Source of the DNA: Nesterenkonia sp. LB17
GTDB lineage: Bacteria; Actinomycetota; Actinomycetes; Actinomycetales; Micrococcaceae
Reading direction: 5' to 3'
Length of the DNA stretch: 64,000 nt
Assembly (NCBI RefSeq): GCF_022565915.1
Contig: NZ_JAJOYX010000002.1
Location: forward strand, 1 to 64,000
Part shown: positions 1 to 64,000 of the stretch, piece by piece
How positions within the stretch are numbered: position 1 is the first letter of the stretch
Layout of the letters: each line of letters opens with the position of its first letter
Position numbers and translations under genes: made by a program
Notes under the pieces: generated by a model
Database searches by the model: none
Told to the model about the DNA's origin: nothing
The model's input: only the letters and a program-made list of their open reading frames with translations

Positions 1-181
1 CGGTGCCGCTGTTGTTCAGCGGGTCCAGGTTGGCCTGGAAGGACCAGGACTCGCTGGAGGTCGAGGTGGCGGCGCCATCGGTTGCTCCGCCGTGCTCGGA
101 GTGGGCCATGGCTGGGCCTGCGCCCAGAAGCATTGCGCCGAGCGCGAGGGTGGGGACGGCGAACAGTTTGGATTTAAACAT
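1..181 (-). CDS. HIHFG/CHRD-like secreted protein, copy 1 (N-terminal part only, cut by window edge)
   Basis: This is the first 60 codons of a protein whose complete twin lies at 1503-2321. The DNA of positions 1-204 is identical to 2141-2344, covering the start codon and its GAGGAG ribosome binding site. The encoded part is a Sec signal peptide (MFKSK, then a hydrophobic stretch ending in AMA) and the beginning of the mature domain. The rest lies to the left of the window, so it is unknown whether the gene is intact. On the minus strand it follows sortase copy 1, which repeats the sortase then CHRD-like order of the neighbouring pair. Its upstream region (182-410) does not resemble that of copy 2. 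Confidence 0.8.
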   Translation of the reverse strand, partial: MFKSKLFAVPTLALGAMLLGAGPAMAHSEHGGATDGAATSTSSESWSFQANLDPLNNSGT

Positions 182-204
182 TTGAGGGACTCCTCGTCAC
201 AGTG
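1..204. repeat. Direct repeat A, copy 1 (identical to 2141-2344)
   Basis: All 204 bases visible here recur without a mismatch at 2141-2344. Identity stops abruptly about 23 bases upstream of the start codon. The left limit is outside the window. Confidence 0.95.
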
Positions 205-410
205 GGTGTGGCCGTGACCAGGGACTCCTGGCCGCGACTTCCTCAGAGTAACCCACGTCACTATCATTTCCAGAAATATTTCGTCATTCTAACTACCGCT
301 GGATCAATTGCGAGGAGCCGGTCGCGGTGATCTCTTTTCCGATATGGCAATCAAAAGCTCATACGCCCGGGGTATTCGAGTGCTGCTGTCCCTGAATGGC
401 CCTCTCGACC

Positions 411-1196
411 TCAGCCGACGAGGGTGGCGTAGACCACGTAGTTGTCCTCGTATTCTCCGGTGGCCTGGTCGTATCCGTCGCAGGTGATCAGTCGGAGTTC
501 GGGGTCTTCGGTGTTGCCGTAGACCTCGAGGGTGGGGAAGGTGTTCTTGCCGTATTGCTCGGCCTTGGTGACCACGAAGGTCGCGGTGTCGCCGTCTTCT
601 TGTCCCACGGTGATCTCGTCGCCTTCGACGAGTTCTGGCAGATCAGCGAAGACCCCTGGCTCACCGAGAGAGTCATCGACATGGCCCAGCAATACTGAAG
701 GGCCTTGCTCGCCTGGGGCGGGGGATCCGGTGTACCAGCTGGCTGGGGAACCTGGGTCACCGGGTGGGACCTCCAGGGTGCCGTTGTCCCTCAGGCCTAA
801 GTGCAGCAGCTCGGAGCTGGCATCGATGGCCGGGATCTCGAACGCGGCGGGGGGTGCGGTCTCGGTGGCGGCCTCGTTGCTCTGGTCTTCGGCGTCTTCA
901 GGTCCGTCGGCTTCGTCGGGTGTCGGTGTCGGGGAGGCTTCAACCTCACCCTCGTCGTCACGGTCTGCGTCGGTCTCTGTTGGTTCAGCTGGCTCATCCG
1001 CTTCCGGAGTGCCTGCCTCGGACTCGACCACCGCGGTGGCGGTGTCTTCCCCGGCACCCGGATCGTCGTCCTGCCCGGGTGAACATGCCGAGATCGCCAG
1101 TATCAGTGCGGTGGCGATGGTCAGTGCCGCACCACGGTGCCGGCCGCCGGAGGCCGCACAGGTGGTCTCGTGGTGGTGCCGAGGGAGAGGAGACAT
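411..1196 (-). CDS. Lipoprotein-anchored sortase (class E/F-like), copy 1
   Basis: Predicted cysteine transpeptidase of the sortase fold, 261 residues, acting on the outer face of the membrane. An N-terminal hydrophobic stretch ends in a lipobox (ISAC, Cys38), so it is probably a lipoprotein rather than a transmembrane protein. Residues about 41-115 are an acidic, Pro/Glu/Asp/Thr-rich linker, and the sortase domain spans about 117-261. The catalytic His172 is in VLLGHVD and Cys239 in LITCDG. The position after the cysteine that usually carries arginine reads DNYVVYA, so the active-site Arg is not obvious. I chose the ATG at 1196 because the paralogue at 2555-3340 has the same start context and exactly the same length; an in-frame extension to 1319 is possible. 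The nearest candidate substrate is the CHRD-like protein. The split between sortase class E and F is uncertain. Confidence 0.85.
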   Translation of the reverse strand: MSPLPRHHHETTCAASGGRHRGAALTIATALILAISACSPGQDDDPGAGEDTATAVVESEAGTPEADEPAEPTETDADRDDEGEVEASPTPTPDEADGPEDAEDQSNEAATETAPPAAFEIPAIDASSELLHLGLRDNGTLEVPPGDPGSPASWYTGSPAPGEQGPSVLLGHVDDSLGEPGVFADLPELVEGDEITVGQEDGDTATFVVTKAEQYGKNTFPTLEVYGNTEDPELRLITCDGYDQATGEYEDNYVVYATLVG

Positions 1197-1249
1197 CAAG
1201 GTTCTCTTTCGGGTTGGACCTGCTGGGCTGCGCTCTGGTCCGGGTGGCG
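414..1249. repeat. Direct repeat B, copy 1 (paralogous to 2558-3393)
   Basis: This segment aligns without gaps to 2558-3393 (offset 2144). It is almost identical over the sortase domain and linker (about 414-1115), diverges in the signal-peptide codons, then becomes nearly identical again around the start codon and 5' leader (about 1172-1249). Confidence 0.9.
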
Positions 1250-1382
1250 GGGACAAGGAGGAGGCCGAGGCGGCGGATCTTGTGGGCTGGTCAGTCACGC
1301 GATCTCGTGGCTTGCCCACGTCGACCTCTCCAGAAGTGACCGACGCCCGTGAGGAGCTTCTCGGGATTCTGTGACGGGCAGG

Positions 1383-1424
1383 GGTGGCCCCACTTCAAAC
1401 TCGGAAGTTCGAAGTGGGGCCACC
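1383..1424. terminator. Long palindrome between CHRD-like gene and sortase copy 1
   Basis: Arms GGTGGCCCCACTTC (1383-1396) and GAAGTGGGGCCACC (1411-1424) are perfectly complementary, and pairing continues inward with one mismatch to a small loop. No U-tract follows on either strand. It may be a factor-assisted terminator, a processing site or a protein-binding palindrome. It is the third hairpin met downstream of the CHRD-like gene. Confidence 0.5.
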
Positions 1425-1433
1425 GCTGGAGGC

Positions 1434-1453
1434 GCATCGCTGTGACGCGATGC
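1434..1453. terminator. Short hairpin in the CHRD-like to sortase spacer
   Basis: GCATCGC (1434-1440) pairs with GCGATGC (1447-1453) around a six-base loop. It sits between two larger palindromes, so the spacer downstream of the CHRD-like gene holds three consecutive hairpins. Confidence 0.35.
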
Positions 1454-1466
1454 ATGAGCCCTCAGG

Positions 1467-1501
1467 CTCGATTCGACCGGTCAGAGACCGGTCGAATCGA
1501 G
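1467..1501 (-). terminator. Terminator-like hairpin after the CHRD-like gene
   Basis: A perfect 16-bp stem (1467-1482 with 1486-1501, core GATTCGACCGGTC) closes on three bases. It lies right after the stop codon of the CHRD-like gene on the minus strand. It lacks a clear U-tract but is well placed to end that transcript. Confidence 0.55.
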
Positions 1502-1502
1502 A

Positions 1503-2321
1503 TCAGGACTCGACGGTGCGCTGGCGCATGAAGAAGGCACCGGCACCGATGGCGCCGAGGGCGAGTGCGCCGCCGCCGGCGGCCATGGCCACACTGGCGC
1601 CCTGTGAGCCGCCGGAGACGCCGGTGTCGGCGCCGCCTTCAGGCATCCCGTCCATCTGGGAGGCGGTCAGGGTGCCGCAGGCAGCGGGAAGAGTCGCAGC
1701 GTTGGGCAGGGACTCATCGAGCTCGCTCTGCTTGTTCGCGGCTTCCTCGGTCAGCACGGCTGGGTCCACGCCGTGGACCACGACGACGCCGGTGCCGTCG
1801 ACGATGGAGGCCAGCACGTCATCGGGGATCTCCAGGCTGCGCTCGTAGGTGTAGCTGCTGCCCCCGGGGAACCGCTCGACCGCGAGGCCGGAGTCCGGTG
1901 AGGTGTCGCCTTCGGTGGTCAGTGAGGTGCCGATGCCGCCGTAGAAGGGTGCGCCTTCTTCGACGTTGATGGCGCCGTCGCCGTCGACGTCAGCCTCGGG
2001 GCCGGGGCAGGTGCCCTGGGCGCCGAAGTGGATGTGCTGGGCGTGGGGGAAGGGTCCGTCCATGAAGGTCTCGGCTGCGCCGTCGACGGTCATGTAGACC
2101 GTGGCCTGGTTGCCCTGGCCCTCGATGAGCACGTCACCGACGGTGCCGCTGTTGTTCAGCGGGTCCAGGTTGGCCTGGAAGGACCAGGACTCGCTGGAGG
2201 TCGAGGTGGCGGCGCCATCGGTTGCTCCGCCGTGCTCGGAGTGGGCCATGGCTGGGCCTGCGCCCAGAAGCATTGCGCCGAGCGCGAGGGTGGGGACGGC
2301 GAACAGTTTGGATTTAAACAT
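1503..2321 (-). CDS. Secreted CHRD-like protein with EF-hand loop and putative sortase signal, copy 2
   Basis: A 272-residue exported protein. It has a Sec signal peptide (about 1-26, ending AMA), a mature domain resembling CHRD proteins with HAQHIHFG (residues 93-100) and VVVVHGVDP, and two cysteines (105, 215) that could form a disulfide. Residues 111-122 match the EF-hand loop D-x-D-x-D-G-x-I-x-x-x-E exactly, implying Ca2+ binding. The C-terminus looks like a cell-wall sorting signal: GADTG (230-234), a hydrophobic Ala/Gly-rich segment, then MRQRTVES. GADTG resembles the LAxTG pentapeptide of class E sortases with the first Leu replaced. Sortase genes lie on both sides. A GAGGAG ribosome binding site precedes the ATG. 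The CHRD assignment is by motif only; function unknown. Confidence 0.75.
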   Translation of the reverse strand: MFKSKLFAVPTLALGAMLLGAGPAMAHSEHGGATDGAATSTSSESWSFQANLDPLNNSGTVGDVLIEGQGNQATVYMTVDGAAETFMDGPFPHAQHIHFGAQGTCPGPEADVDGDGAINVEEGAPFYGGIGTSLTTEGDTSPDSGLAVERFPGGSSYTYERSLEIPDDVLASIVDGTGVVVVHGVDPAVLTEEAANKQSELDESLPNAATLPAACGTLTASQMDGMPEGGADTGVSGGSQGASVAMAAGGGALALGAIGAGAFFMRQRTVES

Positions 2322-2344
2322 TTGAGGGACTCCTCGTCACAGTG
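2141..2344. repeat. Direct repeat A, copy 2 (identical to 1-204)
   Basis: Identical to the first 204 bases of the window. It covers the 5' end of the CHRD-like gene and its ribosome binding site. The homology breaks at 2345, so the two copies have unrelated promoters. Confidence 0.95.
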
Positions 2345-2554
2345 ATTTGGTCGCACGGCCTCTGATCGTGGTGTCGACCAGGCCATGTACGCGGAGTTCG
2401 GAGCGACATCAGGATCGGATGGTGAAAATCCAAAAAAAGTTTCTCAGCTCACCGATCCGCCTCAACTAGCTAAACCTTTATCGATATCGAAAGACTCATT
2501 ATTCTCCGCGCGGGAAGTGCTGGGATCCGCTGTGTCGGACCGGCCATTCGGTCT

Positions 2555-3340
2555 CTAACTGGCGAGGGTGGCGTAGACCACGTAGTTGTCCTCGTATTCT
2601 CCGGTGGCCTGGTCGTATCCGTCGCAGGTGATCAGTCGCAGTTCGGGGTCTTCGGTGTTGCCGTAGACCTCGAGGGTGGGGAAGGTGTTCTTGCCGTATT
2701 GCTCGGCCTTGGTGACCACGAAGGTCGCGGTGCCGCCGTCTTCTTGTCCCACGGTGATCTCGTCGCCTTCGACGAGTTCTGGCAGGTCAGCGAAGACCCC
2801 TGGCTCGCCGAGAGAGTCATCGACATGGCCCAGCAATACTGAAGGGCCTTGGTCGCCTGGGGCGGGGGATCCGGTGTACCAGCTGGCTGGGGAACCTGGG
2901 TCGCCCGGTGGGACCTCCAGGGTGCCGTTGTCCCTCAGGCCTAAGTGCAGCAGCTCGGAGCTGGCATCGATGGCCGGGATCTCGAACGCGGCGGGGGGTG
3001 CGGTCTCGGTGGCGGCCTCGTTGCTCTGGTCTTCGGCGTCTTCAGGTCCGTCGGCTTCGTCGGGTGTCGGTGTCGGGGAGGCTTCAACCTCACCCTCGTC
3101 GTCACGGTCTGCGTCGGTCTCTGTTGGTTCAGCTGGCTCATCCGCTTCCGGAGTGCCTGCCTCGGACTCGACCACCGCGGTGGCGGTGTCTTCCGCGGCA
3201 CCCGGATCGTCGTCCTGCCCGGGTGAACATGCCGAGATCGCCAGCATCAGTGCGGTCGCCACCGCCAGTGCGGCGCCGCGGGGCCAGTGGTCTGCTGCCG
3301 ACAGGGCGGTGTGGTTGTCGTGCCGAGGGAGAGGAGACAT
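2555..3340 (-). CDS. Lipoprotein-anchored sortase (class E/F-like), copy 2
   Basis: Paralogue of the sortase at 411-1196, with the same 261-residue length and architecture: lipobox ISAC at Cys38, acidic linker, sortase domain with GHVD histidine and LITCDG cysteine. From the lipobox onward only a handful of residues differ (for example PGEQ to PGDQ, DGDT to DGGT, and the C-terminal VG to AS). The first 30 residues, before the lipobox, are clearly different. The shared ATG at 3340 and the shared leader support the start. The CHRD-like gene follows 233 bases downstream on the same strand, so each sortase is followed by a putative substrate. Near-identity suggests recent duplication or gene conversion. 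Confidence 0.85.
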   Translation of the reverse strand: MSPLPRHDNHTALSAADHWPRGAALAVATALMLAISACSPGQDDDPGAAEDTATAVVESEAGTPEADEPAEPTETDADRDDEGEVEASPTPTPDEADGPEDAEDQSNEAATETAPPAAFEIPAIDASSELLHLGLRDNGTLEVPPGDPGSPASWYTGSPAPGDQGPSVLLGHVDDSLGEPGVFADLPELVEGDEITVGQEDGGTATFVVTKAEQYGKNTFPTLEVYGNTEDPELRLITCDGYDQATGEYEDNYVVYATLAS

Positions 3341-3393
3341 CAAGGTTCTCTTTCGGGTTGGACCTGCTGGGCTGCGCTCCGGTGCGGGTGGCC
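2558..3393. repeat. Direct repeat B, copy 2 (paralogous to 414-1249)
   Basis: Gap-free match to 414-1249. The middle of the signal-peptide coding region is the only strongly diverged part. Confidence 0.9.
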
Positions 3394-3493
3394 GATCTCG
3401 TCTAGAGGCAGATATGCCCATAATCTACAGTCCCTCCCATCGGAGGTGCGGCGACAGGGGCGCAGCAATGCTCCGGCCCCTGCCGACGACACG

Positions 3494-4642
3494 TCAGGAG
3501 TCTCTGCGGACCACGACCACCGTGACATCATCGGGGGCCTTTGCCTGCTCGGCACGGCGCAGCGCCTCCTTGACAGCACCTTCGAGACCCTGCTCGCGCA
3601 GGACCTGCTCCACCTGCCCGTAGGGGTCCTCGAGGTCCAGAAGGTCCAGGAGTCCATCGCTGCAGGAGAGCAGGGCATCTCCGGGGTGCAGCTGCACGGT
3701 GTTCAGTCCGTGGGGCTCGCCCATGCCCATCGCCAGCGGCAGCCCGGTGGATTCCAGGTGCTCCCAGCTGCCGTCGGCGCGATGGATGAAGCTCAGGCTG
3801 TGTCCGCCGTCGACGTAGCTGATCTGGCCGGTGCGGGTGTCGATGTCGGCGCAGAACATGGTGACGAACATGTGCAGATCACCGATGTCCTGCTCCAGGA
3901 GAGAATCGATCTCAGCGACCGTGGCCTGCAGGGAACGCTCCGGAGCGGTGCGCATCGAGGCGCGGACGGCGGAGGCGATGATCCCTGCGCCGAGGCCCTT
4001 GCCCATGACGTCGGCCAGGGTGACCCGCAGCTGATCCCCCCGGAGAGCCACATCATGGAAGTCCCCAGAGACGCACCCGGCCGGGGCGGAGCCGGCGGTG
4101 ACGGTGAATCCCGCGGGCTGGGGGAGATTGCGGGGAGTCTGTGCGCGCTGGACCACGACGGCATGGTCCAGCTCCTGCTGCTGCGCCAGTTCGGTCTGGA
4201 CCCAGCGGGCGAGATCTTCGAGAAGGTCGCGTTCCTGCTCATCGAGCTCACGAGGCTTGGTGTCGATGAGGCACAGCGCTCCCACCTGTTCGCCGCCCGG
4301 GGCCTGCAACGGGTGACCGGCATAGAAGCGCAGGTGTGGGGCGCCTTCGACATAGGGACTCGCCGCGAACGCCTCATCCTGCTTCAGGTCTTCGATGACC
4401 AGGGTGCCGGTCTGCTGGATGGTTGATTCGCAGAATGCGTACTTGCGGGGAGTTTCTCGGCTGCCGAGCCCGACCGAGGACTTGCTCCACTGGCGATCAT
4501 TGTCGAGGAGATTCACGCTCACCATGGGTACGTCGAAGAGCTCTTGAGCCATCCGCGTGATCCGGTCCACACGCTCGTCGCGCGGCGTGTCGAGAATCTT
4601 CATGGCGTCGAGCGCGCTCTGTCGCTTCTTTTCGTCGATCAT
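3494..4642 (-). CDS. GAF-domain PP2C/SpoIIE-type serine phosphatase (RsbU-like)
   Basis: Predicted cytoplasmic sensor phosphatase of 382 residues. Residues about 20-155 form a GAF domain of the kind found in light- or redox-responsive regulators (VSVNLLDNDRQW, CESTIQQTG, YAGHPL, GALCLIDTKPR). Residues about 175-382 form the metal-dependent SpoIIE phosphatase domain with the acidic motifs SGDFHD, LADVMGKG, VDGGH, SDGLLD and PDDVTVVVV. RsbU-type enzymes dephosphorylate anti-anti-sigma factors in partner-switching cascades; no such partner is encoded nearby, so the target is unknown. The ATG at 4642 has an AGGGG ribosome binding site 7 bases upstream. A TTG five codons earlier is a less likely start. 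The gene stands alone, with 153 bases to sortase copy 2. Confidence 0.88.
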   Translation of the reverse strand: MIDEKKRQSALDAMKILDTPRDERVDRITRMAQELFDVPMVSVNLLDNDRQWSKSSVGLGSRETPRKYAFCESTIQQTGTLVIEDLKQDEAFAASPYVEGAPHLRFYAGHPLQAPGGEQVGALCLIDTKPRELDEQERDLLEDLARWVQTELAQQQELDHAVVVQRAQTPRNLPQPAGFTVTAGSAPAGCVSGDFHDVALRGDQLRVTLADVMGKGLGAGIIASAVRASMRTAPERSLQATVAEIDSLLEQDIGDLHMFVTMFCADIDTRTGQISYVDGGHSLSFIHRADGSWEHLESTGLPLAMGMGEPHGLNTVQLHPGDALLSCSDGLLDLLDLEDPYGQVEQVLREQGLEGAVKEALRRAEQAKAPDDVTVVVVRRDS

Positions 4643-4815
4643 TCCAGAACCCCTCAAGCTTTTCGTTCAGAAAGTACCTGATAGTGACTTTAGTCCATGT
4701 CAGGGGTGTTTTCTGAAATCGCCGGTGTCACAAATTGAATTGAGGGTTTTCCGCGCTGATCGAGTCGAATCTGCTGCGTATGACTTGAACCCGCTATGGG
4801 CGCATGATTTCCCGT

Positions 4816-5349
4816 TCAGCTCCGGTTGGGCAGGATCATGTTCGTCATCCGGGCGGTCGAGAGGCGGCGGCCGGCGTCGTCGGTCATCACGATCTCGTGG
4901 CTGGTCAGCTGCCGGCCCAGGTTGATCGGGGTACAGGTGGCCGTGACCATGCCCTCGGTGACCGAGCGATGGTGGGTGGCGCCGAGCTCGGTGCCCACCA
5001 CGGCATTGTCCACACCCAGGTTGACCCGCGCGTGCAGGATCGCGGCGATCGAGCCGAGCGTCTCGGCGAGCACCATATGCGCGCCACCGTGGAAGAGGCC
5101 CATGTTCTGCTCGTTGCCCGCCACCGGGAGGGTGGCCACCATCTTGTCCGGGTGCATCTCCACGTAGCGCAGCCCCATCTTCACGCCCAGCGGAGTGACC
5201 CCATGCGGGCCGGTCCACTGCTGATACTCCTCAGGGATCCCGGCGGCCTCCATCCGGGCGGCGCGCTCCTGCTCGTCGGGGAAAGGGGTGGGCGCACCGG
5301 GGACGGCGCTGCTGGAAAGGTGGTCGAGGGCGTCAGGCTGAGAAGTCAT
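4816..5349 (-). CDS. Hotdog-fold thioesterase (PaaI/YbgC-like)
   Basis: A 177-residue protein with a single hotdog domain over about 55-175. The motif GLFHGGAHMVLAET matches the helix-entry segment (HGG) of PaaI/4HBT acyl-CoA thioesterases, and HHRSVTEGMVTATCTPINLGR matches the strand that follows. It presumably hydrolyses an acyl- or aryl-CoA; the substrate cannot be told. It is divergent from polA, with 115 bases between the starts, a pairing that I recall from other Micrococcaceae. The ATG at 5349 is preferred because the longer reading frame runs back through the intergenic DNA into polA. Confidence 0.82.
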   Translation of the reverse strand: MTSQPDALDHLSSSAVPGAPTPFPDEQERAARMEAAGIPEEYQQWTGPHGVTPLGVKMGLRYVEMHPDKMVATLPVAGNEQNMGLFHGGAHMVLAETLGSIAAILHARVNLGVDNAVVGTELGATHHRSVTEGMVTATCTPINLGRQLTSHEIVMTDDAGRRLSTARMTNMILPNRS

Positions 5350-5464
5350 GGGCTCCAGTTTAGATGCCGGCGGGGAGCGACGGACATCCGCCCCACGAAC
5401 CGGAGCGGCGTGGGGCCCGTGAGAGGTCTGGGGTGAGCGCGGGGGTCGCGATAGGCTGGGGCTC

Positions 5465-8341
5465 GTGTCAACTAGTCCCAATAAACTCCTGGTCATCGAC
5501 GGTCACTCCATGGCGTTCAGGGCCTTCTACGCCCTGCCCACCGAGAGCTTCCTGACGGATTCCGGCCAATACACCAATGCGGTGCACGGCTTCACGAACA
5601 TGCTGCTCAAGCTGATCCGTGAGGAGCTGCCCACCCACGTGATCCTCGCCTTCGACCTGGACACGCCCACCTTCCGGCACACCTCCTACGCCGAATACAA
5701 GGGAGGCCGCGCGAAGACCCCCGAGGAGTTCCGCGGCCAGATCGACCTGATCAAGCAGGTCGCCGAGGGGATGAACATCGCCACGGTGACCCTGGAGGGC
5801 TACGAGGCCGATGACATCGTCGCCACCTACGCCACGAAGGCCGACACCGCCGGCTGGGAGACCCTCATCGTCTCCGGCGACCGCGACACCCTGCAGCTCG
5901 TCACTGAACGCACCACCCTGATGTACCCCACCTCGGGACTCTCCAAGGTCGCGATGCTCGACCCCGCCGGGGTGGAGGAGAAGTACCTGGTCCCGCCGCT
6001 GAAGTACCCGGACCTCGCCGCACTGGTGGGGGAGTCCGCGGACAACCTGCCCGGCGTGCCGAAGGTCGGGCCCAAGACGGCGGCGAAGTGGATCACCGAA
6101 TACGGCTCCACCCGCGGGATCATCGAGAACGCCCACCTGATCGGCGGCAAGGCCGGGGAGAACCTGCGGGAGGCACTCGCCGATGTGGAGCGCAACCTGG
6201 AGCTGAACCTGCTGCTCCGCGACCTCGAGCTGCCCGTGGCGCTGGAGGACTCAGAGCTGAAGGTCCCTGACCGCGAGGTGCTGGAGCCGCTCTTCGACGC
6301 GCTGCAGTTCAACCAGATCCGTGAACGGCTCTTCGAGACCTTCGCCGCCCGTTTCCCGGAGACCGTGGTCGCGCCCACCCCCACCGACGCGCTCCCCGCG
6401 GTCACAGTGACCGAACAGGCCGAGGAGATCTCCGCGTTCCTCAAGGCCCACGCCGGAGCCCCGATGGCGATCGCGGTCTGCCTGGACCGCGCCGGTGAAT
6501 CGCTGACCACCAAGCCCAAGCGCGACGAAGCCGCCCGTGTGGCTGAGGCACTCGCCGTCGTGCTGGTGCCCTCGGCTTCCGGGGACGTGGCTGGAGCTGC
6601 TGATGCTGCCAAGACTGCAGAGACCGACGACGACGCCGGGGAGCCTGCCGCCGAGCCGACCGGCATCCCCGCGCTGGCGCTCTCGCTGACCTCGCTCGAC
6701 GCGGCCGCCGACGCAGTCTTCGCCGAGTGGCTGCAGGACCCGGAAGCGCCGAAGCTGGTCCACGACATCAAGGACGCCGGCAAGCGGCTGGCCTGGCGCG
6801 GACTGCGCCTGCGCGGCGCCGTGGAGGACACCCTGATCTCCGGCTACCTGATCCAGCCGGACCGGCGGAACTTCGCCTTCACCGAGCTGGTCACCCAGTA
6901 CCTGGGAGCCTCCACCGACCCGGCCTCCTACCTCGGCGGCCACAGCGAGGACGACGCCGAGGCGTCCGGACCGCAGGGCCCGGACCTGTTCTCCTCTCAG
7001 GACCTGCTGCCCGGGGTGACGGCGGAGGACCTGGACACCGCCGCGCTGCACGGGATGCTGCTGCACCAGCTCTCCCAGGCGCTGGGGGAGCAGCTGGTCG
7101 AGCGCAACGGCGAGAAGCTGCTGCGCGAGATGGAGATCCCGCTGGCCGAGATCCTGCTGCAGATGGAGCTCACCGGCATCGCGGTGAGCCCGGAGAAGCT
7201 GGACGCCCTGGACGCCGAGTTCGCCGCCGCCATCGAGGCCTCCGCGCAGGAGGCCTACGCCGTGGTCGGGCACGAGGTGAAGCTCGGCTCGCCCAAGCAG
7301 CTGCAGACCGTGCTGTTCGAGGAGCTCGAGCTGCCCACCGCCGGGGTGAAGAAGAACAAGACCGGCTACTCCACCGATGTGGAGACGCTGCAGGCGCTGC
7401 TGATCAAGACCCAGAACGACTTCCTGGTGCACCTGATGAACCACCGGGACTCCACCAAGCTGCGCCAGACCGTCACCGGGCTGATGGAGGCCGTCACCGG
7501 GGATGGGCGGATCCACACCACCTATGCGCAGACCGTGGCCGCCACCGGACGGCTCTCTTCGCTGCACCCGAATCTGCAGAACATCCCGGTCCGCACCGCC
7601 GCCGGTCGGAAGATCCGCGACGCCTTCGTGGTCGGCTCCGGCTACGAGACCCTGCTGACCGCCGACTACTCGCAGATCGAGATGCGCATCATGGCGCACC
7701 TCTCCGGGGACCAGGCACTGATCGAGGCGTTCCGCGCCGGGGAGGACCTGCACAACTTCGTCGGCGCCAAAGTCTTCGGGGTCGAGGCTTCGGAGATCAC
7801 CCCGGAGCAGCGCTCCAAGGTCAAGGCGATGAGCTACGGGCTGGCCTACGGGCTTTCGAGCTTCGGGCTGTCCAAGCAGCTGGGCATCGGGGTCGATGAG
7901 GCCCGGAACCTGATGAACGAATACTTCGAACGCTTCGGCGGGGTCCGCGACTACCTGCGCGAAGTGGTCACCCAGGCGAAGCAGGACGGGTTCACCTCCA
8001 CCCTCTTCGGGCGGCGCCGCTACCTTCCGGACCTGAGCAGCGAGAACCGGCAGCTGCGCCAGATGGCCGAACGGGCCGCGCTGAATGCCCCGATCCAGGG
8101 CTCCGCGGCGGACATCATCAAGCAGGCGATGATCGGCGTGGACTCCGCGCTGCGCTCCGAGGGCCTCGAGTCCCGGCTGCTGCTGCAGGTCCACGATGAG
8201 CTCATCTTCGAGGTGGCCTCGGGGGAGCGCGAGGCCCTGGAGAAGCTGGTCACCACCCACATGGGTGCCGCCACCGAGCTCGACGTCCCACTGGATGTGC
8301 ACGTGGGCGTGGGCTCCTCCTGGCACGAGGCCGCACACTAG
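5465..8341 (+). CDS. polA: DNA polymerase I
   Basis: Repair and Okazaki-fragment polymerase of 958 residues, GTG start. The N-terminal third is the 5'-3' flap exonuclease (LLVIDGHSMAFRAFYAL, EGYEADDIVAT, VSGDRDTLQLV, GVPKVGPKTAAKWI). The middle is a 3'-5' exonuclease fold without the acidic DxE motif, so proofreading is probably absent, as in other actinobacterial Pol I. It carries an Ala/Asp/Glu-rich insertion near residues 375-405. The polymerase domain has motif A (DYSQIEMRI, Asp734), the O-helix (RSKVKAMSYGLAYG) and motif C (VHDELIFE, Asp911). It is monocistronic: the next gene converges on it. Confidence 0.98.
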   Translation: MSTSPNKLLVIDGHSMAFRAFYALPTESFLTDSGQYTNAVHGFTNMLLKLIREELPTHVILAFDLDTPTFRHTSYAEYKGGRAKTPEEFRGQIDLIKQVAEGMNIATVTLEGYEADDIVATYATKADTAGWETLIVSGDRDTLQLVTERTTLMYPTSGLSKVAMLDPAGVEEKYLVPPLKYPDLAALVGESADNLPGVPKVGPKTAAKWITEYGSTRGIIENAHLIGGKAGENLREALADVERNLELNLLLRDLELPVALEDSELKVPDREVLEPLFDALQFNQIRERLFETFAARFPETVVAPTPTDALPAVTVTEQAEEISAFLKAHAGAPMAIAVCLDRAGESLTTKPKRDEAARVAEALAVVLVPSASGDVAGAADAAKTAETDDDAGEPAAEPTGIPALALSLTSLDAAADAVFAEWLQDPEAPKLVHDIKDAGKRLAWRGLRLRGAVEDTLISGYLIQPDRRNFAFTELVTQYLGASTDPASYLGGHSEDDAEASGPQGPDLFSSQDLLPGVTAEDLDTAALHGMLLHQLSQALGEQLVERNGEKLLREMEIPLAEILLQMELTGIAVSPEKLDALDAEFAAAIEASAQEAYAVVGHEVKLGSPKQLQTVLFEELELPTAGVKKNKTGYSTDVETLQALLIKTQNDFLVHLMNHRDSTKLRQTVTGLMEAVTGDGRIHTTYAQTVAATGRLSSLHPNLQNIPVRTAAGRKIRDAFVVGSGYETLLTADYSQIEMRIMAHLSGDQALIEAFRAGEDLHNFVGAKVFGVEASEITPEQRSKVKAMSYGLAYGLSSFGLSKQLGIGVDEARNLMNEYFERFGGVRDYLREVVTQAKQDGFTSTLFGRRRYLPDLSSENRQLRQMAERAALNAPIQGSAADIIKQAMIGVDSALRSEGLESRLLLQVHDELIFEVASGEREALEKLVTTHMGAATELDVPLDVHVGVGSSWHEAAH

Positions 8342-8428
8342 GTGTACTGAGTCACGACGTTGGCGACGCCGGCTCGGCAGGAGTCGTTGCGCCACCGGTG
8401 TGGATCCGCTCAGGGGCCGGCGACCTGC

Positions 8429-9139
8429 TCAGCGGCTGAACAGGGCCCCGAGCCCCTGGACGCGAGCCGGGTGGCCGGCCAGGCGGAGCCCCTGCCAGGC
8501 GGTGACCTGGTTGGCCGTGAGCACGGGCACGCCCAGGGCCTCCTCGAGCCGGGGCAGCACGGCGATCGTGTGCAGTGCAGTGTCCGGGATCAGCAGGCAC
8601 TGCGCGCCGGTCAGGTCGGCGGCGCGGGCGGCCTCGAGCACCCACTCGGCGTCCAACAATCCCGCGTCCTCGCCGCTGGGAACGTCGTAGGTGGACAGCG
8701 CGCTCACCGCGATTCCCTCCTGCCCCAGGAATCGCATGAAGTGCGAGGCGACTTCCTCGGGATAGGTCGCGGCCACCGCGACCCTGCTCAGCCCCAGGTG
8801 GTGCACCGCCTCGGCGAAGGCCAGGGAGGTGGAGGAGGACGGGACGCCAGCGGCTTCCTCGATCCATCCGGCCTGCTCCCGGCAGCCATCCCGGCCATAG
8901 ACGAAACTGCCCGAGGTGCACGCCCACATCACGGAGTCGGGGGAGAGCTCGCGGGCCTTCTCGGCGGACGGCACCAGGTTGTTCCGAGATCCGAGAGCCA
9001 GCAGCGCGTCGACATCGTGGTCGGTGCGGCCCTCCCAGGTGTGGATCACCCGGAACGAGGTGTCCGGGATGAGTTGTTCGAGAGCGGGGAACTCGTCCTC
9101 CGCGCTGTATCCGGGGTAGAGGATCGCGAGGGTATGCAT
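8429..9139 (-). CDS. Asp/Glu racemase / maleate isomerase / arylmalonate decarboxylase family protein (1)
   Basis: A 236-residue member of the superfamily that moves protons or carboxyl groups on dicarboxylic substrates through one or two active-site cysteines. The N-lobe cysteine is present (MWACTSGSF, Cys74). The C-lobe position that normally holds the second cysteine reads LLIPDTAL, that is Asp186-Thr187, although Cys181 is nearby. The C-terminal TANQVTAWQGLRLAG is typical of maleate isomerase-like proteins. It is divergent from the DUF3830 gene at 9259 and similar in layout to the paralogue at 12361-13197, which has both cysteines. The ATG at 9139 is chosen over an upstream start in the intergenic region. 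The substrate is unknown. Confidence 0.8.
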   Translation of the reverse strand: MHTLAILYPGYSAEDEFPALEQLIPDTSFRVIHTWEGRTDHDVDALLALGSRNNLVPSAEKARELSPDSVMWACTSGSFVYGRDGCREQAGWIEEAAGVPSSSTSLAFAEAVHHLGLSRVAVAATYPEEVASHFMRFLGQEGIAVSALSTYDVPSGEDAGLLDAEWVLEAARAADLTGAQCLLIPDTALHTIAVLPRLEEALGVPVLTANQVTAWQGLRLAGHPARVQGLGALFSR

Positions 9140-9186
9140 GGTGGTGGAGGCCCTCTCGTGGTGCGTGACTGGTCTCCCCGAAAAAC

Positions 9187-9207
9187 CTACAGGTAGATTG
9201 TAGACAA
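9187..9207. promoter_or_regulatory. Candidate operator between racemase (1) and DUF3830 genes
   Basis: The shared divergent promoter region contains TTGT-AG-ACAA (9198-9207), which fits the TNGT-N(0-3)-ACNA consensus of FadR-subfamily GntR regulators. Immediately left is a second inverted repeat, CTAC-AG-GTAG (9187-9196). No regulator gene is adjacent, so this is a motif-based suggestion. Confidence 0.35.
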
Positions 9208-9258
9208 CCATAGGTCGCCGTTCCGTGGCGCCTGCAGTCCATCGAACGGAGACTGCTG

Positions 9259-9780
9259 ATGACCCGATACCTCACCATCACCTTGGAGAAGCGCGGCGTC
9301 ACCGCCAGGGCGCGCCTGCTCGACGTTGAGGCCCCGCGCACCGCCGAGGCCGTATGGCAGGCCCTGCCCCAGTCCGGACAGGTGTTCCACGGCAAGTTCG
9401 CGCGCAACGAGATCTACGCCCTCGTCCCCGCCTTCGCCGCCGAAGAGCCTGGCCCCGAGAACCAGACGATCACGCCGATCCCGGGGGACCTGTGTTATTT
9501 CACCTTCGAGGGCGTGCTCAACAATCCCGCCTACGGATACGACGCCTCCGCGGGGACCGCTGAGAACCGGTTGTTGATCGATCTCGCCGTCTTCTATGGA
9601 CGCAACAATCTGCTGGTCAACGGTGACGTCGGGTGGGTTCCGGCGAATGTCTTCGCCACGATCGAGGAAGGACTCGACGAGCTCGCCGCCGCGTGCCAGG
9701 ACGTCTGGATGGGCGGTGCCCGAGGGGAGACGCTGAGCTTCGCGCGGGCCGACGCCGACCCGAAACACGGCATGCGCTGA
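9259..9780 (+). CDS. DUF3830 family protein
   Basis: A 173-residue protein resembling DUF3830 (cyclophilin-like fold). The pattern fits: an N-terminal strand, APRTAEAVWQALP, VFHGKFARNEIYA, a PENQTITPIPGDLCYF segment, then a glycine-rich part (FYGRNNLLVNGDVGWVPANVFATI). I recall DUF3830 genes sitting beside Asp/Glu racemase-like and amidohydrolase genes in catabolic clusters, and here one racemase-like gene is divergent and another lies 2.6 kb downstream. The biochemical role of the family is not established. The ATG at 9259 follows ACGGAGACTGCTG, a plausible ribosome binding site. Confidence 0.75.
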   Translation: MTRYLTITLEKRGVTARARLLDVEAPRTAEAVWQALPQSGQVFHGKFARNEIYALVPAFAAEEPGPENQTITPIPGDLCYFTFEGVLNNPAYGYDASAGTAENRLLIDLAVFYGRNNLLVNGDVGWVPANVFATIEEGLDELAAACQDVWMGGARGETLSFARADADPKHGMR

Positions 9781-9847
9781 TCAGGATGGTCACTGTTCAG
9801 AGTTAACACTCCAGGTCGCAGTCGGTACCTGACGTAGCATCTTGACC

Positions 9848-10828
9848 ATGGGCCCCTCCGCCGTCAGCGACTGGCCACCCCAGAGCCGGGCCACCGGCGA
9901 AAACAGGCATGTAGTTCGTTCAGGCACCACTGTTCTACTCGGCAGAAGGGGCTCCACCGTCAAATCTCGTTCTGGAACTGAATCCGTCTTCCAACGAATG
10001 GTCCACATCTCACGGCCGGTGCTGTGGATCAATACCATTGGTCCCGCCGTCCTGGGAATGTGGCTGGCCGGTCACTTGTGGCATTGGGATGCATGGGCGT
10101 TGATCTTGTGGCTGACGCTGCCATTCAACCTGCTCATCTACGGCGTCAATGACATCTTCGATCAAGAAACCGACGCGCTCAATCCGCGTAAGGGGTCTTT
10201 TGAAGGCGCCCGGATTCGCTCTGGTGAGGTCTTCCCGATATGGGTCGCAGTTCTTGTGACCAATCTTCCGTTCCTGACTTACTTCGTGTGGGCGCTTCCC
10301 GGTGATGCACTGCTGTGGATAGGGCTCTACCTGTTGGTGTTCGTCTTCTATTCCGCGCCACCATTACGGTTCAAGGCCCGTCCGTATCTGGATTCGGTCA
10401 GCAACGCCGCCTATGCCCTGCCGATGGTCTTTGTTCCGCTCGCCCTAGGATCCGGTCCGGTCTGGGCCGCTGCTGTGGCGCTCATGGCATGGAGCGCGGC
10501 CAAGCACACTTTCGACGCAGTCCAAGACATCGAGGAAGACGAGGCGGCCGGAATCACCACCACGGCAGTGCGCCTCGGTGTTCGCGGGGTGGTGCTCTGG
10601 AGTGGACTCTGGTGGACGGCAGCTACGATCGGCTTTGCAATGGTCAACGTTCCGGTCGCGCTTGTCAACGCGCTGATCAGCGGTTGGCTGCTCTACATGC
10701 TGTTCCGCTCCCCCCTCAGCACCACCGCCCATGGTTTGTACCGCCACTCCATCGCCTTTCCCTATGTCGCCGGAGCTGTGGCCGGCATTCAACTGGCTGC
10801 GGCGCTGCTGCTGGGGTGGTACCCATGA
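9848..10828 (+). CDS. UbiA-family prenyltransferase, lycopene elongase type
   Basis: A polytopic membrane enzyme of 326 residues with about eight hydrophobic segments. The first Asp-rich motif is YGVNDIFDQETDALNPRKG (Asn101 to Asp109), closely resembling CrtEb/LyeJ lycopene elongases, which add C5 units to lycopene for C45/C50 carotenoids. The second Asp-rich region is DAVQDIEEDEAAG. The stop overlaps the start of the CrtI/CrtD-like gene by ATGA, implying translational coupling and a shared pathway. No crtE, crtB, crtI or crtY genes are in the window. The start is uncertain: the ATG at 9848 lacks a clear ribosome binding site, and the ATG at 9998 (RMVHISRPVLW) is an alternative closer to the conserved region. 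Confidence 0.82.
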   Translation: MGPSAVSDWPPQSRATGENRHVVRSGTTVLLGRRGSTVKSRSGTESVFQRMVHISRPVLWINTIGPAVLGMWLAGHLWHWDAWALILWLTLPFNLLIYGVNDIFDQETDALNPRKGSFEGARIRSGEVFPIWVAVLVTNLPFLTYFVWALPGDALLWIGLYLLVFVFYSAPPLRFKARPYLDSVSNAAYALPMVFVPLALGSGPVWAAAVALMAWSAAKHTFDAVQDIEEDEAAGITTTAVRLGVRGVVLWSGLWWTAATIGFAMVNVPVALVNALISGWLLYMLFRSPLSTTAHGLYRHSIAFPYVAGAVAGIQLAAALLLGWYP

Positions 10829-12264
10829 GCCGTGTCGTGGTGGTCGGTGGCGGAGTGGCGGGCCTGACGGCCGCAGTGCTCTCAGCCTGGGCAGGACACG
10901 CTGTCACGCTTCTGGAAGCTAGCTCGGCACTGGGCGGCAAGAGTCGCCGTATCGAAGTTGGTGGTCAAACCATCGACACCGGCCCTTCGCTGTTCACATT
11001 CCCGGCCGTCTGGCAGGAACTGCTGCGCCGACTGGATGACTCCAGTCAGGATCCATCCTTGGCGGCCGAAGAGACAGCAAGGCTGAATCTGGAGCGGCTT
11101 CCGGAAGTAGGTCGGTACTACTTCCGCGGGCAGGTCTGTTCACTGCCGGTTCCGCCGGGACACCCGTGGCACCCGGCGTGGGAGCGTTTCGCTGCGCTGC
11201 ACGGACCCATCGGGCCGGATGTGACCCGGCTTCTGACCACGGCCGTGCTGGCACGCGATGCACGCCCCTCCCTGGCTCTTCTGGGGCGACTCTACGGGCA
11301 CCGGCTCACTACCCGCAGCTATCTCGACAGCCTCACCTGGCTGCCCGACGGGCTGCGCGAAGTGATCGCCATCCACACACTCAACGCGGGGGTGGGCCCA
11401 TCCCGCACCCCGGCGTTGTATGCCAGCATGCCTGCGGTGATGGCCCAAGACGGGGTGTGGGTGCCGCAGGGCGGCGTCCACGAACTGGTGCGGGCCCTCG
11501 AGCGGCTGGCGCGAGCTGCCGGGGTCGATGTTCGCACCGATGAGGCCGTCCTTGACCTGGAGCGGGGACACGTCAGGACTGCCCAGAACGTATATCGGGC
11601 GGACGCCGTGGTCAGCGGCATGGACGCCGACCGCCTCGAGGGACTGCTGCGTGGGCGCACACCTCGACCGCCGCGGAAGCTCTCCTGCTCAGCGGTCGCC
11701 GTGTACGCCTCGCTCAAGCGTCCCCTCCCGGCGGATATGTCGCGGCACAGCGTGGTTCTGCCCGAGGATCCCACCGCGCTCTACGCGAGTCTGGAGGCTC
11801 AACGCGAGCCGACCCAGACCATGGCGTTTCTCAATCACTACCCAGCCACGGACTCAGGCCCCAATACCGCCGACACACTCGCAGTGCTGCTGACAGCGCC
11901 CTCAAATGGACAGCGCTATGGCCTCAACAGTGCCTTTGTCGACCGAGAACTTCGCCGCGTGTGGACCACGGCTGGGCTGCCCGGAAGTTTCGACACGTGT
12001 ATCGAGGAGAGCACCATCCTGGATCCGAACTATTTCAGTCTCACAGGCGCGTCCGGAGGTGCCCTGTATGGACCGATCCGTCCTTTGTTGATGAGCGGGC
12101 CCCTGCACCGTCCAGCTCACCATGGCCTGAGGCGGCCATGGCTGTGGCGGGTAGGTGCCTCGGTCCATCCGGGCGGAGGATTGCCGGCAGTGATGGGCGG
12201 GGCCATGATCGCGATGGATGGGATGCTTCGCGCACTGCCGCCCGGGCCTGGCGGGCGCAGCTGA
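10825..12264 (+). CDS. FAD-dependent carotenoid desaturase-like oxidoreductase (CrtI/CrtD family)
   Basis: A 479-residue flavoprotein. The N-terminal dinucleotide fold (VVVVGGGVAGLTAAVLSAW, then LLEASSALGGKSRR) and the C-terminal FAD-binding segment (VHPGGGLPAVMGG) are those of phytoene desaturase and CrtD. The middle has the expected DTGPSLFTFPAVW and VPQGGVHELVRAL motifs. Coupling to the elongase-type UbiA gene recalls haloarchaeal bacterioruberin loci, where CrtD introduces a 3,4 double bond after elongation and hydration. CruF is not present, so the product here is uncertain; a C50 carotenoid is the leading guess. The ATG start overlaps the upstream stop by four bases. Confidence 0.82.
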   Translation: MSRVVVVGGGVAGLTAAVLSAWAGHAVTLLEASSALGGKSRRIEVGGQTIDTGPSLFTFPAVWQELLRRLDDSSQDPSLAAEETARLNLERLPEVGRYYFRGQVCSLPVPPGHPWHPAWERFAALHGPIGPDVTRLLTTAVLARDARPSLALLGRLYGHRLTTRSYLDSLTWLPDGLREVIAIHTLNAGVGPSRTPALYASMPAVMAQDGVWVPQGGVHELVRALERLARAAGVDVRTDEAVLDLERGHVRTAQNVYRADAVVSGMDADRLEGLLRGRTPRPPRKLSCSAVAVYASLKRPLPADMSRHSVVLPEDPTALYASLEAQREPTQTMAFLNHYPATDSGPNTADTLAVLLTAPSNGQRYGLNSAFVDRELRRVWTTAGLPGSFDTCIEESTILDPNYFSLTGASGGALYGPIRPLLMSGPLHRPAHHGLRRPWLWRVGASVHPGGGLPAVMGGAMIAMDGMLRALPPGPGGRS

Positions 12265-12360
12265 AACCGACACACAGCTGAGGACGCCACCAAGCCCGGG
12301 ACAGACGAACGTCTCCATCAGACCCAGTTCAGGTGAGTTGTCATTGCGCATAGGAGAAAC

Positions 12361-13197
12361 ATGACACCGGAAGCTCAGGGCCCGCCTCCCCGCGGGGCGC
12401 TTGGCGTCGTCATGCCGTTCGACATGGAGCTCGATGCAGAGCTGTGGCGCTGGCTTCCCGCCGGCGTCGACTTGTCGGTGACCCGGACGCCGTTCTTGGA
12501 TGACGTTGTCACCGTGGAGTTCGCCCGGGAGGTGGCGCAGACGACAGTCGTCACCGAGGGCGTCCGCAGCGTCACAGCCGGTCGCGCGGATGTGGTCGTC
12601 TACGCCTGCGCGTCCGGGAGCTTCGTGCGTGGTCGGGCGGGGCAGGAAGATCTCGTTCGCGCTATGACGGATGCCGGCTCACGTGACGCAGTGACGACCT
12701 CCGGCGCCCTCGTGGAAGCTCTCGGCGCCCTCGGGATCACGCGTGTCTCGACGGCGACGCCCTATGTGCCGGCTTTGTCGCTCCTGATGGAGACATTCCT
12801 CGCTGAGTACGGCGTCACCGTGACCGGTCGCGCTGAGCTCGGGCTCGACAGGCGCATCTGGGAGGTCCCCTACGCGCAGACTGCGGAGCTGATCCGTCGG
12901 GCTGATACGCCCGACGCCGAGGCCGTCGTGGTCAGCTGCACAAATCTTCCTACGTACGACCTCATCGCACAGCTGGAGGTTGAACTGGGAAAGCCCATCA
13001 TCACCGCCAACCAGGCCACCATGTGGGCCGGACTGCGGCGCCTGGGAAAGCTCGCGAACGGCGAGGGGCAGTCGCTGCTGCACATCACGGCCCAAGGCGA
13101 GCAGCGCGGTCTCGGACTCACGGCGCGGCCCCGCATTCGAAACTCCCGCCCGGCCGTGCCCGACTCGACGGAACCGTCGATCCTCCCCAAGACCTGA
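12361..13197 (+). CDS. Asp/Glu racemase / maleate isomerase family protein (2)
   Basis: A 278-residue paralogue of the protein at 8429-9139. Both active-site cysteines are visible: Cys83 in VVYACASGSF and Cys193 in VVVSCTNLPT. The TANQATMWAGLRRLG signature follows. A two-cysteine arrangement fits maleate isomerase or a racemase better than a decarboxylase. AGGAG six bases before the ATG gives a good ribosome binding site. It starts 96 bases after the CrtI/CrtD-like gene on the same strand, so co-transcription is possible, though the metabolic link is not obvious. The last 30 residues are Arg/Pro-rich and unconserved in appearance. Confidence 0.8.
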   Translation: MTPEAQGPPPRGALGVVMPFDMELDAELWRWLPAGVDLSVTRTPFLDDVVTVEFAREVAQTTVVTEGVRSVTAGRADVVVYACASGSFVRGRAGQEDLVRAMTDAGSRDAVTTSGALVEALGALGITRVSTATPYVPALSLLMETFLAEYGVTVTGRAELGLDRRIWEVPYAQTAELIRRADTPDAEAVVVSCTNLPTYDLIAQLEVELGKPIITANQATMWAGLRRLGKLANGEGQSLLHITAQGEQRGLGLTARPRIRNSRPAVPDSTEPSILPKT

Positions 13198-13360
13198 CAG
13201 GCCGCTTGGCAGAGGCCTGGTGTGGTGGTGTCCGGTCATGGGTGGGACTGGGCCGATCCGGTGGATATCTCCTGATGAATCCCTATTCGATACAGCGACC
13301 CCCTGTTATTTCGGCTCAAATGAACATAGGTTGGCATCACCTGAACTCAGAGGAGCTGCC

Positions 13361-14434
13361 GTGAACCTGGACACGATTGAGCGAACTCAGAATGACCTGC
13401 TGATGAGAGTTCGTTCCCGTTTGAACAGCCGGAGCGCTGCGAAGGTGCTCAAGTCGATCGAAGCCGCGAAGGGCCCGCTTCCAGGGCATCTCAGGGCACA
13501 GGCCGATGAGTACGCCGCCGATGTGCTGGGTTCCAAAAGGTATGCCCCGTGGCTCTACATCTACAGCGCGATGGCCGGTGAGTTCCGAGAGGGGTGGATC
13601 CCCGACAACTACTACATGCAGGTGGTCCTTCCTGCGATCGAAGGTCGGTATGGCGACCTTTCTGAGATGCGGTCGATGACAGCGCGCGTCTTTGGGCAGG
13701 AAAAAGAGATTCCCGACCGCGGATACGTGGTCAAGGGCCGGCTGCTCAACGCGTCACTCGAACCGGTCTCGTCGTTGGAGGAGTTCACGGACCTCGTCTT
13801 TGCCGGGGTTGAAAAAGTGGCTTTCAAGGCTGACGCGAGTGATCGCGGCCGAGGCGTGCAGATTCTTGATCGAGACAGGTTCACGCAGATTGCTGCGAAC
13901 CTTCCCGACGGTGTGATTCAGCCCTTCATCGACCAGCATGAGGCCTTTGCTCAGGTCGCGTCCCGCTCGGTCGGGACGCTGCGGATGACAAGTGTCCTCG
14001 AGCCTGACGGGCAGGTCACTGTCAGGGATGCCTACATGCGATTCGGACGAGACACGGATGACCACGTATTTTCAGAGTCGAATATTCGCCTTCTTCTCGA
14101 TACCGCCACAGGCGTGTTCAGCTCGATCGGATACTCGGTGGACTGGCTCGAGATCGACCGGCATCCCGATTCCGGCTTCATCTTCGCAGGCAACGAGGTG
14201 CCGAACTATGCAGCGTGCCTCGAGGCAGTAAAACGGCTGCATCGGCGAATCCCGATGGTCCCGGTGATCGGTTGGGATCTGACTGTTGCTCGCGACGGTT
14301 CCGTCCAAGTGCTTGAGTGGAACAGCGGCCATAACGACATCAAGTTCTCAGAGGCGACGTCGGGGCCGTGCTTCGGGGGGCTGGGTTGGGAGCATCTAGG
14401 CCGGAACGGCGGAGCGACCCAGATCACCGGGTGA
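13361..14434 (+). CDS. Sugar-transfer-associated ATP-grasp protein
   Basis: A 357-residue protein matching the ATP-grasp group often annotated as sugar-transfer associated. After a helical N-terminus (about 1-95), the ATP-grasp fold shows EKVAFKADASDRGRGVQIL (phosphate/adenine-binding region), a DRFTQIAANLPDGVIQPFIDQH segment and the terminal WDLTVARDGSVQVLEWNSGHND metal-binding motif. Such proteins probably ligate a carboxylate to an amine or thiol during cell-surface polymer synthesis, but no substrate is known. Here it is isolated from the EPS locus 13 kb away. The GTG at 13361 has AGAGGAG six bases upstream, which fixes the start; the longer frame would overlap the racemase gene. Confidence 0.78.
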   Translation: MNLDTIERTQNDLLMRVRSRLNSRSAAKVLKSIEAAKGPLPGHLRAQADEYAADVLGSKRYAPWLYIYSAMAGEFREGWIPDNYYMQVVLPAIEGRYGDLSEMRSMTARVFGQEKEIPDRGYVVKGRLLNASLEPVSSLEEFTDLVFAGVEKVAFKADASDRGRGVQILDRDRFTQIAANLPDGVIQPFIDQHEAFAQVASRSVGTLRMTSVLEPDGQVTVRDAYMRFGRDTDDHVFSESNIRLLLDTATGVFSSIGYSVDWLEIDRHPDSGFIFAGNEVPNYAACLEAVKRLHRRIPMVPVIGWDLTVARDGSVQVLEWNSGHNDIKFSEATSGPCFGGLGWEHLGRNGGATQITG

Positions 14435-14547
14435 TCGCGGGCGGCGGCCAGCTGCGGCAGGGAGACCCTGGACCCGCACCGGGTTCCACCGGGCTCTGTG
14501 CACAACCGAGTTCCCCGCCGCCTGGCCCCGGCACCAGCGGACCGATA

Positions 14548-15966
14548 ATGTGGTTAACCGTGCCAGACCAACACGTACCCCAGCAGCCCGAGATCGCTCC
14601 GCTCGCACCAGGACTCCGCAGCGAGTCCTTCCGCGCGGCCCTGAACTCGGACGGCAAGACCGCCGACGCGCAGACCGCCGCGTTCGCTCAGACCGCCGAG
14701 CAGGGCTTCTACGAGCCCTGGTTCACCGACGAGCAGATCAACCGCATCGGGCGGATCCTGGTCGAGGACGAGCAGCTCCTGACCGGCGTCTACGTGGACC
14801 AGGACACCGCCGCGGATGAGCCCTGGGGCAACGCACTCAAAGAGGTCGGCTTCGACCCGTCCCACCCGGTCGGCACGTTCGTCGACTATGACAAGACGCT
14901 CAACGCCGGGGGACCGGCCGGCCCGCTGCCTGCACGGCTGATCACCATGGTCACCGTCAATCCGAGCTTCCGCCGCCGCGGCATCCTCAAGCACCTGATG
15001 ACCTCCGCGCTCTCCCGCGCGGTCGAGGACGGCATGGCCGTGGCCGCGCTGACCGTCTCCGAGGGCGGCATCTACGGCCGGTTCGGCTTCGGCTGCGCCA
15101 CCCGCGAGGCCAGCATCCAGGTGAACCTCGGCGAGGGCAGCGGGCAGAGCTTCGCGCTGCGCAGCGCGCCCGCCGGCCGCGTCATCTCCGCAGACCCGGT
15201 CAAGCTCGACGAGGTCATCGACACCAGCTTCGAGGCGTTCCACGACCGCACCCGCGGCTCCATCGGCCGCCAGCAGACCTACCAGCTGGTCAGCTCCGCG
15301 CGCTGGAACCTCGAGGACAACAGCGCCTGGAACCGCAAGCTCCGCGCCGCCGTCCACGTCCGCGAGGACGGCAGCATCGGCGGCTACGTGACCTTCAAGC
15401 ACGAGGGCTGGGACACCGACCCCAGCACCATCCGGATCTATGACCTGATCGCCGCCGACGACCAGAGCCACCTCGCGCTCTGGGACTACATCGCCGGACT
15501 CGACATCGTCCGCCGCGCCACCATGAGCACCGCCGCACTGAGCGATCCGCTGCAGTCCGCGCTGGTGAACCCGCGCAGCTACCAGGTCCAGAAGCTCAGC
15601 GACGTGCTCTGGGTCCGGATCCTTGACGTGGTCAAAGCCCTCGAAGCCCGCGCCTGGACCGCCGACGGCGCGTTCCGCCTCGAGCTCGAGGACGGACAAG
15701 GCATCACCGGCGGCAGCTTCACGGTGAGCGTCGACGACGGCGCCGCCACGCTCACTCGGGCAGGTGACGGTGCAGCGCCGGTGACCTCAGACCTCCCGAC
15801 GCTCCAGCTCAGCGTCGAGACCCTCGGCTCGCTCTACCTGGGCGACGTCTCGGTCCGCACCCTCCACGCAGCCGGAAGGCTCGGAGGCACCACCGCCGAA
15901 GACGTGGACCGGATCTCCCGGATCATGGACCTGGCCACCCTTCCCTTCTGTGCGACACATTTCTGA
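14548..15966 (+). CDS. Eis-like GNAT N-acetyltransferase
   Basis: A 472-residue protein of the Eis (enhanced intracellular survival) family. It has an N-terminal GNAT domain (LITMVTVNPSFRRRGILKHLM, acetyl-CoA binding), a second GNAT-like domain (YDLIAADDQSHLALWDYI) and a C-terminal SCP2-like domain ending in a free Phe carboxylate (CATHF), which in Eis enzymes acts in catalysis. Family members acetylate amines of aminoglycosides or other substrates; the natural substrate here is unknown. A GTG at 14560 is an equally good start, because GATAAT at 14543-14548 could be the -10 box of a leaderless transcript. It is monocistronic. Confidence 0.82.
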   Translation: MWLTVPDQHVPQQPEIAPLAPGLRSESFRAALNSDGKTADAQTAAFAQTAEQGFYEPWFTDEQINRIGRILVEDEQLLTGVYVDQDTAADEPWGNALKEVGFDPSHPVGTFVDYDKTLNAGGPAGPLPARLITMVTVNPSFRRRGILKHLMTSALSRAVEDGMAVAALTVSEGGIYGRFGFGCATREASIQVNLGEGSGQSFALRSAPAGRVISADPVKLDEVIDTSFEAFHDRTRGSIGRQQTYQLVSSARWNLEDNSAWNRKLRAAVHVREDGSIGGYVTFKHEGWDTDPSTIRIYDLIAADDQSHLALWDYIAGLDIVRRATMSTAALSDPLQSALVNPRSYQVQKLSDVLWVRILDVVKALEARAWTADGAFRLELEDGQGITGGSFTVSVDDGAATLTRAGDGAAPVTSDLPTLQLSVETLGSLYLGDVSVRTLHAAGRLGGTTAEDVDRISRIMDLATLPFCATHF

Positions 15967-15992
15967 GCAAGTCATCGCGCTCGGGACAGCGG

Positions 15993-16020
15993 TTGATTCG
16001 GATTGGATTGCCGGTATAAA
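15993..16020 (+). promoter_or_regulatory. rpsA promoter
   Basis: TTGATT (15993-15998) and TATAAA (16015-16020) are separated by 16 bases, a good match to a housekeeping promoter. Transcription would start near 16027 and leave a 5' leader of about 200 nt with short hairpins before rpsA. Confidence 0.55.
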
Positions 16021-16229
16021 CTGACACGGCGCGTTCTGCGCACAGAGTCGACCTGACATCTGATGCAGATCATGCTCGAAAGTCCGCTCTTCGGCGTCGC
16101 CGCCGGAATCGGGACCTGACGAGCTCTCCTGTTCATCTGTTGATCGCTTTGTGCGCCGGAGTGCCATCTTGCACGGCACGCCCGTGCACTGACCACGCCA
16201 GCCACAATCCATATCGGAGCCCCTACTAC

Positions 16230-17750
16230 ATGACCCCCACCACCACTGCCCCACAGGTCGCCATCAATGACATTGGCACCGCAGAAGAGTTCCTCGCCGC
16301 TGTAGACGCGACTATGAAGTACTTCAATGACGGCGACCTCGTTGAGGGCACCATCGTCAAGGTCGACCGCGACGAGGTCCTCCTCGACATCGGGTACAAG
16401 ACCGAAGGCGTCATCCCGTCCCGCGAGCTGTCCATCAAGCATGATGTGAACCCGGACGAGGTCGTCGCCGTCGGCGATCTGGTGGAGGCTCTGGTCCTCA
16501 CCAAAGAGGACAAAGAAGGCCGCCTGATCCTCTCCAAGAAGCGCGCACAGTACGAGCGCGCCTGGGGCGACATCGAGCGCATCAAGGAAGAGGACGGCGT
16601 CGTCTCCGGCACCGTCATCGAGGTCGTCAAGGGCGGCCTCATCCTCGACATCGGCCTGCGCGGCTTCCTGCCCGCATCGCTGGTCGAGATGCGCCGTGTC
16701 CGCGATCTCGCGCCGTACATCGGCCAGGAGATCGAGGCCAAGATCATCGAGCTGGACAAGAACCGCAACAACGTGGTCCTGTCCCGCCGTGCATGGCTCG
16801 AGCAGACCCAGTCCGAGGTCCGCTCCTCCTTCCTCAACAAGCTCGAGCGCGGCCAGGTCCGCACCGGCACCGTCTCCTCGATCGTCAACTTCGGTGCGTT
16901 CGTGGATCTCGGCGGCGTCGACGGTCTGGTTCACGTCTCGGAGCTCTCCTGGAAGCACATCGATCACCCGAACGAGGTTGTCGAGGTCGGCCAGGAAGTC
17001 ACCGTGGAGGTCCTCGAGGTGGACATGGATCGCGAACGCGTCTCCCTGTCGCTCAAGGCCACCCAGGAAGATCCGTGGCAGACCTTCGCCCGCACTCACG
17101 CGCTGGGCCAGGTCGTCCCCGGCAAGGTCACCAAGCTGGTTCCCTTCGGTGCGTTCGTCCGCGTCGAAGACGGCATCGAGGGCCTCGTGCACATCTCCGA
17201 GCTGGCAGTGCGCCACGTTGATCTGGCCGAGCAGGTCGTCTCCGTGGGTGACGAGCTCTTCGTCAAGGTCATCGACATCGATCTCGAGCGCCGCCGCATC
17301 AGCCTCTCGCTGAAGCAGGCCAACGAGGGTGTCGATCCCGAAGGTGCCGAGTTCGATCCGGCCGTCTACGGCATGGATGCCGAGTACGACGACGCCGGCA
17401 ACTACAAGTACCCCGAGGGCTTCGATCCGGAGACCAACGAGTGGATGGACGGCTACGACGAGCAGCGTTCCGTCTGGGAGGCCCAGTACGCCAAGGCCCA
17501 GGAGCGTTGGGAAGCGCACAAGAAGCAGGTCGTTGCAGCAGTCGAGGCCGACGCCGAAGCTGCCGCACAGGCCACTGTCGGTTCTTCCAGCTCCAGCTCC
17601 TCGAGCTCGAGCTCTTCCAGCTCCAGCAAGTCGGAGCCCGCTCCGTCGAACTACTCCTCCTCGCAGAACAGCTCCTCCGAGGATGCCGGCACGCTGGCAT
17701 CCGACGAGGCACTGGCTGCGCTGCGCGAGAAGCTCACCGGAAACAGCTGA
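16230..17750 (+). CDS. rpsA: 30S ribosomal protein S1
   Basis: An mRNA-binding ribosomal protein of 506 residues with four S1 domains at about 35-105, 122-190, 208-278 and 295-365, each with the GAFVxL-type core (for example SIVNFGAFVDLGGVDGLVHVSE). After the last domain comes an acidic region rich in Tyr and Trp, then a low-complexity tail with 15 consecutive serines (residues 452-466), further Ser clusters and a terminal helix (DEALAALREKLTGNS). The Ser run uses mixed TCN and AGC codons, so it is not a simple trinucleotide slip. The ATG at 16230 is chosen by homology; GGAG lies about 10 bases upstream. Confidence 0.97.
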   Translation: MTPTTTAPQVAINDIGTAEEFLAAVDATMKYFNDGDLVEGTIVKVDRDEVLLDIGYKTEGVIPSRELSIKHDVNPDEVVAVGDLVEALVLTKEDKEGRLILSKKRAQYERAWGDIERIKEEDGVVSGTVIEVVKGGLILDIGLRGFLPASLVEMRRVRDLAPYIGQEIEAKIIELDKNRNNVVLSRRAWLEQTQSEVRSSFLNKLERGQVRTGTVSSIVNFGAFVDLGGVDGLVHVSELSWKHIDHPNEVVEVGQEVTVEVLEVDMDRERVSLSLKATQEDPWQTFARTHALGQVVPGKVTKLVPFGAFVRVEDGIEGLVHISELAVRHVDLAEQVVSVGDELFVKVIDIDLERRRISLSLKQANEGVDPEGAEFDPAVYGMDAEYDDAGNYKYPEGFDPETNEWMDGYDEQRSVWEAQYAKAQERWEAHKKQVVAAVEADAEAAAQATVGSSSSSSSSSSSSSSSKSEPAPSNYSSSQNSSSEDAGTLASDEALAALREKLTGNS

Positions 17751-17787
17751 ACCACACGGGCGGATCACTGATCCCGCCTGAGTGACA

Positions 17788-17835
17788 CATAGAGAAGGCC
17801 GGTTCCACCCTCGGGTGGGACCGGCCTTCTCTATG
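17788..17835. terminator. Bidirectional terminator between rpsA and methyltransferase
   Basis: A 23-bp stem (17788-17810 with 17813-17835, core GAAGGCCGGT) has a single G-T type mismatch and a tiny loop. It ends rpsA and probably the convergent methyltransferase gene too. Confidence 0.8.
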
Positions 17836-17928
17836 TCTGCTGCACTTCTTCCAGAACACCAGCGAGAACACCAGCGAGGACAACAGCGAGGACGACGGCG
17901 CCGCGTCCAGCAGCGCCGCCTTCCAACG

Positions 17929-19164
17929 TCAGCGCTTCGTCGACACCGTCACGGTGAACCGCGCATCGCGGGCCAGCTGCTCGGTGGGCCCGACCTCCTT
18001 GGTGAGCACTGTGCGGTGCTTCAGGTGGGAGTTCCAGACGCTGTAGATCCGTCCGCCCGGTGCCAGCACCCGTGCCGCGGCCCGGATCAGCCGGTTCGCG
18101 GCGCCGGGGTCCACCGCGTTGCCCTGGTGGAACGGCGGGTTGAGCAGGATCACCTCGGCGGAGGCGTCCTCGAACCGGGAGAGCGCGTCGTCGCGGACCG
18201 TCTCGATCCGGTCCGCGACCCCGTTGGCCTCGGCCGTGAGCTGGGTGGACTGCACCGCGGAGGCCGAATGATCGGTGGCGATCACCTTCAGCTGCGGATG
18301 CCGCAGCGTCAGGAAGGCGCTCACCGTGCCGTTGCCGGAGCCGAAGTCGATGACGTACTCGGCACCGGGGAACCCCGGGTGGGCCTCCACGGCCTCGAGC
18401 ATCAGCCTGGTGCCCGGGTCGAGCTTGGTGCCGCCATAGGTGGCGCCCAGGCTGCACAGGGTCAGCTCGGTGGAGCCCTTCCCGGGGATGCTGACCTGGT
18501 GGGTGTTCTTCCGCGGGGCAGAGGTGGGCACGCCGTCGCGCGGTCCGCGGGCGGTGAGCACCCGGGACTTCGAGCGGCCACGGCCGGCGGAGACGTCGGT
18601 GAAGTGCTTCTGAAGCACCTGGTTCATCGAGTGGTTCATGTGCTTGTCCCGGCCCACGGCCAGCACGACGACGTCGGCCGCCGCGTGCTCGCGGATCAGC
18701 CAGGCCCAGTCGTTGAGCGTCTCCAGAGACCGGGGCAGGTGCATCAGCACCGTGTGCACCCCGGTGAACGCGTCGGGCGCCTCCTCGGTCAGGCTGGGCA
18801 GCTCTTGGGGGACCGGCGCCGGCAGATCGGCGCGGCGGGCGTTGCCCTGCAGCGCACGCTCCGCGCCGAGCTCGTCGGCCAGCACCCGCACGGCGGACAC
18901 GGCGTCTTCGACCTTCGCGCACACCGCGCCGGGCTTGCCGGCATCGGCTATCAGGGAGTGCAGGATCGGCAGGGTGAGCGCTCCGGAGCGGTCATCGAGG
19001 ATCAGTACGCCCTCGCGCGGGTGGCCGTCGGCCCACCAAGCCGCGGCGGTGTCGAGCAGCAACAGGTCCACCGCCTCGGGCGGGGGACTGATGGGGGTGA
19101 AATCGAAGTTCTGGGTGAGTTCAGAGGGCTGGACATCGGGGGTCTGACCCGCGGGAAAAGGCAT
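17929..19164 (-). CDS. RsmC/RlmG-like rRNA guanine-N2 methyltransferase
   Basis: A class I SAM-dependent methyltransferase of 411 residues with a two-half structure like RsmC and RlmG. A degenerate N-terminal half (about 1-215, with VLILDDRSGALTLP and ADVVVLAVGRDKHM) precedes the catalytic C-terminal half. Motif I is VIDFGSGNGTVSAFL, and the catalytic motif IV is NPPFHQG, typical of N2-guanine methylation. It likely modifies 16S or 23S rRNA; which guanine cannot be decided. It converges on rpsA across a shared terminator. Confidence 0.82.
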   Translation of the reverse strand: MPFPAGQTPDVQPSELTQNFDFTPISPPPEAVDLLLLDTAAAWWADGHPREGVLILDDRSGALTLPILHSLIADAGKPGAVCAKVEDAVSAVRVLADELGAERALQGNARRADLPAPVPQELPSLTEEAPDAFTGVHTVLMHLPRSLETLNDWAWLIREHAAADVVVLAVGRDKHMNHSMNQVLQKHFTDVSAGRGRSKSRVLTARGPRDGVPTSAPRKNTHQVSIPGKGSTELTLCSLGATYGGTKLDPGTRLMLEAVEAHPGFPGAEYVIDFGSGNGTVSAFLTLRHPQLKVIATDHSASAVQSTQLTAEANGVADRIETVRDDALSRFEDASAEVILLNPPFHQGNAVDPGAANRLIRAAARVLAPGGRIYSVWNSHLKHRTVLTKEVGPTEQLARDARFTVTVSTKR

Positions 19165-19479
19165 AGAGCCAGCTTAGAGGATCACCCTGTCACGGCTCCC
19201 GAACAGCTCAGCACCAGCTTCCCCCAAGAATCGTTACTGGAATGAGACGCCGGGACTGCATGCGGCTCGTTCCGGGAATTATTCGAGTGTGCTGGACTCA
19301 GATCAGGCCCCACCGGCGCAGGATTCGACTCACGAAAGTGCGTCGGCGGCCCAAATTCCATACCGTAGGGACGATCATCCCGCCTGTCAGGTGTCAGACC
19401 GCCAGTCTCGTGCCCCGCAAGGGAACCGAGGGTTCTGCCTCTGCCGGGCGCGGGCAGCGACTACACCCACGAAAGGCCA
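19165..19479. other. 315-bp intergenic region, leader of the BCCT gene
   Basis: It separates divergent methyltransferase and BCCT genes. I see no gene. The last 120 bases are rich in short complementary segments (for example CTGCC and GGGCAG near 19440) and end with the GAAAGG ribosome binding site. A regulatory leader is possible, but no known riboswitch was recognised. Confidence 0.4.
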
Positions 19480-21270
19480 ATGATGCTGCTCCGACTCCAT
19501 AACATCTTCAGGCTGCGCACCAGCCCGATCCTCTTCTTCGGATCAGCCGCGATCGTGATCACGTTCGTCGTGCTGACCCTCCTGATGCCCACCGGCATGG
19601 GCGAGTTCTTCGGCACCGGCTCAGGCTGGATCTACGACAACCTCGGATGGTTCTACATCTCCGGTGTCACGATCTTCCTGATCTTCCTCATCTTCGTCGC
19701 CTCCGGACGCTTCGGCCGGATCAGACTCGGCGCCGACGGCGAGGAGCCCGAACACTCCAACATCGCCTGGTTCGGCATGCTCTTCGCCGCAGGCATCGGC
19801 ACCATCCTGATGTTCTGGGCCGTGGCCGAGCCTGCCAACCACTTCGCCAACCCGCCCCGTGAGGGCCAGATGGGCGTAGAGCCACGCTCCATGGAGGCCG
19901 CGAATGAGGCGATGGGCTTCACGCTCTATCACTTCGGTCTGCACACCTGGACGATCTTCGCTCTGCCCGGCCTGGCCTTCGCCTACTTCATCTACAAGAG
20001 GAACCTGCCCCCGCGGGTGTCCTCGATCTTCCAACCGATGCTCGGCGACAAGATCCACGGCCCCATCGGCAAGTTCATCGACATTCTCGCGATCGTGGGC
20101 ACCATCTTCGGCGTCGCGGTCTCCATCGGCCTGGGCACGCTGCAGATCCACGCCGGACTCGCCCGCCTGCTCGGCGTGAGCGATGCGGCCTGGAACTTCA
20201 TCATAATCATCGCGGTGGTCACCATCATTGCCACGATCTCCGCGATGCTCGGCGTGAACAAGGGCATCAAGCGGCTCTCGAACTTCAACATCTGGACCGC
20301 CATCGGGCTGCTGCTCTTCGTGCTGATCACCGGCCCCACGGTCTTCATGCTGCGCGGCATGATCGAATGGACCGGCGTCTACGCCCGGATGCTTCCCGAG
20401 CTGGCGTTCTGGAACGACACCCTCGCCAACACCGGCTGGCAGGACGGCTGGACCATCTTCTACTGGGCATGGACCGTGGCCTGGGCGCCGTTCGTGGGCA
20501 TCTTCATCGCCCGCATCTCGCGCGGCCGCTCGGTGCGCCAGTTCGTCGCCGGCGTGCTGGGACTGCCGACGCTGTTCACCATCATCTGGTTCGGCATCTG
20601 GGGCGCCGGCACCTTCGACATCGAGCTCAACGGTGACGGCGGCCTGGTCGACACCGTGCTCGACGACGGCGTAGAGGGTGCGCTCTTCGCGTTCCTCGCC
20701 GAGTTCCCGCTGGCCACGCTGACCTCATCGATCGCGATCATGCTGGTGGGCATCTTCTTCATCACCTCGATGGACTCCTGCTCACTGGTCCTCGATGACA
20801 TGTGCAACGGCTACGAGGGACGCTCACCGCTGCACCAGCGCGCCTTCTGGACCATCTCCATCGGCACCATCGCCGCGATCCTGCTCACCGCCACCGGCGA
20901 GGGCGGGCTCCAGGCGCTGCAGAACGTCGCCCTGGTGCTCGGGCTGCCGTTCTTCGTCCTGGGCTACTTCATGATGTTCAACCTCTCCCGGGCGATGCGC
21001 GAGGACGCCGGCGAGGTCGGCTTCCTGGTCACCCGCCGCTGGCTCAAGACGCTGCCTCCGGAGGAGTACGAACGCCGCATGGAGGAGCCCGACCGCTCGC
21101 TCACCGAAGCTGTGGTGGCCCCGGATTACCACGAGGGCACCCAGCCGGAGAACGCGCCGGACGTGGATCACGTGGAGCAGCCACCGATCGTGGAGCAGTA
21201 TCGGGTCCGCACCGGGGATGTCCCGATCGTGGATCCGGCCCAGGTGAACGGCTCCTACCCGAAGAACTGA
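19480..21270 (+). CDS. BCCT-family osmolyte transporter (glycine betaine/choline type)
   Basis: A secondary transporter of 596 residues with about 12 transmembrane segments. The family signature appears as AAGIGTILMFWAVAEPANHF, and the Trp-rich substrate segment as WTIFYWAWTVAWAPFVGIFIARISRGRSVRQF. It would import betaine, choline or a related quaternary amine with Na+ or H+ and so protect against osmotic stress. A hydrophilic acidic tail of about 85 residues follows the last helix and could serve in osmosensing. Two successive ATG codons are available; the second (19483) has better spacing to GAAAGG. No BetA/BetB enzymes are nearby. Confidence 0.9.
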   Translation: MMLLRLHNIFRLRTSPILFFGSAAIVITFVVLTLLMPTGMGEFFGTGSGWIYDNLGWFYISGVTIFLIFLIFVASGRFGRIRLGADGEEPEHSNIAWFGMLFAAGIGTILMFWAVAEPANHFANPPREGQMGVEPRSMEAANEAMGFTLYHFGLHTWTIFALPGLAFAYFIYKRNLPPRVSSIFQPMLGDKIHGPIGKFIDILAIVGTIFGVAVSIGLGTLQIHAGLARLLGVSDAAWNFIIIIAVVTIIATISAMLGVNKGIKRLSNFNIWTAIGLLLFVLITGPTVFMLRGMIEWTGVYARMLPELAFWNDTLANTGWQDGWTIFYWAWTVAWAPFVGIFIARISRGRSVRQFVAGVLGLPTLFTIIWFGIWGAGTFDIELNGDGGLVDTVLDDGVEGALFAFLAEFPLATLTSSIAIMLVGIFFITSMDSCSLVLDDMCNGYEGRSPLHQRAFWTISIGTIAAILLTATGEGGLQALQNVALVLGLPFFVLGYFMMFNLSRAMREDAGEVGFLVTRRWLKTLPPEEYERRMEEPDRSLTEAVVAPDYHEGTQPENAPDVDHVEQPPIVEQYRVRTGDVPIVDPAQVNGSYPKN

Positions 21271-21307
21271 TCTGCGCCTGCTGAGGCAGTTCGCTGATCA
21301 ACACCGA

Positions 21308-21341
21308 GATGCCCGGCTCTCCGATGGGAGAGCCGGGCATC
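21308..21341 (+). terminator. Terminator after BCCT gene
   Basis: A perfect 15-bp stem (21308-21322 with 21327-21341, core GCCCGGCTCTCC) with loop GATG lies 38 bases after the stop. The U-tract is weak. Confidence 0.65.
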
Positions 21342-21387
21342 CCTGTCAGCGGGTGTGTCGAGTACCGGGTGCGCTAACGTAGCGCCC

Positions 21388-22077
21388 ATGAGCCAGAAGC
21401 GCAGGCCCCGGAACACCTCACGGACCTGGAAGGACGGGGCGCTCATCGCCGCTGTGGGCATTGCAGCTGCCGTCATCGTGGGCGCAGTGGTGATGGTCAT
21501 TGCTCAGCCGGAACGTGACGTGGCCGAACCACAGAGCATCGTCGTCGTCGGCGATTCGAACACCGAGATGGACTCGCCCGACTTCGCCGCGGGGGAGATC
21601 GGTGACGACTCCTGGGTGTCCACCGTGCTTGCTGCCGGTCATCGCTTCGCGGGAGGTTGGGCAGTGGCGGGGTCTACCTCGGTTCAGCAGGCAGAAGGTC
21701 TCGACGACGTCGAGGGTGCAGACGTCCTGCTCGTGATGACAGGAACGAACGACCTGGCTCGGGGAGTCCCCTTCGAGCAGACCGCCCCGAGCCTGGATGC
21801 GATCGTCGCCAAGGCACCAGCCGACCATGTCGTGGTGCTCGCGATCCCGCCGCGTGACCGGGAGACCACGCCGACCAGCCGCGAATTCAACCGAACGCTG
21901 AAGGAACTCGCCGAGGACCGGGGCTGGGAGTACTTCGACGCCCTCGAGTTCCTCCGCAGCCCCGACGGCGGCTTCGTCCAGGGAATGACGAATGACGGAC
22001 TCCACCTCACCCCCGAAGCTCAGGAGCAGTTCGGCGAGACGGTGGTCGATTACCTGAGTCGAGAGACTTCCTCCTGA
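21388..22077 (+). CDS. Membrane-anchored SGNH/GDSL hydrolase
   Basis: A 229-residue protein with one N-terminal membrane segment (about 18-40, an uncleaved anchor) and an external SGNH esterase domain. Block I is VVVGDSNTEM (nucleophile Ser57), block III is GTNDLARG, and block V is NDGLHLTPEAQ with the catalytic Asp and His. It probably deacylates a lipid, sugar or wall polymer; the substrate is unknown. The ATG at 21388 follows TAACGT almost directly, suggesting a leaderless mRNA. Its 3' end overlaps the convergent EamA gene by 28 bases. Confidence 0.82.
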   Translation: MSQKRRPRNTSRTWKDGALIAAVGIAAAVIVGAVVMVIAQPERDVAEPQSIVVVGDSNTEMDSPDFAAGEIGDDSWVSTVLAAGHRFAGGWAVAGSTSVQQAEGLDDVEGADVLLVMTGTNDLARGVPFEQTAPSLDAIVAKAPADHVVVLAIPPRDRETTPTSREFNRTLKELAEDRGWEYFDALEFLRSPDGGFVQGMTNDGLHLTPEAQEQFGETVVDYLSRETSS

Positions 22078-23042
22078 GGCGAGGGCTCGGGTGCCGCGTT
22101 CGACGCCGCCGCCAGTTCCACGTCTTTCACGTCCTCCAGCGGCCCGGGGTCAGGCGGTGGCGCGGGCTGCGCCGGGGGAGTGCCGCGCACCGAGGCGTAG
22201 ATGACCCCGCCGACCACCAGCACCCCGCCGCCGAGCTCCAGCCAGGTCGGGACCTCGCCCAGGGCGATCCAGGCCGCCAGGATCCCGACCACCGGCACCA
22301 ACATCGAGAACGGGGCGACGGTGCCTGCCGGATGCCGACGCATCAGCCAGACCCAGATCCCCGCGCCCGCGACCGTGCCGAACAGGATCGTGTAGCTCAG
22401 CCCGAGCCAGGCCGGGATCGCCGCGATGCTGATCGAAGTGGCCAGCGCTGCCCCGATCTCCTCAGGCCCCTCCACCAGGAAAGCCACCGTGAGCAGCGGG
22501 ATCGGTGGGACCACAGCCATCCACAGCACCAGCGCCATCGGCCGGTCGGTCTGGGCCTTCCGCGAGGCCAGGTTGCCCAGCGCCCAGCCGAAGGCGCCGA
22601 AGAGCACCAGCAGGAACGGGGTCCACCCGTCCAGGACGCCCCGGGAGACCCCCACCAGCCCCAGTCCCAGCACGGCGACGCCGACGCCGGTCGCCCGCCG
22701 CGCGGTGATGTGCTCCTTGAGCACCAGGGCGCCGAGCAGCACGGTGAACGGCGCCGAAGCCTGCAGCACCAGCGAGGCGAGCCCGGTGGGGAACCCGGCG
22801 GCCATCCCAAGATAGAGCCCGAAGAACTGCAGCGTGCCGAAGCCCAGCCCGTAGCCGAGCAGGTAGCGAACCTTCACCCCTGGCCAGGGCACGAACAGCA
22901 GCGCCGGCAGCGCCAGGATCAGGAAGCGCATCCCGGCCAGGAACAGCGGCGGGAACTGATCCAGGGAGATCCGGATGGCTAGGAAGTTCAGACCCCAGAA
23001 GACGGCGACGAGCAGGGCGAGCAGGGTGTGACGCAGGGGCAT
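22050..23042 (-). CDS. EamA/DMT-family metabolite exporter
   Basis: A ten-helix drug/metabolite transporter of 330 residues, with two EamA repeats (about 5-135 and 150-285) and a Pro/Ala-rich cytoplasmic tail. The signature AVFWGLNFLAIRISLDQFPPLFLAGMRF opens the first repeat, as in RhtA/YdcZ-like exporters. It probably exports an amino acid or similar metabolite. It is divergent from the LysR gene at 23114, a common regulator-exporter arrangement. GGAGG eight bases before the ATG at 23042 fixes the start. Confidence 0.85.
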   Translation of the reverse strand: MPLRHTLLALLVAVFWGLNFLAIRISLDQFPPLFLAGMRFLILALPALLFVPWPGVKVRYLLGYGLGFGTLQFFGLYLGMAAGFPTGLASLVLQASAPFTVLLGALVLKEHITARRATGVGVAVLGLGLVGVSRGVLDGWTPFLLVLFGAFGWALGNLASRKAQTDRPMALVLWMAVVPPIPLLTVAFLVEGPEEIGAALATSISIAAIPAWLGLSYTILFGTVAGAGIWVWLMRRHPAGTVAPFSMLVPVVGILAAWIALGEVPTWLELGGGVLVVGGVIYASVRGTPPAQPAPPPDPGPLEDVKDVELAAASNAAPEPSPQEEVSRLR

Positions 23043-23100
23043 GGGTTCATCCTCCGGCACAAGACTGATCAGGTCTACTGAATGCTTCTGCACTGAGCGT

Positions 23101-23113
23101 GTAGGTTGCCTAC
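23101..23113. promoter_or_regulatory. Putative LysR operator in EamA-LysR spacer
   Basis: The inverted repeat GTAGG-TTG-CCTAC ends directly at the ATG of the lysR-type gene. The 71-bp divergent spacer must contain both promoters, so binding here would give autorepression and possibly control of the exporter. Confidence 0.4.
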
Positions 23114-24076
23114 ATGCAGTCTCACAGCTCGGAACGCAGCCAGCAGCACGCGCGCTATTTGGAACCCCGCCACCTCGAGCTGCTGCGCGAGATCGCCGCC
23201 CGCGGCACCCTGGCCGCCGTGGCCAAGGCCACCCACCGCACCCCCTCAGCACTCTCCCAGCAGCTGCGCACCGCCGAGCGGGATCTCGCGGTGAAGCTGG
23301 TGGAGCCGGATTCGCGCGGGGTGCGGCTGACCCCGGCCGGGCAGCTGCTCGCGGAGGGCGCCGATGAGGTGATCTCCAGCCTGGCCCGTGTGCAGGCCCG
23401 GCTCGACGCCTCCACGGGAGAGCCTCGGGGATCGGTGAGCATCGGCACCCTGCCCAGCGCCGGGCAGGTGCTGCTCCCGCAGCTGCTGCGCCGGCTGCGC
23501 GACACCGCCATCACGCTGACCCTGGATGACTTCGACATCGCCGAGGCAGATTTCGCGGCCCGCGCTCTGGACGCGGACATCGTGATCAGTCATAGCATCA
23601 GCGGACGCGTGCCGCGCGGGGCCGAAGGGCTGATCAACACGGTGCTCACCCGGGAACCCATCGACGTCGTGCTGCCCGTCGAGCACGCACTCGCGACCAA
23701 GGCCGAGCTGACCCCGCACGACGTGGTCGATCATGACTGGGTCGGGGTTCCCGAGGGTTACCCCTTCGACGCGATCCCGGTGGCCATCGAACAGCTGACC
23801 GGGCGTCCGGTCCACCGGACGCTGCGGCTGCGCGACAATCACCTGCTGGAATCCCTGGTCGGCGCCGGGGCGGGGATCGGCCTGTTGCCGAGGTTCAGCA
23901 CCCGGCCCGCACCAGGGGTAGTGCTGCGGCCACTGGTCGGCGTCAGCGCCTCCCGAAGCATCGTCGCGCTGAGCAGACCTGATCGCTACGAGCGTCTCGC
24001 GGTCAGGACGGTGACCGAGCATCTGGTCAGCATCGGGGCTGAACTCATGGGCGGATACTCGGTTCAGCACGGTTGA
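23114..24076 (+). CDS. LysR-family transcriptional regulator
   Basis: A 320-residue regulator with an N-terminal winged helix-turn-helix (about 15-75: HLELLREIAARGTLAAVAKATHRTPSALSQQLRTAER) and a two-lobed effector domain (about 100-300; GSVSIGTLPSAGQVLLPQLL, GAGAGIGLLP). It most likely controls the divergent EamA exporter in response to the exported compound. The helix-turn-helix carries THRTPSALSQQ, the usual LysR recognition helix form. The start is close to a palindrome, consistent with a leaderless or very short leader mRNA. Confidence 0.88.
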   Translation: MQSHSSERSQQHARYLEPRHLELLREIAARGTLAAVAKATHRTPSALSQQLRTAERDLAVKLVEPDSRGVRLTPAGQLLAEGADEVISSLARVQARLDASTGEPRGSVSIGTLPSAGQVLLPQLLRRLRDTAITLTLDDFDIAEADFAARALDADIVISHSISGRVPRGAEGLINTVLTREPIDVVLPVEHALATKAELTPHDVVDHDWVGVPEGYPFDAIPVAIEQLTGRPVHRTLRLRDNHLLESLVGAGAGIGLLPRFSTRPAPGVVLRPLVGVSASRSIVALSRPDRYERLAVRTVTEHLVSIGAELMGGYSVQHG

Positions 24077-24116
24077 CGCACGATCAACGCCGGTGAGTCT
24101 CATTTACACTCAAGGG

Positions 24117-24731
24117 ATGCATCGAATCCTCTCAGTGGGCCTGACCGGCGGGATCGCCTCGGGCAAGTCAGCGGTCTCGAACCGGCTGGCTGAACATGGC
24201 GCGATCGTGATCGACGCCGACCTCCTGGCCCGGGAGGTGCTCGAACCCGGCACCGACGGGCTGCACGAGGTGGTCGAAGCCTTCGGGACCGGCGTGCTCA
24301 CCGACTCTGGAACCCTGGACCGGGAAGCACTGGGCCAGATCGTCTTCGCCGATGAGGACGCCCGCGCCCGGCTCAACGCCATCGTCCACCCCCGGGTCCG
24401 CGAGGCCCGCAATGCGCTGCGCGCCCAGGCTCCCGAGGGTGCCGTGGTGGTCGAAGACATCCCGCTGCTGGTCGAGACCGGACAGGCCGACCGGTTCGAC
24501 GTGGTCGTGGTGGTCGCAGCACCTCCGGAGCAGCGGCTGAACCGGATCGTCCGGGACCGGAACACCAGCCCCGAGGACGCCCAGGCGCGCATCGACGCGC
24601 AGACGTCTGAGGCCGAACGCACCGCCGTGGCAGACGTCGTGCTGGACAACTCCGGGACCCTGGAGGCGCTGCACGCTCAGGTCGATGAGCTGTACGAGAA
24701 ACTCCGCGGGCGGGTCACCGCCCAGCAGTAG
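24117..24731 (+). CDS. coaE: Dephospho-CoA kinase
   Basis: The last enzyme of coenzyme A synthesis, phosphorylating the 3'-OH of dephospho-CoA. It has 204 residues, with the P-loop GLTGGIASGKSAV (Lys17), the substrate motif DADLLAREVLEPG and the lid segment NRIVRDRNTSPEDAQARI. It is a plain CoaE without the C-terminal UPF0157/GrpB extension seen in some actinobacterial homologues. It is followed 9 bases later by uvrB, an order seen in other actinobacteria, so the two are probably co-transcribed. Confidence 0.96.
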   Translation: MHRILSVGLTGGIASGKSAVSNRLAEHGAIVIDADLLAREVLEPGTDGLHEVVEAFGTGVLTDSGTLDREALGQIVFADEDARARLNAIVHPRVREARNALRAQAPEGAVVVEDIPLLVETGQADRFDVVVVVAAPPEQRLNRIVRDRNTSPEDAQARIDAQTSEAERTAVADVVLDNSGTLEALHAQVDELYEKLRGRVTAQQ

Positions 24732-24740
24732 CATTGATCT

Positions 24741-26888
24741 ATGAGTCTCGCTCAGAAGATCAGCCGCACTGTCGCCCCCTTTGAGGTCATCAGCCCCTTC
24801 AAGCCCTCGGGTGATCAGCCGAAGGCGATCGCCGAGCTGGTGGAGCGGATCGAGGGTGGCGAGAAGGACGTCGTGCTGATGGGCGCCACCGGCACCGGCA
24901 AGTCAGCCACAGCGGCCTGGCTGGTCGAGCAGGTGCAGCGGCCCACGCTGATCATGGTGCAGAACAAGACCCTGGCCGCGCAGCTGGCGAACGAGTTCCG
25001 CGAGCTGCTGCCGAACAACGCGGTGGAGTACTTCGTCTCCTACTACGACTACTACCAGCCCGAGGCCTATGTGCCGCAGACGGACACCTTCATCGAGAAG
25101 GACTCCTCGGTCAATGAGGAGGTCGAGCGGCTGCGCCACTCGGCCACCAATGCGCTGCTGACCCGGCGGGACGTGGTGGTGGTAGCCACCGTCTCCTGCA
25201 TCTACGGCCTGGGCACGCCCGAGGAATACATCAAGCAGATGGTCGCGGTCGAGGTGGGGGAGAAGATCGAGCGCGATGAGCTGCTGCGCCGCTTCGTCGG
25301 GATGCAGTACGCCCGCAATGACACCGACTTCCACCGCGGCACCTTCCGGGTCCGCGGGGACACCGTAGAGATCATCCCGATGTATGAGGAGCTCGCGGTG
25401 CGCATCGAGTTCTTCGGCGACGAGATCGAATCCATCTCCACCCTGCACCCGCTCACTGGCACCGTAGTGCGCGAGGAAGAAGAGATGTACATCTTCCCGG
25501 CCAGCCACTACGTCGCCGGTGACGAACGGATGGCCAGCGCCATCACCCGGATCGAGGATGAGCTGCGCGACCGCCTGGCCGAGCTGGAGTCCCAGGACAA
25601 GCTGCTGGAGGCCCAGCGGCTGCGGATGCGCACCACCTATGACCTCGAGATGATGCAGCAGATGGGCTTCTGCAACGGCATCGAGAACTATTCCCGGCAC
25701 ATCGACGGGCGCGGACCCGGGTCTGCCTCGCACTGCCTGTTGGACTACTTCCCGGACGACTACCTGCTGATCGTCGACGAGTCCCATGCCACCATCCCGC
25801 AGATCGGCGGCATGTACGAAGGTGACATGTCGCGCAAGCGCACCCTGGTGGACCACGGGTTCCGGCTTCCCTCCGCCATGGACAATCGGCCGCTGAAGTG
25901 GGACGAGTTCCTCGAGCGCATCGGACAGACCGTGTACCTCTCCGCCACCCCTGGCCGCTACGAGCTGGACCAGGCCGATGGTGTGGTGGAGCAGATCATT
26001 CGTCCCACCGGTCTGGTGGACCCGCAGATCGTGATCAAGAAGACCAAGGGTCAGATCGATGACCTGCTGGGGGAGATCCGCACCCGGACCGCGAAGAACG
26101 AACGGGTGCTGGTCACCACGCTGACCAAGCGGATGGCCGAGGACCTCACCGAGTACATGCTGGAGAACGGCATCAAGGTGGAGTACCTGCACTCGGACGT
26201 GGACACGCTCAAGCGGATCGAGATCCTGCGGGACCTGCGCCGCGGCGTCCATGACGTGGTGGTCGGGATCAACCTGCTCCGTGAGGGCCTGGACCTTCCT
26301 GAGGTCTCGATGGTGGCGATCCTGGATGCGGATAAGGAAGGGTTCCTGCGCTCCACGACTTCGCTGATCCAGACCATCGGGCGTGCCGCCCGCAACGTCT
26401 CTGGCGAGGTGCACATGTACGCGGACCGGATCACCGATTCGATGCGCCGCGCGATCGATGAGACCGACCGCCGCCGGCAGCGCCAGATCGATTACAACAC
26501 CGAGCACGGGATCGACCCCACCCCGCTGCAGAAGAAGATCGCTGACATCACCGACCAGCTGGCCCGCGAGGATGCCGACACCGCCGAGCTGCTGCAGGGA
26601 ATGGGCGGCCTGGCCACCGGCTTCCAGTTCGGGAAGGGCCATCGCGGTTACACCAGTTTCGACAGCGAGGAGGGGGAGGACAGCACCGGGAAGAAGCGCT
26701 CCGGCAAGTCACTGGCGGCGCAGACCCCGGCCAAGGACCTCACCGACCTGATTGCCCAGCTCACCGCCCAGATGCATCACGCGGCTGAGGAGCTGAACTT
26801 TGAGGTGGCAGCTCGGCTCCGGGATGAGATCGGGGAGCTGAAGAAGGAGCTCCGGCAGATGCAGAACGCCGGCCACGATCAAATGTGA
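24741..26888 (+). CDS. uvrB: Excinuclease ABC subunit B
   Basis: Damage-verification helicase of nucleotide excision repair, 715 residues. It has Walker A GATGTGKS (Lys54), the beta-hairpin inserted into DNA ([16 protein letters not shown]), the DESH box ([16 protein letters not shown]), the C-terminal helicase motifs ([31 protein letters not shown]) and the UVR motif (about 670-705) that contacts UvrC. No LexA box is visible upstream of coaE or in the short coaE-uvrB gap, in contrast to uvrA. The ATG at 24741 has no strong ribosome binding site, suggesting translational coupling to coaE. Confidence 0.98.
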
Positions 26889-27003
26889 CAGATCCGTGCT
26901 ACGTCTCAGATCCTGAATTCATTCAATCAGAGTCTGAGTTTTTGCTGTGAATCCCTTATGCTGACGTAGGTCATATCAGTGGGACTTTGGGGGACAGCAG
27001 TAC

Positions 27004-28377
27004 GTGGAATTGCGTGAATATTTAAGGATCCTCCATCGCGGATGGCTGATCATCGTGCTGGCGACCCTCGCCGGGATCGGTGCCGCGGCTACGTACTCGA
27101 TGCTCCAGAGCCCCCAGTACGAGGCCGGGACCAGGGTGTATGTCTCCACAGACTCCGCGTCTACGGTGGCGGAGCTGGGCCAAGGCACCACCTACACTCA
27201 GCAGATCGTCGAGAGCTTCGTCCAGGTGACCACGACCCCCCGCGTGCTCCAGCCGGTGATCGATGACCTGGGGCTCCAGCAGACGCCGGCCGAACTTGCA
27301 GAATCTGTCGCCGTGTCCACTGACGCCAACACCGTGCTCATGCAGATCACCGCGACCGATGAAGACCCCACGCTGGCGGCGGAGATCGCGAACTCTGTGA
27401 CGGAAAGCCTGATCGGCGTGGTCGGTGAGATCACGCCAGGCTCATCCGGTGACGACAGCCCGGTCACCGTGGAAGTGCTTCAAGAGGCCGTGGCGCCAGA
27501 ATCCCCGGTCGCCCCTCGGATACCGCTCAACCTCGCTCTCGGCCTCCTCGTCGGGATGGCCCTTGGCGTGGGGATCGCGGTCCTCCGCGAGGTGCTGGAC
27601 ACCAAGATCCGCGGGGAGCATGACATCTCTGCGATCACTGACACTCCTGTTCTGGGAGGCATCACCTATGACCCCGAGGCACAGAAGCGTCCTCTGGTGG
27701 TTCAGGTCGACCCGAAGAGCCCCCGTGCCGAGTCCTTCCGAACCCTGCGCACAAACCTCCAGTTCCTGGAGGTGGGAGAGTCCAGGCGCAGCTTCGTCGT
27801 CACCTCGTCCATTCAGGGTGAGGGCAAGTCCACCACAGTCGCCAACCTCGCCATCACCATGCAGGAGGCGGGCCAAAGGGTCCTGGTGATCGACGCCGAT
27901 CTCCGCCGACCCAGAGTTGCCGATTACTTCGGTCTCGAAGGCGCGGTGGGTCTGACCAACGTGCTGATCGGCAAGGTGGACCTCGCAGACGTCGTTCAGT
28001 ACTGGGGTCCCCATGACCTTGCGGTGCTTCCCGCCGGAGACATCCCTCCGAACCCGAGTGAACTTCTCGGCTCGCCCAGCATGGACGCGCTGCTGCGTTT
28101 CGTGGAGGACCAGTTCGACGTCGTGCTGATTGATGCGCCGCCGCTTGCGGTCACAGATGCGGCAGTGCTCGCCACACGGGCAACCGGCGCCATCATGGTG
28201 GTCGCGGCGGGAAAGACCACCCGTCAGCGGTTCACGAGATCCATCAGCTCCCTGGAGAGCGTCGGAGCCAAACTCTTCGGTGTTGTTCCCACTATGCTTC
28301 CCACCAAGGGCCCCGACGCCTACGGCTATGGCCTCTACGGCTACGCGTATACCTATGAAGAAGATGGGAAGGCGTGA
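27004..28377 (+). CDS. Wzz/BY-kinase fusion (capsular polysaccharide tyrosine kinase)
   Basis: A 457-residue chain-length regulator and autokinase. The N-terminal Wzz domain has transmembrane helices at about 15-35 and 175-195, enclosing an extracellular loop. The cytoplasmic kinase has Walker A QGEGKSTTVA (Lys275), Walker A' VLVIDADLRRP and Walker B VVLIDAPP. The C-terminus carries a tyrosine cluster (YGYGLYGYAYTY) for autophosphorylation. The cognate phosphatase starts 3 bases after the stop. The pair would cycle phosphorylation to control export or length of the EPS made by the following genes. GTG start, with GGGGGA about 12 bases upstream. Confidence 0.92.
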   Translation: MELREYLRILHRGWLIIVLATLAGIGAAATYSMLQSPQYEAGTRVYVSTDSASTVAELGQGTTYTQQIVESFVQVTTTPRVLQPVIDDLGLQQTPAELAESVAVSTDANTVLMQITATDEDPTLAAEIANSVTESLIGVVGEITPGSSGDDSPVTVEVLQEAVAPESPVAPRIPLNLALGLLVGMALGVGIAVLREVLDTKIRGEHDISAITDTPVLGGITYDPEAQKRPLVVQVDPKSPRAESFRTLRTNLQFLEVGESRRSFVVTSSIQGEGKSTTVANLAITMQEAGQRVLVIDADLRRPRVADYFGLEGAVGLTNVLIGKVDLADVVQYWGPHDLAVLPAGDIPPNPSELLGSPSMDALLRFVEDQFDVVLIDAPPLAVTDAAVLATRATGAIMVVAAGKTTRQRFTRSISSLESVGAKLFGVVPTMLPTKGPDAYGYGLYGYAYTYEEDGKA

Positions 28378-28380
28378 GCG

Positions 28381-29001
28381 ATGTCGGATCCCTTCCGCGT
28401 TCTGGTGGTCTGTACCGGAAACATCTGCCGCTCCGCACAGGCCGAGCAGCTTATCCGCGCCAGGGTTGCCGAGAGCTTCCCGGAGCTTGAATCAGTGGTT
28501 TTGGTGGAAAGCGCCGGAACGGGAGCCATGGTCGGGTCCGGTATGCCCGCAGAGGCCGCGGCGCTCTCCGCGCGCCATGGTGGGGCCCCCGCGGACCACG
28601 CGGCGCGCCAGCTGACGGCCGAACACATGAGAGCAGCAGATCTCGTCCTAGCAATGGCGGCTAGGCATCGGAGCGCGGCGGTGCGACTGCTGCCTCGCGC
28701 GTCGCGAATCACCTTCATGCTCACCGAGTTCGCGGCGCTGCTGGAGAATGCGGACCAGAATCACCCTGCGCTGACGGCGGAGTTCTCCTCATTGGACGCA
28801 GCCGACAAACTGCGAAGCGCAGTGACGTGGGCATCAGCGCGCCGGGGCTTCTTGTCACTCGAGGATGGGGCTCCAGCAGACGTGGTGGACCCATACCGAC
28901 GCTCAGATGAGGTCTACTCGGAATCAGCTCGCCAGATCGTCGAGGCGCTTGACCGCACCCAGCGAGCCGCGGTGAACCTGGCTCAGAGAGTCGGCGCATG
29001 A
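28381..29001 (+). CDS. Low-molecular-weight protein tyrosine phosphatase (Wzb-like)
   Basis: A 206-residue phosphatase with the P-loop CTGNICRS (Cys11, Arg17) and the general acid DPYRR (Asp170). It is somewhat longer than usual (about 150-190), with an Ala-rich insertion in the middle. It lies directly after the BY-kinase and is expected to dephosphorylate its tyrosine tail. The stop overlaps the next ATG (ATGA at 28998-29001), so the operon is translationally coupled. Confidence 0.92.
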   Translation: MSDPFRVLVVCTGNICRSAQAEQLIRARVAESFPELESVVLVESAGTGAMVGSGMPAEAAALSARHGGAPADHAARQLTAEHMRAADLVLAMAARHRSAAVRLLPRASRITFMLTEFAALLENADQNHPALTAEFSSLDAADKLRSAVTWASARRGFLSLEDGAPADVVDPYRRSDEVYSESARQIVEALDRTQRAAVNLAQRVGA

Positions 29002-29534
29002 AAGGCACGACGGGAACCCCTAGCCGCAGGCGTGCTGTGGATGCCTCGAAAGATGCCGAACCGGATCCAATCGCCGACGCGATGCAGAACGCACCATGCC
29101 TTCTGTCAGCCGCGAGCGAAACCGCGGCCTGGCGCTCTGAAGGGGGCGCCTGCGATCGACGTGGATCCCTCGAGCTCACCATCGACGGAGGTGGGACTTG
29201 GGGTGCGGCATACTCCTCCGACGAGGGTTTGGGAGGCTCGCTTTGGGTGTCAGGAGTTGTCTGCTCCACCGTCCAGTCTGCGATTGCCTCCCGTGCGGAC
29301 TGTAAGCCAGAGGGTGCCCGCACCTCTGACTCTGGAGCTTCCTGGACCCATGACGACCAAGTGGTATCCAACTCGGTGCTCGTGGCATTCGATGACGCGT
29401 CAGTCGAATGCCTTGCATGTGCACCCGCAGGACCCGGAGTTGCCACGGTGCTTGATCCCAGTGGAAACACCCTGTGGCTCTCGGTGAAGGACCAGGTAAT
29501 GGTATGCGCTGACCTCGGGAGGAGTTTCAACTGA
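28998..29534 (+). CDS. Small Asp-box protein of unknown function in EPS operon
   Basis: A 178-residue protein I do not recognise as a whole. It contains two good Asp-box motifs (S/T-x-D-x-G-x-T/S-W): TIDGGGTW at 61-68 and TSDSGASW at 109-116. A third, degenerate one (ADLGRSF) is at the extreme C-terminus. Asp boxes form beta-hairpins in propellers and sialidases, but there are too few here for a full propeller, so it may be a remnant or a small beta protein. It has seven cysteines and no visible signal peptide. Overlaps of 4 bases upstream and 1 base downstream embed it between the phosphatase and the phosphoglycosyl transferase, which argues that it is translated. Confidence 0.7.
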   Translation: MKGTTGTPSRRRAVDASKDAEPDPIADAMQNAPCLLSAASETAAWRSEGGACDRRGSLELTIDGGGTWGAAYSSDEGLGGSLWVSGVVCSTVQSAIASRADCKPEGARTSDSGASWTHDDQVVSNSVLVAFDDASVECLACAPAGPGVATVLDPSGNTLWLSVKDQVMVCADLGRSFN

Positions 29535-31060
29535 TGAGCGCTGCAGAGGCCACAGACATGCACGCCACCTACACCGGCATTCAGGCTGTGACTAAGGGCC
29601 ACTTGCCACGGCGAGTCTGGCAAAAGCGATACGCAACGCGGTTGCTCACCACCGACTTCATCGTCCTTGCCCTTGTCATCGGGGTTACCCAATTGTTCTG
29701 GCTCGGCTTCGACGACACAGCCAGCTTTGGATTTCCTACCAGCCCAGGTGGCGAATTCAGTGGAGAAGTCAGCTATGGCATCGTCTCCGGGGCAATACTG
29801 CTCCTCTGGATGGTTGTTCTGGTTTCCGTGGGCAGCGTTGACTCCCGTGTAATGGGCGTCGGGCACACTGAGTATCGGAAGATCACAGACAGCGGGGTCG
29901 GCCTCTTCGCCGCAATTGCCACGATTATGTTTCTATTAAAACTTGACGTAGCGCGTGGCTATCTCCTCCTCACCTTCGTTATAGGCACAGTGGGACTGCT
30001 GTTCGCTCGAATGGTGTGGCGCAAGTGGCTGAAAAACCATCGCACGCGGGGGGATTATTCGAATCAGGTGGTACTCGTCGGGTCACACTCGTCCATCCGC
30101 CACATCGCAGATGAGTTGGCGAAGCAGCCCTGGGCCGGTTACAACGTGGTGGGGGCCGCCCTCGCACAGAACCCTAGAGATAGTGGTGTCCTCGCCATCG
30201 GCAATGTCCCGGTTGTCAGTGATTTCGACGGCGTGCGCGAGGCTATGGACATCATAGGAGCGGACACCGCTGTTATCACGGGAGCAGATCACCTTCACCC
30301 GCAGAGGGTTAGAGAGCTCAGTTGGGAGCTCGAAAAGGGTGAGTATTCACTCGTTATGGCGCCCAGCCTCACGGACGTGAGCGGCCCCCGCATTCACAGT
30401 CGCCCCGTCGCAGGGTTGCCCCTTATGCACGTAGAAACACCGCGCTACACCGGTCTACGGGCGGCTATGAAACGCTCCTTCGACATCGTGGGATCCCTCC
30501 TGGTCATACTCCTCTTTGCGCTGCCCATGGCAATAGTCGCCATCATGGTCAAGGCCACATCGCCAGGCCCCGCCTTGTTCAAGCAGCAGCGCGTCGGCCT
30601 CGATGGAGCGGAATTCCGGATGTGGAAGTTCCGATCCATGCGCCGGGATGCAGAGCAGCTCCTGGCACAGCTGGACGCTGCAGATCGAATGGACCCAGGG
30701 AACATCATGTTCAAGATGAAAGATGACCCCCGCATCACTAAAGTCGGTCGCTTCATCCGTCGATACAGTATCGACGAGTTGCCCCAGGTGTTCAATGTGC
30801 TGACGGGCAGTATGTCCCTGGTGGGTCCAAGACCATCACTAGCGCGTGAGGTTGTTCAATACGAGCATCACGTCCACCGGAGGTTTCTGGTTAAGCCGGG
30901 GATCACGGGGCTCTGGCAGGTGAGTGGGAGGTCTAATCTTCCCTGGGATGAGGCCGTTAGATTGGATCTTTACTACGTGGAGAACTGGTCGATGACTGCT
31001 GACCTAGTCATTCTTTGGCGGACGGCCAATGTAGTCATCCGTGGGTCTGGTGCGTACTGA
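29534..31060 (+). CDS. Polyprenyl glycosylphosphotransferase (WcaJ/WbaP-like)
   Basis: An initiating enzyme of EPS synthesis that transfers a sugar-1-phosphate to undecaprenyl phosphate, 508 residues. The N-terminal half has about five transmembrane helices and a CoA-binding-like Rossmann region (QVVLVGSHSSIRHIADEL). The C-terminal catalytic domain (about 310-508) begins KRSFDIVGSLLVILLF and contains FKQQRVGLDGAEFRMWKFRSM, RRYSIDELPQVFNVL, SLVGPRPSL and KPGITGLWQVSGRS. The first sugar (glucose, galactose or other) cannot be told. It overlaps the Asp-box gene by one base (TGATG). Confidence 0.93.
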   Translation: MSAAEATDMHATYTGIQAVTKGHLPRRVWQKRYATRLLTTDFIVLALVIGVTQLFWLGFDDTASFGFPTSPGGEFSGEVSYGIVSGAILLLWMVVLVSVGSVDSRVMGVGHTEYRKITDSGVGLFAAIATIMFLLKLDVARGYLLLTFVIGTVGLLFARMVWRKWLKNHRTRGDYSNQVVLVGSHSSIRHIADELAKQPWAGYNVVGAALAQNPRDSGVLAIGNVPVVSDFDGVREAMDIIGADTAVITGADHLHPQRVRELSWELEKGEYSLVMAPSLTDVSGPRIHSRPVAGLPLMHVETPRYTGLRAAMKRSFDIVGSLLVILLFALPMAIVAIMVKATSPGPALFKQQRVGLDGAEFRMWKFRSMRRDAEQLLAQLDAADRMDPGNIMFKMKDDPRITKVGRFIRRYSIDELPQVFNVLTGSMSLVGPRPSLAREVVQYEHHVHRRFLVKPGITGLWQVSGRSNLPWDEAVRLDLYYVENWSMTADLVILWRTANVVIRGSGAY

Positions 31061-31388
31061 GGCGTTTCGCGCCAGGCCCGCGGTGAAGGTCCGCCGCTCA
31101 GTCACTGTCTGGTCTTCCCTTCAGCCAAACCACCAGAGTTCATGAACCAATGGGGGAACTTCCTCGAATTGCCCTTGACTCAGGGTTTGCCCGACCCGTG
31201 CGCCTGCCGCGCTCTATTCGGGTGGAGGACACATAGTCGATGATCCACGCCACTAATTAAGTTGGTCGATCCACGCCAGAAATATTTAAATCGATTATAA
31301 ATTACTTCGATGCTAATTATTGAGAAACTAAATTTCTATTTATGATTTTTATCGACCCGATCACCTATCACTTGGGAGTCCCTGCAAG
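31061..31388. other. 328-bp intergenic region with AT-rich core
   Basis: No gene is visible. The last 140 bases are unusually AT-rich for this genome, with runs such as AATATTTAAATC near 31281, and include two copies of GATCCACGCCA (31242-31252 and 31268-31278). It probably carries the promoter of the flippase gene and may mark a recombination boundary in the EPS locus. Confidence 0.5.
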
Positions 31389-32615
31389 TTGCACCAGAAG
31401 AGAGAACGTAGTCCGAACTCACAGGCGATCATCCTCGCCGCGGCAACAGGATTGTCCCAACTTGCCGTGGCCGTCGTATACATTCTCGCGGCCCGGTGGT
31501 CTATGCCTTCGGACTATGGTCTTGTGGTGTCCGCAGTCGCCCTGGGCACGGTAGCGGCAGGAGTCTTCGACTTCGGGGCAAATTCGCTTTGGGTCCGAGA
31601 GCTCGCAAGCGGCCGGATGGGTCGACAAGAGGTAAGCAACCGGGCGGTGACGAAGCTACTTGCTTCCGCTACGATCGCTCCGCTCTCAGTAGTCATCCTG
31701 ATTGCCCTGTTTCCAGGTTCTCCATTGTGGGTAGCAGCGCCTATAGCCTTTGCGGCGATACTAGCCTTCGTCCTGCAGGTCCCCGTTCGTGCGGCATCAC
31801 TCAGCCATCTGGCTGCCATGGGCATCGTCATTGGTCGGTTCTCAGGGCTTCTACTACTGCTCGTGATGGTGGGCGCCGATGTTTCCCCCGTAGACGCACT
31901 CTGGCTTGCATTGGTGTTCGGTAGCATTACAGAGGCGACTATCCACTTCACAGTCACTCCTCGAGAGCGCCGATACAAGTTAAGTGGTTTCTCGATTCGG
32001 AATCCTTGGAAAGACTCCCGACACTACGGCGTCCACGGTGTTGCGATCAGCATGCAGAATCTCGACGTGCCAATCTTGACAGGGCTAGCTGGCCCGGCCG
32101 CCGGCGGGCTTTATGGGGCCGTCAACCGATGGACACAGCCCCTGGGGACCGCGGTAACCGCATACGCATCGGCCTCTATGCCGTTCGTGGCACGAGCGCG
32201 CCGATGGCAGGACGTGGCACCTCAGTTGAAATCCGGTCTATGGTTGCCTGCATCAGCCGCATTTACTTGCGTAGTAGTCGCGGCAGGTGCCCCTTGGATC
32301 GTGCCATTCATGCTCGGTGGGCAGTATGACAGCTCTTCAGACATATTGGTTGTACTATCGCTGGGAATGCTTCCTGTCATCGCGAACCAGCCTCTCGCGG
32401 TCTTCCTTCAGGCGCTCGGGAAAGATGCGCTAGTGGCCCGAGTCACCGCAGGAACCATTCTTGCGCGGCTCGCGTTTGTCGCCTTAGTGGCCGCTTCATG
32501 GGGGCCAATGGGCGCTGCCTTCGCGTTCGGGGGAAGTCAAGTGGTCATCTGCATCATGCTATCGACGGTGTTCACTCGGACGGTGCGTCGATGGCGCGAC
32601 CAGGACGACCCCTAA
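31389..32615 (+). CDS. Wzx-like polysaccharide flippase (MOP superfamily)
   Basis: A hydrophobic protein of 408 residues with 10-12 predicted membrane helices, resembling Wzx/RfbX translocases that flip lipid-linked repeat units to the outer leaflet. The first helix pair, with SMPSDYGLVVSAVALGTVAAGVFDFG, is typical of the family. Its partner polymerase is encoded on the other strand at 33708. It uses a TTG start with GGGAG about 10 bases upstream, and the stop overlaps the convergent glycosyltransferase gene by 4 bases. Confidence 0.8.
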   Translation: MHQKRERSPNSQAIILAAATGLSQLAVAVVYILAARWSMPSDYGLVVSAVALGTVAAGVFDFGANSLWVRELASGRMGRQEVSNRAVTKLLASATIAPLSVVILIALFPGSPLWVAAPIAFAAILAFVLQVPVRAASLSHLAAMGIVIGRFSGLLLLLVMVGADVSPVDALWLALVFGSITEATIHFTVTPRERRYKLSGFSIRNPWKDSRHYGVHGVAISMQNLDVPILTGLAGPAAGGLYGAVNRWTQPLGTAVTAYASASMPFVARARRWQDVAPQLKSGLWLPASAAFTCVVVAAGAPWIVPFMLGGQYDSSSDILVVLSLGMLPVIANQPLAVFLQALGKDALVARVTAGTILARLAFVALVAASWGPMGAAFAFGGSQVVICIMLSTVFTRTVRRWRDQDDP

Positions 32616-33706
32616 CGTGGCGGAATCGCTTCGATCAACCTTTGAGCGAAACCATGGGATTCTGGGGGGACGGGTTGCTCGCCCGGCGCTTGTGCAGCCT
32701 TTGCAAGAGCGTCTATAAGCGCAGGGCGCGTTAGTGGGACCCACGAAACAAGACTTGGAGCAAGACGCGCGTCCCTCCTTAGCGAAAGGGCTCCCGCCCC
32801 CACAACTCTCGTGCCGGCCGCAAAGGCTTTGCCCAAAATCCCACTTGGTCCCTCGTTAGAGTGCGCAAGAACAACGCAGTCCAACGCTGTGACTGCGGCG
32901 TCGAAGTCGTCGTCGGGCAACTGATCTGAGTCACGGAAGTAGCGCACGCGGGACGCTCTGAGAGTTTCCGTCCATGCTTCGATCGCATCTTCGTTCGGCG
33001 AAGCACGTCCAAGAAGAACTAGACCGAGCTTTGGGTCATCTAGAGCTGCGAGTGCAGAGGCGACGAGATCGATGTTTTTCCGTTCGCTAAGTGCACCAAT
33101 AATTCCGAACCAATAGATTTCATCCGCGCCCATCTCACTTGACCAGCGGCGTCTCATCCGAGTTGCTCGGTCTCTGTCGAGCGAAAATGTCACCGGATCA
33201 CGTACTTCATGGCGGCTTGTGTGGGCGGTAGCGGCACTCGCTAGTTTGAAAACTCTCACTCGCGCACGTGAACGTGTCGCTCCGCGAAGGACCGCTTTCG
33301 CTGCCGACTGAGCTGACCTAAGTACGGGATATTGAGATTGTCCTGAGGGGCGCATGACGAGCAAGGATGTCGGGCCCCGCCACGGCAGATCAGAAAGTGC
33401 CGCGCGAGGCAACCACTGATCACCATCAGGAAACAGCACGGGGCCGTCGAAGCCTGAAGGCAAGCCTGCATGAATCGACGATGTTGTCATGGACGAGAGT
33501 TCTACTATAAGAATCTGTGAGTCAAGATGAGAAAGGTGGAGTACGTATTCATCAGAATTCGTTATCCCCTTGGATGCAACGAGAATTGGCTGGACGCCAA
33601 TACTCAACGCCTCTTCTGCCAGAAGCCGAATATAGCTGAGTCGGTGACCGCGGTAATCCTGCGCAACGATCGCAAGGGAGCGGGAGAAATGAACCACAAA
33701 TACCAA
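32612..33706 (-). CDS. Glycosyltransferase, GT4-like
   Basis: A 364-residue protein with a GT-B appearance. The C-terminal half contains YWFGIIGALSERKNIDLVASAL, GLVLLGRASP and a motif with acidic residues and glycines (LAHSNEGPSGILGKAFAAGTRVVGAG) resembling the E-x7-E region of GT4 enzymes. The N-terminal half is poorly conserved in appearance. It would add one sugar to the EPS repeat. The TTG at 33706 starts one base after the stop of the polymerase gene; a GTG at 33697 is an alternative. No clear ribosome binding site is seen, so coupling to the upstream gene is likely. Confidence 0.72.
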   Translation of the reverse strand: MVFVVHFSRSLAIVAQDYRGHRLSYIRLLAEEALSIGVQPILVASKGITNSDEYVLHLSHLDSQILIVELSSMTTSSIHAGLPSGFDGPVLFPDGDQWLPRAALSDLPWRGPTSLLVMRPSGQSQYPVLRSAQSAAKAVLRGATRSRARVRVFKLASAATAHTSRHEVRDPVTFSLDRDRATRMRRRWSSEMGADEIYWFGIIGALSERKNIDLVASALAALDDPKLGLVLLGRASPNEDAIEAWTETLRASRVRYFRDSDQLPDDDFDAAVTALDCVVLAHSNEGPSGILGKAFAAGTRVVGAGALSLRRDARLAPSLVSWVPLTRPALIDALAKAAQAPGEQPVPPESHGFAQRLIEAIPPR

Positions 33707-33707
33707 T

Positions 33708-35066
33708 CTATCGGTCGATTTTGATCAATGGCAAACGGCGTGAATTGAAGGCCCTCTCGGTGGCCCCGTGGTGCGAGAATCTAGGGGCCGCTGGTCTGGA
33801 GGGAGTCCCAAAAGAGAGGCTGAAGGCGACAAGTACAAACCAGGCGCCTACCTGCCATTGAGACGGCTGCGCGACGACAGCGGTGATCGTGAAGGCTAGC
33901 CAGATTACTGTTCCAGGAATAGATCGAAGGGCGATCGTAGCTGCGAATATGATTCCAGTAATCAAGCATGCCGCTAAGAGCGGATCATTTTCCATAGCAG
34001 TCATGATATTGATATTCGCGTATCCAGAATTTGACCCGATCCCTCTATCTGCAAGCGAGATACCAGAGTCGGCACCCTTCTGGGCGAAGACTGGAAGAAT
34101 GAACACGGGTAAAAGTAATACACCAATCGCCATCACCAGGGCGACAGAAAGCAGAGATCGCCTGCGTATTCTCGTAAGTGTCAATCCGATGAGCAGCACG
34201 ACGACTACGACCAGTATGGTGGCCGTCGACTGAGTCAACAGGCTTACCAGCGTGACGAGCACGAAAATTGCCCACCAGCTAGTTGCCCTTCTCAATACAA
34301 AAAGTGCTGCGAGCATGGGCAGTAGGTAGAACACCACGAGACCTGGCTCTCCAAGCAAGGGAGAACCTCGTCGTGTTTCCTCGAGGATCGGTGGACCAGA
34401 GGTGGCCAAGGTTATTGGGAAATATAATTCTAGATTGCGGGTTCCAAATTTCAACGTCGTCAACTGATTGCCGCTGAATCCGACAGCAAGTGTGACGAGG
34501 TAGGACGTGACGTAAAGGGCAAAAAGGATGATCAATCCCGTGGTGAGGTCCTTGAGGAACCGTCGTTGAGACGCGGATAATATCGCGACAATAGTTAGGA
34601 TACCTTGGACAACTGCCAAAGAGGCTGCGTTTAGATAAATCAGTCCTACGGCGGGACAAACCATAGCGAGCACGGCGAAAATACGAAGTCCGACGCTTGG
34701 GCTTGCAGGCGCGTCTCGATAGGTCATTACTATCACGAGCAGACCGGCCGCGCCGACCAGAGCGAACATGCTGGACGATTCTCCAATGACTCCAGGTGGA
34801 ATCAAGAAAAGGCAGAATGCAGAAGCGATACCGCGAAAGTATGCGATGTGGACTGTCCCCGCTAGAGCGAGCACGCCGATGAACGACAAAATGCCGGTCA
34901 AGGAACTGTCCGTGAACAGTGCAACCACACTCGCAACCGATGCGGCCACGAGTGCAGAAATTGCTACTGCCATCCGGGCTCCCCGATATCCGGCCTCATC
35001 AATCACTGGTATCTCTTCCAATACCTTCTGGCGACCGTGCGGTCCATAATCCACCTGATCACTCAT
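33708..35066 (-). CDS. Wzy-like polysaccharide polymerase (O-antigen polymerase/ligase family)
   Basis: A 452-residue membrane protein with about 11-12 helices and one longer extracytoplasmic loop in the second half (FAQKGADSGISLADRGIGSNSGYANINIM), the pattern of Wzy polymerases and O-antigen ligases. It presumably polymerises the repeat units flipped by the Wzx-like protein. Base composition is lower in GC than the flanking core genes. It overlaps the upstream acyltransferase gene by 4 bases, consistent with one minus-strand operon from 37834 to 32612. Confidence 0.78.
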   Translation of the reverse strand: MSDQVDYGPHGRQKVLEEIPVIDEAGYRGARMAVAISALVAASVASVVALFTDSSLTGILSFIGVLALAGTVHIAYFRGIASAFCLFLIPPGVIGESSSMFALVGAAGLLVIVMTYRDAPASPSVGLRIFAVLAMVCPAVGLIYLNAASLAVVQGILTIVAILSASQRRFLKDLTTGLIILFALYVTSYLVTLAVGFSGNQLTTLKFGTRNLELYFPITLATSGPPILEETRRGSPLLGEPGLVVFYLLPMLAALFVLRRATSWWAIFVLVTLVSLLTQSTATILVVVVVLLIGLTLTRIRRRSLLSVALVMAIGVLLLPVFILPVFAQKGADSGISLADRGIGSNSGYANINIMTAMENDPLLAACLITGIIFAATIALRSIPGTVIWLAFTITAVVAQPSQWQVGAWFVLVAFSLSFGTPSRPAAPRFSHHGATERAFNSRRLPLIKIDR

Positions 35067-36064
35067 AGAGACCTGTGCCGCGAGGAATCGTTAGGGGTGC
35101 TAGCGAGTGATCGCCGGTGAACACGGCGCCGGAGATCCGGAAATGTAAAAAGCACTGCTCCTACAGGAGTTTTCGCAATGACTACGAGGATCGTCCCGAC
35201 CGTAAATGCCGCGATCACAGCTATAAAATAGGCAATCCAGGGATTTGTAACCCCAAGTCCCGCACACGCTAGAACAGTGATATAAATGACGGGCACGTGG
35301 CTCGTGTAGTAGACTATTGACTTCCTGCCAAGGAAAGATAATGCAGCCATAAATGGCATATCGCAGAAACGTTCTACGCGAATTGCCACGGCAATGATGA
35401 CAAAAATACCCGCAATGACTCCTCCGATCCAGCCTGTCTCATACAAGATTCTCTCTCCAGAGACTGCTAGAGAGGAGACAATTATCATTGGGATGATTCC
35501 AAGAAATATCCATCGACTATGGAGTACGGCAATATTATTGACTGATCTCTTGGAGTACAACCATTCTCCTAGCATGAAGATGCCCCACAGGAAGAAGAAT
35601 CTCTGGATGGTCTGAATGTCGGCTGGCACGGATGCAGCCAGCGTAAATGCTATGAGTATTAGCGGGAGTCTGGGGATGTTGATCGCCAGAAGCGAAATAA
35701 AATAGTAAACAAAAACAAAAATGAGATACCAAAGGTATGACCCATAAAGTTGATGATCAAATATTGAGTAAGAGCTTCCTATTGTCAAGAAGTAAACGAA
35801 TGTCCAAATTGCATAAGGCCAAATTAGATTTCTTAACTTGCCTGCAGTAAAGTCTGCGAAAGACTTTCGTAAAGACATATTTACGATTACCCCAGAGAGA
35901 AATACAAGGAGAGGCATTCTATATGGGCCGAAAAAGCTATTAAATGCAGTCAGTGATTCGGGTGGATCGTAGCCAAATCTTAGTAGAGTATTCGAATGGA
36001 AGAGGATCACCATGAAGATGGCCGATCCACGCAAGTAGTCCATCCAGTGCAGCCGATCAGGCAC
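35063..36064 (-). CDS. Membrane acyltransferase, acyltransferase-3 family
   Basis: A 333-residue polytopic protein starting with RLHWMDYLRGSAIFMVILFHS, the signature helix of OafA/acyltransferase-3 enzymes with the invariant active-site His; a second conserved segment is SFFGPYRMPLLVFLSG. It likely O-acetylates the EPS during or after assembly. The coding sequence is visibly AT-rich against its surroundings, which suggests horizontal acquisition. It overlaps its neighbours by 4 and 8 bases. Confidence 0.85.
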   Translation of the reverse strand: MPDRLHWMDYLRGSAIFMVILFHSNTLLRFGYDPPESLTAFNSFFGPYRMPLLVFLSGVIVNMSLRKSFADFTAGKLRNLIWPYAIWTFVYFLTIGSSYSIFDHQLYGSYLWYLIFVFVYYFISLLAINIPRLPLILIAFTLAASVPADIQTIQRFFFLWGIFMLGEWLYSKRSVNNIAVLHSRWIFLGIIPMIIVSSLAVSGERILYETGWIGGVIAGIFVIIAVAIRVERFCDMPFMAALSFLGRKSIVYYTSHVPVIYITVLACAGLGVTNPWIAYFIAVIAAFTVGTILVVIAKTPVGAVLFTFPDLRRRVHRRSLASTPNDSSRHRSL

Positions 36065-36659
36065 TTCCAGTTGTCCCTTCAGTCCCCAATTTATTTCGAG
36101 TGCTATTCAATAGACGGAGATGCTCTGCTTGGATAGTGTCACTCATCCTATGGCCGATTGTCTGCGCAGGATTTCCGCCAACGATTTCGAATGATCCTAC
36201 ATCCCGCGTGACGACGGATCCAGCTGCGATTACCGCGCCGTCACCGACCGCAATTCCTGACAATAACACCGCACCATAGCCGATCCACACGTCGACGCCG
36301 ATGTTGACTTCGTCTGAACTCGTTTTCTCGCGGTCCCCAACCCAGGTTGCATCAACGATGGCCGTGCCGAGCTCGTCTAAGGCGTGGTCGTTTCGCCCGA
36401 CGATACCAACGTTGGCTGCAATTACGGTCTTATATCCGATTCGTCCTGCGACTTCAATGGTGCAATTTCGTCCGATCGCCACGCCATCCTCGATTGACAG
36501 TCCGTGGAGCGAACGAATTACGGTGCCGCTACCGACGCGAACATTACGTCCTACCGCAACTTCTCCTGAAGTTGCCAGTGTCAGCATGCCTTTGCCAACT
36601 AGTCGTCGCAACGTGGCGCCGCCAGGTAGCTTCTTTAGTCTGCCTCGCTCGTCACTCAT
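36057..36659 (-). CDS. Left-handed beta-helix (hexapeptide) acetyltransferase
   Basis: A 200-residue acyltransferase with repeated hexapeptide units (VGRNVRVGSGTVI, IEDGVAIGRNCTIE, VNIGVDVWIGYGAVLLSGIAVGDGAVIAAGSVVTRDV) and the terminal NPAQTIGHR of the NodL/WbbJ/CatB group. It probably acetylates a sugar hydroxyl or amino group of the EPS precursor in the cytoplasm. A divergent residue is the aspartate-rich loop NDHALDEL in place of a typical NHxH site. It is co-transcribed with neighbours by overlap. Confidence 0.85.
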   Translation of the reverse strand: MSDERGRLKKLPGGATLRRLVGKGMLTLATSGEVAVGRNVRVGSGTVIRSLHGLSIEDGVAIGRNCTIEVAGRIGYKTVIAANVGIVGRNDHALDELGTAIVDATWVGDREKTSSDEVNIGVDVWIGYGAVLLSGIAVGDGAVIAAGSVVTRDVGSFEIVGGNPAQTIGHRMSDTIQAEHLRLLNSTRNKLGTEGTTGSA

Positions 36660-37834
36660 TGGTCCTCCTCCTGTTGCTTACCTATGATTGCGGCGAGGAA
36701 ACCTGAAGCCATGGCCGTGGATGAGTATTGGCCACGCGCGGTTTCCATCACGCGCTCAGGCTCCCACCTCAATCGACCTTCGAATACCTCAACAAGTCTT
36801 GCTGCGAGCGCCTCAGCACTGCCTGCTGCGAAGTAGGCACCGGTTTCTGGCGAGAGAAGCTCAATTTCCGGTGCGTGCGGCTCATCGTCCGCAACCAACA
36901 TTGGTACGCCGAACCCCAGGCTCTGGGTTAGGCTCAGGCCTGCATATCCGGGTGAGACGGATATCATGGTCTCGGCGTATATTTGCTTCAGTGCGCAGTA
37001 GTCACCGATGTGGCCAAGCAGCTCGACTTGATCAGAGGCGCCTAGGTGTTCAACGCGTTCCTCGAGCGTGCTGGAGAGAGATCCCGATCCGACAAGAGTT
37101 AGCTTGACCCCGTCGGGCAACTTCGAGATAGCGCGCAGGTAGGCATCGACTAAAAGTTCCGGTCGTTTGGCAGTTTCAAGGCGACCGACGTAAAGAATGC
37201 GATATCTGTTGGAAGACGGATTATATACCAGCTTATCGGAGGGGTATAGTCCATTTGCGGCGACCCAAACAGGTGATTTCTGTTGCTCCGCATTGACCTG
37301 CTCTGCGTCTGTCCACGTATAGGTGACCACTCCACTCGACAGTCGTCGCATAAAGCGCCTCAGCGGCGCCGTCCGGGAGTCACGCCCTGCACGCGGGTTC
37401 ACGTGACCCCATACGAGAGTGCGTCGTCGAGTCAATCGCCTCGTCCCGACAATGAGCCAAGCGGTGATTGAACGGGGGTTGAGGTCTACGATCGCAACAT
37501 CCGCCCTTATTCCTGCAAACACAGTGCCAGGTTGCCAAAGCATGCGCCGCCCAAAAAGGTGTACGTTCGACACGTATGTCACGCCAGGGTGCCATGAGCT
37601 GCGCACGCTAGCATCGGCATGTGAATCGCCAGCGATGAACCTCAATTTTACTGCGCTCGTGGAGGTGAGCTTCGTGAGCTCTTCAATGAAACTCCTGCGG
37701 TACTCAGGAAGAACGGCGAGTATAGCCACCGCATCGAGTGTATGCCTATCGTTGGGTGCTCGATTCGCCTGTGATGGATCGATCACGGGCACATCGGTGC
37801 CACTTGGAGATTCGCGCGCCACTGGTTCATCCAT
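36656..37834 (-). CDS. Glycosyltransferase family 4
   Basis: A 392-residue GT-B glycosyltransferase. The C-terminal domain has YRILYVGRLETAKRPELLVDAYL, VKLTLVGSGSLSSTLEERVEHL, VELLGHIGD and SPGYAGLSLTQSLGFGVPMLVADDEPHAPEI, in which the usual first acidic residue of the E-x7-E motif is replaced (AGLSLTQS). The first 35 residues look unstructured. It is the first gene of the minus-strand EPS block and starts 38 bases from the divergent glycosyltransferase gene. The ATG at 37834 is the most upstream plausible start. Confidence 0.82.
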   Translation of the reverse strand: MDEPVARESPSGTDVPVIDPSQANRAPNDRHTLDAVAILAVLPEYRRSFIEELTKLTSTSAVKLRFIAGDSHADASVRSSWHPGVTYVSNVHLFGRRMLWQPGTVFAGIRADVAIVDLNPRSITAWLIVGTRRLTRRRTLVWGHVNPRAGRDSRTAPLRRFMRRLSSGVVTYTWTDAEQVNAEQQKSPVWVAANGLYPSDKLVYNPSSNRYRILYVGRLETAKRPELLVDAYLRAISKLPDGVKLTLVGSGSLSSTLEERVEHLGASDQVELLGHIGDYCALKQIYAETMISVSPGYAGLSLTQSLGFGVPMLVADDEPHAPEIELLSPETGAYFAAGSAEALAARLVEVFEGRLRWEPERVMETARGQYSSTAMASGFLAAIIGKQQEEDQ

Positions 37835-37872
37835 TCTGGTTTACGTGAGGAGATGCACTAGATTCTAGCCCG

Positions 37873-39144
37873 ATGACTACTCCACTCAGAATCAGTGTCC
37901 TCGGCCTAAACTACGTTCCTGAGCACACGGGCATTGCCCCCTACACGAGCGGTCTCGCGATGGGGCTCACCCAGAGAGACTTCAGCGTCCACACATTCGC
38001 GGCCCATCCGCACTATCCCGACTGGGCAGTCAGCGAGGGGTATGGCGCGTGGACTTCGCATGAACAACTACGTGGCGTGCCGCTCACTCGTTTCCGCCAT
38101 TACGTTCCATCTGACCCCAGAGGGGTTCGTCGGCTCGCCTCCGAGATCACATTTGGATTGCGGCTGCTGTTCGCAAGCTTCGATCGCCCTGATGTAATCC
38201 TTGCGGTCTCACCCTCGCTCTTCTCAACCGCGATTGCCGCTATGGGGATACGGCGGGGGACCCCATTTGTAGTGTGGGTTCAGGATATCTATTCCTTGGG
38301 AGTTAAGGAGACTGGCGGTAGCCGAGCTGTCGCGAGCATTGTTGAGAAGGTCGAGTCGTGGCTACTTCGCCGAGCCGATCGCGTCGTCGTGATCCACGAG
38401 CGTTTTGCCGACTATCTGTGTGCTTCGCTCGGTGTGCCCCGCGAGCGAATCGAAGTCATTCGCAATTGGACTCACTTGCGGGAGAGCGCCCTCCCTGATC
38501 GTGCCGCGACCCGTGCACAGTTCGGTTGGAGCAGCGATGAGACTGTAGTGCTTCACGCGGGAAACATGGGCGTCAAACAGGGACTTGAGAATGTGATCGA
38601 CGCCGCGCGTATTGCGGATGAGCGAGCGGCGCGGGTCCGATTCGTGCTGATGGGCAACGGCAGCGAGCGCGATAGTCTTGCGGCTCTCGCTATGAATGTA
38701 AAACGAGTGGAGATAATACCCTCTCAGGAGGATGAGTTGTTCGCCGCGATGCTCGACGCGGCTGATGTTCTACTTGTGAACGAGAAGCCCGGGGTTTCCG
38801 GCATGGCTGTTCCTAGCAAGTTGACATCGTACTTCTCAGCAGCCAGGCCAGTGCTTGCGGCGACCGATCTTGGGGGTACCACCGCCAGCGAATTGAACGC
38901 GGCAAGTGCCGGCGTCATAGTGAATGCGGGCGAGCCAGAAGCCCTCTTCGAAGCTGCTATGGAGCTCGCAAGCGACGTCGAGAGGCGTCATCACCTCGGT
39001 CGAAACGGTCGACTGTACCGAGAGACCGTACTCACCGCCGAGACAGCCATTGAGAAGTTTGCAACGCTACTGACTAGATTGAGTAATGCCGGAGCGCGCC
39101 GCGGCAAGTCGAGTCTGAAGTATCCTGTAGGTAGAGCATCTTAA
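37873..39144 (+). CDS. Glycosyltransferase family 4, WcaI/WbuB-like
   Basis: A 423-residue glycosyltransferase resembling colanic-acid WcaI and WbuB. The N-terminus VLGLNYVPEHTGIAPYTSGLAMGL, the HYPDW segment, and the C-terminal VVLHAGNMGVKQGLENVIDAA and VSGMAVPSKLTSYFSAARPVLAATD (nucleotide-sugar site) are characteristic. Members transfer fucose or N-acetylated amino sugars. Location directly before gmd-fcl makes a GDP-fucose donor attractive, but this is inference. GAGGAG lies about 15 bases before the ATG, too far to be ideal. Confidence 0.87.
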   Translation: MTTPLRISVLGLNYVPEHTGIAPYTSGLAMGLTQRDFSVHTFAAHPHYPDWAVSEGYGAWTSHEQLRGVPLTRFRHYVPSDPRGVRRLASEITFGLRLLFASFDRPDVILAVSPSLFSTAIAAMGIRRGTPFVVWVQDIYSLGVKETGGSRAVASIVEKVESWLLRRADRVVVIHERFADYLCASLGVPRERIEVIRNWTHLRESALPDRAATRAQFGWSSDETVVLHAGNMGVKQGLENVIDAARIADERAARVRFVLMGNGSERDSLAALAMNVKRVEIIPSQEDELFAAMLDAADVLLVNEKPGVSGMAVPSKLTSYFSAARPVLAATDLGGTTASELNAASAGVIVNAGEPEALFEAAMELASDVERRHHLGRNGRLYRETVLTAETAIEKFATLLTRLSNAGARRGKSSLKYPVGRAS

Positions 39145-39188
39145 AGCCTAATTGTTATCAATTATCTGTAGCCTAGAGCGGAGCATTC

Positions 39189-40232
39189 GTGACGAAACGT
39201 GCACTTATCACCGGCATCACCGGTCAAGACGGTTCTTATCTCGCTGAGCTGCTGCTTGCCAAGGGGTACGAGGTGCACGGCATCATTCGCCGTGCGTCAA
39301 CGTTTAATACCAGCCGTATAGACCACCTCTACGTCGACCCGCACGACCCCTCGGCGAAGCTGTTCCTGCACTATGGCGACTTGAGCGACGGTGCGCGCCT
39401 CGTCACGCTGATGAGTCAGATCAATCCGGACGAGGTCTATAACCTCGCCGCGCAGTCGCACGTTCGTGTGTCATTCGATGAGCCCGAGCACACGGCCGAC
39501 ACTACGGGCACGGGCACGATTCGTCTGCTCGAGGCTGTGCGTCTGTCCGGTGTAGAGACCCGCTTCTACCAGGCGTCGTCATCGGAGCTTTACGGGGCCA
39601 CCCCGCCACCGCAGAGCGAGACCACGCCGTTCTACCCGCGTTCCCCTTACGCTGCTGCCAAGCTCTACTCGTACTGGATCACCAAGAACTACCGCGAGGC
39701 CTACGGAATGTTCGCCGTCAACGGCATCCTGTTCAACCACGAGTCGCCTCGCCGCGGTGAGACATTCGTCACCCGCAAGATCACCCGTGCCGTCGCACGC
39801 ATCAAGGCCGGCGTGCAGAAGGACCTCTACCTGGGAAACCTAATGTCGGTACGCGACTGGGGTTACGCGGCGGAGTACGTGGAGGGCATGTGGCGCATGC
39901 TGCAGGTAGATACTCCCGACGATTACGTGCTTGCCACCGGCGTGGGCTACACCATCAAGGACTTCCTGGAGACCTCGTTCACTCATGCAGGCCTCAACTG
40001 GCAGGACTATGTGAAGTTCGACGAACGCTACCTGCGGCCGACTGAGGTTGACGCGCTCGTCGGTGACCCTTCCAAGGCTAATTCCGAACTTGGCTGGACT
40101 GCCAAGGTCGATGGGCTTGATCTCGCCAAACTCATGGTGGATGCCGATATGGAAGCTCTCGAATCTGAGGGGCGTCCGTGGATCGACAAAGTGAATCTGC
40201 CTTCATGGAGCACGGAGGAAGTCGTACGATGA
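39189..40232 (+). CDS. gmd: GDP-mannose 4,6-dehydratase
   Basis: Converts GDP-D-mannose to GDP-4-keto-6-deoxymannose, the first step to GDP-L-fucose. It has 347 residues, an extended short-chain dehydrogenase fold with [16 protein letters not shown] (NADP site), the active-site segment SSSELYG with Glu133, and Y154-x3-K158. [19 protein letters not shown] is the family substrate signature. The GC content is nearer to the core genome than that of the glycosyltransferases before it. It overlaps fcl by ATGA. No manB/manC is in the window, so GDP-mannose must come from elsewhere. Confidence 0.97.
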
Positions 40233-41209
40233 CCGCGGGTGACGACCTCGCTTTCAACCCCGGGCCGCTCGACCGCGACGCTGCCTTCTACGTCGCGGGA
40301 CATCGCGGCCTTGTGGGCTCCGCCATCTGGCGGCGCCTCGAGTCTGGCGGGTTCACGAACCTCATCGGCAGGCCCTCCGCTGAACTCGACCTCAAGGATC
40401 GCGAAGCCGTATTTGACTTCTTCCGCGAGACCAAGCCGAAGTACGTAGTGCTCGCTGCCGCGAAGGTCGGGGGTATCCTCGCGAACAGCACCTACCCGGT
40501 CGACTTCCTGAGTGAGAACATCCGTATCCAGTCGAATGTTATGGACGCCGCCCTGGAGACGAATGTGGAGCGGTTGCTGTTCCTGGGATCGAGCTGCATC
40601 TACCCGAAGTTCGCCGACCAGCCCATCCGCGAAGATTCGTTGCTCACCGGACACCTCGAGCCGACCAACGACTCCTACGCGATCGCAAAAATCGCTGGCA
40701 TCCTGAACGTGCAGGCCGTGCGGCGCCAGTATGGACTTCCGTGGATCTCGGCGATGCCGACTAACCTCTACGGGCCGAACGACAACTTCAGCCCCAAAGG
40801 CTCACACGTCCTGCCGGCACTGATCCGCCGGTACGACGAGGCTGCTCGCTCCGGCGACTCCACGGTCACGAACTGGGGAACAGGCACACCCCGGCGTGAA
40901 TTCCTGCATTCAGACGATATGGCCGACGCCTGCCTTCACCTGCTGGAACACTACGACGGACCAGAACAGGTCAACGTGGGCACCGGTAGTGACGTGACCA
41001 TCCGCGAGATCGCCGAGACGATCGCCTCAGTAGTGGGCTACCAGGGCGAGACGCAGTGGGACACTTCCAAGCCTGACGGGACGCATCAGAAGCTCCTCGA
41101 CGTCTCCAAGCTCAGTGACGCCGGTTGGACGGCCAAGATCAGCCTTGCAGAAGGCCTTGAGCGCACCGTGAAGTGGTATCGCGAGCACGTGGACAGCGTT
41201 CGACAGTGA
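40229..41209 (+). CDS. fcl: GDP-L-fucose synthase
   Basis: NADPH-dependent epimerase-reductase that turns the Gmd product into GDP-L-fucose. It has 326 residues, with the dinucleotide motif [32 protein letters not shown] and Y150-x3-K154 (SYAIAKIAG), then the signature [21 protein letters not shown] sequence sits inside the 3' end of gmd, and the start overlaps the gmd stop by four bases. The first 19 residues precede the conserved core and are unusual in length. Confidence 0.97.
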
Positions 41210-41247
41210 CGGACGCTGACCCGCACCGCGGATAACCGTGGTGCGGG

Positions 41248-41736
41248 TCAGTGCGGTTCGAGGCTTGAGAGTAAATCTCGGCATCCGGGCCACAGCGGAT
41301 GGGGGAGCTCTGCAGGTCCGAACCAATTGAAGTCGAGCGCCTCATTGCGTGGGTTCGGGTCTCCATCCAGCTCGACGGTGTAGGACAGTCCCACCGAGTG
41401 TTTGCGTGGGTCCACGCCGTGCGCAAGCTGCTGGGCTGACTCGGGCGTATCCTCGGGCGGGAACCACTGGTACACGTGGCTGGGCTGTGGGTCGGCACCT
41501 AGAATAATGTCCGTGTTCAGGGTGTCGCGGCAATGCCGTTGCAGCGCAGCGGCGATGGTTTCTCCGCGGGAGATGCGCCCGCCCAGGTGGCACCAGACTC
41601 GCCCGAACGGTGAATCCCGGAGTATCAGCCCAATCTCAGTCATGCCCTCGACCTGTCGCACAGGGATGAAGTCCACGCAGATGAGGGGAACAGACTGCTC
41701 GACCTGGGCATATAGCTCGTCCGGTAGGAATTTCAC
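41248..41736 (-). CDS. NUDIX-like protein (possibly DUF4916 group)
   Basis: A 162-residue protein with a NUDIX fold appearance (PLICVDFIPVRQVEGMTEIGLILRDSPFG, then WCHLGGRISRGETIAAALQRHCRDTL). The NUDIX box G-x5-E-x7-R-E-x2-E-E is only partly kept: the Gly, first Glu and Arg are there, but the catalytic E-x2-EE is replaced by HCRDTL. Hydrolase activity is therefore doubtful, unless other acidic residues substitute. Actinobacterial DUF4916 proteins start with a similar PDELYAQVEQSVPLICVD. Convergent with fcl, with 38 bases between. Its position next to GDP-sugar genes could hint at a nucleotide-sugar role. Confidence 0.72.
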   Translation of the reverse strand: MKFLPDELYAQVEQSVPLICVDFIPVRQVEGMTEIGLILRDSPFGRVWCHLGGRISRGETIAAALQRHCRDTLNTDIILGADPQPSHVYQWFPPEDTPESAQQLAHGVDPRKHSVGLSYTVELDGDPNPRNEALDFNWFGPAELPHPLWPGCRDLLSSLEPH

Positions 41737-41856
41737 GACATAAGTCTAGGTGCAGCCCTGCGCTTAGGGGCACGCCTCAACGGTCAGCCCGTGTTCACCA
41801 GAGACAGCTCTCCAGCGAATCCGGGGCGCTTGATCCGGTTCGCTGACCCGGCGGTG

Positions 41857-41862
41857 TATCAT
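41857..41862 (+). promoter_or_regulatory. Candidate -10 box of the terC promoter
   Basis: TATCAT, preceded by TG two bases upstream (GTGTATCAT), lies just before the riboswitch. A convincing -35 box at 17 bases is not visible, so this may be an extended -10 promoter. Confidence 0.35.
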
Positions 41863-41871
41863 CATCCAAGC

Positions 41872-41970
41872 GTGGGGGAGTATCCCTAACACTGTGGTCG
41901 TCAGCACGCGGGGCATCGTCGCCTCGCCGGACACAGAGGCCTGGATTCAGGCGGAGAGACTCGCGAGGAC
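41872..41970 (+). ncRNA. yybP-ykoY-type (Mn2+) riboswitch in front of terC
   Basis: The leader contains the conserved blocks of this riboswitch in order: GGGGGAGTATCCC (41874-41886), a paired middle part with TCGTCA (41898-41903) and CATCGTCGCC (41924-41933 region), then ACAGAGGCCT (41933-41942), followed by a short hairpin and GGAGAGAC. Actinobacterial terC genes are classic carriers of this element, which binds Mn2+ and switches on the downstream transporter. The expression platform probably lies in 41943-42003. The assignment is by eye from consensus; the exact ends are approximate. Confidence 0.85.
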
Positions 41971-42003
41971 ATCGCTGTACCCTTCTTCGCGAAAGGCTCC
42001 TTC

Positions 42004-43206
42004 ATGGAGATCTCCCCACTGGTCTGGACCGTCACGCTTGCGCTGATCGTCGGCCTGCTGCTCTTCGACTTCGTCTTCCACGTGCGCAAGGCGCACACCC
42101 CCACCATCAAAGAGGCCGCCCTCTGGTCTTCCTTCTACGTGGGCGTCGCGCTGCTGTTCGGCCTGGGCTTCTTCGTCCTGGGCCACCCGGAGATGGCCAC
42201 CGAGTACTACGCCGGCTACGTCACCGAGAAGGCGCTTTCGGTGGACAACCTCTTCGTCTTCCTTGTCATCATCGGCAGCTTCAACGTCCCCCGGGAGTAC
42301 CAGCAGAAGGTGCTGCTCTTCGGCATCGTCTTCGCGCTGATCGCGCGCAGCGGGTTCATCTTCATCGGCGCCGGGTTGATCAACCTCTGGAGCGACGTCT
42401 TCTACCTCTTCGGCATCATCCTGCTGATGACCGCCGGGCAGCTGCTGAAGAAGGAGCTCGCCGGGGACACCGGGGGAGACGAGGCGGACAACTTCTTCAT
42501 CCGGTTCGCACGCCGGCACCTGAACACCACCGAGGAATACCACGGGGACAAGATCACCACGCGGGTCAACGGCAAGCGGATGTTCACTCCGATGCTGCTG
42601 GTGATGCTCGCCATCGGTGGCACCGACCTGCTCTTCGCCGTGGACTCGATCCCGGCCATCTACGGGCTCACCCAGGAGCCGTTCATCGTCTTCGCCGCCA
42701 CCGCCTTCTCGCTGATGGGTCTGCGGCAGCTGTACTTCCTCATCGACGGTTTGCTGGACCGGCTCATCTACCTCTCCTACGGCCTGGCCCTGATCCTGGG
42801 CTTCATCGGCGTGAAGCTGATGATCCACGCCCTGCACGAGAACAACCTCTTCTTCATCAACAACGGCGAAGACGTCTCGGTGGTCGAGATCGAAACCGGC
42901 CTGTCGCTGCTGGTCATCGTGGGTGTCCTGATCATCACGGTGACCACCTCGCTGCTCGCACCGAAGGGCCGGGCGCTTCGCGCCATCCAGAACGCCGAGA
43001 AGTACTCTCAGCGCTACGTGGATCTCCGAGAAATGGCGCCCGCGGACCGAGAGTTCAATCTGATCCAGACAGCCCAGAAGTACGACTACTGGGCCACCAA
43101 GGTGGCGAAGGTGCCCGAGAAGTACCAGGAAGACCTGATCGAACATCGCGGCCAGTACCTAGCGCTCCTGGAGAAGGCTCGAGGCCTGCGCAGCGGCGTG
43201 CGCTGA
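42004..43206 (+). CDS. TerC-family membrane transporter (probable Mn2+ exporter, Alx/MeeF-like)
   Basis: A 400-residue membrane protein with 8-9 helices. Two TerC signatures are visible: ALSVDNLFVFLVIIGSFNVP, with the acidic metal-site residues SxDN, and a second repeat GGTDLLFAVDSIPAIYG with the matching VDSIPA. TerC proteins behind a manganese riboswitch export Mn2+ or supply it to secreted enzymes. The C-terminal 75 residues are a charged cytoplasmic tail. Together with sodA elsewhere in this window, it points to managed manganese levels. Confidence 0.9.
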   Translation: MEISPLVWTVTLALIVGLLLFDFVFHVRKAHTPTIKEAALWSSFYVGVALLFGLGFFVLGHPEMATEYYAGYVTEKALSVDNLFVFLVIIGSFNVPREYQQKVLLFGIVFALIARSGFIFIGAGLINLWSDVFYLFGIILLMTAGQLLKKELAGDTGGDEADNFFIRFARRHLNTTEEYHGDKITTRVNGKRMFTPMLLVMLAIGGTDLLFAVDSIPAIYGLTQEPFIVFAATAFSLMGLRQLYFLIDGLLDRLIYLSYGLALILGFIGVKLMIHALHENNLFFINNGEDVSVVEIETGLSLLVIVGVLIITVTTSLLAPKGRALRAIQNAEKYSQRYVDLREMAPADREFNLIQTAQKYDYWATKVAKVPEKYQEDLIEHRGQYLALLEKARGLRSGVR

Positions 43207-43228
43207 CTCCAGTTCAGCCGAGCCAGAG

Positions 43229-44608
43229 TCAGGTGCGCTTCAGCAGCTCCGCGAAGACTCGGGCGCCGTCGTCGGCCAGGCCGTCATGGTGGAACTCGGA
43301 GGTCTCCCAGACGCTGATCCCGCCGATGAGGTCCGCGGTCTCCCAGGAGAGCTCCCGCGCCACGTACACGTCGTCGGTGTAGAGCGCCGCGGCGGTGGGC
43401 ACCCGGTTGCGGCCCAGCTGGGCCAAGTCGTAGAGCGGCTCCCAGTCCTCGACGGCGGCGAGCCGGTCCGCCGCCTCCACCAGGTCCTTCAATGTCGGGT
43501 CAAGGAGCAGGTGTTCGCGCAGGATCATCTCACCCAGCAGCAGGGGAGAGGCGCCCTCCGCGTCGAACTCCGGGAACTCGGCGCCCACCCGCTGGGCCGC
43601 CCAGCCGGTCGCGGCGCGTCCGTCGGTCAGCTTGGCGGGCTGGCCGTAGATGGATTCATGCATCACCGCGTACATCGGGTTCGCGGCGAAGGAGAGCTGC
43701 TGGCCCACCGCTGCGAGGAAGGTGTCTGAGAGCTCGGTCTGCTCCGGCCCGGTGAACGCTTCTTCGAGCAGGTAGTGCAGCGAGTCGGCGCGGGCATTGC
43801 CACCCAGCAACATCCCGACCAGCTGGAACCGGGCAGGGGTCAGCGCGGACCCGTCGAGCAGCTGCACGTGGTGGGTACGAAGGTGGGCGAAGACCGCGTC
43901 CAGGATCTCGCGGTCCTGCGGGAACCGGTCGAAGTGCTCGTAGTTCCGGGCCCGCATCTTGGCGTAGGTGGCACGGTAGACCCGGTCCGCGTGACCCGTG
44001 AGCGGGGCCAGGCCACCGGTGATCAGCGCCCGGGTTAGGGACTCAGGGGCGAAGGAGAGGTAGCTCAGCGTGGCGAACCCGCCGAAGCTCTGACCCAGCA
44101 CGCTCCAGGACGTCAGCCCCAGCGCGCGTCGGAACGCCTCGGCGTCCTTCACGATCGAATCGGCGCGGAAGTGGCGCATGTGGGCAGCCTGGGCGGCGGC
44201 GTCGCCCCGGGCGGCGAGGGAGTGCCGGGTGAGCGGGGCGGAGAGTCCGGTGCCGCGCTGATCCAGCATCAGGATCCGGAACTTGGCTCCGGCCTCGGAC
44301 ATCCAGCCGCCGAGCTTGGCCGGCCGGGTGCCCTTCCCGCCGGGGCCGCCCTGCAGGAACAGCAGCCAGGGGAGTGACTCCACATGGTCCCGGCCCTGCG
44401 CGGAGGCCTCCGCGGCGACGAACTCCCGCGCGTAGATCCGGATCCGCTCACCGTCGGGCGCCCGGTGGTCCAGCGGCGCTTGGTGGTCTAACGGCACATC
44501 GAGCCAGTGATCGGTGATCTGGGTGCCGTCGATCAGCGTGGACGTCGCCCCCGCCGTATGGGCCTCAGGTGTTCCGGAACCGGCGGCGCTGATCCCCGCA
44601 CTGGTCAT
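43229..44608 (-). CDS. Proline iminopeptidase-like alpha/beta hydrolase (S33)
   Basis: A 459-residue hydrolase with the oxyanion-hole motif LQGGPGGKGTRP, the DQRGTGLS motif, the nucleophile elbow GQSFGG and a late DDVYVARELS/EFHHDG part that supplies acid and His. These are features of prolyl aminopeptidases, which release N-terminal proline from peptides. A long helical cap lies between. It overlaps the helicase gene by 4 bases, so it is in the operon 47954 to 43229. Cytoplasmic: no signal peptide. Confidence 0.87.
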   Translation of the reverse strand: MTSAGISAAGSGTPEAHTAGATSTLIDGTQITDHWLDVPLDHQAPLDHRAPDGERIRIYAREFVAAEASAQGRDHVESLPWLLFLQGGPGGKGTRPAKLGGWMSEAGAKFRILMLDQRGTGLSAPLTRHSLAARGDAAAQAAHMRHFRADSIVKDAEAFRRALGLTSWSVLGQSFGGFATLSYLSFAPESLTRALITGGLAPLTGHADRVYRATYAKMRARNYEHFDRFPQDREILDAVFAHLRTHHVQLLDGSALTPARFQLVGMLLGGNARADSLHYLLEEAFTGPEQTELSDTFLAAVGQQLSFAANPMYAVMHESIYGQPAKLTDGRAATGWAAQRVGAEFPEFDAEGASPLLLGEMILREHLLLDPTLKDLVEAADRLAAVEDWEPLYDLAQLGRNRVPTAAALYTDDVYVARELSWETADLIGGISVWETSEFHHDGLADDGARVFAELLKRT

Positions 44609-47265
44609 CCCAGTTCGCCGACCCGGTCCATGATCACCACGGGGGCCCCGGTCTCATCCGAGGCGGTGAGGTCGATCCAGGCGTGGATGCCCCAGTCGTG
44701 GTGGGAGTCCGGGTCATCCAGGACCTGCACGGCCCGCCAGTAGCGGCGCTCCGGGTCCGGGGTGTCCTTCGGAGAGACGTCGATCCGCACCAGGCTGGGC
44801 CCGCGGGACTGGGCGTCGGTGTAGAGGTCCTCGTAGATGTTGAAGTAGGCGTCCAGCGCCTGACCCCAGCGGTCCTTGTCCCAGCCGTGCTCGGCGTCGA
44901 GCTCGGCGAGCTTCGCCTCCTTCTCCTGGGCGAAGAGCTCTGCGCGCAGGAACAGGGCGTTGCGCACCATGACCTTGAAGGCCCGCGCATTGGAGGTGAC
45001 CCGGTCCGGGTGATCCAGCGCGGAGATGTCGGCCTCCATGGCGGCGAGCTCGGCCAGCTTCTCCGGGTCATCGCCGGCCTGCAGCCGTTCCCATTCCTCC
45101 AGCAGCGAGCTGTCAGTCTGCCGGACCACTTCGCCGAGCCAGGCGAGCAGGTCTTCGAGCTCCTCGGTGAGCCGGTTCTCCGGGACCGTCTGCTTCAGCG
45201 CCTTATAGGCGTCGCTGAGGTAGCGCAGCAGCACTCCCTCGGAGCGGGCGATCTGGTAGTGGTTGACCATGGTGGTGAAGTCGAAGGCCCGCTCGAGCAT
45301 GTCGCGGACCACCGATTTCGGCTGCAGCGCATAGTCGGAGACCCAGGGTGCGCCGGTGCGGTAGATCTCGAACTGCTGGGTGAGCAGCTCGGCGAGCGGC
45401 TGCGGGTGGGTGAGCTCGTCGAGGATCCGCATCCGGTCCACATACTCCACGCCTTCGGCCTTGAGCTCGCCGATCTTCTCCGACTTCAGCTGCTTCACCT
45501 GGGCGCCGGTGATCTGGTGCGGGGTCTCCAGGATGGACTCGATCACGCTGATCACATCGTGGGCGTAGGACTCGGACTCGGTGTCCAGCAGCTCCACGGC
45601 GGCCACCGCGAAGGGCGCCAGCGGCTGGTTCAGCGCGAAGTTGTCCTGCAGGTCAAGGGTCAGGTCCACGGTGCGGCCGTCCTCATCGGGACGTTCCAGG
45701 CGCTCCAGCACCCCGGCGGTGAGCAGCTCGCGCAGGATCTGCAGCCCCTGCCGCTGCAGCTGGGCCTTCCGGGCCGGGGTCTCATCGGCGGCGAGGATCA
45801 TCCGGCGCATCGCCCGGATCGGATCCTCGGGCCGCTCCAGCAGGTGCAGCACCATCGAGTAGCTGACCTTCATCCGGGAGACCATCGGCTCCGGGGTGGC
45901 GGTGATGATCCGTTCGAAGGTCTTGTCGCTCCAGGAGACGAACCCGTCGCGGGGCTTCTTCTTCCCGGCCGAGCGGATCGCCTGGGAGACCTTCTTCTCA
46001 TCGTCGCCGTGCTTGGCGCGGGCCTTCTCGATCGAGGCGTTGTTCTCGATCACGTGCTCGGGGGCCTGGACCACCACGGTGCCGTGGGTGTCGAACCCGG
46101 CCCGGCCGGCGCGACCGGCGATCTGATGGAACTCCCGCGCGTTGAGCTGCCGGGTGCGGGTGCCGTCGTATTTGCTCAGCGCGGTCAGCAGCACCGTGCG
46201 GATCGGCACGTTGATCCCGACGCCGAGGGTGTCGGTGCCGCAGATGACCTTCAGCAGGCCCTGCTGGGCGAGCTGTTCGACCAGCCGGCGGTATTTGGGC
46301 AGCATGCCGGCGTGGTGGACCCCGATCCCGGCGCGGAGCAGCCGGTTCAGCGTCTTGCCGAAGCCCTTGGCGAAGCGGAAGGTCTCCAGCTTCACCCGGA
46401 TCGCCTCACGCTCGCCCTTGGAGACCACGTTGAGCGAGGCCAGGCCGACGGCGCGCTCGGCCGCCTCGCGCTGGGAGAAGTGCACCACGTAGACCGGGGC
46501 CTGGTGGGTGGTGACCAGCTCCTCGAGCTTGGTCTGCAGCGCGGTGGTGGAGTACTCGTAGCTCAGCGGCACCGGACGTTCGGCGCTGGAGACGGTGACG
46601 ACGTCGCGCCCGGTCCCTGCACTGAGCCGAGCCTCGAACCGGGAGGTGTCGCCCAGGGTGGCGGACATCAGCAGGAACTGTGCCCGGCTGCCGGCGGCGC
46701 CGTGGCCCGGGGTGCCGGGCTCGGCGCGGCCGGTGAGCTCCAGCAGCGGGACCTGCCAGGCCCAGCCGCGCTGCGGATCGGCGTAGAAGTGGAACTCGTC
46801 CATGATGACCGGGCCGACGTTGGCGTCGCGGCCGTCGCGCAGCGCCTCATTGGCGAGGATCTCCGCGGTGCAGCACACGATCGGGGCGCCGGCGTTGACC
46901 GAGGAGTCACCGGTGACCATCCCGACGTTCTCGGCACCGAAGATCTCCACCAGGGAGAAGAACTTCTCCGAGACCAGCGCCTTGATCGGGGCGGTGTAGA
47001 CGCTGCGCTCGCCGCGGGAGAGCGCGAAGAAGTGCGCCGCGGTCGCGACCAGGGACTTGCCCGAGCCGGTGGGGGTGGCCATGATGACGTGCTGGCCGTC
47101 GGCCAGCTCCAGGATGGCGTCCTGCTGGGCGGGGTAGAGGGTGAGCCCCTGGGTCTGGGTCCAGGCTTCGAAGGCCGCGTAGAGCTCCTCCGGTCCGGCG
47201 GGGCCTTCTCCTTCGGCGGAGGTTTCGAGCTTGTGCAGCCGCTTGGCGGCGGTCACGGCGCTCAC
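44605..47265 (-). CDS. Ski2-like DExH helicase with DUF3516 C-terminus
   Basis: A superfamily 2 RNA/DNA helicase of 886 residues. Helicase motifs: ATPTGSGKSLVA (Walker A), TAPIKALVSEKFF, VIMDEFHFYAD (DEFH box), LLMSATLGD, GTDTLGVGINVPIRTV and HQIAGRAGRAGFDTHG. The second half is the DUF3516-type region of actinobacterial homologues. Its role is unknown; a part in RNA turnover or repair is inferred from the fold. The GTG at 47265 overlaps the upstream stop as GTGA, and I prefer it. An ATG at 47283, six codons earlier, is equally open. Confidence 0.88.
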   Translation of the reverse strand: MSAVTAAKRLHKLETSAEGEGPAGPEELYAAFEAWTQTQGLTLYPAQQDAILELADGQHVIMATPTGSGKSLVATAAHFFALSRGERSVYTAPIKALVSEKFFSLVEIFGAENVGMVTGDSSVNAGAPIVCCTAEILANEALRDGRDANVGPVIMDEFHFYADPQRGWAWQVPLLELTGRAEPGTPGHGAAGSRAQFLLMSATLGDTSRFEARLSAGTGRDVVTVSSAERPVPLSYEYSTTALQTKLEELVTTHQAPVYVVHFSQREAAERAVGLASLNVVSKGEREAIRVKLETFRFAKGFGKTLNRLLRAGIGVHHAGMLPKYRRLVEQLAQQGLLKVICGTDTLGVGINVPIRTVLLTALSKYDGTRTRQLNAREFHQIAGRAGRAGFDTHGTVVVQAPEHVIENNASIEKARAKHGDDEKKVSQAIRSAGKKKPRDGFVSWSDKTFERIITATPEPMVSRMKVSYSMVLHLLERPEDPIRAMRRMILAADETPARKAQLQRQGLQILRELLTAGVLERLERPDEDGRTVDLTLDLQDNFALNQPLAPFAVAAVELLDTESESYAHDVISVIESILETPHQITGAQVKQLKSEKIGELKAEGVEYVDRMRILDELTHPQPLAELLTQQFEIYRTGAPWVSDYALQPKSVVRDMLERAFDFTTMVNHYQIARSEGVLLRYLSDAYKALKQTVPENRLTEELEDLLAWLGEVVRQTDSSLLEEWERLQAGDDPEKLAELAAMEADISALDHPDRVTSNARAFKVMVRNALFLRAELFAQEKEAKLAELDAEHGWDKDRWGQALDAYFNIYEDLYTDAQSRGPSLVRIDVSPKDTPDPERRYWRAVQVLDDPDSHHDWGIHAWIDLTASDETGAPVVIMDRVGELG

Positions 47266-47954
47266 CAGCCGCGTTCCCGCCATGCGGGGAGCTGGGCGCG
47301 TTCGGCGCCCAACGTCGTGGGGTCGCCGTGGCCGGGGTGGATGATCGTGTCGTCCTCGTAGTCGGCGAAGAGCCGGGCCTCGACGTCGTCGAGCAGCGTG
47401 GCGAAGTCTTCGGCCGACCAGGTCTTGCCGACGCCGCCGGGGAAGAGCGAGTCCCCGGTGAAGATGTGGGTGGGGCCGTCTTCGACCCGGTAGACGAAGG
47501 CCATGGACCCGGGGGTGTGGCCGCGCAGGTGGATCACGTTCAGGTCGACGCCGTCATAGGAGAGCACCTCGCCGTGGCTGAGCCGCCGGTCGATGGTGAC
47601 GTTCTTCTCGGCCTCGATGGCGGGCGCGTCCTCGGCGCCGGCCGCGGACTCCGGGCCGGAGGTTGCTGCGGCTCCGGCCCCCGGGGCGTTGAGCAGCTCC
47701 TCCAGCGCCCGGATGTGATCCCAGTGCGAGTGGGTGGTGAGCACCGCGGTCAGCTCCAGCGGGCAGGGCGTGTCCTGGGCGGCTTCAGCGAGCAGACCCC
47801 GGATGGCCCCGGCGTCGTCGGCGGCATCGATGAGCACCTGGACCCCGGACTTCTTCGCGGTGAGCAGATACACGTTGTTGTTCATCTCGGAGACCGAGAT
47901 GCGGCGAAGCGTGATCGCAGGGAGATCGTAGAGCAGAGAACTGTCAGAGGCCAT
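47262..47954 (-). CDS. Metallo-beta-lactamase-fold hydrolase (glyoxalase II-like)
   Basis: A 230-residue zinc hydrolase with THSHWDH (metal site), HLRGHTPGSMAF, FTGDSLFPGGVG and the terminal HPGHGDPT. These match the persulfide dioxygenase/glyoxalase II group. An Ala/Gly/Glu-rich insertion (about 88-115) separates the first two motifs. It is first in the short operon with the helicase and iminopeptidase. MBL-fold genes commonly lie near uvrA in related actinobacteria; here uvrA is 1.1 kb away, beyond the HAD gene. The substrate is unknown. Confidence 0.86.
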   Translation of the reverse strand: MASDSSLLYDLPAITLRRISVSEMNNNVYLLTAKKSGVQVLIDAADDAGAIRGLLAEAAQDTPCPLELTAVLTTHSHWDHIRALEELLNAPGAGAAATSGPESAAGAEDAPAIEAEKNVTIDRRLSHGEVLSYDGVDLNVIHLRGHTPGSMAFVYRVEDGPTHIFTGDSLFPGGVGKTWSAEDFATLLDDVEARLFADYEDDTIIHPGHGDPTTLGAERAQLPAWRERGW

Positions 47955-47959
47955 AGGGC

Positions 47960-48808
47960 TCAGTCTAAGGTCTGGCGACCTCGCGGAGTCACGAAGCGGA
48001 CGTACCCCGGCGCATAGGCCAGCTGCTTGGCCGGGCTCAGGATCCCGGCCGAGATCAGCGCATCTTCGAGGCGCTCCGTGGTGCTCACGATCGGGTACGC
48101 CCCGGCCTCTTCCAGCTCTCCGGCGGGGGCGTAGCCCCAGCGCACGCCGATGCAGCGCAGGCCGTGGGCTGCGGCGCCGTCCACGTCGAAGATCCGGTCA
48201 CCGACCATGATCACCCTGGCGTCGGGGGCCGTCTGGCTGAGCGGGCCCGCGGCGGGGTCCAGGCCGATCGCTTCCAGCGCGGCGCCGAGGATGGGGCCCT
48301 TGCCGTCGTGCGGGACGGACTCGTCCTCGGGGGAGCCCTGCACCGCGGCGAAGTGCTCGCGAATGCCCTGGATGCTCAGCAGCCGCTCGGCCAGTCCGGT
48401 GGGCTTCGAGGTCGCCACCGCGCAGACCACACCGGCGGCGTTGAGCGTGCTCAGCAGCTCCTCGATCCCCGGGTAGACCCGGCTCGCCTGCATGCCCTCG
48501 GCGAGGTAACGCTGCCGGTACTCCTCCACGATCGAGGGGATCAGCGCCTCGGTCACGCCGGGCAGGCTGGCCAGCGAGGTGGCCAGCGGCGGACCGACGA
48601 ACGAGTCCAGCACCTCCTGATCGGGGATCTCGATCCCGTGCACGCCCAATGCATGGACGACGCCGAGGGTGATCGCCCCGGCCGGATCGACCAGGGTGCC
48701 GTCGAGGTCGAAGAGCACCACCCGGATGTCGGAGGTGTCAGCAGCGTCGGCGGCGGAGTCGACGGTGGGGCGGGCGGTGGCAGGGGCGGCGGGGGAGTCA
48801 GAGATCAC
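47960..48808 (-). CDS. HAD-superfamily hydrolase (phosphoglycolate phosphatase-like)
   Basis: A 282-residue HAD phosphatase. The nucleophile motif is VVLFDLDGTLVDP, motif II is CAVATSKPTGLAERLL, motif III is DGKGPILGAAL and motif IV is VIMVGDRIFDVDGAAAHGLRCIGVRWGYAPAGELEEAGA, which closely follow Gph/PgmB-type enzymes with a C1 cap. The first 28 residues are an Ala/Asp-rich extension. The start is a GTG at 48808; longer versions run into the SOS-regulated uvrA upstream region. It is divergent from uvrA, with 228 bp between. Confidence 0.85.
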   Translation of the reverse strand: MISDSPAAPATARPTVDSAADAADTSDIRVVLFDLDGTLVDPAGAITLGVVHALGVHGIEIPDQEVLDSFVGPPLATSLASLPGVTEALIPSIVEEYRQRYLAEGMQASRVYPGIEELLSTLNAAGVVCAVATSKPTGLAERLLSIQGIREHFAAVQGSPEDESVPHDGKGPILGAALEAIGLDPAAGPLSQTAPDARVIMVGDRIFDVDGAAAHGLRCIGVRWGYAPAGELEEAGAYPIVSTTERLEDALISAGILSPAKQLAYAPGYVRFVTPRGRQTLD

Positions 48809-48992
48809 GGCGCCATTCTGACATGGACCGACGCGGCGTCGTCGTCGGGGTGATGAACGCCACCTCGCGCTGAGCGGCGGAATCTCCGAGCACCAGGGCC
48901 CGAAATCCGGGTCAGATGCGCGGAGAATCCGCCTTTCGACGCAGGGAGCGCCCGGTCCCGAACGCGAGGACTGCCCCCACCCCGCCCTGGCT

Positions 48993-49008
48993 TCGAACGT
49001 TTGTTCGA
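48993..49008 (+). promoter_or_regulatory. LexA (SOS) box upstream of uvrA
   Basis: TCGAACGTTTGTTCGA is a perfect inverted repeat of the actinobacterial SOS consensus CGAAC-N4-GTTCG. It overlaps the -35 box of the uvrA promoter, so LexA binding would block polymerase until DNA damage. No second copy of this motif was found in the window by eye. Confidence 0.92.
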
Positions 49009-49029
49009 ACGGGTCAGGGGTTCTACACT
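49001..49029 (+). promoter_or_regulatory. uvrA promoter
   Basis: TTGTTC (49001-49006) and TACACT (49024-49029) are separated by exactly 17 bases. The -10 box lies seven bases before the GTG start, so the mRNA is probably leaderless. The -35 box is inside the LexA operator. Confidence 0.8.
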
Positions 49030-49036
49030 GAATCAC

Positions 49037-52033
<2,997 letters not shown>

Positions 52034-52111
52034 GTGGGCCAGTTCACAGAGCGGCACCCACGTCACACAGCAGGACTACGTCGCTGATCAGCGAGTAAGC
52101 GGAGGCACCAG

Positions 52112-52822
52112 GTGAGCACCACCCCCGAGGCGCAGGAGTCTGAGCGCGTCGCCACCAATGATGCGGTCCGCAAGACCTTCGAGATCGCCGTGAAGCTGTC
52201 CTGCCGGCCCGTGATCACCGGGCTGGAGAACACCCCCGCCGAGGGCGGGTTCATCGTCGCCTCCAACCACCTCTCCTTCCTGGACTCGGTGCTGATCCAG
52301 GCGCTCTTCCCGCGCACCGTGAGCTTCTTCGCCAAGGCCGAGTACTTCAATCAGACCGGGGTCAAGGGCCGCGCGATGAAGCTGTTCTTCGAATCCGTCG
52401 GCTCGGTCCCGGTGGAGCGCCAGCGCCAGTCCGCCTCGGTGGAGGCGCTCTTCGAGCTGGGCGCCATCGCGCAGGCGGGCCACGGCGTCGGGATCTACCC
52501 CGAGGGCACCCGCAGCCGCGACGGCCGGCTCTACCGCGGCAAGAACGGGGTCGGCTGGCTCGCCGTGGCCACCGGGCTGCCCGTGATCCCGGTCGGGCTG
52601 CGCGGCACCGAGGCGCTGCAGAAGCCGGACTCCAGGATGGTCCGACCACGGAAGTTCGAGATGCACGTGGGGGAGCCGCTGCAGTTCCCGCAGCTGGGCA
52701 AGAAGCACCCGCTGCCGGCCCGCCGGGCGGCCACCGAGCAGATCATGGACGCCATCGCCGCGCTCAGCGGCCAGGAGCGGGTAGCCAGCTACAACGCGCC
52801 GCCCGCCGAGGCCGATGGCTGA
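52112..52822 (+). CDS. 1-acyl-sn-glycerol-3-phosphate acyltransferase-like (PlsC family)
   Basis: A 236-residue acyltransferase with the catalytic NHLSFLDS (H-x4-D) and the glycerol-phosphate binding PEGTRSRDGRLYRGKNG motifs, plus VIPVGLRG. It would acylate lysophosphatidic acid or a related acceptor in phospholipid or glycolipid synthesis. GTG start with GGAGG nine bases upstream. Its 3' end overlaps uvrC by 8 bases, so both are probably transcribed together downstream of uvrA. Confidence 0.9.
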   Translation: MSTTPEAQESERVATNDAVRKTFEIAVKLSCRPVITGLENTPAEGGFIVASNHLSFLDSVLIQALFPRTVSFFAKAEYFNQTGVKGRAMKLFFESVGSVPVERQRQSASVEALFELGAIAQAGHGVGIYPEGTRSRDGRLYRGKNGVGWLAVATGLPVIPVGLRGTEALQKPDSRMVRPRKFEMHVGEPLQFPQLGKKHPLPARRAATEQIMDAIAALSGQERVASYNAPPAEADG

Positions 52823-54860
52823 CCCCACCTCCTACCGACCTCGCACCGGGGAGATCCCCACCAACCCCGGGGTCTACCGCTTCATCGACCCGCACGGCCG
52901 GGTGGTCTACGTGGGCAAGGCCAAGAACCTGCGCGCCCGGCTGAACTCCTACTTTTCCCGGGTCGCCACCCTGCACCCGAAGACCTACGCCATGGTGCAC
53001 GCCGCCTCCAGCGTGGAGTGGACCGTGGTCGGCTCCGAGCTCGAGGCGATCCAGCTCGAATACACCTGGATCAAGCAGCACACCCCGCGGTTCAACATCA
53101 TGTACCGCGACGACAAGTCCTACCCCTACCTCGCGGTCACCATGAACGAGAAGTACCCGCGGGTCCAGGTGATGCGCGGGGACAAGAAGCCCGGGGTGAA
53201 GTACTTCGGACCCTTCTACCCGGCCAAGGCGATCCGCGAGACCGTGGACACCATGCTGCGGGTCTTCCCGGTGCGCAGCTGCTCCGCCGGGGTGTTCAAG
53301 CGCGCCAAGGCCTCCGGCCGGCCCTGCCTGCTGGGCTACATCGGCAAGTGCGCTGCGCCCTGCGTGGGGGAGATCAGCGAAGAAGACCACCGCAGGCTCG
53401 CCGAGGAGTTCTGCGAGGTGATGGCCGGGCGCCCCGGCCCGCAGGTCCGCCGGATCACCAACGAGATGAAGGCCGCCGTGGCCGAGCTGCGCTACGAGGA
53501 CGCCGGCCGGCACCGCGACGACCTCGAGGCCATCCGGCGGGTCTTCGAACGAAACTCCGTGGTGCTCTCGGAGGACACCGAGGCCGACATCTTCGCCTTC
53601 GCCGAGGACGAGCTCGAAGCAGCCGCCCAGGTCTTCCACGTCCGGCAGGGCCGGATCCGCGGTCAGCGCGGCTGGGTCGTGGAGAAGGTCGAGGACACCG
53701 ACGCCGGCGCGATGGTCGAGCAGCTCCTGATGCAGGTCTACGGCTCCATGGCCGACACCGAACGGATCCCGCCCGAGGTGCTGGTCCCCGCCCTGCCGGA
53801 CAATGCCGAGGAGATGACCGCCTGGCTGCGCCAGCTGCGCAGCGACTCGGGCGAGGGTCGGGCGCAGATCAGCCTGCGCGTGCCCCAGCGCGGCGACAAG
53901 GCCGCCCTGCTGGGCACCGTGCAGGAGAACGCATCCCAGGCGCTGGCCCTGCACAAGGCCCGGCGCAACTCCGACATCACCACCCGGTCCGCCGCGCTGC
54001 GCGACCTGCAGGAGGCGCTCGGCGCCGCCGAGCCGCTGCTGCGCATCGAATGCTTCGACATCTCGCACACCTCCGGCACCAACGTGGTCGCCTCGATGGT
54101 GGTGCTCGAGGACGGGCTCGCGAAGAAGCGCGACTACCGGCGCTTCTCGATCAAGGGCGACGCCGCCCGCGATGACACCTCCGCGATGTACGACGTGATC
54201 ACCCGCCGCTTCGCCCGACACCTGAAGGACCAGGCCCAGTCCGACGCCGCGGTGCCGGTGGCCGAGTTCGCGGAGCCTGCGCCAGCGGAGCCTGTGACAG
54301 CGGAACCCGTGAGTTCTGTTGCGGCGGCGGGGGAGCCTGCTGAAGCCGCCGAGGCCAGGGACTCCACGGTGGTCGAGCGCGAGGCCGAACGCTTCGCCTA
54401 CCCGCCCAGCCTGGTCGTGGTCGACGGCGGCCAGCCGCAGGTCAACGTGGCCCGGCAGGCACTCGATGACCTCGGGATCACCGACCTGCCCGTCGTCGGA
54501 CTGGCCAAGCGGCTCGAAGAGGTCTGGCTGCCCGGGGACGACTTCCCGCTGGTGCTGCCGCGCTCCTCCGAGGCGCTCTACATGCTCCAGCGGATCCGCG
54601 ACGAGGCCCACCGGTTCGCCATCGCCTACCACCGCTCCAAGCGGTCCAAGGCGATGACCGCGTCTGCGCTGGATGAGGTGCCGGGCCTGGGGCCGAGCCG
54701 CCGCGCCGCCGTCGTCGCACACTTCGGCTCCGTCGCGAACCTGAAGAAGGCCAGCCTGGAGGAGATCATCGAGGTCCCCGGGCTGGGCCGCGACACCGCG
54801 CAGAAGATCCTCGACCACCTCACCGCCGAGGCCCCCGCACCGGCGAAGGGCCCGGCCTGA
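52815..54860 (+). CDS. uvrC: Excinuclease ABC subunit C
   Basis: The dual-incision nuclease of excision repair, 681 residues. The GIY-YIG 3' nuclease is at about 15-95 (NPGVYRFIDPHGRVVYVGKAKNLRARL), a Cys-containing segment at 155-180 (CLLGYIGKCAAPC), a UVR motif near 215-250, the RNase H-like 5' nuclease (IECFDISHTSGTNVVASMVVLEDG and VVVDGGQPQVN) and tandem helix-hairpin-helix motifs at the end (VPGLGPSRRAAVVAHFGS). Between the two nuclease segments lies an Ala/Glu/Pro-rich insertion (about 478-522) that is absent from most UvrC proteins. Confidence 0.97.
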   Translation: MADPTSYRPRTGEIPTNPGVYRFIDPHGRVVYVGKAKNLRARLNSYFSRVATLHPKTYAMVHAASSVEWTVVGSELEAIQLEYTWIKQHTPRFNIMYRDDKSYPYLAVTMNEKYPRVQVMRGDKKPGVKYFGPFYPAKAIRETVDTMLRVFPVRSCSAGVFKRAKASGRPCLLGYIGKCAAPCVGEISEEDHRRLAEEFCEVMAGRPGPQVRRITNEMKAAVAELRYEDAGRHRDDLEAIRRVFERNSVVLSEDTEADIFAFAEDELEAAAQVFHVRQGRIRGQRGWVVEKVEDTDAGAMVEQLLMQVYGSMADTERIPPEVLVPALPDNAEEMTAWLRQLRSDSGEGRAQISLRVPQRGDKAALLGTVQENASQALALHKARRNSDITTRSAALRDLQEALGAAEPLLRIECFDISHTSGTNVVASMVVLEDGLAKKRDYRRFSIKGDAARDDTSAMYDVITRRFARHLKDQAQSDAAVPVAEFAEPAPAEPVTAEPVSSVAAAGEPAEAAEARDSTVVEREAERFAYPPSLVVVDGGQPQVNVARQALDDLGITDLPVVGLAKRLEEVWLPGDDFPLVLPRSSEALYMLQRIRDEAHRFAIAYHRSKRSKAMTASALDEVPGLGPSRRAAVVAHFGSVANLKKASLEEIIEVPGLGRDTAQKILDHLTAEAPAPAKGPA

Positions 54861-54929
54861 CGCAGGGCCTCAACAGTGGCCTGAACCGGGGCTTCACCCG
54901 ATTCGTGCCAGCCAGATAGGCTCTTCAGC

Positions 54930-55823
54930 ATGGATGTTGGTCTGACCCCGGTGAAGCCTCCCGAGAACGAACTGTTGATCGTCACCGGCATGTCCGGTGC
55001 CGGCCGAACCACGGCCGCCCACGCCTTAGAGGATCTCGGCTGGTACGTGGTCGAGGGGCTCCCGCCGGAGCTCATCACCACCATGATCGACATCATCTCC
55101 CGGCACCCCGGATCCATGGAGAAGCTCGCCGTGGTCATCGACGTGCGCACCCGCGCGCTGTTCTCCGACATGCTCGGCGCCCTGGAGCAGCTCAAGGCCA
55201 CCGGCGTGACCTACCGGATGCTCTTCCTGGACTCCTCCGACGCGCTGCTGGTCCGCCGCTTCGAACAGGGCCGCCGCCCGCACCCGCTGCAGGGCTCCGG
55301 GCGGATCCTCGACGGCATCACCGCCGAGCGTGACCTGCTCAAGGACGTCAAGTCCGCCGCCGAGATCGTGCTCGACACCACCGACCTCAACGTCCACGGC
55401 CTGGCCCGGGAGATCACCGAGATCTTCAACGAGGACGGCCCGGTCCAGCTCCGGCTCAACGTGATGAGCTTCGGCTTCAAATACGGGGTCCCCGCCGACG
55501 CCAACTTCATCGCCGACATGCGCTTCATTCCCAACCCGCACTGGGTGCCCGAGCTGCGCGCCTTCACCGGCCTGGACTCCCAGGTCAGCGAGTACGTGCT
55601 GGGCAATGAGGGCACCGGCGACTTCCTGGCCAACTACGTCGAATCGCTGCGCCCGGTCATCGAGGGCTACCGGCGGGAGAACAAGCACTACGCCAACATC
55701 GCGGTGGGCTGCACCGGCGGCAAGCACCGCTCGGTCGCGGTCTCCGAGGAGCTCGCCCGCCGGCTGGACCAGCTGCCCAACGTCACGGTGAACACCATCC
55801 ACCGTGATCTGGGACGTGAGTAG
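54930..55823 (+). CDS. rapZ: RapZ/YvcJ-family RNase adapter (nucleotide-binding)
   Basis: A 297-residue P-loop protein. The Walker A motif is GMSGAGRTTA, with Arg instead of the usual Lys, as commonly seen in actinobacterial members. The middle part carries LFLDSSDALLVRRFEQGRRPHPL, and the C-terminal half has MSFGFKYGVP, RFIPNPHW and CTGGKHRSVAVSE. In other bacteria the family binds sRNA or UDP-GlcNAc-type ligands to couple cell-wall precursor levels to gene control. It sits in the conserved uvrC-rapZ-yvcK-whiA order, two bases before yvcK. Confidence 0.94.
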   Translation: MDVGLTPVKPPENELLIVTGMSGAGRTTAAHALEDLGWYVVEGLPPELITTMIDIISRHPGSMEKLAVVIDVRTRALFSDMLGALEQLKATGVTYRMLFLDSSDALLVRRFEQGRRPHPLQGSGRILDGITAERDLLKDVKSAAEIVLDTTDLNVHGLAREITEIFNEDGPVQLRLNVMSFGFKYGVPADANFIADMRFIPNPHWVPELRAFTGLDSQVSEYVLGNEGTGDFLANYVESLRPVIEGYRRENKHYANIAVGCTGGKHRSVAVSEELARRLDQLPNVTVNTIHRDLGRE

Positions 55824-55825
55824 GG

Positions 55826-56836
55826 GTGAGCCAGATCGCCCAGCCGCAGCCGCGCGGCTCCTTCCGCGTCTCCGCCCTCGGCGGAGGCCACGGGCTCTCC
55901 GCCACGCTCTCGGCGCTGCGCGTCATCGCCGCTGAGCACCTCACCGCCATCGTCACCGTGGCCGACGACGGCGGCTCCTCCGGCCGGCTCCGCGAAGACA
56001 TGGACGTGCTGCCCCCCGGGGACCTCCGGATGGCGCTCGCCGCGCTGTGCGACGACACCGAATGGGGCCGCACCTGGGCCCAGGTCATGCAGCACCGGTT
56101 CCGCTCCCGCGAGGGCGTCACCGGCAGCCTCGACGACCACGCGATGGGCAACCTGCTCATCGTCGCGCTCTGGGAGCTCATCGGCGACTCCGTGGAGGGC
56201 CTGCGCTGGGCCGGGACCCTGCTCGGAGCCCGCGGCCAGGTGCTGCCGATGTCCCGGCAGCCGCTGACCATGTCCGGGGTGGTGGAACCCATGGAGGGTG
56301 AGTCCGGGTCCGAGCCGCCGTTCAACAACGGCGATCGGCTCTCCTCCCAGGTGGCGCTGGCGACGGCGGGCAGCCTGGGCCGGCTGCGCGATGTCCAGCT
56401 GCACCCGGCCGAGGCCTCGGCCTGCGCCGAGGCGCTCACCGCCATCGAGCTCAGTGATTGGGTAGTGTTAGGTCCTGGCTCCTGGTATACCTCGGTGCTG
56501 CCGCATCTGCTCCTGCCGGAGCTCCGGGACGCTCTCTATGAGACCGAGGCCCGGCGGTGTATCGTGATGAACCTCACACCTCACACCGACGAGACCGCCG
56601 GCATGAGTCCCGCAGAACATCTGCGAGTTCTTCATCACTACGCCCCCGGGCTGCGCGTGCACCGCATCATCGCGGACCCCACGTCGGTTCCCCTCCAGGA
56701 GCGCGAGGAGTTCGCCGAAGCAGCGGAGCTGCTCGGCGCGAAGGTGAGGTATCACGACGTCGCGAAGGCGGGTCAGCCGGATGTGCATGACCCGCTGCGG
56801 CTGGCCATCGCCTTCAGCGAGGTCTTCGGCGACTGA
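55826..56836 (+). CDS. yvcK: YvcK/CofD-like gluconeogenesis and cell-wall factor
   Basis: A 336-residue protein of the 2-phospho-L-lactate transferase fold with RVSALGGGHGLSATLSAL at the N-terminus, TVADDGGSSGRLREDM and GDLRMALAAL, all diagnostic. It probably binds UDP-sugars and helps direct carbon to peptidoglycan, as shown for Bacillus and Mycobacterium members. GTG start, immediately downstream of rapZ. After its stop there is a 15-bp tandem repeat array before whiA. Confidence 0.93.
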   Translation: MSQIAQPQPRGSFRVSALGGGHGLSATLSALRVIAAEHLTAIVTVADDGGSSGRLREDMDVLPPGDLRMALAALCDDTEWGRTWAQVMQHRFRSREGVTGSLDDHAMGNLLIVALWELIGDSVEGLRWAGTLLGARGQVLPMSRQPLTMSGVVEPMEGESGSEPPFNNGDRLSSQVALATAGSLGRLRDVQLHPAEASACAEALTAIELSDWVVLGPGSWYTSVLPHLLLPELRDALYETEARRCIVMNLTPHTDETAGMSPAEHLRVLHHYAPGLRVHRIIADPTSVPLQEREEFAEAAELLGAKVRYHDVAKAGQPDVHDPLRLAIAFSEVFGD

Positions 56837-56847
56837 ACCGGAGCGCC

Positions 56848-56905
56848 CGTGGACCGAGCGACCGTGGACCGAGCGACCGTGGACCGAGCGACCGTGGACC
56901 GAGCG
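56848..56905. repeat. 15-bp tandem repeats between yvcK and whiA
   Basis: Four copies of CGTGGACCGAGCGAC follow each other at 56848, 56863, 56878 and 56893, the last ending after 13 matching bases. Copies are identical, so the array is probably young and may vary between strains. Confidence 0.9.
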
Positions 56906-56935
56906 GGAGCGCCTGTGAATTGAGCAAGGGTGGCT

Positions 56936-56955
56936 CTGAGCGGATTCCCGCTCAG
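56936..56955 (+). promoter_or_regulatory. Palindrome next to the likely whiA promoter
   Basis: CTGAGCGG-ATTC-CCGCTCAG is a perfect 8-bp hairpin or operator. A possible -10 box (TACGAT, 56966-56971) lies just downstream, so this dyad may control whiA or terminate yvcK. Confidence 0.4.
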
Positions 56956-57010
56956 GGGCATTGGGTACGATGACCGATCTGCATCAGACGAAGACCAGAG
57001 GACAACACAT

Positions 57011-57991
57011 ATGGCGCTGACCGAGTCGGTCAAAGAAGAGCTTTCCCGCCAGCACGTCAAGACGACATCCGAGCGGAAGGCCGAGGTTTCGGCCATGCTC
57101 CGCTTCGCCGGAGGACTGCACATCATCTCTGGTCGGATCGTGATCGAGGCCGAGCTGGACCACGCCGCCACCGCGCGGCGGCTCAAGACCACCGTCACCG
57201 AGGTCTACGGGCACAACCCCGAGGTCATCGTGGTCTCCGGCAACGGGCTCAAGCGCGGCTCCCGCTATGTGGTGCGCGTGGTCCGCGACGGCGAGGCGCT
57301 GGCCCGGCAGACCGGCCTGCTCGACGCCCGCGGCCGCCCCGTGCGCGGCCTGCCCTCCGTCGTCGTCAACGGCTCCATGGCCGACGCCGTCTCCGCCTGG
57401 CGCGGCGCCTTCCTGGCCCACGGCTCGCTCACCGAGCCCGGCCGCTCCTCCTCCCTGGAGGTCACCTGCCCCGGCCCCGAGGCCGCCCTGGCCCTGGTGG
57501 GCTCCGCCCGCCGGCTCGGCATCCCCGCCAAGGCCCGCGAGGTGCGCAACGTGGACCGGGTGGTGATCCGCGACGGCGACTCCATCGCCAAGCTGCTCAC
57601 CCTCATGGGCGCCCACCAGACCCTGCTGGTCTGGGAGGAGCGCCGGATGCGCAAAGAGGTCCGCGCCACCGCCAACCGGCTGGCGAACTTCGACGACGCC
57701 AACCTGCGCCGCTCGGCCCAGGCCGCCGTCGCCGCCGGCGCCCGGGTGCAGCGCGCCCTGGAGATCCTCGGCGACGAGGCCCCGCACCACCTCAAATACG
57801 CCGGAGAGCTGCGGCTGGCGCACAAGCAGGCCTCCCTGGACGAGCTGGGCCGGCTCGCGGACCCGCCGATGACCAAGGACGCCATCGCCGGACGCATCCG
57901 CCGGCTGCTGGCCATGGCGGACAAGAAGGCCTCTGAGCTGAAGATCCCGGGCACCGAGTCCAGCGTCACCCCGGACATGCTCGAAGGCTGA
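57011..57991 (+). CDS. whiA: Sporulation/cell-division regulator WhiA
   Basis: A DNA-binding protein of 326 residues, with a LAGLIDADG-like N-terminal half ([54 protein letters not shown]) and a C-terminal helix-turn-helix ([41 protein letters not shown] read in segments). In Streptomyces it drives sporulation septation with WhiB; in non-sporulating actinobacteria it affects growth and division. The start is the ATG at 57011; a longer frame exists but lacks homology. Located in the conserved rapZ-yvcK-whiA cluster. Confidence 0.95.
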
Positions 57992-58137
57992 GGCCCAGCT
58001 CACCGCAGTTACTCCAGTGGTGAACACTTCAGGTCATGGACGTCATCCCCCTTTCTGGTGATGCGCCCACGGCATAGGATGAGGACCGAGCCGAGGTGCA
58101 GCTGGCCTCGACGAACCCCCGTGTCTAGGAGGACATT

Positions 58138-58761
58138 TTGACTGACTTCACACTTCCTGAATTGGACTACGACTACTCCGCGCTGGAGCCGCACATCTCG
58201 GCCCGCATCATGGAGCTGCACCACTCCAAGCACCACCAGACCTACGTCACCGGCGCCAACACCGCGCTGGAGAAGCTGGCCGAAGCCCGCGAGAAGGGCG
58301 ACTACGCCACGACTCCGAAGCTTCTCAAGGACCTGCAGTTCAACCTCGGCGGGCACACCAACCACTCGATCTTCTGGAAGAACCTCTCCCCAGAGGGCCA
58401 GGAGCGCCCCGAGGGCGAGCTGGCAGCAGCCATCGACGAGTACTTCGGCTCCTTCGAGGCGTTCCAGGCCCAGTTCACCTCCGCCGCGCTGACCATCCAG
58501 GGCTCCGGCTGGGCGATCCTCGCCTACGAGCCCATCGGCGGCAACATCGTCATCGAGCAGTTCTACGACCAGCAGAACGGCGTGCCCGTGGGCACCATCC
58601 CGCTGCTGATGCTCGACATGTGGGAGCACGCCTTCTACCTGGACTACCAGAACGTCAAGCCCGACTACGTGAAGGCCTTCTGGAACATCATCAACTGGAG
58701 CGACGTCGCCGCACGTCTGGAGGCCGCCCGCTCGGGCGCCTCGAAGCTGCTCACTCCCTGA
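58138..58761 (+). CDS. sodA: Superoxide dismutase, Mn/Fe type
   Basis: A 207-residue superoxide dismutase. Metal ligands are in ELHHSKHHQTYV, GGHTNHSIFW and the DMWEHAFYLDYQN signature (Asp and His). It has no signal peptide, so it is cytoplasmic. The start is a TTG with a strong AGGAGG seven bases upstream, an unusual combination that would support a high initiation rate from a weak codon. GSGWAIL near the end does not settle metal preference; the Mn2+ riboswitch-transporter elsewhere in the window makes Mn plausible. Confidence 0.95.
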   Translation: MTDFTLPELDYDYSALEPHISARIMELHHSKHHQTYVTGANTALEKLAEAREKGDYATTPKLLKDLQFNLGGHTNHSIFWKNLSPEGQERPEGELAAAIDEYFGSFEAFQAQFTSAALTIQGSGWAILAYEPIGGNIVIEQFYDQQNGVPVGTIPLLMLDMWEHAFYLDYQNVKPDYVKAFWNIINWSDVAARLEAARSGASKLLTP

Positions 58762-58767
58762 TCGCTT

Positions 58768-58811
58768 CGGCACCGACGGTGTGACTGTCCGGCACGGACG
58801 GTGTGACCGTC
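58768..58811. repeat. Two 22-bp tandem repeats after sodA
   Basis: Copies at 58768-58789 and 58790-58811 differ at two bases (for example GCACCGACGG and GCACGGACGG). The second includes GACGGT-GTG-ACCGTC, a small dyad. Just downstream, GGCCCC (58827-58832) faces GGGGCC (58841-58846). Confidence 0.7.
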
Positions 58812-58925
58812 CTCCCAGGCAGAACCGGCCCCAGGATGTTGGGGCCAGCCATGTCGACATGGTTGAATGATCTACGAGAAAACTGAAAATCACGTTCTGC
58901 AGACAGCCTGATGAACAACGATGTT

Positions 58926-58971
58926 GTTGGGGGTCAGCGGTTCGACTACGGTCGAGCTGCTGATCCCCAAC
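58926..58971 (+). promoter_or_regulatory. 21-bp UACG-capped hairpin in the gap leader
   Basis: Arms 58926-58946 and 58951-58971 pair over all 21 positions if three G-U wobbles are allowed, and the loop is C(UACG)G, an extra-stable UNCG tetraloop in the RNA of the plus strand. A candidate promoter (TTGAAT 58863, GAAAAT 58885, 16-base spacing) lies upstream, which would place it near the 5' end of the gap mRNA. It could be a stability element, an attenuator, or the terminator of sodA; a T5 run occurs about 14 bases after it. Confidence 0.6.
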
Positions 58972-59002
58972 GTGTGTCTAAGGGCTTTTTCGTCCGGAGT
59001 GA

Positions 59003-60085
<1,083 letters not shown>

Positions 60086-60106
60086 TCCAGCTCGCCTGAT
60101 CGCATG

Positions 60107-60143
60107 GGCCCCGGCTCGACGAATCCTCGTCGAGACCGGGGCC
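60107..60143 (+). terminator. Terminator after gap
   Basis: GGCCCCGGCTCGACGA (60107-60122) pairs with TCGTCGAGACCGGGGCC (60127-60143) with one bulged base and the loop ATCC. A strong GC-rich stem 21 bases after the stop, with little U-tract. Confidence 0.7.
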
Positions 60144-60294
60144 TCTGCCGTGCGGCGTGTCGGTGTGCGGGGCATCTGCGTGCGGCGCGTCTGTGTGCGG
60201 TGACCGCGCCGTCGTCGTCGGCGTCTTCTTCTCGCCGATTCCGGCGCCCGCCGCCTCCCTGTTTCTCCCTTCCAGCGATTGGTACCCTGATCCC

Positions 60295-61521
60295 ATGACT
60301 GCAGCCACCCTTGACGCCCTGCTCTCCGAAGGCCTGAACGGCCGCCGGGTGCTCGTCCGCTCCGACCTCAACGTGCCGCTCAAAGACGGTGTCGTCACCG
60401 ACGACGGCCGGATCCGCGCCTCGCTGCCGGTGCTGGAGAAGCTCGCCGCCGCCGGCGCCCGGGTGCTGGTCACCGCCCACCTGGGACGCCCCAAGGGTGA
60501 GCCCGAGCCGAAGTACTCCCTCGCCCCGGTGGCCGCCCGGATGTCCGAGCTCACCGAGGTCACCGTGCTGCGCGCCGATGACCTCGTCGGCCCCAGCGCC
60601 CAGGAGCAGGCCGCCGCGGTCGAACCGGGTCAGATCCTGCTGCTGGAGAACGTCCGCTTCGATGCGCGCGAGACCTCCAAGGACGACGCCGAGCGGGCCG
60701 GCCTCGCCGCCGAGCTCGCCGCCCTGACCGGCACCGACGGCGCCTACGTCAACGACGCCTTCGGCGCGGTGCACCGCCGGCACGCCTCGGTGGCCGACAT
60801 CACCGCGAAGCTGCCCGCCTACCAGGGTGACCTGGTCCGCGACGAGCTGCTGGTGCTGCAGCGGCTCACCGAGACTCCGCAGCGTCCCTACACGGTGGTC
60901 CTGGGCGGCTCCAAGGTCTCCGACAAGCTCGCCGTGATCGAGAACCTGATGAGCCGCGCCGACACGCTCCTGGTGGGCGGCGGCATGGTCTTCACCTTCC
61001 TCAAGGCCCAGGGCCACGGCATCGGCAAGTCCCTGGTCGAGGACGACAAGCTCGACACCGTCAAGGGCTTCCTGGAGGCCGCCGAGCGGCAGGACTGCCG
61101 GATCGTGCTGCCCACCGACATCGTGATGGCCTCGGCCTTCGCCGCCGACGCCGAGGTCGAGGTGCTCCCGGCCGACGCGCTGGAATCCGGCAAGCACGGC
61201 GCCGAGGCGCTCGGCCTGGACATCGGGCCCGACACGTCGAAGGCGTTCGCCGCCGAGATCGCCCAGGCCAAGACGGTCTTCTGGAACGGGCCCATGGGCG
61301 TGTTCGAGATGGAGGCCTTCGCCAAGGGCACCGCCGCCGTGGCCGAGGCGCTGACCACCACCGAGGCGTTCACCGTGGTCGGCGGCGGCGACTCGGCGGC
61401 CGCCGTGCGCGCGCTGGGCTTCGACGAGGACAGCTTCGGGCACATCTCCACCGGCGGCGGCGCCAGCCTGGAATACCTCGAAGGCAAGGCGCTGCCCGGC
61501 ATCGACGCGCTCGAGGGCTGA
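60295..61521 (+). CDS. pgk: Phosphoglycerate kinase
   Basis: Makes ATP from 1,3-bisphosphoglycerate, 408 residues. N-terminal substrate motif [13 protein letters not shown], then [36 protein letters not shown] and the nucleotide domain with [30 protein letters not shown] and [13 protein letters not shown]. Start at ATG 60295 by homology; TACCCT seven bases before it suggests a leaderless mRNA, and the 150-bp region upstream is low-complexity GTGCGGCG-like sequence. Confidence 0.98.
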
Positions 61522-61527
61522 ACGCCG

Positions 61528-61591
61528 CGCCGTGACCCTGTTGCTGCGACTCTCGCTGCTGCGACCCTGTTGCTGTGACTGGGTCACGGCG
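61528..61591. repeat. Inverted repeat enclosing short direct repeats, pgk-tpiA spacer
   Basis: CGCCGTGACCC (61528-61538) and GGGTCACGGCG (61581-61591) are complementary 11-base arms. Between them GACCCTGTTGCTG is duplicated (61534 and 61563). It may act as a terminator of pgk or an mRNA element. Confidence 0.55.
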
Positions 61592-61635
61592 ACTGAACCG
61601 CTGATCTCATCACCGTTGAAAGGGAACTCCTCTCC

Positions 61636-62460
61636 ATGACTACTCAGAAGAATGGCGCTTTCGTGCGTCGCCCGCTGATCGCCGGCAACTGGAAGATGAA
61701 CATCGACCACATGGAGGCGATCGCGCTGGTCCAGAAGCTCGCCTGGACCCTCAACGACGCCGGCCACGACTACGACCGCGTGCAGGTCTCGGTGTTCCCG
61801 CCGTTCACCGATCTGCGCGGCGTGCAGACCCTGGTCACCGGGGACAAGCTGGGCATCGACTACGGCGCCCAGGACCTCTCCGACCAGGACTCCGGCGCCT
61901 ACACCGGGGACATCTCCGGGGCCTTCCTGAAGAAGCTGGGCTGCTCCCAGGTGCTCATCGGGCACTCCGAGCGCCGCGAGGTCCATGGCGAGACCGATGA
62001 GCAGCTCAACGCCAAGCTCAGCGCCGCGCTGCGCCACGGACTTGCTCCGGTGCTCTGCGTCGGCGAGGGCCTTGAGGTCCGTGAGGCCGGGAACCACGTG
62101 GCTCACACCCTGGCCCAGCTCGAAGATGCGGTGACCGGCCGCAGCGCCGAGGAGCTCAGCGAGCTCGTCGTCGCCTACGAGCCCGTCTGGGCCATCGGCA
62201 CCGGCAAGGTCGCCGGGCCGGAGGACGCGCAGGAGATGTCCGCCGCGATCCGCGCGAAGCTCGCCGAGCTGTACTCGGAAGGGTTCGCCGACACCGTCCG
62301 GGTGCTCTACGGCGGTTCGGTGAAGTCCAAGAACGTCGCCTCGATCCTCGCCGGAGCAGACGTGGACGGCGCCCTGGTCGGCGGCGCGAGCCTGGACACC
62401 GACGAGTTCAGCAAGATCGCCTCCTTCGAGAAGCACATCGACACCGGCGCGCAGGGCTGA
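61636..62460 (+). CDS. tpiA: Triosephosphate isomerase
   Basis: Interconverts dihydroxyacetone phosphate and glyceraldehyde-3-phosphate, 274 residues. Catalytic Lys20 in AGNWKMN, His110 in IGHSERR and Glu182 in [11 protein letters not shown]. The N-terminus is a few residues longer than usual ([12 protein letters not shown]). Ribosome binding site AAAGGGAACTCCTCTCC is loosely spaced. It is followed by secG after 70 bases, as in most actinobacteria. Confidence 0.98.
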
Positions 62461-62530
62461 GGCCAGGGTTGAGCCCGTTCCGGGCTATCCTGGTAGCTGA
62501 TTCGCCCACGTTCCATCACGAAAGGTCGCT

Positions 62531-62782
62531 GTGTCTGCACTGACCATCACACTTCAGGTCATCCTCGCCGTGATCAGCCTGCTGCTGATCCTGCTCATCC
62601 TCCTGCATAAAGGCCGCGGAGGAGGCATGTCTGACATGTTCGGCGGCGGCGTGACCTCATCCCTGGGGTCCTCCGGCGTGGCAGAGCGCAACCTGAACCG
62701 GCTGACCATCACCCTGGCGGTGACCTGGGGCCTGATCATCGTCGCCCTGGGACTCATCGTCCCGATGGGCGCCGACATCTGA
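62531..62782 (+). CDS. secG: Protein-export membrane protein SecG
   Basis: A small subunit of the SecYEG translocon, 83 residues with two transmembrane helices (about 5-25 and 56-78) separated by a Gly-rich cytoplasmic loop (HKGRGGGMSDMFGGGVTSSLGSSGVAERNLNR), which is the family signature. GTG start with AAAGG upstream. Its neighbourhood after tpiA is the usual one in actinobacteria. Confidence 0.95.
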   Translation: MSALTITLQVILAVISLLLILLILLHKGRGGGMSDMFGGGVTSSLGSSGVAERNLNRLTITLAVTWGLIIVALGLIVPMGADI

Positions 62783-62795
62783 CGCTTCCGTACAG

Positions 62796-62840
62796 GAGAA
62801 AAGCCCAGCTCGACCACCACGGTCGACCTGGGCTTTTCTC
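62796..62840. terminator. Terminator after secG (bidirectional)
   Basis: GAGAAAAGCCCAG...GACC (62796-62815) pairs with 62821-62840 with one mismatch and loop ACCAC. The A-rich start and T-rich end (CTTTTCTC) give it a U-run in both directions, making it a classic intrinsic terminator. Confidence 0.88.
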
Positions 62841-62859
62841 ATGCCCACCCCTCCCGGGC

Positions 62860-62903
62860 GGTTGAGTTCTCCGGCGGTTACGTAGTAGCCGGAGAACTCA
62901 ACC
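62860..62903. terminator. Second palindrome between secG and pgl
   Basis: GGTTGAGTTCTCCGGC (62860-62875) and GCCGGAGAACTCAACC (62888-62903) form a perfect 16-bp stem around GGTTACGTAGTA. It lies 15 bases downstream of the pgl stop on the minus strand and probably terminates that gene, although no U-tract is seen. Confidence 0.6.
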
Positions 62904-62918
62904 ACACGGGAGGAGGGG

Positions 62919-63737
62919 TCAGCGGAGTGTGCTGGCGGCTGCCTGATCCAGGTGCCAGATGGTCTCCCGAGCACCGCGGGCGTTGACCGCGGGGATCTCG
63001 GTGGCCTCGGTGCCAGGGGTGAGCGCCTTCGCGGCGGCCTCGGCCTTGTCCGCGCCGGCCACGACCATCCAGACCCGCTCGGCGGTGTGGATCGCCGGGA
63101 AGGTCAGCGTGATCCGCTGCAGCGGAGGCTTCGGGGACTCATCCTCACTGGTGGTCACCTGCTCGGTGACGTGCAGCGACGCCTTGCCCGGGAAGAGGCT
63201 GGCGACGTGACCGTCGGGGCCGACGCCGAGCAGCAGCACGTCGAAGCGGGGGAGCGCCAGGCCGGAGCGTCCGCCCTCGGCGCTGTGGCCCTGCAGCTCG
63301 GAGGCGTACATCTCCGCGCCGATGAAGGGCTCTGCGGCGTCTTCGGAGGTGGCCATCGGGTGGATGTTGCCCTCGGGAAGCCCGTGCTTCTCGATCAGAA
63401 CCTCGAGCAGCGCCTCGTGGGCCTGCACGGCGTTGCGCTCGGGGTCATCGCTGGGCAGCAGGCGCTCGTCGCCCCACCAGAAGTGCACCTTGTGCCAGGG
63501 CGGAGTCTCGGTGCCCGGCGTCGCGACCAGCTGTGCCACCTGAGCCAGGACGGCGACGCCGGCGCTGCCGCCGGTGAGCACCGCATGGGCGTCACCGTGG
63601 TGGCGTGCGGCGTCGACCAGGACCGCGAGCAGCCGCTCGGCGACCACCGTGACCAGCTGGTCCTTCTCGGCGTAGACCTCGGTGCGCGGGGCGGCCAGCG
63701 CCGCCTGGGATGAAGCGGCCTGAGGGGAATCTGTCAT
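62919..63737 (-). CDS. pgl: 6-phosphogluconolactonase
   Basis: The second enzyme of the oxidative pentose phosphate pathway, 272 residues. The glucosamine-6-P isomerase/lactonase fold shows VLTGGSAGVAVLAQV, VHFWWGDERLLPSDDPERNAVQ and LLLGVGPDGHVASLFPG, all typical of DevB-type lactonases. It follows opcA on the minus strand, as expected for the zwf-opcA-pgl arrangement of actinobacteria. ATG 63737 with a modest GGA upstream. Confidence 0.95.
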   Translation of the reverse strand: MTDSPQAASSQAALAAPRTEVYAEKDQLVTVVAERLLAVLVDAARHHGDAHAVLTGGSAGVAVLAQVAQLVATPGTETPPWHKVHFWWGDERLLPSDDPERNAVQAHEALLEVLIEKHGLPEGNIHPMATSEDAAEPFIGAEMYASELQGHSAEGGRSGLALPRFDVLLLGVGPDGHVASLFPGKASLHVTEQVTTSEDESPKPPLQRITLTFPAIHTAERVWMVVAGADKAEAAAKALTPGTEATEIPAVNARGARETIWHLDQAAASTLR

Positions 63738-63809
63738 GGGAGTGCATCCTTCCGCGGCATCGTCACTGATGCCACGAGCCTAGTATGTCGGTCAGTACAG
63801 CGCAGCAGC

Positions 63810-64000
63810 TCAGTTGAATCCAGGGGAGGCGCCGGAGAGATCGGTGGCCGGCAGCGCCCGGGTGAGCACCTCGCCGTAGACCTCATCGGAATCCAGCCGG
63901 CGCAGCTCCTCGGCCAGGCACACCTGAAGGGTGCGCACCGGCAGCGGCACGCCTTGGACGAGTCCGTCGGCGGAGCGCAGCTCGGCGATCTCCTCGCCGC
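63810..64000 (-). CDS. opcA: Glucose-6-phosphate dehydrogenase assembly protein OpcA (C-terminal part)
   Basis: The last 62 codons of a gene that continues beyond the right edge. The readable end contains LAEELRRLDSDEVYGEVLTRALP, which matches the conserved C-terminus of OpcA, followed by a short tail (DLSGASPGFN). OpcA promotes assembly or redox control of G6PDH. The gap to pgl is 72 bases on the same strand, so they are probably co-transcribed. Confidence 0.85.
   Translation of the reverse strand, partial: GEEIAELRSADGLVQGVPLPVRTLQVCLAEELRRLDSDEVYGEVLTRALPATDLSGASPGFN

Follow-up and report, generated by a model that had tools for sequence, protein, structure and literature searches.

Organization of the locus

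In Nesterenkonia sp. LB17, two sortase genes alternate with two genes for a CHRD-like protein at the left end of a contig, C3. This arrangement raises the question of whether each sortase is dedicated to the product of its neighboring gene and how the two pairs came to be nearly identical. The window is the whole stretch of 64,000 nt that was analyzed, and contig C3 begins exactly at its first base; because of this, the leftmost CHRD-like gene is incomplete. Read 5' to 3' on the minus strand, the genes follow the order S2, C_A, S1, C_1 (S, sortase; C, CHRD-like), as described in the original prediction. That prediction had also reported sortases of equal length that differ little past the lipobox, and CHRD-like 5' ends identical at 204 of 204 positions. 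Both observations were reproduced, as S1 and S2 each have 261 residues when counted from their common start, with 14 differences ahead of the lipobox Cys38 and 5 past this residue, and window positions 1-204 equal positions 2141-2344.

Table 1. Features of the locus and its flank (positions in the window).
Feature	Positions	Strand	Remarks
C_1, CHRD-like substrate gene, 5' end only, 60 codons, stopped by contig edge	2-181	-	Frame still open at the first base of the window
S1, class F sortase (261 aa, counted from the start common to S2)	411-1196	-	ORF 411-1319, common start 1196
Two inverted repeats (1379-1428, 1467-1501) between C_A and S1	1379-1501	-	Candidate terminators, judged by eye
C_A, complete CHRD-like substrate, 272 aa	1503-2321	-	GVDTG-type C-terminal sorting domain, residues 226-268
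Region upstream of C_A, common to the C6 copy and C copies of other Nesterenkonia	2345-2464	-	
S2, class F sortase (261 aa, counted from the common start)	2555-3340	-	ORF 2555-3421, common start 3340
Thioesterase (4HBT) gene	4816-5496	-	Flank marker
polA (DNA polymerase I)	5465-8341	+	Flank marker; locus anchor in relatives

The inverted repeats listed in Table 1 were absent from the output of a terminator scan, which gave 4 terminator-like sites in positions 1-3700, a number not clearly above the shuffle mean of 1.8. No sigma-70-like promoters were found in positions 1-3700, and an Rfam search of window positions 1-6000 gave no match.

A class F sortase next to a putative wall-anchored protein

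Both sortases fall into class F, as they score barely above the curated cut-off (166 bits) of the NCBIfam model NF033748 (168.3 bits for S1 and 166.1 bits for S2), and a Pfam search gave PF04203 matches for them. The predicted model has a sortase fold, with sortases among the 50 matches listed; a single-protein PDB search with S1 found no match. Both proteins look like lipoproteins, with lipidation predicted at the lipobox Cys38, and a loose pattern detected a lipobox-like motif in 60 of the 70 sortases linked to a C gene.

The C-terminus of C has the architecture of a sortase substrate, as read from an alignment with 24 relatives: a PxGGADTG motif is followed by a hydrophobic stretch (judged by eye) and a basic tail. 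The GVDTG_CTERM model (NF058571) matches 48 of 53 relatives at E≤0.01, and the window protein is borderline, since C_A scores 27.9 bits as a single protein and 32.2 bits in the genome search against a cut-off of 29. NCBIfam models for the class F sortase and for the GVDTG sorting domain already exist. The label "CHRD-like" of the original prediction is borne out by 33 of the 53 relatives, which match PF07452 at E≤0.1 (best 2.6e-5), but not by the window protein itself, for which there was no PF07452 match at E≤1. Similarly, the EF-hand loop that had been proposed was scored, but at 13.6 bits it lies below the Pfam cut-off of 25.9; a single-protein PDB search with C returned EF-hand loops only. 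The predicted fold of C_A resembles that of Cu,Zn-SOD, in line with the SOD-like fold described for the CHRD domains of chordin (PMC13382577), but the protein differs from these domains by its wall-sorting tail and by an acidic insert that holds the EF-hand-like loop. Four histidines of C (H93, H96, H98 and H183) are invariant. On sequence grounds, assignment of C to the Cu,Zn-SODs was rejected: PF00080 (Sod_Cu) was not among the Pfam matches of the window protein and its relatives, and a profile comparison with the SODs of the relatives gave a probability of 13%.

Conservation of the gene pair supports the dedicated sortase-substrate module that had originally been proposed, as the linkage is kept over the sampled family and order and the substrate carries a curated sorting domain. 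Within the sampled family, 51 of 53 CHRD-bearing genomes hold the pair within 1 kb, and 62 of 83 C matches have a same-strand class F-like sortase no more than 1 kb away. In the sampled order, 46 of 68 C matches are linked to a sortase, in 10 of 11 families, and a sortase is found near C in 69 of 80 named loci. The usual gene order is substrate then sortase. The reverse order, expected to recur in related genomes, was found in other Nesterenkonia and, in the family and order samples, only there; as a general order it was therefore rejected.

It is thus likely that each sortase-substrate unit represents a dedicated cell-wall anchoring module, and that the units derive from a C-S-C arrangement at the polA locus that was subject to gene conversion. 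C would be exported through its N-terminal signal peptide and would fold outside the cell as a CHRD/SOD-type beta-barrel, as the model predicts, while the C-terminal hydrophobic stretch and basic tail would keep it in the membrane. The sortase, presumably a lipoprotein with a long acidic linker as its tether, would cleave C within the PxGGADTG signal, probably at the bond joining T to G, and attach it to the wall. Against such a module stand the C matches without a sortase within 1 kb (21 of 83 family matches and 22 of 68 order matches, with 12 of 13 unlinked in a single family, f7), the GVDTG tails that have no class F sortase inside 1.6 kb (37 of 91), the score of C_A alone below the GVDTG cut-off and the Asn at the usual catalytic Arg position.

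A related arrangement has been described in Actinoplanes missouriensis, where AMIS_11010 and AMIS_36440 adjoin srtF1 and srtF4 and were suggested as possible substrates (PMC13251363). Like C, these proteins are encoded next to a class F sortase and have a signal peptide, a transmembrane region and a basic tail, and they carry no pentapeptide motif; in contrast to the locus studied here, the available part of that report describes no tandem array. In the open-licence PMC literature, no paper combined "sortase" with "CHRD domain", and by title none of the papers containing "GVDTG" was on sortases.

History of the copies

A third copy of C, which is complete, is located on contig C6 (66595-67410), with 271 of 272 residues identical; C_A and this copy share 97.7% identity along a 964-nt stretch that takes in 143 nt upstream. 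A sortase relic is found at this second locus and an intact sortase at the syntenic locus of Nesterenkonia sp. E16_10, suggesting that the sortase was lost here and the substrate left. A C-S-C arrangement lies between polA and a glycosyltransferase gene in E16_10 and in a relative assembled into two contigs. The dS between C_A and the C6 copy is 0.05, compared to 0.30 and 0.48 for syntenic orthologues, and AU tests gave rejections. Taken together, synteny, dS and AU tests show that the copies were homogenised after the species split.

Alignment of the two units for conversion tracts revealed mosaics. The 39 differences between S1 and S2 (786 nt) are distributed as 26 in the first 96 nt, 8 in the next 682 nt and 5 in the last 8 nt, so that the genes are diverged at both ends and near-identical between; this pattern is not due to chance because the Fisher p values are 7e-19 and 5e-8. 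Likewise, C_1 equals C_A over 204 nt and not beyond. Gene conversion is needed for S1/S2 and C_1/C_A, is consistent with the near-identical C copies at the polA locus of the relative G089 and fits the homogenisation best, although recent transfer from a second locus could account for one copy. The lineage's polA locus would have held C-S-C, with a further sortase present here, and the copies would have been homogenised by gene conversion.

The original prediction had left open a recent duplicate or gene conversion; conversion is required for S1/S2 and C_1/C_A, and for C_A itself a recent copying event is possible. The sequence upstream of C_A resembles that of the 5' polA copy as well as that of the copy at the cytb5 locus, so C_A could have moved recently from the latter, which counts against a history of conversion for this gene. 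Recent tandem or dispersed duplication, for example of a cytb5-locus S-C unit copied into polA without conversion of old copies, is unlikely to account for the near-identity. The similarity of C_A to the C6 copy through the upstream region, the grouping of the window copies with the E16_10 cytb5 copy (85/98) and the C-termini of the sortases (LAS in S2, as in the E16_10 cytb5-locus sortase, and LVG in S1, as in the G089 polA sortase) would agree with duplication, but plain copying gives no mosaics like those observed, and the copies of the same C-S-C arrangement are near-identical in G089 yet diverged in E16_10. The leaders of S1 and S2 were uninformative on ancestry, since their matches to the E16_10 sortases over 111 ungapped nt (76 and 71 for polA, 79 and 74 for cytb5) do not decide between the loci.

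Active-site arginine

While the active-site His and Cys are kept in all 122 sortase domains of this kind, 119 have Asn at the usual catalytic Arg position on beta8, where the Asn of the window sortases aligns with Arg197 of S. aureus SrtA, and 112 have Arg in place of the Thr of TLxTC (C-4, on beta7). By the alignment and the 122 domains, the His-Cys-Arg triad with Arg on beta8 is not the one that the window sortases carry. The residue pairs at C-4 and beta8 were R/N (112), V/N (4), A/N (3) and T/R (3), and R/R and T/N never occurred. The structure 5UUS, cited as class F and shown with the usual triad (PMC9520033, PMC8361268), differs in this from the window group with its Asn at the Arg position and Arg at C-4, and matched the profile of this group with an E of 0.17 only.

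Tentatively, these pairs could mean that most Actinomycetota class F sortases have a relocated active-site Arg (Arg to Asn on beta8 and Thr to Arg in TLxTC on beta7), along with a switch of the signal from LPxTG to P-x-G-x-x-D-T-G, which is borne by the product of the adjacent gene, a wall protein of SOD fold. The relocated Arg would grip either the backbone of the substrate or the signal's Asp. Against this relocation, the T/R sortases represent three genera of one family, the rows of the alignment are related, and 7 domains with Asn on beta8 have Arg at neither place.

These 7 domains, and the Asn in the 119, could also reflect sortases that are inactive or otherwise employed, with the neighboring protein just staying in the membrane by its tail. 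An R216A substitution destroys the activity of S. pyogenes SrtA (PMC9520033), and A. missouriensis without all four class F genes had no phenotype in the traits studied, as far as the available part of that report goes (PMC13251363). The invariant His and Cys, the Arg at C-4 in 112 domains and the conserved linkage to GVDTG proteins argue against inactivity, which appears improbable.

Contig edge

The first copy is probably real because the orthologue of the glycosyltransferase gene that neighbors C-S-C in relatives is located near the end of contig C1, at a distance of 1.1 kb. None of the 16 contig-end stretches examined overlaps the left end of C3, and for this reason the gap between C3 and C1 is unsized; separately, contigs C2 and C10 show mutual 300-nt overlaps on both strands. 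An assembly artefact as the origin of the tandem copy, which the end of C_1 at contig base 1 and the missing overlap might suggest, is very hard to reconcile with the differences between S1 and S2, the expected neighbor at the C1 end, the alignment through the intergenic region of S1-C_1 with the S-C of E16_10 and of S2-C_A with that of the relative G066, and the contig ends of E16_10 that lie inside the same gene and overlap by 77 nt; the repeat offers the simplest explanation of the edge.

Implications

According to one report, every native sortase identified uses His120, Cys184 and Arg197 (PMC8361268). Should the enzyme prove active without the beta8 Arg, it would contradict this universal statement and would provide peptide ligation with a different recognition motif. 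The role that class F sortases play in physiology has been called unknown (PMC13251363), and the linkage in 51 of the 53 CHRD-bearing genomes of one family makes C the first protein to test as a class F substrate. The locus also offers a natural example of how genes for bacterial surface proteins evolve in concert.

A probable sortase-substrate array at a contig edge

The genome holding the window comprises 2.82 Mb in 10 contigs, with the window at bases 1-64000 of contig C3. The arrangement and near-identity originally predicted for its minus strand, two sortases (S1, S2) alternating with two CHRD-like proteins (C_A and C_1, the latter truncated by the edge of C3), were confirmed. Counted from a common start, both sortases have 261 amino acids; 14 residues ahead of the lipobox Cys38 differ between them, as do 5 beyond it. 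The 204 bases that C_1 and C_A have in common are all identical. A third full-length CHRD-like gene is carried on contig C6, with 271 of 272 residues identical. Between S2 and the thioesterase gene stands a gene for a GAF-SpoIIE phosphatase, of which no homologue was found among the 14 other-genome loci compared.

Coordinates of the array and related features (L, extracted loci; C1 and C6, contigs of the window's genome)
Feature	Coordinates	Strand	Setting
S2, C_A, S1, C_1 (order 5' to 3')		minus	in the window
GAF-SpoIIE phosphatase gene	window 3494-4657		
Third CHRD-like copy and relic of its sortase	L007:11593-12872 = C6:66592-67871		beside cytochrome-b5-domain and rhodopsin genes
Divergent sortase	L054:9778-10149 = C1:624262-624651		
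Glycosyltransferase orthologue	L067, C1:843384-844679		
ThsB_TIR gene or homologue	L037:9808-10401, L070:2422-2859, L038:5286-5705		near CHRD copies

Sortases and their active site

S1 and S2 scored 168.3 and 166.1 bits, respectively, against the NCBIfam class F sortase model (cut-off 166), and sortases were among the best 50 PDB structure matches listed for the S1 domain model (mean pLDDT 84.9). Both proteins have an acidic linker in addition to the lipobox at Cys38; a lipobox-like motif (loose pattern) was found in 60 of 70 CHRD-linked sortases. The genome also encodes a third, divergent sortase (87.3 bits, below the class F cut-off) with Val at C-4, the position of the Thr of TLxTC.

Alignment of this sortase group's profile to S. 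aureus SrtA placed Asn at Arg197, the usual catalytic Arg (beta8), and Arg at C-4. Among the 123 sortase matches in the loci at hand, 122 span the active site, and their (C-4, beta8) states were R/N in 112, V/N in 4, A/N in 3 and T/R in 3, with Arg at neither position in 7; as these domains are related to one another and CHRD-linked loci are over-represented among them, the counts do not represent independent events. The three T/R sortases, each from a different genus of family f28, fall short of the class F cut-off. PMC9520033 describes the Arg of S. pyogenes SrtA as essential, binding the carbonyls of P4 and P3. The structure 5UUS, cited as class F, matched the group's profile only at E 0.17, and no prior report of such an Arg-to-Asn active site was found among the open PMC papers listed by the literature searches.

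The CHRD-like protein, a probable substrate

C_A begins with a signal peptide recognised by eye, followed by a globular domain, and its tail matches the NCBIfam sorting domain GVDTG_CTERM, with 27.9 bits as protein and 32.2 bits in the genome search (cut-off 29). Among the 53 relatives aligned out of 80 fetched, 48 matched GVDTG_CTERM at E<=0.01 and 33 matched Pfam CHRD at E<=0.1. Cu,Zn-SOD entries were among the best 50 PDB matches listed for the model of the CHRD-like protein (best E 2.7e-4; TM by target mostly 0.5-0.6), which has a mean pLDDT of 75.4 and averages of 81-97 in blocks within residues 41-220. The predicted SOD-like fold agrees with that reported for chordin's CHRD domains in PMC13382577. 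Residues H93, H96, H98, H183, C105, C215, D111, D115 and E122 are invariant across the 53 aligned rows, and profile comparison with relatives' SODs gave a weak match (probability 13%). The HxH and VVH motifs and the Cys pair may resemble the SOD copper ligands and disulphide.

Linkage of sortase and probable substrate

In a family sample of 149 genomes, the CHRD-like protein was found in 53 and a class F-like sortase (E<=1e-12) in 80. With 135 of 145 sortase rows taken, 62 of 83 CHRD-like hits had a same-strand sortase within 1 kb (58 downstream, 4 upstream), covering 51 of the 53 genomes that carry the protein. All four upstream cases belong to the window's genus; the reading as a sortase-substrate module stands, with its sortase-first order reversed outside the genus. 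In an order sample of 198 genomes, 48 carried the protein and, using the best 75 sortase rows, 46 of 68 hits were linked, in 10 of 11 families; in family f7, 12 of 13 hits were unlinked. Scanning named genomes turned up 303 relatives, and 80 of them were kept; read by eye, 69 of these loci had a sortase within ~1.1 kb, and 2 of the other 11 end inside or right after the CHRD-like gene.

The family sample contained 91 GVDTG tails, and for 54 of them a class F-like sortase was present within 1.6 kb. In the relatives G089 and G042 (L052, L053), other class F-like sortases adjoin a different GVDTG-tailed protein, and CHRD is therefore not the sole substrate type. In genus g5, genomes G035 and G004 show a marked expansion, each with 6-10 hits to CHRD, 6-8 to class F-like sortases and 6-11 GVDTG tails.

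History of the array

Beside polA, G042 (N. sandarakina) has the order thioesterase-CHRD-sortase-glycosyltransferase, and G089 (two contigs) has thioesterase-CHRD-sortase-CHRD-TIR-glycosyltransferase. In Nesterenkonia sp. E16_10, one contig carries polA and the thioesterase gene and ends inside a CHRD-like gene, while another opens with the 3' end of such a gene, followed by sortase-CHRD-TIR-glycosyltransferase; the two ends share an exact 77-nt overlap. A gene with a ThsB_TIR (Thoeris-type) domain, or a homologue of it, occurs close to CHRD copies of both E16_10 and G089 (on its chromosome and its 103-kb contig). Contig C1 of the window's genome carries the glycosyltransferase orthologue 1.1 kb short of its right end, which therefore likely adjoins the left end of C3; an overlap between these two ends was looked for and not found. 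One TGA is present inside the frame of this orthologue.

S1-C_1 could be aligned with the E16_10 sortase-CHRD pair, intergenic region included. Since the region upstream of C_A matches both the relatives' 5' polA copies and the cytb5-locus copies, two histories fit C_A: it is the original 5' copy and S2 the added gene, or it belongs to a sortase-CHRD unit imported from the cytb5 locus. At that locus, the C6 copy lies next to genes for a membrane protein and a protein with a cytochrome-b5 domain, a setting shared with an E16_10 pair (L069); its sortase is intact in E16_10 and reduced to a leader relic of ~70-110 nt in the window's genome. Therefore, both loci are older than the split of the window's lineage and E16_10.

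The dS between C_A and the C6 copy was 0.05, against 0.30 (cytb5 locus) and 0.48 (polA) for syntenic orthologues; values were 0.02 between the two polA copies of G089 and 0.39-0.51 among the three copies of E16_10. AU tests, on a tree with several deeper forks without resolution, rejected clades joining window and E16_10 5' polA copies (p 1.2e-5), window and E16_10 cytb5 copies (p 0.0024), four 5' polA copies (p 2e-71), and the G089 and E16_10 3' polA copies (p 1e-10). S1-S2 differences are concentrated at both ends (26/96, 8/682 and 5/8 nt along the gene). Gene conversion, one option of the original prediction, is needed for S1/S2 and C_1/C_A and is likely in the G089 copies. For C_A and the C6 copy, a recent move in place of conversion is a possible source of near-identity.

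The original observation was right overall, including its sortase-substrate interpretation. Judged from sequence, the array appears to be a pair of class F sortase and substrate, its copies kept similar through conversion and its sortase unusual in the active site.
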